Assembly: GCF_030464345.1 (NCBI RefSeq)
Contig: NZ_VCYH01000017.1
Span: forward strand, 1 to 34,744
From: Methanoculleus frigidifontis
GTDB lineage: Archaea > Halobacteriota > Methanomicrobia > Methanomicrobiales > Methanoculleaceae
DNA length: 34,744 nucleotides
Direction: 5' to 3'
Shown: piece by piece, positions 1 through 34,744 of the stretch
How positions within the stretch are numbered: position 1 is the stretch's first letter
How the letters are laid out: each line of letters opens with the position of its first letter
Notes under the pieces: model-generated
Told to the model about the DNA's origin: nothing
Databases searched by the model: none
The model's input: the letters and a program-made list of their open reading frames with translations, nothing else
Translations under genes and position numbers: made by a program

Positions 1-358
1 TCTGCTGCAGGCAATCCTGGATAATCTCCCCGTCGGGGTAGGTGACCCGGACGGTGATCGGGGCGTCCCCGCTCAGCGTCCCGGGCGTGAACGTCGCCGT
101 CGCCCGGCCGTTCGCGTCGGTGACGCCACTCGCCGGCGTGATGCTGCCGTACGCGGCGTCGACCGAGAAGGCGACGTCCAGCCCCGCAAGGGGGGCGGTG
201 CCGTTCTGCACCGCGACGGTGATCGCTGCACTCCCGCTCCCGCCGGCGACCAGCCATTCAGCGCTGCTGTTCACCGTAACGTCAGGCTCCAGTGCTGCAG
301 CAGGAACTGCCAGCAGAAGGAGCGAGAAGAGGAGCAGCCCGACGATCCGGAATCGCAT
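1..358 (-). CDS. Secreted Ig-like (Big_1/invasin-type) surface protein, 5' part only
   Basis: The gene is read on the minus strand from an ATG at 358-356 and runs off the left edge, so only about 119 residues are visible. Residues 1-22 form a signal peptide: basic MRFR, a leucine-rich core, then VPAAA. Residues about 24-115 look like a bacterial Ig-like domain of the invasin type, with an NSSAEWLVAGG strand, a central GSITPASGVTDANGRATATF stretch (the DANGRA turn is typical of Big_1 folds) and a terminal VTYPDGE. The protein is probably exported and displayed at the S-layer. Function beyond a structural or adhesive role cannot be told. A TATA box about 28 nt upstream of the ATG suggests a nearly leaderless transcript. 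The domain call is by motif only. Confidence 0.75.
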   Translation of the reverse strand, partial: MRFRIVGLLLFSLLLLAVPAAALEPDVTVNSSAEWLVAGGSGSAAITVAVQNGTAPLAGLDVAFSVDAAYGSITPASGVTDANGRATATFTPGTLSGDAPITVRVTYPDGEIIQDCLQQ

Positions 359-385
359 AATATCGAACCCCATACGGAGTTCCAG

Positions 386-394
386 TATATAAAA
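386..394 (-). promoter_or_regulatory. TATA box of the left-edge surface gene
   Basis: On the minus strand this reads TTTTATATA, a good archaeal TATA box, centred about 32 nt before the ATG at 358. Transcription would start within a few bases of the start codon, and no Shine-Dalgarno sequence is visible, which together point to leaderless translation. Confidence 0.6.
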
Positions 395-599
395 CCTCGG
401 GTTAATTTCATTTATTTTCACAGAGTCCCGGGGAATTTGAGATTGTTTCCCCTCCCCAAATAGGTGTACACGATCAGCGGCAGATTTCGGGAAGACGGCG
501 CAGAAACAGGAAGAATCACCAGATATTATTGAGAATCAGGAAAAAATATTCGACGTACAGATCCAAAAAAATATATGCGCCCAATAGCCGCCGGAAGGC
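395..599. other. Gene-free spacer between two surface-protein genes
   Basis: This AT-rich spacer separates two minus-strand genes. It holds the T-run terminator of the right-hand gene (565-576) and, at its left edge, the TATA box of the left-hand gene. I see no coding potential, RNA gene or repeat in it. Confidence 0.5.
565..576 (-). terminator. T-run terminator after the PEGA-like surface gene
   Basis: On the minus strand ATATATTTTTTT lies about 25-35 nt after the stop codon of the gene ending at 600. Archaeal RNA polymerase terminates at such T-runs without needing a hairpin. Confidence 0.5.
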
Positions 600-1988
600 C
601 TATAAGCTCCGCTGCTTCGGTTTGCGGAGCCGTCTGCCCGATCTCCGCCGCGCCCCCCACACCGCGATCACGACACCACCGGCGAGAAGGCCGATGATGC
701 CGAGGATGGGGAAAAGACCCAGTTCAGACTCAAGGTGAAGCGTCACCTCCTTTGTCGACGTGCCGATCGGGATCGTCACCTCCACAGCCGTGAATCGATA
801 TCCGTCGAGGGATGCCGAGACGTTATAGGTCTCCGACGCCTTCAGCGATGTCCGGATCGTACCCTGCTCATCGGTCGTCCCGACCTGCTGCCCGTCGACC
901 AGGACGACCGCACCGGCAAGCACCCGGTCGCCGCTGTCGGCCGTCACGACCGTCACATCCGCCTGATCGCACGCGAGGTCAGCAATGATCTCCTCGCCGC
1001 TCCGGTCGATCCGGCAGATCTCGGTCCAGGTCTGAAACCCGGATGCCGAAACCTCGATCAGATAGGAGCCTGCTTCGACACTCTGCAGCCCGTAGCGGCC
1101 GTAGCTGTCGGTTCTCCCCTGCCAGGTCCCGTTGATCACGACCTCGGCGTTCTCCACCGGCCGCTTCGTCTCGTCAAAGGCCATAATAGAGACCGGATAG
1201 GTCGACCTGGCGAGCGGCACCGTGAGCAGCACGTCGTCCGCTGCAATCAACCGATCAGCCCGGTAGGTCTGGTAATCCGGTTTTTCGACCTGGATCGAGT
1301 ACCGCTGTTCCCGCTGCAGGTGAAGCGGGAGCAGCCCGTCTGCACCGGTCGTGCCTGCGGGCACGGAATCGATGGCGACGGCAGCGCCCGCGAGGGGCTG
1401 CCGGGTCTGTGAATCCTGAACCAGAACAGCAAATTTATCGCTTCGATACAGCCAGTACTGGACAACACGTTCACTGCTAGCCATCTGGACGGTCTTTGAG
1501 AGCGGATAGTAACTCTGTGCCCGGATCTCGACATTATAGAGGCTGCCTGCCTTCACCAGGAAATCAGCCCTTCCATTCGCATCCGTGCTCTCCGACCCGT
1601 CGACCCCGTCTCCGTGCACCTGCACCACGGCATTCGACACCGGTTGCAGGGTCTCGGCGTCGTAGAGGTCGATCGCAAGCACCTCGCTCTTGCGGGACAT
1701 CTCCACGAGAACGGATGCGGTCGCCGGGTCGATCAGCCCCACCCAGGAGGCGTACCCGGACTTCATCGCCTTGAGGGAGAAACTGGCGTCCCCTGTGTGC
1801 GTGTAGGTATAGACGCCGCCAGCGCCGGTTGTGCCGATGAAATCCCCGTCAATGTAGATCGATACGTCGCCGAGCGTGGCGGACGTCGCTTCATCAATGA
1901 CCGTTATCTGCAGTACTGCTGCCTGGGCACCGCAGCAGACGAGAAGCACTCCTATCAGAGCAGCAACAAGGAGGCGGCGTAGATGCAT
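600..1988 (-). CDS. Membrane-anchored surface protein with repeated PEGA/carboxypeptidase-regulatory-like domains
   Basis: A 462-residue protein with a signal peptide (MHLRRLLVAALIG to about residue 23, ending CGAQA). About five tandem beta-sandwich repeats of 75-85 residues follow. Each has a pattern like V-Y-I-DG--IGTT-A-G at the start and S-GY-W/T-- later, for example YIDGDFIGTTGAGG near 45 and INGTWQGRTDSYGRYG near 285. Such repeats resemble the PEGA and CarboxypepD_reg superfamilies, which are structural or sugar-binding modules on cell surfaces. A transmembrane helix (about 427-446) and an Arg/Lys-rich tail anchor the C-terminus inside the membrane. There is no PGF-CTERM signal, unlike the S-layer protein at 4179-6494. 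Its AT-rich promoter lies just before the ATG at 1988. The exact ligand or function is unknown. Confidence 0.75.
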   Translation of the reverse strand: MHLRRLLVAALIGVLLVCCGAQAAVLQITVIDEATSATLGDVSIYIDGDFIGTTGAGGVYTYTHTGDASFSLKAMKSGYASWVGLIDPATASVLVEMSRKSEVLAIDLYDAETLQPVSNAVVQVHGDGVDGSESTDANGRADFLVKAGSLYNVEIRAQSYYPLSKTVQMASSERVVQYWLYRSDKFAVLVQDSQTRQPLAGAAVAIDSVPAGTTGADGLLPLHLQREQRYSIQVEKPDYQTYRADRLIAADDVLLTVPLARSTYPVSIMAFDETKRPVENAEVVINGTWQGRTDSYGRYGLQSVEAGSYLIEVSASGFQTWTEICRIDRSGEEIIADLACDQADVTVVTADSGDRVLAGAVVLVDGQQVGTTDEQGTIRTSLKASETYNVSASLDGYRFTAVEVTIPIGTSTKEVTLHLESELGLFPILGIIGLLAGGVVIAVWGARRRSGRRLRKPKQRSL

Positions 1989-2027
1989 GGATGACTATTC
2001 TTCCTGGAAAAATTTGAGTGCATCGGT

Positions 2028-3551
2028 TTAGATCCAGCGCTCGGAGGGTAGCCGTTCCAGGATCATCCCCTCGACCACGACGGGCATCAGTGTCCGCGCC
2101 GCCTCAATGGCGCTCTGAAGCCGCCATGCCCTGTCCGCGTAGAACGTGAGGATCGGATCCCCCTGCCGGACACGGCTTCCCTTCTTTGAGTGCACGACAA
2201 CGCCGGCGCCCGCATCCTGGGGCGAGCCGAGCGTGCGGGCGATCGTGATCAGCGAGCGGTTATGCAGCTCGATGACGTAGCCGTCCTGCGGCGCCCTGAC
2301 AACGAACTGGTGCTCGCCCGGCGTCAGGCTATCAGCGGTAACACCGGGATCGCCCCCCTGGATCTCGATGATCTGCCGGAACTTTTCGAGCGCTTTGCCG
2401 CTCCGGAGAAGATCTTCGGCCACCGCAAAACCCTGCCCGGGGCCGGCTTTGCCGGCCATCTCGAGCGCAATCCCTGCAAGCGAGAGGCTTTTCTGAATGA
2501 GTGAGTGCGGCTCCCGTTTGCCCTCGAGCACGGCAAGCGCCTCCTGGACCTCAAGGATCGGGCCGATGGTATGGCCGACGAGGGATTCGCCATAGCTGAG
2601 GGCGCACTCGACACGCATGTTCAGGCGTTCGCCGAGTTCCATAAATTCACGCGCCATCTTCCGGCCTTCCTGGACATCCGCCACCTTGGTATACCGGCCG
2701 ACGGGAATGTCGATGACCACCAGGTTCGCACCGACCGCCATCTTCTTGGCCATAACACTGGCCAGCATCTGGCCGCGGGCATCGATCTTGAGCGGATACT
2801 CGTAGGTGATGATCCGGTCGTCCGCAGGAGCAATGTTCGTCGCACCGCCCCAGACGATGACGCCGCCGACTTTCTCCGTCATCCGCTGGACCTCGCTCGC
2901 CGGGAAGGCGACCGGCGCGACCACTTCCATCAGATCGGCGGTGCCGCCGGCTCCGGTGATCGCCCGGGAGCTGGTCTTCGGGATCTTCAGGCCGCTCGCC
3001 GCGATGATCGGGACGATAAGAAGCGAGATCTTATTGCCCGGCACTCCGCCGATGGAATGCTTGTCGACGATCGGGCGGGTGCCGAACTGGAGAGAATCCC
3101 CGGTCTCCACCATGGCGCGGGTCAGGTACTCGGTCTCGTCCATATCGAGGCCGTTGATGTACGATGCCGTGATAAAAGCGGTCACTTCGCCCGGAGCGAG
3201 CGTCTCATCCACGATGTCCCGGGTAACCTGCAGCATCTCATCCTTCGCAAGCCGCCCTCCATCCATCTTTTTCCGGATATGCGTCAGCGAGCGCGGCCGG
3301 TCCGCACACCGGACTTCGACTTCCTCTCCCTCATTGACTCCAAGAAAGGGGTTTAAGGGCCGGTAGATGCCGATCGTTCCCTGCTCGATGAGCGAACCCG
3401 TGGTATCGACGTGAGCCTGGGCATTCTTCCCGGCCTCCTCGTTGATAATCTGTACACGGTCACCGTCCCTGACCCGGATCTTCCGGGCATCGGCAGTGTG
3501 CAGCAGCGCTCCTTTGTTTGCAATATCGATCATCTTCACTGAGAACTTCAT
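2028..3551 (-). CDS. deoA: AMP phosphorylase (thymidine phosphorylase family)
   Basis: This 507-residue protein matches the archaeal AMP phosphorylase family in length and layout. An N-terminal domain of about 85 residues ([16 protein letters not shown]) is followed by the thymidine-phosphorylase core. Visible motifs are [15 protein letters not shown] (about 163-177, the phosphate and nucleoside loop), [18 protein letters not shown] and [17 protein letters not shown]. The enzyme converts AMP and phosphate to adenine and ribose-1,5-bisphosphate in the cytoplasm. In the archaeal pentose-bisphosphate pathway that product is isomerised to ribulose-1,5-bisphosphate and carboxylated by form III RubisCO. 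The isomerase gene is also in this window (32669-33631). Start ATG at 3551; a TATA-like TTTTATGT lies about 50 nt upstream. The next gene on this strand begins 39 nt after the stop. Confidence 0.93.
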
Positions 3552-3596
3552 GTCAGGCCATCCCTTTCCCGTGATGGAGGGTACGGCCTCTATCTA

Positions 3597-3604
3597 CATA
3601 AAAC
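3597..3604 (-). promoter_or_regulatory. TATA box of the AMP phosphorylase gene
   Basis: The minus strand reads TTTTATGT here, about 50 nt before the ATG at 3551. A start site about 25 nt downstream would leave a leader of roughly 20-25 nt. Confidence 0.45.
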
Positions 3605-3620
3605 TCGCCGGTTTTCAGTA

Positions 3621-3641
3621 GTGCCCTACGAAACAACTGAT
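3621..3641 (+). repeat. Left 21-bp direct repeat bordering the GC-rich element
   Basis: The 21 bases beginning gtgccctac and ending with the 12-mer gaaacaactgat recur at 3915-3935 in the same orientation with two mismatches. The pair brackets the GC-rich element at 3672-3905. It may be a target-site duplication or part of the element's ends; the second copy of the element (22134-22366) has no such flanks. Confidence 0.55.
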
Positions 3642-3671
3642 GATACCTTTGTTGAGATCGCATCCCCGATC

Positions 3672-3905
3672 GATTGCAACCCGGGGCACGGCTTTCCCCT
3701 GGATATCGCCATGACTGCCCCCGTCCCCTTGAGGGGCGGGGGAGGAGGCCGGAGGCCGGGTGGGGTGGGGTTGACGATGTCTGTGGATCTTCGCAGGAGA
3801 CAGGGGAGGGGAAAACCCCTCCCCGTCGGCCCCACCCCGGGGGGCGATTAGCCGCCACGGTCCACGGCATGGGGAGACGCCCGGGAAAAAGGTCGTCCCC
3901 GGGAC
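3672..3905 (+). repeat. GC-rich interspersed repeat element, copy A
   Basis: A non-coding element of about 234 bp that recurs inverted at 22134-22366. The right part, 3796-3905 (110 bp), is identical base for base to the reverse complement of 22134-22243. The left part is similar, with small indels and substitutions. Inside it is a strong hairpin (ggggagggg, aaaa loop, cccctcccc; about 3803-3824) and a GC palindromic tract (ggccggaggccgg, about 3747-3759). ORFs in it are spurious: they have no start context and read as Pro/Gly/Arg-rich low-complexity. It could be a miniature mobile element or a structured RNA repeat. No transposase is seen. Confidence 0.7.
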
Positions 3906-3914
3906 CGGGCGGTC

Positions 3915-3935
3915 GTGCTCTAAGAAACAACTGAT
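3915..3935 (+). repeat. Right 21-bp direct repeat bordering the GC-rich element
   Basis: It matches 3621-3641 at 19 of 21 positions, sharing the uninterrupted 12-mer gaaacaactgat. See the left copy for interpretation. Confidence 0.55.
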
Positions 3936-4160
3936 AATGGAAACGCGCTCCCTGTTTGAGTTTTTGGCATGAACGTAGGTCATTGCTCAATGTAATGCAG
4001 TCAGATTCCCTGAAATGTATTTTCAGTTGTAAGCTGGAGCACTATCCGGTTTTCATCGAATACGGCGGGCAGGCGGAGAGGAAAGGAAGACGTGCCGGAA
4101 CGCAGCGGGGCGAAGGTGCACAGACGGAAGAACAGCAGGAGAATGAGAGCGAAAGCGGGC
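3936..4160. other. Gene-free stretch downstream of the S-layer gene
   Basis: I see no gene here. An open frame on the minus strand across 4001-4222 contains an RLCTFAPLRSG-like string, which resembles spurious translations of widespread degenerate intergenic repeats rather than a conserved protein. It overlaps the end of the S-layer gene in another frame. The stretch is best read as decayed repeat sequence. Confidence 0.4.
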
Positions 4161-4163
4161 AAT

Positions 4164-4169
4164 AAAAAA
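4164..4169 (-). terminator. T-run terminator of the S-layer gene
   Basis: On the minus strand CTTTTTTATT begins about 9 nt after the TAA stop of the S-layer gene. This is a plausible terminator for a highly expressed gene. Confidence 0.5.
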
Positions 4170-4178
4170 GTGTTGGGT

Positions 4179-6494
4179 TTAGTTCCTGCGCAGAACCAGG
4201 ACAGCAACAGCGCCGAGACCAATCAGTGCAATGATCGCGCCGAATCCAGGGGTGGTGGTGGTCGGAGCGGTGGTCGGGGCGGTGGTTGCCGCGGTGGTCG
4301 GAGCAGTGGTTTCTCCACCGGTCGGGGTGACGGTCGGGGTGGTCACAGGCCCGGTAACCACGTTGAAGGTCGTGGTCTGGGTGGTGCCGGTCTCAACGCT
4401 CTCAACGTTGACGATGTACTCGTCAGGCTGGAACGAGGAGGCGTCGACCTCGAAGGACCAGGTGTTGTAGGGCTCGCCCTGCTGGATGCTCACCGTGCCG
4501 GAGGCACCGCTGAACTCAGCAGCCTGGGTCTTCTCGGTGGGCTGGAAGGATGCGCTCGTGACGTCGATGAGCAGCTCGTCGCCGGTTGCCAGGTTGGTGG
4601 TACCGGTGAGCGTGAAGGTGCTGCCGACGCTCTGGTCACCGATGGTGTCGATCCTGATCCAGGGCTCCTCCACGAGGAAGGTCAGCTTGGTGTAGGTGTC
4701 GTCCACGTTCGGCGAGTTCAGGGCGTCCACGAGAGCGGTTGCCGCATCGGATGCCTGCAGGTTAGACAGGTTGACAGCGGTCATACCGGGTGCGTCTATG
4801 TCTGCGGCCGTTCCTGCAACAACTGCGACATCCTGCGTGCCGTCCATCATCGGGTGCTGGACCACGACGAAGTACTGGCCGGATGCGAGGGTGCTGGTGA
4901 TGCCGGAGTCGAGGTCGTACTCGAAGGAGCCGTCGGACTCAACGCTTGCGGAGTTGGAGAGCGAGCGGAAGTTCTTGCCGAAGACCCAGACAAAGACGTT
5001 GTTCGGGTTGCCTTCTGCGGTTCCGGAGACCGTCAGCTCGTCACCCTTGGCGACGGAGCTTGCACTCGCGGTTGCCGTGATGAAGGGGGTCTTCAGGACG
5101 ACGGACTGGGTGGCGTACTGCACGTTGGCGAGGTTTGCCTTGTTCCTGGGGTCGGCGACAGCGTAGATGGTGTAGGTACCGGAGTCTACGACTTCACCGA
5201 GTGTGGAGGTATCCCACTTGTACTCCCAGGTGTCGTCGGTCTCGACGCTGGTCGAGGTGAACGTGTTGGCTACCCCGTCAGTAACTGCAGTGCCGACGTT
5301 GTCAACCTGGACACCGTTGACACCGAGGTTCGGGCCGGTCAGGAACAGGTAGGTGGTCACGTTGTCGGTGTTGGTACCGGAGAGCGTGATCTCCTCGCCG
5401 ATGTAGTAGACACCGGTGCCGGATGCGGCCAGGGTTACAGAGCCCTTCTCGACTCTCACCTTGACGTCATCGGACTTGGATGCGTCGGTGGGGTCGAGAA
5501 CCTTGAGCGTGAAGCTCTGGTCGTCGGTGGTGGAGTTGGTGTTGAACTGCACCGTGCGGGTACCCGCTGCGTTGGTGGTCACGTTTGCCTTGGTGAACGT
5601 GAAGTTTGCAGCCTCAGCGACCGGGACAGTGGTGCCGGGCACAACGGAGGGCTGTCCGGGTGCAATCTGGGGGTACTCGTTGCCGTTCAGGCTGGCGTCC
5701 TTGATGTAGACGTAGTACATCTTGTTGGACTCACCGGTGATGGTCACGACGAAGTTGTTGCCGCGGATGACGCTGTCCTTGTTGGACTCGATAGCGAGAG
5801 CCTTGGTGGTCACTTCGAAGCTGACGGTGCCGGAGTCGGGCAGTTCACTGAAGTTGCCGCTCGTCCACTTTGCCTGGGCAGTGTAGGTACCGGCTTCGAC
5901 ACCGGAGAGATCAATGCCAGCGACGTAGATCGTGGATGCGTTGATCGGAACGGCTGCAGTGCTGACACCGCCGAACTGGCGCAGCGTACCGCCGCCGGGC
6001 GTCGTGATGTCGATGTTCATGGTGGCGTTGGGTACGACAGTGTACAGACCGCCAACGTTGTTCTGAATCTTAAAGGCGAGGACGGTGTCACGGGAAACGG
6101 ACTTGCCGGCCACGGAGTCGGTCCTGGAGTTGTTCAGAACGACATCGAGGGTCACGTCCGCCTCCTTGACGACAACGAAGACGTTGGGGACGATAATGCC
6201 GGCGGCGTTCCATGCATAGTAGGTGCCGGTGATACCGCCAACGTCGGTTGCGGTCAGCTCATAGTCGTTCGGGGTCGGGATGTCGATGATGTTGTCGGCT
6301 GCACCCGCCGTGAAGTCGCTGTAGTGGACCAGGCGAGTGATACCGGCGTTAACACCGGTCAGATCGAGGCCTTCTTCGCCTACATAGATAGTGCTGCCGG
6401 GCGTTACCGTCCGTGCGGCTGCCGGTGCGACCAGCAGGGACACTGCCATGAGGACAACGAAGGCGACGACCATCGTTTTAGTGATACTCTTCAT
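4179..6494 (-). CDS. S-layer protein, DUF3821 type with PGF-CTERM anchor
   Basis: A 771-residue exported protein. Residues 1-27 form a signal peptide ending APAAA. The mature N-terminus (VTPGSTIYVGEEGLDLTG) matches the DUF3821 start seen in Methanomicrobiales S-layer proteins. Several beta-sandwich modules follow (for example VKVRVEKGSVTLAASGTGVYYIGEEITLSG and ITATASASSVAKGDELTVSGTAEG), then a Thr/Pro-rich stalk (about 715-747), probably O-glycosylated. The end is PGF at 749-751, a hydrophobic helix and RRN, which is a PGF-CTERM signal processed by archaeosortase and linked to lipid. Asn-x-Ser/Thr sequons are frequent, consistent with N-glycosylation. Base composition is typical of a highly expressed gene, with strongly biased codons. 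The ATG at 6494 is fixed by a GGAGGT site 5 nt upstream. Confidence 0.88.
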   Translation of the reverse strand: MKSITKTMVVAFVVLMAVSLLVAPAAARTVTPGSTIYVGEEGLDLTGVNAGITRLVHYSDFTAGAADNIIDIPTPNDYELTATDVGGITGTYYAWNAAGIIVPNVFVVVKEADVTLDVVLNNSRTDSVAGKSVSRDTVLAFKIQNNVGGLYTVVPNATMNIDITTPGGGTLRQFGGVSTAAVPINASTIYVAGIDLSGVEAGTYTAQAKWTSGNFSELPDSGTVSFEVTTKALAIESNKDSVIRGNNFVVTITGESNKMYYVYIKDASLNGNEYPQIAPGQPSVVPGTTVPVAEAANFTFTKANVTTNAAGTRTVQFNTNSTTDDQSFTLKVLDPTDASKSDDVKVRVEKGSVTLAASGTGVYYIGEEITLSGTNTDNVTTYLFLTGPNLGVNGVQVDNVGTAVTDGVANTFTSTSVETDDTWEYKWDTSTLGEVVDSGTYTIYAVADPRNKANLANVQYATQSVVLKTPFITATASASSVAKGDELTVSGTAEGNPNNVFVWVFGKNFRSLSNSASVESDGSFEYDLDSGITSTLASGQYFVVVQHPMMDGTQDVAVVAGTAADIDAPGMTAVNLSNLQASDAATALVDALNSPNVDDTYTKLTFLVEEPWIRIDTIGDQSVGSTFTLTGTTNLATGDELLIDVTSASFQPTEKTQAAEFSGASGTVSIQQGEPYNTWSFEVDASSFQPDEYIVNVESVETGTTQTTTFNVVTGPVTTPTVTPTGGETTAPTTAATTAPTTAPTTTTPGFGAIIALIGLGAVAVLVLRRN

Positions 6495-6499
6495 ACTGT

Positions 6500-6505
6500 A
6501 CCTCC
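6500..6505 (-). promoter_or_regulatory. Strong Shine-Dalgarno site of the S-layer gene
   Basis: GGAGGT on the minus strand sits 5 nt before the ATG at 6494. It decides the start and indicates a leadered transcript, unlike the leaderless genes elsewhere in the window. Confidence 0.75.
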
Positions 6506-6617
6506 ATTATGTTTATATGAGGGAATGTGAACGCGAGGTACTCGACATGCGTCGAATACGGGTTCACCACGCTCTATACTCCGAATAACGGAATATGTCA
6601 CAATATTTGTGGAACAC

Positions 6618-6628
6618 TTAATATATCC
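6618..6628 (-). promoter_or_regulatory. Probable TATA box of the S-layer gene
   Basis: The minus strand reads GGATATATTAA. A start about 25 nt downstream would give a 5' leader of roughly 100 nt. That leader holds a small hairpin (tcgac-atgc-gtcga, about 6550-6563) that could stabilise the mRNA. A second AT-rich run at 6512-6519 is too near the Shine-Dalgarno site to serve as its TATA box. Confidence 0.5.
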
Positions 6629-6935
6629 TTTGTGGTTGATCGGGAATCGGGCACCCGTGAAGGCCAGCACGATGCAGAGAACTGATACAAATAAGCCCGA
6701 TATATGCTTCATTTTGCAAAGACCATGAACAATACTATGACAATAATAAAAATTATACGCAGTCTGATGACCGCTGCGCCATCATTTTTATGTTTCCGGC
6801 CAGATCGGAGCAATCGTATGAAGGATCGAATTGTCCGGTATACCACGCGACCGGGAACCGCAGAGACGGGAGTTCCACCGATGACCTGATAACCCGGGGC
6901 ACCCGTGCCCCACCGGATCCGACGCACGAACCATG
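6629..6935. other. Gene-free region between the S-layer and thyA promoters
   Basis: This AT-rich divergent intergenic region has short open frames on both strands but none with recognisable protein features. It probably carries upstream control sequence for the S-layer gene. No RNA gene was recognised. Confidence 0.4.
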
Positions 6936-6943
6936 TATATTTA
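6936..6943 (+). promoter_or_regulatory. TATA box of thyA
   Basis: tatattta lies about 29 nt (centre to start) before the ATG at 6969. Transcription would begin at or a few bases before the start codon, consistent with leaderless translation. Confidence 0.55.
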
Positions 6944-6968
6944 CGCTATCCGACCAGAACTATGAGCT

Positions 6969-7694
6969 ATGAAGATCATTCGGGCACCCACGCTCGCCCG
7001 TGCCCACGAGCTGGCGGTGAAGGCAGTGCTGGAAAAGGGATGGGTGCTGAACACCGAAGATGAAGAAGCGACGATCGAATACGAGGAGATTGCCCTCGAC
7101 ATCGAAAACCCCTTCAGCGAACCGATGGCAAGCCCCTGCTCACGGTTTCAGCAGCGGTTTCTCGAGCAGTACGCCGATAATCTCCTCAACGGCTCCGAAG
7201 CGGCGTTCGAGTACGACTACCACAGACGGCTCTTTGACTGGGGAGAGACGCTCACGCAGGATGGTGCGGACGTCCATGTCGACCAGATCGCCTACATCGT
7301 CAGGAAACTGAAAGAGTCTCCCGCGACCCGCCGCGGCGTCGCCGTCACCTGGAACCCGGCCGTCGATGAGAGCCTGGACGACTGCCCCTGCCTCCAGCTC
7401 GTCCAGTGCATCCTCCGTGACGGCAAACTCCAGATGAAAGTGGTCTTCAGGAGCAACGACATGCTCAGTGCCGCCGGCGCCAATATGTATGCGCTGGTGC
7501 ACCTTCAGAAACGGATCGCAGACGAAATCGGTGCAGCATACGGGCGCTACACCCACATCGCGCTGGTGCCGCACGTATACTATAAGCGGGATCTCAACGA
7601 TATCGTGCCATTCTGCAAAAAAGGCGCCGCAATGCAGCCGGTTCCCGAGGTATGCTCGCTCTGCGGAGAATGCAGCCGGGCATCACTCCGGTGA
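6969..7694 (+). CDS. thyA: Thymidylate synthase, archaeal/methanogen type
   Basis: A 241-residue enzyme that methylates dUMP to dTMP in the cytoplasm. It is shorter than bacterial ThyA (about 264) and matches the methanogen family (TIGR03283 type, as I recall it). Visible motifs: ATRRGVAVTW near 119-128 (Arg pair for phosphate), DCPCLQLVQ at 138-146 with the likely nucleophile Cys141, and FRSNDMLSAAGANMYALVHLQ near 155-175, equivalent to the RS-D--LG-PFN region. The C-terminus carries an unusual cysteine cluster (VCSLCGEC, about 228-235) that could bind metal. Methanogens use tetrahydromethanopterin, so the C1 donor is probably not folate. Start ATG is fixed by the TATA spacing; an out-of-frame ATG lies at 6962. 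A tRNA follows. Confidence 0.92.
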   Translation: MKIIRAPTLARAHELAVKAVLEKGWVLNTEDEEATIEYEEIALDIENPFSEPMASPCSRFQQRFLEQYADNLLNGSEAAFEYDYHRRLFDWGETLTQDGADVHVDQIAYIVRKLKESPATRRGVAVTWNPAVDESLDDCPCLQLVQCILRDGKLQMKVVFRSNDMLSAAGANMYALVHLQKRIADEIGAAYGRYTHIALVPHVYYKRDLNDIVPFCKKGAAMQPVPEVCSLCGECSRASLR

Positions 7695-7746
7695 GCCCGT
7701 TCCGTCACCTTAATTAGGGTTTGGAAACAACGTAATAGAGCACAAT

Positions 7747-7819
7747 AGCCCGGTAGTGTAGCGGTCAATCATGTGAGACTCTGGATCTCGCGACAGCAGT
7801 TCGAATCTGCTCCGGGCTA
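7747..7819 (+). tRNA. tRNA-Gln (anticodon CTG)
   Basis: Cloverleaf folded by eye: acceptor AGCCCGG (7747-7753) pairs with CCGGGCT (7812-7818). The anticodon stem TGAGA/TCTCG encloses the loop CTCTGGA with anticodon CTG. The T-stem AGCAG/CTGCT encloses TTCGAAT. The discriminator is A7819 and no CCA is encoded. It reads CAG glutamine codons. In methanogens Gln-tRNA is normally made by amidation of Glu-tRNA(Gln). A T-rich stretch (7821-7829) follows as terminator. Confidence 0.92.
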
Positions 7820-7897
7820 CTTTCCTTTTGTCCGTGGATCTTGTGTCCCTGTCCCGATCAACAGCATCAAGAGCCCCGGCGAACCATCCTGTACCCT

Positions 7898-8731
7898 ATG
7901 ATACGGCAGTACCGTATCGGCTGCGCCGTCCGCTCGGACGACGAAGACACGTTTTGTGCCCTGGACGGGCTGCATGCAGACGGCAGGATCGACCATGTCC
8001 AGGTGCAGATCATCCCGGAGCCGGAACCGGTCTTCCAGAGAAGGCTGGATTCCCTCGCCGCCGCCGCAGCACCGATCGTGATCCACGCCCCCCATCACGC
8101 CCACGGGGTGAATCCCTGCGCCCCGGCCCTCTGCGACGGCTTCGCCCCGGAGGAGATCGCATCGCACGTCGAGCAGGCAATGCACCAGACGACGGAGGCG
8201 GCAGATACCCTCGATTCGGCGATCATCGTCCTGCATGCGGGGCGGTTTACAGACGAAGAAGAACGGCAGGATGCCGCAGAGGCGTTCGCCGGGTTCCTCG
8301 ACCGGTATCACGATCCCCGGCTGACGCTCGAGAACCTCCCTGCCGTCCACGCCGGGTACCCGTTCCTCGGCAGTACGGCTGACGAACTTGCAGCCCTCGG
8401 GGACGGCCGGATCGGCGGCTACTGCCTCGACTTTGCGCACCTCTACTGCACCGTGAACTACCGGCACCTCACGTACACGGATGAACTCCGCCGGTTCGAA
8501 GACCTGAACGTCCGCCACCAGCATATCTCCAACTCCATCCGCGGCTCCGTCACCGACCAGCACCTCGAGCTCGACCACCCGGAGGGCGGCCTCGACTTCG
8601 CTGCAGTCTTCGGACGGATCGCCGCACACCCGTCGGTCGAGACCACCCTCGAGTACAAGCGCGACAGCTACGGGATATACCCCCGGCAACTCGCGGTCTT
8701 CGACGGCCTCTACCGCCGCTACGGGAAATAG
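7898..8731 (+). CDS. TIM-barrel sugar isomerase / AP endonuclease-like protein (PF01261 type)
   Basis: A protein of 277 residues if started at the ATG at 7898; an upstream frame start at 7841 adds 19 unlikely Pro/Gln-rich residues. Barrel-strand motifs follow one another: RIGCAVRSDD (strand 1), VQIIPEPE, IVIHAPHH, AIIVLHAGRF, LTLENLP, YCLDFAHLYC, HQHISNS and TTLEYKRDS. Conserved His, Glu and Asp at strand ends fit a divalent-metal site like that of xylose isomerase and endonuclease IV. The substrate cannot be told. It could be a sugar-phosphate isomerase or epimerase or a DNA repair nuclease; the former is likelier from its size. It sits alone between a tRNA and a convergent operon. Confidence 0.7.
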   Translation: MIRQYRIGCAVRSDDEDTFCALDGLHADGRIDHVQVQIIPEPEPVFQRRLDSLAAAAAPIVIHAPHHAHGVNPCAPALCDGFAPEEIASHVEQAMHQTTEAADTLDSAIIVLHAGRFTDEEERQDAAEAFAGFLDRYHDPRLTLENLPAVHAGYPFLGSTADELAALGDGRIGGYCLDFAHLYCTVNYRHLTYTDELRRFEDLNVRHQHISNSIRGSVTDQHLELDHPEGGLDFAAVFGRIAAHPSVETTLEYKRDSYGIYPRQLAVFDGLYRRYGK

Positions 8732-8833
8732 GCTCTGGGGGAGCACGCCCGGGATCGGCAGCAGCCTGCGGGAAGCGGCACCTAAGCAACCATATACCAT
8801 ATAGTCTTTGCGCCCGGCCATAGCGACCGGCAG

Positions 8834-8854
8834 AAAACACGCCCCGGGAGGCGT
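8834..8854 (-). terminator. Hairpin plus T-run terminator of the nop5-flpA-DUF1614 operon
   Basis: On the minus strand, ACGCC, a 6-nt loop and GGCGT (8854-8839) are followed by a short T-run ending at 8834. It begins a few nucleotides after the stop codon at 8858. Confidence 0.45.
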
Positions 8855-8857
8855 CTC

Positions 8858-9589
8858 TCAGGCAAGGAAGGCGGCGATGACACCGCTTAAGAAGATGCCG
8901 TCGAACGTCCCTGCACCGCCGATACTGGCCATCGGAGCGCCGAGTTCTCCGATCCTTTTCAGGTTGAGGAGGTCCGCCCCGATCAGGGTGCCCAGCGTAC
9001 CGCTGACGTAGGCGATGATCACCGCCGCCGTCTCGACGCCTCCTGCCAGCGCCGAGAGGATGAGCGCCGAGAAGAGGGCCGCCAGCGGCGGGATAAAGAA
9101 CGGTGTGGCGATGCCGAGCCCGGGAACCGGACGGGCGACGATCTTCGTGATGGCGGTCACGACGAGCACCCCGACAAGCGCCAGGAAGGCGAGGCCGAAC
9201 CCGCCGGTGATCACGACCGAGTCGTAGAGCAGGTACAGCGAGATGATGAGCGGTATCAGGGCGCCCCCCACATTGATGGCGATGGTCGTCGTCGGCGAGA
9301 TCGCAGGGATCCGGTAAAACCGGCCGTATCCCCGCACCGGTTCCATTCTCACCGGTGCCGCCTGGTTTTCAACGGTCTTCACCGGGATGTTGACAAAGCT
9401 CCCGGCGAGCGTGAGAATAAGGATCAGAATTGCCTCGCGCCAGGAAAAGCCGAGTTTTGCAAAGGTGGACCCGATGACCGTCAGGAAGAGAACGGGCAGC
9501 AGGAGGATCAGAAACCCGAAGAGGAGGATAAGCCCGATCAAAAAAAGCAGCATCAGGGGTGAGAAGGGGTTGAAGACGACGCGATCCAT
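8858..9589 (-). CDS. DUF1614 family polytopic membrane protein (paralogue 1)
   Basis: A 243-residue membrane protein with about seven helices. The family signature is polar and conserved inside the membrane parts: GSFVNIPV (about 63-70), TTTIAINVGGALIPL (about 99-113), PVPGLGIATPFFIPP (about 154-168), GTLGTLIGADLLNL (about 193-206) and SIGGAGTFDGIF (about 217-228). The family's function is unknown; conserved Asp, Asn and Gly in helices suggest a transporter or an intramembrane enzyme. It starts 21 nt after flpA and is probably cotranscribed with nop5 and flpA. A second copy lies at 21243-21959 with every one of these motifs kept. No good Shine-Dalgarno site is seen before the ATG at 9589. Confidence 0.82.
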   Translation of the reverse strand: MDRVVFNPFSPLMLLFLIGLILLFGFLILLLPVLFLTVIGSTFAKLGFSWREAILILILTLAGSFVNIPVKTVENQAAPVRMEPVRGYGRFYRIPAISPTTTIAINVGGALIPLIISLYLLYDSVVITGGFGLAFLALVGVLVVTAITKIVARPVPGLGIATPFFIPPLAALFSALILSALAGGVETAAVIIAYVSGTLGTLIGADLLNLKRIGELGAPMASIGGAGTFDGIFLSGVIAAFLA

Positions 9590-9610
9590 GAAGGAGGAAT
9601 GGATGCACTC

Positions 9611-10228
9611 CTATTTCACTTCTGCGCATCGCCGGTCACGGCAGACGATCGCCGCGTGGTCGAGGTGGTAGGGGTCGAGCCAGCAGACCTCGACGACCTC
9701 GAGGCGGCGGGCGAGCGCGTCCCTGGCTTCCGCGAGGACATCCTCCGGGTCACGCCTGACATCGACGCTCCGTGTCTTGAGCATCAGGACCAGCCACCCG
9801 CCGGGCAGCAGGAACGGCAGGTTCCGCTCGGCGATGCTCACCTGGTCCGGCTGGGCGACGTCCTGGTAGACCAGGTCGACCGGCTCCATGAAATGGGCAT
9901 ACTCCTCCGGCTTTCCGGCATCGGCCATGATCGGGACGATGTTCCTGCGGCGGCGCGCCACTTCCAGGAGGTCCTGCATCGGCCGGGGAGCAAACTCAAC
10001 CGCGTAGACGGTATCGACATAGTCGGCGACATGGGAGACGGTGGTGCCGTTCGCAGCCCCGAGGTAGAGCACCCGCATCGCAGGGGCGAGCTCAATACCG
10101 GTGCCGACCGTGTAGAGGGCGGCGAGTTTGCTCCGGTAGGGATCCCAGACGCGGTAGCCGTCCAGCATTCGCTCACCGTAGACACCGCCTTCACCGGGAG
10201 AGACCAGCACGTTGTGAATCCGGATCAT
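9611..10228 (-). CDS. flpA: Fibrillarin-like rRNA/tRNA 2'-O-methyltransferase
   Basis: A 205-residue archaeal fibrillarin, the catalytic subunit of box C/D RNPs. It transfers a methyl group from S-adenosylmethionine to ribose 2'-OH at sites chosen by guide RNAs. Visible signatures are YRVWDPYRSKLAA (about 25-37), VLYLGAANGTTVSHVADY (SAM-binding glycine loop, about 53-70), YAVEFAPRPMQDLL, ADAGKPEEY, and DLVYQDVAQPDQ with MLKTRSVD further on, which holds the catalytic Lys of the K-D-K-H set. Its ATG overlaps the TGA of nop5 (ATGA, 4 nt), so the two partner proteins are translationally coupled. Confidence 0.95.
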   Translation of the reverse strand: MIRIHNVLVSPGEGGVYGERMLDGYRVWDPYRSKLAALYTVGTGIELAPAMRVLYLGAANGTTVSHVADYVDTVYAVEFAPRPMQDLLEVARRRRNIVPIMADAGKPEEYAHFMEPVDLVYQDVAQPDQVSIAERNLPFLLPGGWLVLMLKTRSVDVRRDPEDVLAEARDALARRLEVVEVCWLDPYHLDHAAIVCRDRRCAEVK

Positions 10229-11082
10229 TCCATCATCCCCGCTTCATCGATGCGTGCCTGCGCCCCGGCGATGAACTCAGGGTCGGCAGCGCCCCGGTAA
10301 TAGTCGATCCGCGCAGCGATCCCGAGTTTTCCGGCAAGCACCCGGGCAACCCTGCCCCGGACCTCCTTCGGCGCGTTGTGAACCCGCCGGTGCTGGAAGA
10401 TGATCCCGTGCTTCGGCGACGGCGACCCGGAGCGGAGGTGCGAAAAGAGGGCACGCTCCGACCCGAGCACCTGGATGGTGCTCCCCGGCATCTTCGCAAG
10501 CGCTTCAAGGCCGCCCGCACGCGAGGCCAGGCGTGCCGCCACCAGTCCCCCGATGAGGGCGCTGCAGTTCGGGAGCACCTCGTCGGCCCGGTCCGAGACC
10601 TCGCGCATCAGTCCGCTCCGAAGGCCCGCGAGCCGGTCGATCTCGTCGGCCACCCGGCGAAGCCCCCCGCCCGAGTTCTTCCGGATCACCCCGATCATCT
10701 TCCGGGCGGGGAGCGAGCGGTACTTCCGCGAAAACGACGGCGTGGAGACCTGATACCACTCCACCGCCCGTTCGTGCAGGAGGTTGATGACATCGTCGAG
10801 TTCGTCGAGCATCCGGACCATCTGCAGCAGCTCGACGTCTTTGCCCTGGTAGGATGCGGCGATCTTCTGCCGGGCAGAGATGGTGCAGACCTCGCGGAGC
10901 ATCCGGAGGTACTCGCCCCGGTCGCCGACAAGCCCGCACGCCTGCGCCGTCCTCCAGTCGATCGGCTCAAACGAGTCCATATCGGTGTGGAGCGACGCCA
11001 CCCGCCGGGCCAGATCTTCAGGGTTTCTGCTCGCGATCCGACAGCCCTCCACATCCACATCACCAAACCAGTAGTGCTGCAT
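10225..11082 (-). CDS. nop5: Nop5/Nop56/Nop58 box C/D RNP core protein
   Basis: The scaffold subunit that binds fibrillarin at its N-terminus and guide RNA with L7Ae at its C-terminal NOP domain. From the ATG at 11082 the protein has 285 residues and begins MQHYWFGDVD. The middle is a long coiled coil (DVELLQMVRMLDELDDVINLLHERAVEWY). The NOP domain shows NCSALIGGLVAARLASRAGG, MPGSTIQVLGSERALFSHL and PKHGIIFQH, close to the standard GAxRLI/KPASTIQVLGAEKALFRHL/PKHGIIYQH set. An upstream GTG at 11094 is open, but the TATA box at 11111-11120 would put the transcript start at about 11090, so the ATG at 11082 is preferred. Confidence 0.94.
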   Translation of the reverse strand: MQHYWFGDVDVEGCRIASRNPEDLARRVASLHTDMDSFEPIDWRTAQACGLVGDRGEYLRMLREVCTISARQKIAASYQGKDVELLQMVRMLDELDDVINLLHERAVEWYQVSTPSFSRKYRSLPARKMIGVIRKNSGGGLRRVADEIDRLAGLRSGLMREVSDRADEVLPNCSALIGGLVAARLASRAGGLEALAKMPGSTIQVLGSERALFSHLRSGSPSPKHGIIFQHRRVHNAPKEVRGRVARVLAGKLGIAARIDYYRGAADPEFIAGAQARIDEAGMME

Positions 11083-11110
11083 TGTATGGTACACTAATGA
11101 CGGGAACCTA

Positions 11111-11120
11111 CATATAAGTT
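11111..11120 (-). promoter_or_regulatory. TATA box of the nop5-flpA-DUF1614 operon
   Basis: The minus strand reads AACTTATATG. Its distance to the ATG at 11082 (about 33 nt from centre) predicts a leader of only a few bases and rules against the GTG at 11094. Confidence 0.55.
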
Positions 11121-11178
11121 TGAAAGCTCCCGGGCCGGCGGGCGGCAGCCGCCGGTAACCCCGGGCGACCGTTTCGGG

Positions 11179-12117
11179 ATGTGTGCAATGGATCCGGCAA
11201 TGCTTGTATCGGCCATCGGATTCGTTGTCGGGATTGTCCTTCTCGTCAAGGGAGCGGACGTCTTCGTCGGCGGGGCGGGCGGGCTTGCCGCCCGGCTCCG
11301 GATCTCCTCGACACTGGCCGGGATCACTGTCGCCGCCTTCGGCACGTCGTTTCCCGAGCTCATCGTGGGTATTGAGGCGGCGCTTGTGGACAACCCGGGC
11401 CTTGCCCTCGGCAACGTGATCGGGAGCACCGTCGCCAACATCGCCCTCGTCCTCGCAGTCTGCGCCATCGTCAACCCGGACGTCATCAGCAAAGAGCCTG
11501 GCGTACAGGGGATCAGCGAGGTCGCGCTCATGCTCGGGGCGACCCTGCTCTTCGCCATCCTCGCTCTCAGAATGATCTTCGATCCGATCGCCGCTGCTCT
11601 CATGCTCACCGCGTTCGCCCTGATCATGTGGAGGCTCATATCACTGGGCGTAGTTCCTGAGACGCATCTTGAGACGCACGGCCCGCGCGACTACCTGCTC
11701 ACCGGCGCCGGTCTTGCCGCCGTCATCATAGGGGCTGACCTCCTGGTGACGACGGCGACCGATATCGCACTCGTCTTCGGCATCAGCCCGTTCGTCATCG
11801 GTGTTTCCATGGTCGCAGTCGGCACATCGCTCCCCGAGCTCGCCACGTCGCTGGTGGCGGTGGTGCGGGGTGAGGGCGGCATATCGGTGGGGAACATCAT
11901 CGGCAGCAACATCTTCAACCTCCTCTTTGTTACCGGAGCAGTCGCTCTCATCCATCCTATTCCGATCGGGTCGTACGCCGACATCCTCGGCATGGTTCTC
12001 TTTACCGTCGCGATTCTGCCGTTTTTTGCGGGGAGCAGCAGGGTCAGGCGCTGCTGGGGCGTACTCATGCTCGCGGCGTATGCCGGATACATCGCTCTCC
12101 TCTACCGTTCGTTCTGA
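11179..12117 (+). CDS. Na+/Ca2+ exchanger (CaCA) family cation antiporter
   Basis: A 312-residue membrane protein with two inverted homologous halves of about five helices each. The alpha-repeat signatures are plain: AAFGTSFPELIVGIEAA then GNVIGSTVANIAL in the first half, and VAVGTSLPELATSLVAV then GNIIGSNIFNLLF in the second. These Glu, Ser, Thr and Asn residues line the Ca2+/Na+ sites in the structurally known archaeal homologue NCX_Mj. The protein probably exports Ca2+ or another cation in exchange for Na+ or H+. The start may be ATG 11179 or ATG 11188 (MDPAML); the latter gives an equally good first helix. It is divergent from nop5. Confidence 0.9.
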   Translation: MCAMDPAMLVSAIGFVVGIVLLVKGADVFVGGAGGLAARLRISSTLAGITVAAFGTSFPELIVGIEAALVDNPGLALGNVIGSTVANIALVLAVCAIVNPDVISKEPGVQGISEVALMLGATLLFAILALRMIFDPIAAALMLTAFALIMWRLISLGVVPETHLETHGPRDYLLTGAGLAAVIIGADLLVTTATDIALVFGISPFVIGVSMVAVGTSLPELATSLVAVVRGEGGISVGNIIGSNIFNLLFVTGAVALIHPIPIGSYADILGMVLFTVAILPFFAGSSRVRRCWGVLMLAAYAGYIALLYRSF

Positions 12118-12120
12118 CAA

Positions 12121-13335
12121 TCACAGCAGCAGAATCCCGAACGAGGAGAGCATCACCGGGAGCATGATGGCGCCCATGCAGTAGACCCTCCGCACATTGA
12201 CCATCTGCGGCACCAGGCCGACCGCTACCGCCAGCAGGAGGACGAGGCCGCCGAACGGGCCGGAGAGGAGGAGGGAGAGGAGCACCACAAACACGATGAC
12301 CCCGTAATTGAGGCGTGCGGCGTCGACGCTGCCGAGCAGGGAGGCGAACGCGGCCGTCCGGACGGTCAGCAGGTAGGCGGCGAGGGCTGCCAGCACGCCG
12401 CCGAGCAGCAGGCCGGTCAGGGGCGGGACATCCCCGGCCGAGAGCGCCACCATGACACCGTTCCGGGTTCTGCCGAGGGCGTAAAAGGCGGCGAGCGCGA
12501 GAAACGCATTCACCGTGTTGGCCGCCCCCGTCGCCAGGATATAGTCCCGGGGCCGGGAGTCGTAGCCGATCGCGCCCGTCAGCAGGGCGTTTGCCGTCGC
12601 GTTCGAGAGCCCCGGCAGCCACCCGACCAGCGCACCGGCGGCGGCGCCGAGCACCGAGCCTTTCACGACCGCACACTCCTCCCCCGACGGCCCGCCCGGC
12701 TCCTGCGGCGGCATGGCGCCGCGTGACGCCGTGAGGAGAACCGATATCCCGAAGAGGCCGGCGAGGAGCGGCATGAGCACCGCCGAGTCGCCGACGGTGT
12801 GCCACGCAAGGTAGGAGTAGCGGAAGGTAAAGAGGCCGAGCAGTCCCGAGACGCCGAAGATTGCGGCCGCCCACCCGGGCGACTCGGAGATGACGATCAG
12901 AAATCCTGCGACCGCAAGGATGAGCAGGCCGATCCCCCAGTCGATGGCGGGCTGGAGCGACGGGAGGAGCGAGAAGAAGAGGACCAGCAGCGGAAGGGCG
13001 AGCACCACCCCGAGAGCGCTGCCGAGCGCCGATATCCTGACCGCCTCCTCGCCCCGCCCCTCCAGGCAGAGGGCGTGGGCGGGGAGAACCGCAAGCGCGG
13101 TATCGGCGTCGGGGATGCCGAGGAAGGTGCTCGGGACGATATCGAGAAAGGTGTGGGTGACGAGGGCGGCGAACATTGCCGTCGCCAGTACAGCCGGGTC
13201 GAGGTAGGCGAGGAGCGCCGCCTGAAGCGAGAGCAGGACGCCCGCCATCGTATTTGCATGGATGCCGGGGACAAGGCCGCTCACCGTTCCGAGGAGAACG
13301 CCGATACCCGTCCCGACGAGAATACCGATCAGCAC
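12121..13335 (-). CDS. TctA/DUF112-like polytopic membrane protein
   Basis: A 404-residue protein with 10-12 hydrophobic helices and few soluble parts. The N-terminal GTVSGLVPGIHANTMAGVLL and the second-half GALVGWLPGLSNATANALL are the two repeated G-x-x-PG motifs of the tripartite tricarboxylate transporter TctA superfamily. DIVPSTFLGIPDADTAL is the further family motif. No TctB or TctC partner is adjacent, as usual for the archaeal branch, so the substrate is unknown. The first codon is GTG at 13335, supported by a TATA-like ttgatttatg about 30 nt upstream. It ends 3 nt from the convergent antiporter gene. Confidence 0.83.
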   Translation of the reverse strand: MLIGILVGTGIGVLLGTVSGLVPGIHANTMAGVLLSLQAALLAYLDPAVLATAMFAALVTHTFLDIVPSTFLGIPDADTALAVLPAHALCLEGRGEEAVRISALGSALGVVLALPLLVLFFSLLPSLQPAIDWGIGLLILAVAGFLIVISESPGWAAAIFGVSGLLGLFTFRYSYLAWHTVGDSAVLMPLLAGLFGISVLLTASRGAMPPQEPGGPSGEECAVVKGSVLGAAAGALVGWLPGLSNATANALLTGAIGYDSRPRDYILATGAANTVNAFLALAAFYALGRTRNGVMVALSAGDVPPLTGLLLGGVLAALAAYLLTVRTAAFASLLGSVDAARLNYGVIVFVVLLSLLLSGPFGGLVLLLAVAVGLVPQMVNVRRVYCMGAIMLPVMLSSFGILLL

Positions 13336-13360
13336 TATTCTGTAGTGCTCGATATCCCGG

Positions 13361-13370
13361 CATAAATCAA
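13361..13370 (-). promoter_or_regulatory. TATA-like box of the TctA-like gene
   Basis: The minus strand reads TTGATTTATG about 30 nt before the GTG at 13335. This is compatible with a leaderless start at that GTG. Confidence 0.4.
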
Positions 13371-13435
13371 CCGGAACGCAAGCTCTGCATCAGCGATCAA
13401 TACAGTCATATCCCTCCCGAGCGTAGTTCTGGGGG

Positions 13436-14122
13436 ATGAGGATTGCGATCACACGGCTCGAGAACAAAGCGGCAGGCGACCGTGCGCTCTGTGCCCGGTA
13501 CGGACACGACTGCTATACGGTCTCCCCGCTGCGGTCACGGCTGAATGAAGACCGGATCGCCGCATTCGTCGACGCGGTCAACCGCGATGCGTTCGACTGC
13601 CTCTTCTTCACGAGCGCACTCCCCGCCGCGATCATTGCGCCGAAACTCAAGCGGCATCCGCGATCGATAGCCATCGGCCCGAAGACGGCCGAGACGCTGC
13701 AGCAGCATGGTATCGAGGCGGAGACGCTCCCCTCGTACTACTCCCGCGATTTTGTCCCGTACCTCGGCGCGTGGCTCGCCGGACGCACCGTCGGGATACC
13801 GCGGGCGGACGTGCCGAACGATGCGCTGATGGAAGGAATCCGGGCGGCAGGGGGCACGCCCTGCGAGGTGCGGGTGTACGCGCTCGAACCGACCGGCAGC
13901 AGGCTCGCCCTCGACGATGCCGACGCGATCCTCTTCACGAGCGCCATGTCGTACCGCGAGGCGAACTGGCAGCCAGAGCCCGGGCTTCTCCTTATGGCGA
14001 TCGGGGAGATTACCGCGGACGCTATGCGGGAAGGGGGAGATCCGCCCGCCGTCGTCGGTGACGGGTCGCTCTCCGGAACACTCGAGATACTGAACAAACA
14101 GTGCGTATCACCACAGACATGA
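13436..14122 (+). CDS. hemD: Uroporphyrinogen-III synthase
   Basis: A 228-residue protein of the HemD family, which closes and inverts ring D of hydroxymethylbilane to give uroporphyrinogen III, the precursor of F430, cobalamin and (sirohaem-route) haem. Sequence identity in this family is low. The supporting motifs are MRIAITR at the N-terminus, DCLFFTSALPAAI (about 55-67), SIAIGPKTAETLQQHGIEAE (about 76-95) and DADAILFTSAMSYRE (about 162-176), with AIGEITADAMREGG near the end. These are the paired FTS and IG-T-A motifs of the two lobes. Its stop overlaps the ATG of the pseudouridine synthase gene, so the pair is coupled even though the pathways differ. Confidence 0.88.
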   Translation: MRIAITRLENKAAGDRALCARYGHDCYTVSPLRSRLNEDRIAAFVDAVNRDAFDCLFFTSALPAAIIAPKLKRHPRSIAIGPKTAETLQQHGIEAETLPSYYSRDFVPYLGAWLAGRTVGIPRADVPNDALMEGIRAAGGTPCEVRVYALEPTGSRLALDDADAILFTSAMSYREANWQPEPGLLLMAIGEITADAMREGGDPPAVVGDGSLSGTLEILNKQCVSPQT

Positions 14123-15063
14123 CGGGCCGGGAAGAGAGCAGGGCCGGAGCAGGGTGCATCACCCTGCTCCCGGAGGCGTGCAGGACAGGGATCTTCGTCA
14201 TCGACAAACCGCGGGGGCCGACCAGCCACCAGGTCACCGCCTGGGTGGGGGAGATCCTGGGCGCGAAGGTCGGCCACTCCGGGACGCTCGACCCCCAGGT
14301 CTCCGGCGTCCTTGCAGTCATGGTCGGGGACGCCGTGCGGGTTGCCCGGCTGCTCCTGCAGCACGGCAAAGAGTACGTCTGCCTGATGCGGCTGCACGGC
14401 GATGCGCCCCGGGACGAGATCGAGGCGGTGGCGAAGGAGTTTTCCGGCCGGATCTACCAGCGTCCTCCCCGGAGAAGCGCCGTCAAGCGAAACCTGCGGA
14501 TCCGCAAGATCCACGAGCTTGAGATCCTCGACGTGGACGGGCGGCTCGTCCTCTTCCGTGTCCGCTGCGACGCGGGGACCTACATCCGCACCCTCTGCAC
14601 GCACATGGGGCTCGCTCTCGGCGTCTGCGCGCATATGGAGGAACTGCGGAGGACACGCTCCGGGCACTTCGCCGAAGAGCAGGCCCACACGCTGCACGAC
14701 CTGCAGGACGCCTGCATGCGTGCCCGGGAAGGGGATGCAGAACCGCTCCGGCAGATGATCCTGCCGGTCGAGGAGGCGGTTGCCGGGATGCCGCAGGTCG
14801 TGGTGCGCGACACCGCCGTCGATGCCGTCTGCAGGGGAGCGGTGCTTGCAGGCGTCGGGGTGGCATCGCACACCGGGTTCGGGAAGGGCGAGACCGTCGC
14901 CGTCATGACACAGAAGGGCGAACTCGTCGCCCTCGGTGAGGCGCTGGTCGGCTCGTCGGCGTTCAAACCAGGGCAGCCGGGACTCATCGTCGCACCGAAG
15001 ACCGTCCTGATGAAGGCCGGCACCTATCCGCGTGGCTGGAAGAAGGCAGCACGGCAGTCGTGA
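14119..15063 (+). CDS. cbf5: Cbf5/TruB-type tRNA/rRNA pseudouridine synthase
   Basis: The catalytic subunit of archaeal box H/ACA RNPs; it also makes pseudouridine 55 of tRNA. The ATG at 14119 overlaps the hemD stop (ATGA) and gives 314 residues; an upstream GTG at 14101 would add six residues inside hemD. The N-terminal GIFVIDKPRGPTSHQV and GHSGTLDPQVSGVL (catalytic Asp about 58) are diagnostic. They are followed by KEYVCLMRLHG, IYQRPPRRSAVKR and DAGTYIRTLCTHMGLALG. A C-terminal PUA domain (about 235-314) contains RGAVLAGVG and GETVAVMTQKGELVALGEAL. Confidence 0.95.
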   Translation: MTGREESRAGAGCITLLPEACRTGIFVIDKPRGPTSHQVTAWVGEILGAKVGHSGTLDPQVSGVLAVMVGDAVRVARLLLQHGKEYVCLMRLHGDAPRDEIEAVAKEFSGRIYQRPPRRSAVKRNLRIRKIHELEILDVDGRLVLFRVRCDAGTYIRTLCTHMGLALGVCAHMEELRRTRSGHFAEEQAHTLHDLQDACMRAREGDAEPLRQMILPVEEAVAGMPQVVVRDTAVDAVCRGAVLAGVGVASHTGFGKGETVAVMTQKGELVALGEALVGSSAFKPGQPGLIVAPKTVLMKAGTYPRGWKKAARQS

Positions 15064-15090
15064 CCGAACACCGGGACCGAAAGGATACCC

Positions 15091-15100
15091 TTAATAAAAT
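15091..15100 (+). promoter_or_regulatory. TATA box of tRNA-Ser
   Basis: ttaataaaat lies about 32 nt (centre to mature end) before the tRNA at 15128, the usual archaeal spacing with a short 5' leader for RNase P. Confidence 0.55.
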
Positions 15101-15127
15101 ACGCAGCAAATCTATGGTGCACACTGT

Positions 15128-15214
15128 GCTGAGGTAGTCTAGACCGGTAGGGCGCGGGCCTGGAAAGCCCGTGGGGCGTTGAGCCCCTCGGGAGTTCAAA
15201 TCTCCCCCTCAGCG
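15128..15214 (+). tRNA. tRNA-Ser (anticodon GGA)
   Basis: Class II tRNA of 87 nt. Acceptor GCTGAGG (15128-15134) pairs with CCTCAGC (15207-15213), discriminator G. The anticodon stem CGGGC/GCCCG holds the loop CTGGAAA with anticodon GGA. A long variable arm (GGGGC-gttga-GCCCC) marks it as Ser. The T-stem GGGAG/CTCCC holds TTCAAAT. No CCA is encoded. It reads TCC/TCT codons. Confidence 0.95.
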
Positions 15215-15223
15215 TTTCAGTAC

Positions 15224-15229
15224 TTTTTT
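15224..15229 (+). terminator. T-run terminator of tRNA-Ser
   Basis: Six T residues begin 10 nt after the tRNA 3' end, a standard archaeal tRNA terminator. Confidence 0.55.
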
Positions 15230-15296
15230 ACGAAGTCTTTCGCCGCTCGCGGCAATTTCCCCGAGATCTCTCCGATACGGAGAGGCGCGCAGGCAT

Positions 15297-16505
15297 CTAT
15301 CCGCGATGCCGGAGGCGCACTGCCAGAACGGCCAGCAGCCCGACGATGCCCGCTACGGTGAGGAGGACCGCAGAGAGGATGAGGATGCTCTCCACCGCAA
15401 GCGGGCCTGCGAGCAGTGCGCCGGCAAAGGGCCCGAGCGCGAGACCGACCGAGAAAAAGGAGTTGTACACACCATAGGCAACCCCCTGCGCATCCTCGTC
15501 CCGGTAGAGGTCCGCCATGAGCGGCAGCGTCGGGATGAGAGCAATGCTGAGCGCGAAGCCGAGCAGCAGGACCGCTCCGGCGACGATGCGCAGATCGGGT
15601 GCCCGCATTGCGGCGGCGAGGGCAAGACCGGCGACGAGGATACCAGCGACGATCAGCATCCGCCCTGTCGCATGGCGGTCGGCGAGCCTTCCAGCGATCG
15701 GCTGCCCGACGATGGCGGCGAATGCCAGCAGTCCGAGCACCACTCCGACGACCGCCGGTGAAGCAGCGAATGTATCTGCAAGATACACGGGAAGGAACGG
15801 TTCGAGAATGCCGTACGTTGCGGCGACACCGATGACGGCGGCGGCATAGACGGCGAGGAGGGAGATGCCGGACGCCGGCAGGAGGGCGGGGCGGCGCCGG
15901 TGAGCAGGCTGGAGGCGACGGGGCAGCGGAAGGAGAAAAAGTCCGAGCGCCATCAGTGCCGCTCCTGCGGACGGGATGATGAACGTCGCGGTGTAGCCGA
16001 CGTACTCGTAGAGGTATCCGCCGGCGACGGGGCCGATCACCATGCCGACACTCATCGCGGCCATGGTCACCCCCATCTTCTCCCCGAGTTCACCCTGCCC
16101 ATAGGTATCGGCAAGCAGGGCGAGCCCTGCCGACCAGGTGGCCGCCGCCGATATCCCCTGGATGCTCCGCGCCAGGATCAGGGCGGGAACGGTCGCTGCA
16201 AGGCCGAATAACGCAGTCGATGCCGCAAGGAGCACCATACCGACGATGAGAACCGGACGCCTTCCCACCCGGTCGGATAAGAGCCCCATCGGAATGCTGA
16301 AGAGGAACAGCATTGCCGGATACATGCCGAAGATAACGCCGAGCATGCCGGCGTCCACGCCGAGAAGCCGGATATACGACGGCAGGACAGGAATGACGAG
16401 GCTGTAGACCGCCATATCGATGAAGATAACACCGGCCACCAGCAGCAGAATGCCGGTGCGGGAAACGGGTGCTGCGCTCGCCTGAGAATCCGTCATAGTA
16501 TCCAT
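15297..16505 (-). CDS. MFS transporter, drug:H+ antiporter (DHA1-like)
   Basis: A 402-residue protein with 12 predicted helices in two halves. Motif A of the major facilitator superfamily is seen as GLLSDRVGRRP (about 75-85), repeated degenerately as GRLADRHATGR in the second half. Motif C, typical of antiporters, is GPVAGGYLYEYVG (about 159-171). The family mostly exports small hydrophobic compounds. The gene lies 50 nt downstream of an aldo/keto reductase on the same strand, so the two may be cotranscribed and act on the same compound class (inference). Substrate unknown. Confidence 0.87.
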   Translation of the reverse strand: MDTMTDSQASAAPVSRTGILLLVAGVIFIDMAVYSLVIPVLPSYIRLLGVDAGMLGVIFGMYPAMLFLFSIPMGLLSDRVGRRPVLIVGMVLLAASTALFGLAATVPALILARSIQGISAAATWSAGLALLADTYGQGELGEKMGVTMAAMSVGMVIGPVAGGYLYEYVGYTATFIIPSAGAALMALGLFLLPLPRRLQPAHRRRPALLPASGISLLAVYAAAVIGVAATYGILEPFLPVYLADTFAASPAVVGVVLGLLAFAAIVGQPIAGRLADRHATGRMLIVAGILVAGLALAAAMRAPDLRIVAGAVLLLGFALSIALIPTLPLMADLYRDEDAQGVAYGVYNSFFSVGLALGPFAGALLAGPLAVESILILSAVLLTVAGIVGLLAVLAVRLRHRG

Positions 16506-16555
16506 CTGCTCCGCTCGTATCCGCAGAACAGGTTGGCGCCCATGCCGGATAACGG

Positions 16556-17407
16556 TTACAGCGTGCCGCGATAGTAGGCGAGCTCCCGCGCATACGGCCT
16601 GAACGCGTCGACGAGCGCCTGCTGTTCGTCTTCGGAGAGCACCTCGCCGCTCCTGCCGACTTCGGCGAGGGTGCGCACCTCCTCCGGACTCGAGCAGCCG
16701 ACGATCGCCACCGCAATATCCTGGGAGAGCGCGTAGCGGATCAGGATCTCCGCCGGTATCCCCCCCTCGGGGCTGATATAGTGCGATGCCCCGAGCACCT
16801 TCATGCCGACGACCGCGACGCCCCGGTCGCGTGCTGCCGGGAGCGTGGCGTCGAGGAACCCGCCGAGCGCCCCTTCCACCGGGTTGACCGGCAGCATGAC
16901 CGCGTCCACCGGCCAGTTCTCGACGGCGTAGGTCAGGACCGCGGGGTCGTGGTGCCCGGTGACCCCGATATGCCGGACAAGCCCCGCGTCCCGCGCTTCC
17001 ACAAACGCACCGAGAGCGCCGTCTGATCCCTCGAGTTCCCGGAGCTCGTGAAAGGTGCGCAGGTCGTGGATCTGCCAGAGGTCGAGGTACTCGAGGTTCA
17101 TCCGGGTCAGCGTCTGCTGCAGGCCGAGCTCTGCCGCCGCCTTATCCCGGTTCGCCGATTTGCTGGTCTGAAGAATCACCGGGCGCATGCCGGGATGATG
17201 CGACCAGAACGCCCCGTAGTAGTCCTCGCTGCCCGCATACGCAGCCGCCGAGTCGAAGTAGGTGATCCCTGCCGAGAGCGCCTCGCGGATGACCGCTCCC
17301 GCCTCTTTCTCCCGGTTGTAGGTGCGGAGAACCCCCTCTCCGCCGAGCCCGACGGCGGTCACCTTCCGCCCGGTCTTCCCGAATGTCCGCGTCACCAGTG
17401 CTGCCAT
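16556..17407 (-). CDS. Aldo/keto reductase
   Basis: A 283-residue NADPH-type oxidoreductase with a TIM-barrel fold. All four catalytic residues are visible: Asp52 (FDSAAAY), Tyr57, Lys83 (TSKSA) and His114 (WQIHD). The N-terminal RTFGKTGRKVTAVGLGG and the C-terminal AIVGCSSPEEVRTLAE (cofactor region) fit the family. It has no C-terminal ferredoxin-like extension, which many archaeal relatives carry. The physiological aldehyde or ketone is unknown. The ATG at 17407 lies about 36 nt downstream of a clear TATA box. Confidence 0.9.
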   Translation of the reverse strand: MAALVTRTFGKTGRKVTAVGLGGEGVLRTYNREKEAGAVIREALSAGITYFDSAAAYAGSEDYYGAFWSHHPGMRPVILQTSKSANRDKAAAELGLQQTLTRMNLEYLDLWQIHDLRTFHELRELEGSDGALGAFVEARDAGLVRHIGVTGHHDPAVLTYAVENWPVDAVMLPVNPVEGALGGFLDATLPAARDRGVAVVGMKVLGASHYISPEGGIPAEILIRYALSQDIAVAIVGCSSPEEVRTLAEVGRSGEVLSEDEQQALVDAFRPYARELAYYRGTL

Positions 17408-17437
17408 AGCAAAGCCCCACCCCCCTGTCGGTGCCTG

Positions 17438-17448
17438 CTTATAAAACC
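17438..17448 (-). promoter_or_regulatory. TATA box of the aldo/keto reductase gene
   Basis: The minus strand reads GGTTTTATAAG, preceded by purine-rich CCGA that could act as the TFB recognition element. The start site would fall about 10 nt before the ATG at 17407. Confidence 0.55.
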
Positions 17449-17528
17449 TCGGCCGCCGGCCATCACGGACGGGATCGACACAAAACCATTATCAGGGGAG
17501 AGGCCCATGCCGGAGACCGGTGAAGACG

Positions 17529-17894
17529 ATGCCGGCGATCACCTGGTTTGACATTCCCGCCGACGATACCGGACGGGCACGGGCGTTCTATGAAAAACTC
17601 TTCTCATGGGAGATCGAACCCTTTCCCGGCGTCTCCAGGGAAGATTTCTGGATGGTATCGACGGGCAGGGACGCCATCGGAGGCGACCTCTACCGGCGCG
17701 AGTCGGCGGAGCAGCATATGGCGATCTTCATCGACGTCCCCAATGCCGAGGAGTACGCACAGCGGGCGGCACAGCTCGGCGGAACGGTCGTTGGCGAGAA
17801 GACCGCCGTCGCAGGCAGGGGTTACTATATCATCTGCGAAGACACGGAGAAGAACCGGTTCGGCCTCTGGGAGAGCGACCCGGCGGCGCGCTGA
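17529..17894 (+). CDS. VOC (glyoxalase/bleomycin-resistance fold) family protein
   Basis: A small 121-residue protein with two beta-alpha-beta-beta-beta units. The start TWFDIPADDTGRARAFYEKLFSWEIEP is typical, as are the middle HMAIFIDVPNAEEYAQRAAQLGGTVVGEKTAV and the end GRGYYIICEDTEKNRFGLWESDP. The family includes glyoxalase I and antibiotic-binding proteins; this subgroup (short, one unit pair) has no assigned substrate. The ATG at 17529 is chosen because GGTGA lies 6 nt before it; a GTG at 17520 overlaps that site. It lies immediately before an RDD membrane gene. Confidence 0.82.
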   Translation: MPAITWFDIPADDTGRARAFYEKLFSWEIEPFPGVSREDFWMVSTGRDAIGGDLYRRESAEQHMAIFIDVPNAEEYAQRAAQLGGTVVGEKTAVAGRGYYIICEDTEKNRFGLWESDPAAR

Positions 17895-17944
17895 CCCGCA
17901 GAGATCAAAATCGTAAAAGGGGTGCGGCGTTCAATGATAGAGCT

Positions 17945-18397
17945 ATGGTAACCCTGGTTCTCGCCAGATGGTCGACCCGGTTCTGGGCGTGGCTCATCGA
18001 CGTCATCCTTGTCGGGGTCGCCGGCTCCGCCGTGTCCGGGCTTGCCGGCACCGCCTGGCAGTTCGCCCCGTTCGCACCCTGGCTTGAGACGATCAGCCTC
18101 TCAAGCCTGCTGCTCTTTGCGTACTGGACGGTGCTGGAAGGCTGGCGCGGTCAGTCCATCGGGAAGATGGTGATGAACATCAGGACGACCGGCAGGGCAG
18201 GCGAAGATATCGGCTACGGTGCCGCCGCCGTGGAAAGTTTCGGCAAGGCGTTCCTCCTCGTTCTCGACTGCCTGATCGGCTGGATTGCCATGCCGGGATC
18301 GAAGCTCCGGCTCTTCAACCGGCTCTCGAATACGATCGTCATCGAGACCGAATACGCGCCGCCCGAGGGGATCGAATACGTAAAACAGGATGAGTAA
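17945..18397 (+). CDS. RDD family membrane protein
   Basis: A 150-residue protein with three or four helices. ARWSTRFWAWLIDVILVG at the start holds the Arg and Asp of the RDD signature, and GWRGQSIGKMVMNIRTT is the second conserved block. The C-terminal AAVESFGKAFLLVLDCLIGW and LRLFNRLSNTIVI complete the family pattern. RDD proteins are poorly characterised; some act in Na+/H+ exchange. The long open frame upstream of 17945 overlaps the VOC gene and is not used. It is convergent with the rhodanese gene, 14 nt apart. Confidence 0.85.
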   Translation: MVTLVLARWSTRFWAWLIDVILVGVAGSAVSGLAGTAWQFAPFAPWLETISLSSLLLFAYWTVLEGWRGQSIGKMVMNIRTTGRAGEDIGYGAAAVESFGKAFLLVLDCLIGWIAMPGSKLRLFNRLSNTIVIETEYAPPEGIEYVKQDE

Positions 18398-18411
18398 GAG
18401 GGTTTGGGGGA

Positions 18412-18918
18412 TTACTCCTGCACGACCGGGAGGTCCTCCGCCTCCCATGCGGCGATGCCGCCCTCGATATCGTAGACCGCAGGATACCCCGCTTCCGTCA
18501 TCTGCGACCGCACGTCCGCACTGCGGACACCGCCCTGGCAGTACAGGAGATAGGTCGCGTTCGTGTCAAGGTCCCCCATCCGATCGGCGAACGAGACGGA
18601 GTCGATGTTCACTGCCCCGTCGAGATGTCCGGCGGAGTACTCGCCCGGGGTGCGGACATCGATGAGGACCACCGAGGCGTTCCCCGAGTTCACTTCAAGA
18701 AACGAGTACGCTTCACCGGGAGAGATCGAGAGGGAATCACTTCCCTCTCCCCCGACCGGGAGGCCACCTTCCTCTTCTCCTTCGGAGGACCCTTCCTCTT
18801 CACCGCCCTCCCCGCCCCCAATGCCGCCGGGGCTGAGCTCTGTGCACCCGCCGGCGAGCACCAGCAGGGTGACCAGGAGGAGAACGGTCAGCAGACGCAT
18901 GCCGGCCGTCATCTTCAT
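18412..18918 (-). CDS. Secreted rhodanese-like lipoprotein
   Basis: A 168-residue protein. The N-terminal signal peptide ends in a lipobox, LAGGC (Cys about 25), so it is probably lipid-anchored outside the cell. A Gly/Glu-rich low-complexity linker (about 30-60) leads to one rhodanese domain: VVLIDVRTPGEYSAGHLDGAVNID and then the active-site loop LLYCQGGVRSADV with Cys about 127. That loop fits sulfurtransferase activity (persulfide on Cys), and the domain ends YDIEGGIAAWEAEDLPV. An extracytoplasmic single-domain rhodanese could handle sulfide or thiosulfate, but the substrate is unproven. Starts at residues 1, 3 or 7 are possible. Confidence 0.85.
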   Translation of the reverse strand: MKMTAGMRLLTVLLLVTLLVLAGGCTELSPGGIGGGEGGEEEGSSEGEEEGGLPVGGEGSDSLSISPGEAYSFLEVNSGNASVVLIDVRTPGEYSAGHLDGAVNIDSVSFADRMGDLDTNATYLLYCQGGVRSADVRSQMTEAGYPAVYDIEGGIAAWEAEDLPVVQE

Positions 18919-18972
18919 CGCCGTGAGGACGATCGCGAGAGATCATAAGTAGGTTTTGGTCGCACCGGACAC

Positions 18973-18980
18973 ACTATATA
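18973..18980 (+). promoter_or_regulatory. TATA box of the TudS/DUF1722 gene
   Basis: actatata lies about 36 nt (centre) before the ATG at 19012. GGAAAGG just before the start is a modest ribosome-binding site. Confidence 0.5.
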
Positions 18981-19011
18981 GCAGCAGAAACAACCGTCGC
19001 CTGGAAAGGCC

Positions 19012-19998
19012 ATGCGAAGATTTGCGACGCCGAACGTCGTGGTGAGCAGGTGCATTGAGTTCGACCGGTGCAGGTACAACGGCGACGTTATTGCGAGCCC
19101 GATCGTACGGCAGCTGAAAGAGTATGTCAGGTTTCTCCCGGTCTGTCCGGAGGTGGCGATCGGGCTCGGGGTTCCGCGTGAACCGATCAGGCTCGTTGCC
19201 CCGGAGGGGAACGTGCGGCTGGTGCAACCGGCGACCGGTCGCGACCTCACCGAACGGATGGAAACGTTCACCGACACGTTTCTTGATTCACTCCGGGAGA
19301 TCGACGGATTCATTCTAAAATCCCGTTCTCCCTCCTGTGGAACCCGTGACGTGCACGTCTACGCCGGAACCGGGAGATCTGCGGTTGTCGACCGGAAGAG
19401 CGGTCTCTTCGCCCGCGAGGTGCAGCGGCGGTTCGCGCACCTTGCCGTCGAAGACGAGGGACGGCTCCGAAACCACCGGATACGCGAACATTTCCTGACG
19501 AAACTCTTCACCCTTGCCGAATTTCGGGGCGTCAGCGAGGCGGCATCACCGGAGAGGCTCGCAGCATTCCATACAGAACACACCCTTCTTCTGCAGGCGT
19601 ATAACCGGCATGAAGCAGCAGAAATGGCGCGGATTGCAGGAGACCGGAGCATCCCGCCCGATACTGCTTCGGAAGCATACGCCCGGCACCTCAGCCACGC
19701 CCTCTCCCGCCCCCCGGACGCGGAGGCGTATATCCGGGTCATGACCGGCGTTGTGCAGGCGCTCGCAGACCGGCTTTCGCCGCAGGAGCGGGGACTCTTC
19801 CGCGATGCCATCGGCAAGTACCAGGACGGGTTCACCTCACGCTGCCCGGCGATCAACATTCTCAAAACGTGGGTCGTGCGGTTCGACGATCCCTTCTACC
19901 AGCAGCAGAGCATCTTTGCGCCCTACCCCGATGCGCTGCTGGACGTCGAGGAGGTGCGATCCGATCGCGGACGGGACCTCTGGCAGGAGACGGGATGA
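19012..19998 (+). CDS. DUF523 (TudS-like) and DUF1722 fusion protein
   Basis: A 328-residue two-domain protein. The N-terminal domain (1-about 145) is DUF523: SRCIEFDRCRYNG, PVCPEVAIGLGVPREPIRLV, LVQPATGRDLTERM and DGFILKSRSPSCG. Cys14, Cys45 and Cys109 are in the positions of the three cluster-binding cysteines of TudS, a [4Fe-4S] thiouracil desulfurase of this family; Cys20 is extra. The C-terminal domain (about 180-300) is DUF1722, as in E. coli YbgA: HTEHTLLLQAYNRHEAAEM and FRDAIGKYQDG. Together they could remove sulfur from thiolated nucleobases (inference from family). It is a single gene, divergent from the rhodanese lipoprotein, which is another sulfur-handling protein. Confidence 0.87.
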   Translation: MRRFATPNVVVSRCIEFDRCRYNGDVIASPIVRQLKEYVRFLPVCPEVAIGLGVPREPIRLVAPEGNVRLVQPATGRDLTERMETFTDTFLDSLREIDGFILKSRSPSCGTRDVHVYAGTGRSAVVDRKSGLFAREVQRRFAHLAVEDEGRLRNHRIREHFLTKLFTLAEFRGVSEAASPERLAAFHTEHTLLLQAYNRHEAAEMARIAGDRSIPPDTASEAYARHLSHALSRPPDAEAYIRVMTGVVQALADRLSPQERGLFRDAIGKYQDGFTSRCPAINILKTWVVRFDDPFYQQQSIFAPYPDALLDVEEVRSDRGRDLWQETG

Positions 19999-20004
19999 GC
20001 AGGG

Positions 20005-20724
20005 TTATACCGTGTCCCCGAGTTCGAATGCGGCAGCATCGCCGCCAAGCAGCGTGCGAAACGTTTCGGGCGTATCAAGGGCGACGATCTCTCCGCCGTC
20101 GACGATCGCCACGCGATTGCAGAGGTGGTCGATCTCCTCGATATGATGCGACGTGAAGATGATGGTAACACCAAGCTCCCGGTTCAGGGCGCAGAGCGCA
20201 TCCCAGATATCTTTTCTGGATCCGCTGTCCAGGCCCCCCGTGGGTTCCGCCATCAGGAGAAGCGTTGGATTGTGCACCAGGCTCCGGGCAATCTCAAACC
20301 GCTTCACCTGGCCGGGAGCGTAGGTCTTCACCGGAAGATCCGCCAGATCCGTAAGCGCCATGCGCTCGAGGATGCTCCGGATGCGGCGGTTCCGGATATC
20401 CTCCCCGATGCCGTGAAGCCGTGCATGGAAGTCAAGGTTCTCCCGCCCGGTCATCTGCGGATCGAGGATCTGCTCCTGGAAAACGATTGCAAGACTCCGC
20501 CGCACATCACCGAGGTTCCCGAGGATCGCGAACGCGGACCGCTCGGCATACTCCGGCATCGGGATCAGGAGCGTTGTGAGAAGAGCAACGAGCGTGCTTT
20601 TCCCGGAGCCATTCGGACAGAGAAGGCCAAAAATCTCACCTTTTCGAACATCAAACGGGATAGGGCCGCGAGCCTGCATGCTGTCCAGACGCCGGATCAA
20701 CTCTTCGACGGTAACTGCTGTCAT
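20005..20724 (-). CDS. Orphan ABC transporter ATPase with degenerate motifs
   Basis: About 239 residues from the ATG at 20724, which gives the normal family N-terminus MTAVTVEELIRRLDS; the frame is open to a GTG at 20847 and an ATG at 20775 is also possible. It resembles drug/antibiotic exporter ATPases (DrrA type). Key motifs have drifted: Walker A begins with Cys instead of Gly (CPNGSGKST), the signature reads APGQVKR where SGGMKRR is usual, and Walker B reads LLLMAEPT with Ala in place of the Mg2+-binding Asp. The Q-loop, D-loop (GGLDSGSR) and H-loop (FTSHHIEE) remain. No permease gene is adjacent. It may be inactive or decaying, although the frame is intact. Confidence 0.75.
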   Translation of the reverse strand: MTAVTVEELIRRLDSMQARGPIPFDVRKGEIFGLLCPNGSGKSTLVALLTTLLIPMPEYAERSAFAILGNLGDVRRSLAIVFQEQILDPQMTGRENLDFHARLHGIGEDIRNRRIRSILERMALTDLADLPVKTYAPGQVKRFEIARSLVHNPTLLLMAEPTGGLDSGSRKDIWDALCALNRELGVTIIFTSHHIEEIDHLCNRVAIVDGGEIVALDTPETFRTLLGGDAAAFELGDTV

Positions 20725-20847
20725 GGCACTCACGGGATATCTCGGTATGTGTCCTGTCTCGTTCGGAACGCTCATCTCTTCCCTGACGAAGGCTTCGGGT
20801 GCGCTCCTTTCGGATAAACGGAGAGAAGCGGCGTACCTACCGGCCAC

Positions 20848-21206
20848 AGAACGTTCTACGCCGCGTACGGCTGACTACCATTCTATTTAAATTACCAATA
20901 TATAGTATTACCGAATTTGCAAAGAGAATAGATCTGGCATTTCCGGATATAAGATTCGATTTAAATCATCTGTTTGAGATAGAATCACAGGATATGTACC
21001 TATAAGAATGGCCACCGGGAGGCAATCCCGTACAGGATCGATCAACGGAAGACGGTTCCATGCGCCGGAACGGGACGGAGCAACCGTGCATTCCCCACAT
21101 GAGCCCGGAACAAACCGGAACGCCTCCCTGCGCCGCCCGGAGCGTTCCTGCCGACCGTGATTTCCAGACACCGGCGGCCGGGAACGATCCGCACCGCACC
21201 CCATCC
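20848..21206. other. AT-rich divergent intergenic region
   Basis: This region lies between the ABC ATPase and DUF1614 genes. A TATA-like ACTATATATT on the minus strand (20897-20906) could serve the ABC gene with a long leader. A 10-bp perfect palindrome, gatttaaatc, lies at 20958-20967. Short open frames here are not convincing. Composition is clearly more AT-rich than the neighbours, at least to about 21005. Confidence 0.4.
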
Positions 21207-21217
21207 TTTTTAAATGA
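21207..21217 (+). promoter_or_regulatory. TATA box of the second DUF1614 gene
   Basis: ttttaaatgat lies about 31 nt (centre) before the ATG at 21243. The spacing supports that start over upstream in-frame codons and suggests leaderless translation. Confidence 0.5.
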
Positions 21218-21242
21218 TACAGAGCATGAGACTACGACAGAC

Positions 21243-21959
21243 ATGGAAAATTCCCTATCCACAGTAGCGATTTTGCCGTTTCCGGCCAGCCAGGAACAGA
21301 TTATTCTGGCACTCATCGTCATCGTGCCGCTGCTGCTCATCTTCAGCTTCCTGCTGATCAGCGAGGAGGCCTTCGAGGCGATCGGGTTTCGATTTCACCA
21401 GGCAGTCCTGATGACCGTCGGTGCGCTCGTCGGGAGTTTCATCAACATCCCCCTCATTCCGCTCGACGGCGCCGTCATTGCGGTCAACGTCGGCGGCTGC
21501 ATCATCCCGCTCTTCATCACCCTCGAACTGGCTGTCAGGCGCCGGGTAAACCGCTACCATGCGCTGGCCGCGATTGCAGCGGTATCGCTCATCACCTTCG
21601 CCTTCGCAACGCCCGTCCCGGGTGTCGGCATCACCATGCCGTTTTACATCGCTCCGCTCGCAGGGGCGGGAGCAGGGCTCCTTCTCGCACGCGGCTGCGG
21701 CACCGCGCCGATGCTCGCCTACGCGGGCGGCACGGTGGGAACACTCATGGGAGCCGACATCTTCAACCTGGCAAATCCCGCCGTCCTCGCATCGCTGACC
21801 GCCGTCGCCGGGACAACGCTCTCCATCGGCGGGGCGGGCATATTCGACGGCATCTTCATCACCGGCATCCTCGCCGTCGCGCTCGCCGCGTACTTCGGCA
21901 GGAGGATCCGGAAGATGAAGATCGCCTGCCCGCAGGACAGCGAAACAGAATCCGGGTGA
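21243..21959 (+). CDS. DUF1614 family polytopic membrane protein (paralogue 2)
   Basis: A protein of 238 residues from ATG 21243; the frame is open upstream to 21060, but that part is Pro/Arg-rich and precedes the TATA box. It repeats all motifs of the protein at 8858-9589: GSFINIPL, AVNVGGCIIPL, PVPGVGITMPFYIAP, GTVGTLMGADIFNL and SIGGAGIFDGIFITG. A charged cytoplasmic tail (GRRIRKMK, then an acidic end) is extra. It stands alone rather than in an operon. Function unknown; see paralogue 1. Confidence 0.82.
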   Translation: MENSLSTVAILPFPASQEQIILALIVIVPLLLIFSFLLISEEAFEAIGFRFHQAVLMTVGALVGSFINIPLIPLDGAVIAVNVGGCIIPLFITLELAVRRRVNRYHALAAIAAVSLITFAFATPVPGVGITMPFYIAPLAGAGAGLLLARGCGTAPMLAYAGGTVGTLMGADIFNLANPAVLASLTAVAGTTLSIGGAGIFDGIFITGILAVALAAYFGRRIRKMKIACPQDSETESG

Positions 21960-22499
21960 TCCGCCCGGGGGCGTGCTGCGATTTGGCTGATACGTCGTGT
22001 GCGTCCATCAGCCTGCACCGCCCGTTCCGGGGACTGCAGGGGCAATCGCGTCGGGGAAGGGGGATGCCCCATGAGCGCTACCCTTCGATACGGCGATTCA
22101 AGCGTATCCCGCGTTCTTCCCCTGATGAGGCTTGTCCCGGGGACGACCTTTTTCCCGGGCGTCTCCCCATGCCGTGGACCGTGGCGGCTAATCGCCCCCC
22201 GGGGTGGGGCCGACGGGGAGGGGTTTTCCCCTCCCCTGTCTCCCACGAAGATCCGCACACCTCACCCCCCACCTCGCCCGGCCTCCGGCCTCCTCCCCTG
22301 GGGGCGGGGGCAGTCATGGCGATACCCAGGCGAAAGCCCATGCCCCCGAATACCCCGGATTGCAGTCATCCGGAGCAATAGATGGGACCGCATCAAGTGC
22401 CTGGACCTCGCCGATAGCAACAGGAATTCAGTGCACCCATAGGCTACGGTAGCGTATACAGGAGGCATCACCTCGGCCCCACCCCCATGGCGATATCCC
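21960..22499. other. Gene-free region holding GC-rich repeat copy B
   Basis: Apart from the repeat element at 22134-22366, I see no gene. Near 22054-22071 there is a ggggaagggggatgcccc tract that is partly palindromic. Open frames across this region translate the repeat as Pro/Arg-rich low-complexity sequence and were not accepted. Confidence 0.45.
22134..22366 (-). repeat. GC-rich interspersed repeat element, copy B
   Basis: Inverted relative to copy A at 3672-3905. Bases 22134-22243 are the exact reverse complement of 3796-3905 (110 bp). The rest (22244-22366) is similar with substitutions and small indels. It carries the same hairpin (ggggagggg/cccctcccc). It lacks the 21-bp direct-repeat flanks seen at copy A. 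Confidence 0.7.
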
Positions 22500-24362
22500 T
22501 CACGATACACTGTTCGCGCACATCTGGTCAGACCTGCCCGCCTCATCCCCCCGGTCAAAGAACTTCTGCAGCCAGAGTTCCGCACAGACGATCCGCCAGA
22601 TCTCGGTCGAGTATGGCGCCTTTCCGTCCAGGAAGTCCCGATAGTTCGCGGCCACGGCATCCGCGTCCCAGTAAGGGCGCGTCCGGAACGCCTGCGATGC
22701 GAAGAGATCGAGGACCCGGGGCCGCAGTTCGTCCTTCATCCAGATCTCCTCCGGCGTCACGAACCCCATCTTGTCCATCCGGCAGCGTATCGCGTCGGGC
22801 ACAAGACCGCGTATCGCGCTCCGGAGCACGTACTTCGTGACGCCGCGGCGGATCTTCTGGTCGAGCGGCAGTGCCGCCAGGTACTCCACAAGCCGGTAGT
22901 CCAGGAACGGGACACGCGACTCGATGGAGAATGCCATGGAGTTCCGATCTTCCCAGTGGAGCAGGAGCGGAAGGTTCGTCGCAACGATCTCCCGTTTGAG
23001 CACCTCGGCAAGCGATCCCTGGTAGCGGAGCACCTCGGGAGGCTCGCCGCGCAAAAGGTCGCGCCTGCCCTTCCGCACCACCGCCTGCCGGAGCGCCCAG
23101 GAGAAGAACCCGCGGTGATGCCGCATGCTCCCCGCCAGCTCGAGCGCTGCCTGCCGCAGGCGCCCTTCCTGGAGGAGGCCGCGGATATACGACGTCTGGT
23201 AGGCGATGTAGCCGCCGAGCTGCTCGTCGGCGCCCTGGCCGTCCAGCACCACCTTCACCGAATCACGGGCAAGCCGCATCACGCAGTACTGGGCATAGAT
23301 GGAGAGCGACGCAAACGGTTCGTCCTGTGCATACAGCAGGTCGCCGATATCCTCCCAGAGGCGGGCGGGGTCCGGGCTCGTCCGGTGGCTCGACACCCCG
23401 GTCGCGTCCACGACCACGTCCATAAACCGGCTCTCCGAGAACCGGGGATCGTCGAAACAGACAGAGAAAGTGTTCTGCCGGCTCCCGACACTTGCAGGCG
23501 CCTCGGTGCGGAGGAGATCGTTGATCAGCACCGTCAGGGTCGACGAATCGATCCCGCCCGAGAGGCAGGTGCCGACCGGGACGTCCGCCCGCAGCCGGAG
23601 CCGCACCGCATCGGTCAGGAGATTTCGCAGACCTTCCCGCGCCGCCTCATCGGTTCCCGGAGCCGATGCCGCCTCGCCGTTCATCGCCACGTCCCAGTAG
23701 CGGAACGGTTCTCCGGCCCCGTCCGGCCTGACGACCAGTGCGTGCGCCGGCGGGAGCTGCAGGACGCCGGAGAACATCGTCTCGGCGGTGTGGTCGGCAA
23801 CCCCCCAGGCGAGGAACGTCATCAGCGCCCGGTCGTTCGGCCGGCGCCCGACGTCCGGGTGGACGAGCAGCGCTTTTATCTCGGAGGCAAAGAGGAACGA
23901 TCCGTCGGCGACGGCATAGTAGAACGGCTTGACGCCCAGACGGTCGCGGGCGCAGAAGAGCTCTTCGTTCCCGGCATCCCAGAGCGCAAACGCCCACATC
24001 CCGTTGAACCGCTGCAGGCAGTCCCTCCCCCACTCCTCGTAGGCGTGGAGGATCACCTCGGTATCGGTGCCTGAACGGAACCGGTGCCCGAGCGCGGCGA
24101 GCTCGTCCCGGAGTTCGACGTAGTTGTAGATCTCGCCGTTGAAGACCAGCCAGAGGGATTCGTCCTCGCTTCTCATCGGCTGCGCCCCTTCCTCCGTAAG
24201 ATCGATGATCGAGAGGCGGCGGTGGGCAAGCCCGGCCCGGCCGTCGATACGGAGGCCTTCGCCGTCGGGCCCCCGATGGGCAAGGCTCGCGGACATGGCA
24301 GCAAGGATGCCCGCATCGGGCGGCAGCGACGAGAGCATGAACTGGCCGGCTATCCCGCACAT
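22500..24362 (-). CDS. asnB: Asparagine synthase (glutamine-hydrolysing)
   Basis: A 620-residue class II amidotransferase. Cys2 after the initiator Met (MCGIAGQF) is the glutaminase nucleophile. LAHRGPDGEG, AHRRLSIIDL, FNGEIYNY (about 74-81) and SGTDTEVILHAYEEWG complete the N-terminal domain. The synthetase domain carries the PP-loop CLSGGIDSST (Ser268-Ser274), then DGQGADEQLGGY and SIESRVPFLDYRLVEY. It makes asparagine, or amidates a related acid, from glutamine and ATP. The length and C-terminal WLQKFFD match AsnB forms that also occur in surface-polysaccharide loci. It follows the AhpD-like gene by 80 nt on the same strand with no clear TATA box, so read-through from the operon is possible. 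Confidence 0.93.
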   Translation of the reverse strand: MCGIAGQFMLSSLPPDAGILAAMSASLAHRGPDGEGLRIDGRAGLAHRRLSIIDLTEEGAQPMRSEDESLWLVFNGEIYNYVELRDELAALGHRFRSGTDTEVILHAYEEWGRDCLQRFNGMWAFALWDAGNEELFCARDRLGVKPFYYAVADGSFLFASEIKALLVHPDVGRRPNDRALMTFLAWGVADHTAETMFSGVLQLPPAHALVVRPDGAGEPFRYWDVAMNGEAASAPGTDEAAREGLRNLLTDAVRLRLRADVPVGTCLSGGIDSSTLTVLINDLLRTEAPASVGSRQNTFSVCFDDPRFSESRFMDVVVDATGVSSHRTSPDPARLWEDIGDLLYAQDEPFASLSIYAQYCVMRLARDSVKVVLDGQGADEQLGGYIAYQTSYIRGLLQEGRLRQAALELAGSMRHHRGFFSWALRQAVVRKGRRDLLRGEPPEVLRYQGSLAEVLKREIVATNLPLLLHWEDRNSMAFSIESRVPFLDYRLVEYLAALPLDQKIRRGVTKYVLRSAIRGLVPDAIRCRMDKMGFVTPEEIWMKDELRPRVLDLFASQAFRTRPYWDADAVAANYRDFLDGKAPYSTEIWRIVCAELWLQKFFDRGDEAGRSDQMCANSVS

Positions 24363-24442
24363 TGGATATCAGTTATCGGTGAACGCTCATGAACGCTCTG
24401 GTCGCGTCCTGCCGGTCCGTGACCGCAGAAAAGAGGAGACGA

Positions 24443-24889
24443 TCACTCCGAGCAGGTCTTCTTCAGGCCGGTTCCGTTGATGTCGCAGGACGGGCAGACT
24501 TCCGGCTTTCCGTTGACCACACGGTAGGCGTCCGCGAGAACCGCCGAGTTGGCGAGCAGGCCGGCGATGAGGATCACCTCAAGGATCTCCGCCCGGGTTG
24601 CGCCTTTTGCCTTTGCCGCCGCCATGTGGTACTCCACGCAGTGGCTGCACTTCAGCGCCGCTCCCACGGCGAGGCTGATCAGCTCGATCATCTTCGGCTC
24701 GAGCTGGCTGGTCTCCACGACCGCACTCTTATAGAGGAGATGGGAGATGAGGATCTCGGGCCGCTCGCTCATCCGCTCAAAGATCAGCGGAACTCTTCCG
24801 TACTCCTTCTCGATATCGTGGAGCCACTCTTCTGCGATTGCCCCGGTGCCGCGCTCCGAGACGGTCGCGAGTATTCGTTCGAAATCCAT
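24443..24889 (-). CDS. Carboxymuconolactone decarboxylase/AhpD-like protein at the end of the MCR-activation operon
   Basis: A 148-residue all-helical protein. The AhpD-like redox motif is CSHCVEYH, with Cys81, Cys84 and His88, preceded by EPKMIELISLAVGAALK. Unusually, a C-terminal tail adds a second pair, CPSC (Cys132, Cys135), and a last Cys146, which could bind iron-sulfur or zinc. AhpD proteins do thiol-disulfide chemistry with peroxiredoxins; others of this family bind small acids. The ATG at 24889 is 2 nt after the mmp7 stop, so it is surely part of the operon. A redox role in the activation of MCR or protection from oxygen is inferred, not shown. Confidence 0.87.
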   Translation of the reverse strand: MDFERILATVSERGTGAIAEEWLHDIEKEYGRVPLIFERMSERPEILISHLLYKSAVVETSQLEPKMIELISLAVGAALKCSHCVEYHMAAAKAKGATRAEILEVILIAGLLANSAVLADAYRVVNGKPEVCPSCDINGTGLKKTCSE

Positions 24890-24891
24890 CG

Positions 24892-25833
24892 CTACACCAT
24901 GATCCGGGTTTCCGAGTACGGTTTGATCCGGATTAATATGTAATTGCGCATTTTGGAAGGGAGAACCTCGGCAATGTCCCCTACCGTCACCCCGTCGGCG
25001 ATCTCGAGCGCGCGGAGGGCGTCTGCGTACTCCTCGTACGGCAGCTTGACCCGCAGACCGGCGAGCTGGGCGGTCACCGGGGTCGGGTGCGTCAGCAGAC
25101 TCACTTCCTGCACCTTCTCTTCAAGGATGTCCATCAGCCGCGCCGGAAAGATCGAGAGCGGATCTTTGGCAATCTCGTCCCGCCTGGCGTCGAGGGCACG
25201 CGAAACCTCGTCCACCAGTTCGTCGAGTTTCCGTATCTCCTCCGGCCGCTTGAACCGGTGCATGATCCTGCCGACATCACCGACATATCCCTCGACGGGA
25301 GGATCGGTTATCCGGGTCAGCGTCTCGCGGTCGGGAGCGCCGGTGAGCACGATCGGCACGTCGACGCCGCGTCGCAGCACCGGGAACTTCTGCCGAAGGC
25401 ACTCCTCGAAGCTGCCGAGAACGTAGACGGCGAGATCGTGTTCGTTGATGACGTCCCGCTCCTCGGCGCTCAGGTTGGCGATCCGTTTGCCGAATCCCCG
25501 GGCAAGGCCGACCATATTGGTCTTGGCACCCGCCCGCCGGAGATACTCCGCGATGTCGCAGGAGGTATGCGGGAGATGGTGGATCTCGAGGCTCGGGCTG
25601 ACGACGGCGATCTCGGTACCGACGAGCGGCGCTTCGATCACCTCGCCGGCCAGGGGTTTGGCGATCCGCCGGATGAGGCCGACGTCGTCCCGCGGGACAA
25701 AGGACTGGAGCACCACTTCCTGCGCCATCACGTGCTTCTGCACGATATACCCTCCGAGATCGTCGATGAGATCGACGATCTCGTCGTGGCGGTAGACCCC
25801 GCCTTTATACGTGATCGGAACCAGCGTCGTCAC
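24892..25833 (-). CDS. mmp7: Methanogenesis marker protein 7 (McrC-like)
   Basis: A 313-residue protein restricted to methanogens and their relatives (TIGR03274 type). The middle part, IAVVSPSLEIHHLPHTSCDIAEYLRRAG followed by FGKRIANLSAEERDVINEHDLAVYVLGS and LRRGVDVPIVLTGAP, resembles McrC. Biochemical work in Methanothermobacter placed Mmp7 with McrC, Mmp3, Mmp17 and A2 in the complex that activates MCR. Cys92 (HTSCD) and Cys145 are the cysteines to note as possible cluster ligands. The ATG overlaps the mmp17 stop (ATGA), and the AhpD-like gene follows after 2 nt. Confidence 0.92.
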   Translation of the reverse strand: MTTLVPITYKGGVYRHDEIVDLIDDLGGYIVQKHVMAQEVVLQSFVPRDDVGLIRRIAKPLAGEVIEAPLVGTEIAVVSPSLEIHHLPHTSCDIAEYLRRAGAKTNMVGLARGFGKRIANLSAEERDVINEHDLAVYVLGSFEECLRQKFPVLRRGVDVPIVLTGAPDRETLTRITDPPVEGYVGDVGRIMHRFKRPEEIRKLDELVDEVSRALDARRDEIAKDPLSIFPARLMDILEEKVQEVSLLTHPTPVTAQLAGLRVKLPYEEYADALRALEIADGVTVGDIAEVLPSKMRNYILIRIKPYSETRIMV

Positions 25834-26414
25834 AGGCTCTCCCCCATGCGGGCAAACGTATCGGCCACCAGCGTCTCCACGACGTCTTCGGGCAGGGTGT
25901 CCTCACTGGCAACATAGTAAAATTTTGTGCCCCCGACGTGCTGGCGCCGCACCTTGAACCCCTCCGGAGCGATGTACTGCATCGCATAGATCACGTCCTG
26001 GTAGATGGATACACTGGGATCGGCCACCACCATATCCTCGATCTCTCCCTGTGCAAACAGCTCTTCCGGGAGGACGACCGTGAACCGGTCGGGCTGATCG
26101 ACGTTCTCTTTGCCGAACTTCGCCCAGAGACTGGTCAGCAGCGGCGCAAGATACGTCTCGTCGCCGATATCGAGGACGGCTTTTCCTTCCTGAACGTTGA
26201 TGCCGGCAAAGTCCCGCACCCGCACCCGACGCGGCAGGTGCCGGATCACCCCGGCGGCAACGAAGATCGGAACCTTCGGGTCGACGAAGATGTGGAGTTT
26301 CTCAAACACCTTCAGAAGATCGAGGTCCTGCAGGACGTCGGCGGCGATCCGTTTGTAGGCCTCGCCGCCCACCGGATCGCTGCACTCGACCTCGAAGTAC
26401 TTCAGCGGCGGCAT
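25830..26414 (-). CDS. mmp17: Methanogenesis marker protein 17
   Basis: The protein has 194 residues from the ATG at 26414, 2 nt after the mmp15 stop. The frame is open far upstream, but that part is an Arg-rich shadow of mmp15. It begins MPPLKYFEVECSDPVGG and shows the family blocks VFEKLHIFVDPKVPIFVAAGV, DETYLAPLLTSLWAKFG and PSVSIYQDVIYAMQYIAPEG. Mmp17 was recovered in the MCR-activating complex with McrC, A2, Mmp3 and Mmp7. Its own activity is not known. The mmp7 start overlaps its stop by 4 nt. Confidence 0.92.
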   Translation of the reverse strand: MPPLKYFEVECSDPVGGEAYKRIAADVLQDLDLLKVFEKLHIFVDPKVPIFVAAGVIRHLPRRVRVRDFAGINVQEGKAVLDIGDETYLAPLLTSLWAKFGKENVDQPDRFTVVLPEELFAQGEIEDMVVADPSVSIYQDVIYAMQYIAPEGFKVRRQHVGGTKFYYVASEDTLPEDVVETLVADTFARMGESL

Positions 26415-26416
26415 CG

Positions 26417-27655
26417 TTAGTCCCCTTTGATATAGCCGGAGGCGAGCAGGGCAGAACCGACCGCCCCGATGTACTGCGAGTGCGGCGGGACGACGATATC
26501 GGTCTGCAGAAGCTCGCCCATCGCGTGAACCAGCCCCTCGATCAGCGACGTTCCGCCCACCATGATCACCGGCTCTTTGATGTCGACCTCCTGGAGCTGC
26601 TGCTCGAAGACCTGTTCGGCGACGCTGTGGCAGGCGGCGGCGGCGACGTCTTCCGGCGAGCTGCCTGCTGCCAGCGCGTTCACCAGGCTCTGCGTCCCGA
26701 AGACGATACAATAGCTGTTCATCGGGACGTTCTTGCCGAATCCCTTCAGGGCAAGCGGCCCGAGCTCCGTGATGTCGACGCCGAGCCGCTTTGCGGTCAT
26801 CTCCAGGAACCGCCCGCTCGCACCGGCGCAGATGCCGCCCATCGTGAACGTCCCGGGGATGCCGTCGATGACACTGATCGCCTTGTTGTCCATACCGCCG
26901 ATATCGATGACCGTCGACGCACCCCGCTGATGATCGGCGAGATAGACGGCACCCTTCGAGTTGACGGTGAGTTCTTCCTGGATCAGGTCGGCGCCGAGAT
27001 GTTTGCCGATCAGGAACCGGCCGTATCCGGTGGTGCCGATCGCCTGGATGTCATCGCGCGAAAGGCCGGCCTCGGCGAGGGCGAGGGCGACCACCTCGTC
27101 CGCACTCTTGAGCACCTCGATGGTCGGGCGCCACCCGGTTCCGACGACCTTGTTGTCCCGCATCACGACCGCCTTCGTGGTGCTCGACCCGCTGTCCACC
27201 CCGAGCGTGATACCGGTCTGCTCCTCCCGGGCAAGGAGCGCACGCCGCCGGGCGATGGTGGTCAGCGCCTCCATCCGCGTGAGCAGCGTCCCGGCGGTCG
27301 TCCGTTCGGTGAAGGAGTAGCTGACGACGGGGAGGGTGGAGCGCTCGTGGATGTACCGGCGCAGCTCGTTCCTGACGATCGCCGCCTCGGCGCACCGGAA
27401 ACAGGTGGCGATGAAGACGGCGTCCGCGTCCACCTTCCCCTCGACGAGTGCTTTCGCACGCGCAATGGCGAGTTTGAGGTCTGCGCTCCTGACATCGAGC
27501 CCGAACTCCTGCACCGCCGACATAACGTCTGCGAGCGCTACGTCCGGGAAGAAGATCTCGGCGTCGACCGCGCCCGCCGCCTCGTAGATCTCCCCCTGCA
27601 CCCCGCTGTACTCGGGGCCGCAGGAGAGCTGGGCGATCCTGACCTTCTGCGTCAT
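26417..27655 (-). CDS. mmp15: Methanogenesis marker protein 15, archerase-like ASKHA ATPase
   Basis: A 412-residue protein (TIGR03286 type) with two parts. Residues 1-147 are a methanogen-specific domain with CFRC (Cys85, Cys88). Residues 148-412 are a BadF/HgdC-type ATPase with phosphate-1 loop [13 protein letters not shown] (Asp153), [10 protein letters not shown] (phosphate-2) and VGGTSLIEG (adenosine motif). The two cysteines that hold the [4Fe-4S] cluster at the dimer interface of 2-hydroxyacyl-CoA dehydratase activators are present: Cys276 ([13 protein letters not shown]) and Cys316 ([10 protein letters not shown]). Such proteins use ATP to drive low-potential electron transfer. No dehydratase is nearby, so the partner is probably within this operon (inference). 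It overlaps mmp5 by 4 nt. Confidence 0.92.
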
Positions 27656-28104
27656 GCAGTCTCCTCCGTCTTCAGGTTCGCGAGGAAATCCCTGATGGCG
27701 GCGACAAACCGGACACCTTCCTCTTCGCTCCGGGGATACTCCACTTCAAGAATCGGAATGTCCTTGCTCCTGAGCGAAAAAAGGATCAGCTCGTCTGTCC
27801 GGGCGCAGCCCATGCACCCGAACGCAAGGTCCGCATCGGTCACGATGACAGCAGCCTCCGCAGCCTCGATCAGCGGCCCGTACACCGACATCCGGCCGCG
27901 GACACCGGACGGGACCTCTACGGCCGCATACTTGAGTCCTTTCTTCGGCTCCTCCGGGGTGATCTGCAGCGGCGGCGATTCGACGCCGGCCGTCTGAATC
28001 CGCTCCCGGATGGAGAGAGCGGCGCCGAGCGGCTGATGCCCGAACCGTGCCACCAGATCGGAGAGTATCAGACTCGTTGCAGGATAAATAAAGACCTTTG
28101 CCAT
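27652..28104 (-). CDS. mmp5: Methanogenesis marker protein 5
   Basis: A 150-residue methanogen-specific protein (TIGR03271 type). Recognised by [43 protein letters not shown] and [16 protein letters not shown]. The last contains CxxC (Cys97, Cys100), a possible metal or redox site. Function unknown. It starts 4 nt after mmp6 and its stop overlaps the mmp15 start (ATGA), so Mmp5 and Mmp15 are made together, which may reflect a physical partnership. Confidence 0.9.
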
Positions 28105-28108
28105 ATCT

Positions 28109-28573
28109 TCAGGACTCCTCAGCTTCTTCGATCAGATCTTTGAGTTTGCGAATATCCAGGAGCGGATGTTTTTCCCGTCTTTCGGCCGGCTGTTCCGGTG
28201 CAGCGCCGCCGCCTTTCCCGAGCGCCTCAAGGCCGTGGGAGACGTAGCGGAGCAGCGGGAACTCGGCTTCGTGGCCCAGGTAGCCGGGGCGTGCCCCGCC
28301 GAGGTTCGCCCGGCAGCGCCTGGGGTCGCCGGGCGGAAATCCCCGGTCCTTGACGAAGATATGGGCAGGGTCAAACTCCCGTATTCTCCGGATGAGGCGG
28401 TCGACCTCTTCGGGCTTCCCGGTGACCTGCAGCCCGAAGCAGGTCTCCTTGATCATCACCCCTTCGGAGACCTCATACGCACGGAGCGCCAGCGCGGAGG
28501 GCGTCATCGTCGGCGACTCGACGAAGACGTATTTTGTAACGGTACCCACAAAACGGGGCGTGTAGTCGGCCAC
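28109..28573 (-). CDS. mmp6: Methanogenesis marker protein 6
   Basis: A 154-residue methanogen-specific protein (TIGR03272 type) with GTG start at 28573. Motifs: VTKYVFVESPTMTPSALALRAY, VMIKETCFGLQVTGK (Cys45), HIFVKDRGFPPGDPRRCRANLGG (Cys87) and a Lys/Glu-rich end. Function unknown. The GTG directly abuts the mmp3 stop, and a full GGAGGTGA site inside the end of mmp3 (28578-28585) drives its translation. Confidence 0.9.
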   Translation of the reverse strand: MADYTPRFVGTVTKYVFVESPTMTPSALALRAYEVSEGVMIKETCFGLQVTGKPEEVDRLIRRIREFDPAHIFVKDRGFPPGDPRRCRANLGGARPGYLGHEAEFPLLRYVSHGLEALGKGGGAAPEQPAERREKHPLLDIRKLKDLIEEAEES

Positions 28574-30100
28574 TTACGTCACCTCCCTGATGTACACCAT
28601 CGTACCTTCCTTCAGGCCTTCCAGTTTTTCGATGTCGAGGACGGCACCGATGATATTTGTACCGGAGAACGGCTCCGACGTCGGCCCGAATTCGCGGCTC
28701 TCCGTCGTCCGCACCCCGACGAGGCCGGCACCTTTCCGGGAGTCGTTGGTCATGGCGAGGGTGTCTGCAGGCACGACGTCTACCGGGGTATTCTCCGGGA
28801 TGATACCGATACCCCGTGCGATGGACGGCTTGAAAAGGTAGACATCCTCGAACTTGAAATAAAACGGGATTTTCCCGACGGAATGGGTCTTGAGCCCCGT
28901 AACCTCCCGGAGGATGGCGCACGACAGCGGTGCGTCCTCGTCATGCAGACGGATGCCGATCACCCGGTCGGGCGGCAGGGTCGCAACCGCAACCTCGCCC
29001 GCTCCCAGAACCTCAAGGGTCGTCGGGGGATCCTGGTCGACCACGACCCGGTCGTCGTCAGAGTCGTCGGAGGTGATCCGGATGCCCCGCTCTGCAGCGA
29101 TGTTCCGCGCCTCGCCGAGAGAAAGGCCGACGAGGTCGAACTTTTCGGGCGTCGCCCGGATGCAGAAGGTGTCTCCCTCATTCGCGAGAACTGCGAGTTC
29201 GAGACCGTGCGTCACCCGGCCGACGACCGTATGGCTGGGGCTTGCAGGAACGTCCGCAGTATAGATATAGACCGCTCCTTCCGACCGGCCGCTCGTCCGC
29301 ACGGTGACGGCGCCCGCCAGACGCGGTTCGGTCATCTCCGCCGGGACCCTCGTCCGCACGAGGTGCTCGTCCCGGATATGTGTGCTGCTCGAACGGCCGA
29401 CCGAGAACCGGCCCCGCTGCATAGCCAGGAGAAAATGTTCGGCGCTCTGTGCCGTCCGGGTATCGACACCGCCGGCGGCGAGCCCCTCAACCACGGCCTT
29501 CACGTGGGTGACGATACGCATCCCCTCTTCAAGCGGGAGCACAGGATCGGTCGTGGTAAATGCCCGCGACCGGTCGGCCTGACCCCGCAGCCGCTCGAAC
29601 CCGAGGATCGTATCGCCTTCGGTCCAGCGGTCGATGACGCTCTTCCCGCTGACAACCCGGCCGACGATGCCCCCGCCGGTCGAAGCGCCGTGATCGGCGG
29701 TATGGCTCATTCGGGAGAAGATAAGGTACGACCTGCCCGGGTCGTATCCGCCGCACCCGAGGACGACCTCACCCCGCTCGTACCGGTAGGGAAGGCGTGC
29801 AGGGGACACGTCCGATCGAAACGGCCCGAACGCGGCCGCATACCGGTCGGCCCAGCGGAGGACAAGGTGCCGGGAAAAGTCAGGATCGTCAAGCGGCAGC
29901 CGATACATACCGGAACCGGTCTGCTCTACGATGACGTCCCCCGCTGTCGAGACGATCCGGATCGTCTCGGTCTCTGTTGCTACTTCTTCCGCCGGCCGCA
30001 CTATCGCAACAATGCACGCAGTATCTCTTTTGGGAAGGAGATCTCCGAGAAGGGTGCCCTCCGGGACGGTAATCTGTTCCTCATCAAGGTAGATCTCCAT
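28574..30100 (-). CDS. mmp3: Methanogenesis marker protein 3 (UPF0288)
   Basis: A 508-residue methanogen-specific protein (TIGR03268 type). The N-terminus is ubiquitin-like (MEIYLDEEQITVPEGTLLGDLL). A middle part holds GEVVLGCGGYDPGRSYLIFS and THIRDEHLVRTRVPAEM. The C-terminal half includes VYIYTADVPASPSHTVVGRV, which has a cyclophilin-like flavour, and SCAILREVTGLKTHSVGKIPFYFKFEDVYLF. Mmp3 is a subunit of the MCR-activating complex. Cysteines in DTACIVA, VLGCGGY and LSCAIL are candidate ligands. The ATG at 30100 is preceded by AGGTGA; the gene starts 13 nt after atwA and abuts mmp6. Confidence 0.92.
   Translation of the reverse strand: MEIYLDEEQITVPEGTLLGDLLPKRDTACIVAIVRPAEEVATETETIRIVSTAGDVIVEQTGSGMYRLPLDDPDFSRHLVLRWADRYAAAFGPFRSDVSPARLPYRYERGEVVLGCGGYDPGRSYLIFSRMSHTADHGASTGGGIVGRVVSGKSVIDRWTEGDTILGFERLRGQADRSRAFTTTDPVLPLEEGMRIVTHVKAVVEGLAAGGVDTRTAQSAEHFLLAMQRGRFSVGRSSSTHIRDEHLVRTRVPAEMTEPRLAGAVTVRTSGRSEGAVYIYTADVPASPSHTVVGRVTHGLELAVLANEGDTFCIRATPEKFDLVGLSLGEARNIAAERGIRITSDDSDDDRVVVDQDPPTTLEVLGAGEVAVATLPPDRVIGIRLHDEDAPLSCAILREVTGLKTHSVGKIPFYFKFEDVYLFKPSIARGIGIIPENTPVDVVPADTLAMTNDSRKGAGLVGVRTTESREFGPTSEPFSGTNIIGAVLDIEKLEGLKEGTMVYIREVT
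28578..28585 (-). promoter_or_regulatory. Perfect Shine-Dalgarno site that decides the GTG start of mmp6
   Basis: GGAGGTGA on the minus strand lies 4-5 nt before the GTG at 28573 and within the last codons of mmp3. It explains efficient use of the GTG start in the absence of a spacer. Confidence 0.7.
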
Positions 30101-30113
30101 TCGTCACCTGCCT

Positions 30114-31724
30114 TCAGGAGGCGGCGCCTCCCATAACTTCTCTCTCGTCCTCCGTGAGCTCTGCGAGAACCTCGGCCGTCGGCCCCATCTTAATGATCTT
30201 CCCGCCCCGCATCAGTGCAACGCGATCGCAGATATCCTTCACAAAGTCCATATCGTGGGAGACGACAATAAAGGTCTCGTCCGTCTCCTCGCGGGCATGC
30301 ATGATCGAGTGCTTCACATCGATCTTGGTGATCGGGTCCATCGTTCCCGTCGGCTCGTCGAGGATGACGATCCGCGGCTCCCGGATCAGGACTTGTGCCA
30401 GCGCCACACGGTGCTTCTCGCCCTCCGAGAGCTGGCCGGGGTGGCGCGCCAGGATCTCCAGGGCCTTCTTCTCCGGGAACCCGGCCATACCGAGCGTAAT
30501 GATCGCCTTGCGCATCGCAAGCTCCTTCGGGAACTCGAGGCCGATGGCATCGGTGAGGTTATCGAGCACCGTCCGGTGCGGGTAGAGGTCGTACTCCTGG
30601 TGGAGCAGTCCGATATATGCCTTGGCACGACCCCGCTTTTCGATCCCCGGTTTGGTCATATCGACCCAGTCTTCCCCGATCCGGACGTTCAGCTCACCGC
30701 TGGTCGGTTCCAGGATACCGGAGATCAGGCGCGAGAGGGTGGTCTTCCCGGCACCGCTCTTGCCGATGATGCCGAAGATCTCCTTCTCGGCCACCTCAAA
30801 CGAGACGCCGTTCACCGCCTTCACCACACCGCGGTCGACCGAGAGGTACCGCTTGATGACATCGCGGGCGACCATCACCTTCTCACCGACCTCGGCGACC
30901 GTGTGCTGTTCGAGGTCGCTGTAGTCCTCCATGAACCGGTGAATGACCTCTTTCGGCTGCCCGATCTTGATGATCTCGCCTTCCTCCAGGAGGAGAGCCC
31001 GGTCGGCGACGTCCTCGATCACCTGCGAGAAGTGCGAGGTGACGACCATGCCCATCTCGTTTGTACGGGCGCTCTCGATCAGCATTTTGTGCACCAGCAC
31101 CGCCGTCTCGGGATCGAGGGTGCCGGTCGGTTCGTCGGCGAAGAGCAGGACCGGTTCCTTTGCAAGCTGGCGGGCGAGCACGACCCGCTGCTTCTCACCG
31201 CCCGAGAGGTCGCGGGCGATGTGCATCATCCGGTGCGAGAGCCTGACCTCGTCGATGAGATCGGCGGCCCGGCCGACCGCTTTCTCGGACGGATAGCCGA
31301 TATCGTCCAGAGCATGCAGGACGTTCTCGATGACCCGGTCATCGCCGTACAGCGCAAACGTCCTCTGGAACATGATGGCTGTGCGGCGCATGATCCGCCG
31401 TTTCAGGGGCGCATTCTCCTCCGCCCAGAAATCAACATCCTGTGCCTTCAGTTCTCCGCCGCATCTCGGGCAGGGCTTGCCGGCGGCACTCTGCACGGTG
31501 AGATAGTCGCATCCCTCGCAGGCGGCGATATGGTATATAATCTGCCCGCCCGTCGGGGGTTGGTCGACTCCACGCATCAGGTGCATCAAAACGGTCTTTC
31601 CGGATCCGCTCCTGCCGATAATCCCTACAATCTCTCCCTCTGCAATCTCAAAGCTTATATTTTTCAATGCACTATTGCCATTGAAATCCATACAGAGGTT
31701 TTTGACCGTTATTAATGGGTTCAT
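30114..31724 (-). CDS. atwA: MCR activation system component A2 (twin ABC ATPase)
   Basis: A 536-residue soluble protein with two ABC domains in one chain. It is the ATP-binding component of the complex that reduces Ni in coenzyme F430 of methyl-coenzyme M reductase. Domain 1: Walker A GRSGSGKT (37-44), signature LSGGEKQR (173-180), Walker B LLFADEPT. A zinc-ribbon-like insert with Cys69, Cys72, Cys85 and Cys88 lies in domain 1. Domain 2: Walker A GKSGAGKT (321-328), signature LSEGEKHR, Walker B IVILDEPT. There is no membrane protein partner. It is the first gene of the operon: GAGGAG lies 7 nt before the ATG and a TATA box at 31769-31778. Confidence 0.95.
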   Translation of the reverse strand: MNPLITVKNLCMDFNGNSALKNISFEIAEGEIVGIIGRSGSGKTVLMHLMRGVDQPPTGGQIIYHIAACEGCDYLTVQSAAGKPCPRCGGELKAQDVDFWAEENAPLKRRIMRRTAIMFQRTFALYGDDRVIENVLHALDDIGYPSEKAVGRAADLIDEVRLSHRMMHIARDLSGGEKQRVVLARQLAKEPVLLFADEPTGTLDPETAVLVHKMLIESARTNEMGMVVTSHFSQVIEDVADRALLLEEGEIIKIGQPKEVIHRFMEDYSDLEQHTVAEVGEKVMVARDVIKRYLSVDRGVVKAVNGVSFEVAEKEIFGIIGKSGAGKTTLSRLISGILEPTSGELNVRIGEDWVDMTKPGIEKRGRAKAYIGLLHQEYDLYPHRTVLDNLTDAIGLEFPKELAMRKAIITLGMAGFPEKKALEILARHPGQLSEGEKHRVALAQVLIREPRIVILDEPTGTMDPITKIDVKHSIMHAREETDETFIVVSHDMDFVKDICDRVALMRGGKIIKMGPTAEVLAELTEDEREVMGGAAS

Positions 31725-31768
31725 CGCAAGCTCCTCGTTACACTATTGTTGTGGTCGTATCATATTAT

Positions 31769-31778
31769 GTTTTATATC
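31769..31778 (-). promoter_or_regulatory. TATA box of the MCR-activation operon
   Basis: The minus strand reads GATATAAAAC. It overlaps the stop codon of the upstream HAD gene (31772-31774). A start about 25 nt downstream gives a leader of about 24 nt with the GAGGAG site. The whole eight-gene operon probably depends on this promoter; internal spacings are 13 nt or less. Confidence 0.6.
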
Positions 31779-32611
31779 GTACCAGTATCCGGCGCCGAAC
31801 CATCGCCGAGAAGGGTTTTGATGATACCCGGTACTTCGGTGACATTTCTGATGACGTAGTCGGTGCTGCGGTACAGCACTTCAGGCTTCGTATCCGACTG
31901 CTCCGCCGAAAGGATGGCCACATCGGCTTTTTTGAAGGCATGGAGGTCGTTGATCGCGTCACCGACCATGACCACGACGTCGTACTCCTTTCGCAGGTCT
32001 TCGACGATCTGTGCTTTCATCGACGGCGTAGCAATGCCGTACACGCGTTCCCGCGGTATCCCGAGATAATCAGCCATCTTCTCGAGCTTTACCACCCGGT
32101 CGCCGGAGGCGATGTATGCCGGGATACCCATCCGGTGCAGCTCGCTGATCGTCTCTTTCGCACCGTCGAAGGGTTTGCCGCCCGTGGTGACCGTAAACTC
32201 GATGCCGGGCAGGTCCATGTTCAGGATCACCCCCGAGTTGAGCGTCACGATCGATTCCTGCCTGCAGCTCTTCCAGACCTGGCGGATGCACTCCTGAAGG
32301 TCACCGACGCGGGCACCGGTGTCGGTGTAGAGCGCATCGGCAACCTTCTCGGCCGGGACCACGCGGGAGGCGCATGCGACGCCGAATCCGATCCCGTTCT
32401 CCACGAGAAACGCCGCGAGCGGGGTATCCGGCGGTGCGTCAACGACATCGCGCGAGTGGAGGTGGAGCACCACAAGAGCCCTGCTTTCGCAGGCGAAGGT
32501 GAGGGTGGTCGTCTCCATGTCGATGAGCATCTCGGCGCTCTGCACGTTTCGCGCTACGCGGAAGGTTTTCAGGAGTGTTCCTGCACTATCAAAGACAACG
32601 GCAACCGACAT
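31772..32611 (-). CDS. HAD superfamily hydrolase, P-type ATPase-like soluble protein
   Basis: A 279-residue soluble protein. HAD motif I is FDSAGTLL (Asp8 nucleophile), with Ala at the +2 position where most phosphatases have the acid-base Asp; P-type ATPases likewise lack it (DKTGT). Motif II is IASGDR, motif III a Lys in TPSMKAQIVEDL, and motif IV VGDAINDLHAF, all as in P-type ATPase P-domains, without any membrane segments. Residues about 25-145 form a long cap-like insert with several Cys. It may be a phosphatase or phosphotransferase; substrate unknown. It lies just upstream of atwA on the same strand, so it may be read with the operon. Confidence 0.82.
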   Translation of the reverse strand: MSVAVVFDSAGTLLKTFRVARNVQSAEMLIDMETTTLTFACESRALVVLHLHSRDVVDAPPDTPLAAFLVENGIGFGVACASRVVPAEKVADALYTDTGARVGDLQECIRQVWKSCRQESIVTLNSGVILNMDLPGIEFTVTTGGKPFDGAKETISELHRMGIPAYIASGDRVVKLEKMADYLGIPRERVYGIATPSMKAQIVEDLRKEYDVVVMVGDAINDLHAFKKADVAILSAEQSDTKPEVLYRSTDYVIRNVTEVPGIIKTLLGDGSAPDTGTI

Positions 32612-32668
32612 ACAGCTTTCACGCCAACAGTTCTATGTAGTATTGTATCGTCTCTTCCTTGAAGATGT

Positions 32669-33631
32669 ATGCTGCTGAATGAAACGGCGGAGCGTATCCG
32701 GACGATGGAGATCCGGGGGGCGGGACGGATCGCCCGGGCTGCTGTGGAAGCCCTTGCCGGGTATGCCGATACGCTCGACGCCACCGACCTTGCTGCGTTC
32801 CGCTCCGGGATGCAGGAGGCCGCCGAAACCCTCCTTGCCACACGGCCGACCGCCGTTTCACTGCCGAACGCGGTGCACGCCGTGATGGCGCCGCTCTCGG
32901 CAGCAGACAGCCTGCCCGAGGCCCGGGACGCGGTCCGGCGGCGGGCGGACGCGTTCGTCACCTCGTCGCTCCACGCCGTTGAGCGGATTGCGGATATCGG
33001 TGCACGCCATATCTCCGACGGCGATACCGTTCTGACGCACTGCAACTCGGAAGCGGCGCTCGCCTGTATTCTCGAAGCCCACCGGCAGGGGAAAGACCTT
33101 ACGGTCTACGCAACCGAGGTCCGGCCGCGGAACCAGGGCCACCTCACCATCCGGGCGCTCGACGATGCGGGGATCCGGACAAGCTTCATCATCGACTCCG
33201 CGGTCCGCTCGATCATGAACCGGATCACCCTCGTCGTCGTCGGCGCAGACGCCATCACGGTCAACGGTGCGGTGGTGAACAAGATCGGGACGGCGCAGAT
33301 CGCCCTCGCCGCGCACGAGGCCCGGACGAACGTCGTCGTCGCGGCCGAGACCTACAAGTTCGCCCCCCGGACAGTTCTCGGCGAGCTGATCGAGATCGAG
33401 GAGCGATCGCCCGCCGAAGTCCTCCCTGAGGAGATTGCCCGCACGCTCAAACACGTCACCGTCAGAAACCCGGCCTTCGATGTCACCCCTGCGGAGTACG
33501 TCGATCTCATCGTGACCGAGAAAGGAGCGATTCCCCCTGAGCTCGCCTACACGATCATCCGGGAGTATCTCGGCTGGAATATCGAAGACTTTCAGAGACA
33601 ACTGGTTCTGGATCACCGCAACCAGGACTAA
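32669..33631 (+). CDS. Ribose-1,5-bisphosphate isomerase (eIF2B alpha-like)
   Basis: A 320-residue homologue of the Thermococcus enzyme that converts ribose-1,5-bisphosphate to ribulose-1,5-bisphosphate in the AMP/RubisCO pathway. The family core is plain: MEIRGAGRIAR, ATRPTAVSLPNAV, VLTHCNSEAAL (Cys125, catalytic), YATEVRPRNQGHLT, VVVGADAITVNGAVVNKIGT (Asp194, catalytic) and NPAFDVTPAEYVDLIVTEKG. The paired positions are spaced as in the characterised enzyme. eIF2B-alpha proper and methylthioribose-1-phosphate isomerase are relatives, but the MEIRGAG and NPAFDVTP blocks favour this role. It pairs with the AMP phosphorylase at 2028-3551. Start ATG 32669. Confidence 0.92.
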   Translation: MLLNETAERIRTMEIRGAGRIARAAVEALAGYADTLDATDLAAFRSGMQEAAETLLATRPTAVSLPNAVHAVMAPLSAADSLPEARDAVRRRADAFVTSSLHAVERIADIGARHISDGDTVLTHCNSEAALACILEAHRQGKDLTVYATEVRPRNQGHLTIRALDDAGIRTSFIIDSAVRSIMNRITLVVVGADAITVNGAVVNKIGTAQIALAAHEARTNVVVAAETYKFAPRTVLGELIEIEERSPAEVLPEEIARTLKHVTVRNPAFDVTPAEYVDLIVTEKGAIPPELAYTIIREYLGWNIEDFQRQLVLDHRNQD

Positions 33632-33697
33632 AACCCCGGATGCGGGGCGTAACGGTTTATCACCTGCCGCTCCCTATACCTACGGAGGATGATTGCG

Positions 33698-34522
33698 ATG
33701 GAGATTACCTTTGCCAAACTCCAGGGAAACGGGAACGATTTTATCCTGATAGACGAGCATGACGGCGAGATCATTCCGGACGAGATGAAACCGCAGTTCG
33801 CAGCGCTCTACTGCGACCGGAGGTTCGGGATCGGGGCCGACGGCGTCCTGTTCCTGCAGCCGTCGGAGCGTGCCGACGTGAAGATGCGCCTCTTCCAGCC
33901 CGACGAGAGCGAGGCCGAGATGTGCGGGAACGGCATCCGGTGCCTGGCGAAGTACGCCCACGATGCCGGATACGTGAAGGAGTCCTGCACCGTCGAGACG
34001 ATGGCGGGCATCATGCCGGTCACCATGGGCTATGACGAGGAAGGGAACGGGTTTACCGCAACCATCACCATGACGAATCCGGTGTTTGACCGCAGCAGCG
34101 TTCCCGCGACCGGCGAGGGCGAGTACGAGGAGACGATCGCCGGCCACACGGTGTACGCCGTCAACACCGGCGTCCCGCACGCGGTGGTCTTCATCCGCGA
34201 GCTCGGGGCGGTCGATATCGACCGGATCGGGCCTGCCGTCCGCAACCACGCGACGTTCCCGCAGGGGGCGAACGTCAACTTCGTCGAGATCGGCGGGGAC
34301 GGAACCCTCCGGATCCGGACCTTCGAGCGGGGCGTCGAGGCAGAGACCTTCAGCTGCGGCACGGGGGCAACGGCGGCGGCGGCGGTCGCCAACCACCGGG
34401 GATTCGCCGGCAGCACCGTCGAGGTCGAGACGAACGGCGGGCCGCTCGTCATCCGCCTCGGCGAGACGACGACGATGGAAGGGCCTGCCGAGACGGTATT
34501 TGTCGGGACGATATCGTTTTAG
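33698..34522 (+). CDS. dapF: Diaminopimelate epimerase
   Basis: A 274-residue enzyme that converts LL- to meso-diaminopimelate for lysine synthesis. Motifs: FAKLQGNGNDFILID at the start, then the first catalytic Cys76 in EMCGNGIRC, and the second, Cys220, in FSCGTGATA. TGVPHAVVF and NVNFVEI complete it. The ATG at 33698 is chosen because GGAGG lies 9 nt upstream (33684-33688); the ATG at 33689 immediately abuts that site. A TATA-like tttatcac lies about 39 nt before the start. Archaea lack peptidoglycan, so the product serves lysine only. Confidence 0.95.
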   Translation: MEITFAKLQGNGNDFILIDEHDGEIIPDEMKPQFAALYCDRRFGIGADGVLFLQPSERADVKMRLFQPDESEAEMCGNGIRCLAKYAHDAGYVKESCTVETMAGIMPVTMGYDEEGNGFTATITMTNPVFDRSSVPATGEGEYEETIAGHTVYAVNTGVPHAVVFIRELGAVDIDRIGPAVRNHATFPQGANVNFVEIGGDGTLRIRTFERGVEAETFSCGTGATAAAAVANHRGFAGSTVEVETNGGPLVIRLGETTTMEGPAETVFVGTISF

Positions 34523-34542
34523 CGCTCAGAGAATAGCCATCA

Positions 34543-34552
34543 TTTCTTTTTT
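34543..34552 (+). terminator. T-run terminator of dapF
   Basis: tttctttttt lies about 21 nt after the TAG stop of dapF. Confidence 0.55.
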
Positions 34553-34695
34553 AGGGACACTCCCAAACATGCCCGGAGATCGGTCCGGATCCCGCGACGG
34601 ATGAGAGGTGAAACTCTTTCGCAGAAACTAGCTCCATCTTGCGCACTACCGACGCTTCCGGGTGAAGTGCGTGGTGAGGGATACCTTCGTAGGGG

Positions 34696-34723
34696 CAGGG
34701 GAGGGGGCATGCCCCCTCCCCTG
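34696..34723. repeat. 28-bp perfect GC palindrome
   Basis: The sequence reads identically on both strands: its left half, caggggagggggca, is followed by its exact reverse complement. It resembles the stem of the hairpin inside the repeat elements at 3.8 kb and 22.2 kb (both contain caggggagggg), but the surrounding bases differ. Confidence 0.65.
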
Positions 34724-34744
34724 GTACCCCTCCGCCGACACGAT

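Follow-up and report, generated by a model that had tools for sequence, protein, structure and literature searches.

An AhpD-like protein with a C-terminal dithiol tail and a lasting genomic link to the MCR-activation operon in Methanomicrobiales and other Halobacteriota

MCR accounts for almost all methane of biological origin, and the question of how cells reduce its nickel cofactor has yet to be answered. Among the closest described systems is the MCR activation complex of M. maripaludis (PDB 8s7v, 8s7x and 9h1l; PMC12176620); partner proteins of MCR activation bear [8Fe-9S-C]-type clusters, and the structure published in 2025 did not settle which electron source serves in the cell or which auxiliary factors take part. 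The potential of free F430 is -650 mV. DTT activates MCR together with component A2 and crude A3a, and does not do so with the purified complex, and the authors suspect auxiliary A3a proteins. The heterodisulfide CoM-S-S-CoB is inhibitory and has been seen in the proximal active site. The second described system that concerns us here is AhpD of M. tuberculosis, a protein of the CMD fold that works through a relay of Glu118, Cys130, His132, Cys133 and His137 (PMC3141380), has AhpC as its partner and receives electrons from lipoylated SucB.

The locus described here lies in a stretch of 34,744 nucleotides of Methanoculleus frigidifontis DNA (contig NZ_VCYH01000017.1), referred to below as the window. 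Its features are as follows.

24443..24889, minus strand: AhpD/CMD-like protein of 148 aa, encoded at the end of the mmp operon (ORF call, PF02627 and TIGR00778 profiles, cross-genome adjacency)
24626..24649, minus strand: catalytic CxxC-xxx-H motif, C81-S-H83-C84-V-E-Y-H88 (conservation; match to the M. tuberculosis AhpD relay)
24485..24496, minus strand: C-terminal dithiol CPSC, residues 132-135, in a variable tail (pair in all aligned full-length orthologues)
24443..24478, minus strand: tail end, residues 138-148 including Cys146, plus the stop codon (low pLDDT; Cys146 in a minority of orthologues)
24892..25833, minus strand: mmp7, which bears cluster ligands in the solved complex (TIGR03274, 430.9 bits; PDB 8s7v_H, E 2.1e-75)
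25830..26414 (boundary at about 26414), minus strand: mmp17 (TIGR03291, 181.4 bits)
26417..27655, minus strand: mmp15, acyl-CoA dehydratase activase-like (TIGR03286, 741.3 bits)
27652..28104, minus strand: mmp5 (TIGR03271, 231.3 bits)
28109..28573, minus strand: mmp6 (TIGR03272, 147 bits)
28574..30100, minus strand: mmp3 (TIGR03268, 491.4 bits)
30114..31724, minus strand: component A2, ABC-type ATPase of MCR activation (TIGR03269, 883.5 bits)

NCBIfam profiles give the operon order A2-mmp3-mmp6-mmp5-mmp15-mmp17-mmp7-CMD, entirely on the minus strand, with gaps or overlaps of no more than 13 nt. The TAG stop codon of mmp7 ends at 24892 and is followed by two bases (CG) and then by the ATG of the CMD gene at 24889. 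Coordinates and profiles thus agree with a preliminary description of this DNA, in which the gene was placed 2 nt after mmp7 as the last member of a packed MCR-activation operon, and the residues which that description had singled out (C81, C84, H88, C132, C135 and C146) were all found at those positions. The gene that follows, 80 nt after the CMD gene, is asparagine synthase-like (window 22500-24362, minus strand) and is present at few related loci. Directly upstream of A2 is a gene for a HAD-type hydrolase (window 31772-32611, minus strand; PF00702, 65.7 bits; P-type-ATPase-like part). This HAD gene recurs in most loci of sufficient length in the order Methanomicrobiales and in group f8, and so counts as another conserved member of the MCR-activation neighbourhood; f8 includes genomes that we take for Methanosarcina and its kin.

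The encoded protein is a member of the CMD/AhpD-like superfamily by profile, by fold and by the presence of a five-residue relay. It scores 59.9 bits against PF02627 (cut-off 23) and 36 bits against the AhpD core profile TIGR00778 (cut-off 27.8). A match to PDB 1gu9 (E 0.04) aligns residues 66-116 with residues 115-165, and the resulting offset of 49 places E69, C81, H83, C84 and H88 on the five relay residues of M. tuberculosis AhpD in the order given above. C81, C84 and H88, the cysteines and histidine of the CxxC-EYH motif noted earlier, are invariant in all 90 distinct orthologues of the order; E69 is found in 117/117 and H83 in 113/117 rows from the order and the phylum, a few of these rows being counted twice. 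The AlphaFold model, built with an alignment of 46 orthologues, has a pLDDT of 86.1 and is all-helical, with seven helices and a CxxC helical hairpin. Its best Foldseek matches are AhpD/CMD proteins, namely RclX, the R. rubrum AhpD core and M. thermautotrophicus O27018. The core fits well, as shown by a TM-score of 0.81 by target length and an rmsd of 2.1 for 3bey_C (range for 3bey 0.80-0.83), and the whole-chain TM-score by query length is only 0.5-0.6.

Beyond the core, the protein continues into a tail with a second dithiol. A cysteine pair is present in the tail of all 112 aligned orthologues, with a spacing that runs overall from two to five residues and a linker of 5 to 23 residues between R123 and the pair. 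Among the 90 distinct rows of the order the pair is CxxC in 59 and CxxxC in 30, with a spacing of four in the remaining locus (L071), and C135 is kept in every row; outside the order, a tail CxxC occurs in 21 rows and a spacing of five in one locus (L129). Direct matches to the tail pattern were obtained for 77 of 80 loci in the collection of named genomes; two of the others (L191 and L222) keep the pair behind an altered AYR, and the third (L209) is broken early. Methanosarcina-like copies have further tail cysteines.

About 20 CMD paralogues encoded elsewhere lack the tail pair, the exception being two extra copies in genome G109; this accords with the earlier view that a C-terminal CPSC is unusual for AhpD-like proteins. 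The two G109 copies (L245 and L246) are nearly identical to each other, lie away from the operon and have RFH in place of the usual xYH. Cys146, which had been put forward as part of the signature, was rejected in that role, as it occurs in 29 of the 90 rows of the order and only in those of the window's own family. The comparison of operon-linked copies with others that had been proposed comes out in favour of the CPSC pair, which apart from the G109 copies is absent from the paralogues examined, and against Cys146. In the AlphaFold model pLDDT drops under 50 for residues 138-148 and averages 49 over the block 131-140, so the tail is probably flexible or disordered. When the tree was left free, long-branched paralogues of the L002 type fell inside the tail-bearing type with weak support, and a constraint holding the tail type together was not rejected (p-AU 0.233). 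Tail-bearing copies do not clearly form one clade in these sequence trees, and a single clade is compatible with that p-AU value.

The gene that follows mmp7 was compared, as the preliminary description had proposed, across 150 genomes of Methanomicrobiales from 6 families and 35 genera, the named records including Methanoculleus, Methanofollis, Methanocalculus, Methanoregula, Methanogenium and Methanolinea. A CMD match was found in 148 of these genomes and mmp7 in 145, and the orthologue could be placed in 145. In 125 of the 145 placed genomes the CMD gene follows mmp7 on its strand at a distance of 0-250 bp (criterion: within 300 bp), and in 16 more it lies 0.7-6.1 kb downstream, again on the same strand; in the other four, the contig that carries the CMD gene showed no mmp7 on that strand. 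One locus (genome G121, contig 375, L247) has the CMD gene in two overlapping frames, a frameshift or an assembly error, and that assembly has almost no mmp7. The gene order A2-mmp3-6-5-15-17-7-CMD is kept in the six families (f1-f6), mostly with the HAD gene in front. The ORFs that come after the CMD gene at 80 loci sort into 39 clusters, and 51 of them have the opposite orientation; these ORFs are mechanical calls, which makes the cluster count an upper bound on turnover. As this next ORF is not conserved, the CMD gene forms the stable end of a conserved block.

Similar linkage extends beyond the order. A phylum sample of 296 genomes gave 71 placed matches outside Methanomicrobiales, and in 62 of these the CMD gene lies 25-206 bp after mmp7. 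Three genomes of group f14 have it 1.5-2.7 kb after mmp7, and the remaining six matches are placed elsewhere, three of them (f12 and f23) being tail-less paralogues. The operon order with a terminal CMD gene recurs in f8 and in f21, where the portion read contains no HAD gene; f21 and f14 resemble groups of the Methanothrix and Methanocella type, names that are tentative. Adjacency is seen in 187 genomes from all of Methanomicrobiales, f8 and f21; in 19 other genomes the gene is separated by at most 6.1 kb on the same strand. In f28 and f32 the CMD gene lies outside the operon. In part of f5 and in f14 the genes between mmp7 and CMD are mostly on the opposite strand, so that co-transcription of a separated CMD gene with mmp7 is not always possible. 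At the separated loci (L104, L107, L109-L112, L117, L121 and L136-L138) the intervening genes encode membrane proteins and proteins that look lipoprotein-like by eye, related ones of which recur in several genomes, and they have no evident redox role. Within the phylum sample no linked orthologue was found in f7, f9, f12, f15 and f18, all of which have mmp7, or in f10, where mmp7 has diverged, indicating that the CMD gene is not universally needed. In species outside the phylum (Methanobacteriota and others) the CMD chains seen in the PDB are short (3bey and 3d7i), and none of 14 pattern matches on viral contigs encodes a relative. These observations support the CMD gene as a lasting part of the MCR-activation neighbourhood in Methanomicrobiales and in other lineages of the phylum.

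An ordinary CMD-family gene could have been caught at the end of the operon and kept there by slow genome change, and the copies outside the operon in two groups, together with the opposite-strand genes that intervene in others, are what would be expected of it. Against this, adjacency has persisted in those 187 genomes while the next ORF turned over, and in 19 genomes even the separated copy stays close by and on the same strand; we regard accidental linkage as highly improbable. It had been argued at the outset that the link would be accidental if related methanogens did not keep the gene next to mmp7 or did not conserve the tail cysteines. Most of them keep the gene there and the aligned orthologues keep the tail pair, Cys146 excepted, and by that measure the link is not accidental. 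It is also improbable, though somewhat less so, that the protein is a cofactor carrier whose cysteines, in core and tail, would take up or pass on a metal, be it an Fe-S cluster, zinc or something else, during assembly of Mmp7 or McrC. Two conserved cysteine pairs, the cluster-bearing partners and the extra tail cysteines of the Methanosarcina-like copies would suit such a carrier, but the spacing and linker of the tail pair are very variable for a rigid site and the core CxxC is surrounded by the AhpD redox relay. Nor does any partner cysteine depend on the presence of the CMD gene: no cysteine appearing only with it was convincing in Mmp7, 17, 5, 6, 15, 3 or A2, the candidates in Mmp17 and Mmp3 that track the gene are present in about half to two thirds of rows, and the well-conserved partner cysteines are the same with and without it. 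The cluster-carrying role entertained in the preliminary description is thus not supported.

A role of the textbook kind has to be weighed as well. The protein scores 21.7 bits against the AhpD subfamily profile TIGR00777 (cut-off 191.95) and 20.3 bits against TIGR02425 for PcaC, 4-carboxymuconolactone decarboxylase (cut-off 155.7), and so belongs to neither by these profiles. The top AhpC-TSA match in the genome (C4:246112-246501, L281) lies next to the paralogue L003, 67 bp beyond its CMD match (C4:245793-246044) and on the same strand, and this Cys-less paralogue thus directly precedes the best AhpC-type peroxiredoxin match of the genome. No AhpC-type peroxiredoxin was found in the window's contig or adjoining the CMD gene in the operons read, and no 2-oxoacid dehydrogenase E2 (PF00198), the lipoyl donor of AhpD, was found in the genome (98.99% complete), which has four thioredoxin-family matches. 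The place of the top AhpC-TSA match beside another paralogue, and the failure to find a lipoyl E2, make the textbook AhpC/AhpD role unlikely. A looser version, in which the protein is a local antioxidant that removes peroxides or repairs oxidised thiols and so protects the oxygen-sensitive activation proteins without a part in electron delivery or activation, is a possible reading and the least unlikely of these alternatives. It draws on the full AhpD relay, on top fold matches that are AhpD-like, RclX and the R. rubrum AhpD core among them, and on the peroxidase activity of AhpD itself (PMC3141380). Its weakness, apart from the lack of a neighbouring peroxiredoxin in the operons read, is that alone it explains neither the persistence of the gene with mmp7 nor the tail dithiol.

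The CMD protein is a strong candidate for a helper in MCR activation. Our preferred reading, to which we give about an even chance, is that the MCR-activation machinery of the Halobacteriota methanogens sampled here has in this protein its own, dedicated thiol-disulfide oxidoreductase. The E69/H83/H88 relay would drive a redox CxxC inside the helical AhpD core, and the second dithiol, on the disordered tail, would shuttle reducing equivalents between that CxxC and a partner. The C-terminal cysteine pairs of class I ribonucleotide reductase shuttle electrons, and the putative tail shuttle is modelled on that enzyme by analogy. Likely donors would be thioredoxin or the CoM/CoB thiols, and the likely targets disulfides that block activation, whether oxidised cysteines of the Mmp proteins and McrC or the inhibitory CoM-S-S-CoB. 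What speaks against this reading is that the M. maripaludis complex was reported without such a protein, that several groups with mmp7 gave no linked orthologue, that the gene has left the operon or is separated from it in others, and that its presence is not tracked by any partner cysteine. The potentials at which CxxC proteins trade electrons with thiols and disulfides lie near -0.3 V, well above that of free F430, and the CMD protein is therefore unlikely to reduce F430 alone. The need for low-potential electrons, which had been adduced in favour of a role, is for this reason a weak argument. Thiol chemistry is still relevant, given that DTT works with A2 and crude A3a and not with the purified complex, and a thiol relay, whether it removes disulfides or supplies electrons to an ATP-gated transfer step, would fit both the DTT/A3a and the heterodisulfide data. 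The A3a work used another kind of methanogen and would relate to the CMD protein by analogy. More specifically, and doubtfully, the protein might be the missing thiol-level factor, its tail dithiol docking on the Mmp7/Mmp17 or MCR face and either passing on electrons from cellular thiols or clearing the heterodisulfide from the proximal site. If so, it would correspond to whatever makes DTT effective with crude A3a and not with the purified complex, and organisms without it would need another protein for the same job.

The papers searched contain no link between CMD/AhpD proteins and the mmp genes or MCR activation, one CMD protein, Mvol_0776, being discussed together with desulfoferrodoxin; nor did they yield a study of the activation complex from a group that carries the gene. 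The place of the CMD protein at the MCR-activation operon thus appears to be undescribed, as had been supposed.

The locus can be set beside four kinds of known protein. The PDB entries that match the query best, by sequence or by fold, are 2ouw (R. rubrum AhpD core), 7y4r (RclX) and 3bey (O27018); they have the CMD core in common with it, but with chains of 138, 112 and 96 aa their sequence matches end at or before query residue 124 and leave the tail unmatched; we know of no link of these three to MCR activation. The paralogues L002 and L003 from the same genome also score above the PF02627 cut-off, but L002 has one cysteine at the motif and L003 none, and neither has the tail pair. M. tuberculosis AhpD (PDB 1gu9/1knc) shares the helical fold and all five relay residues. 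It differs in that its AhpC partner and lipoylated donor have no equivalent in the query's operon and genome, respectively, and in that the query aligns to residues 115-165 only, the C-terminal dithiol tail being additional. The query is thus an AhpD-like family member with a tail dithiol and a lasting MCR-operon link, conserved well beyond the window. Finally, A2, Mmp3, Mmp17 and Mmp7, four of the five named activation proteins of the M. maripaludis complex, are encoded in the query's operon and McrC is not; no AhpD/CMD protein was reported for that complex, with which a DUF2098 protein co-purified instead (PMC12176620). As a conserved, putative redox protein that closes the operon and is not reported in the M. 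maripaludis preparation, it offers a concrete experimental target, and Methanosarcina, which is genetically tractable, very likely belongs to one of the groups with the gene.
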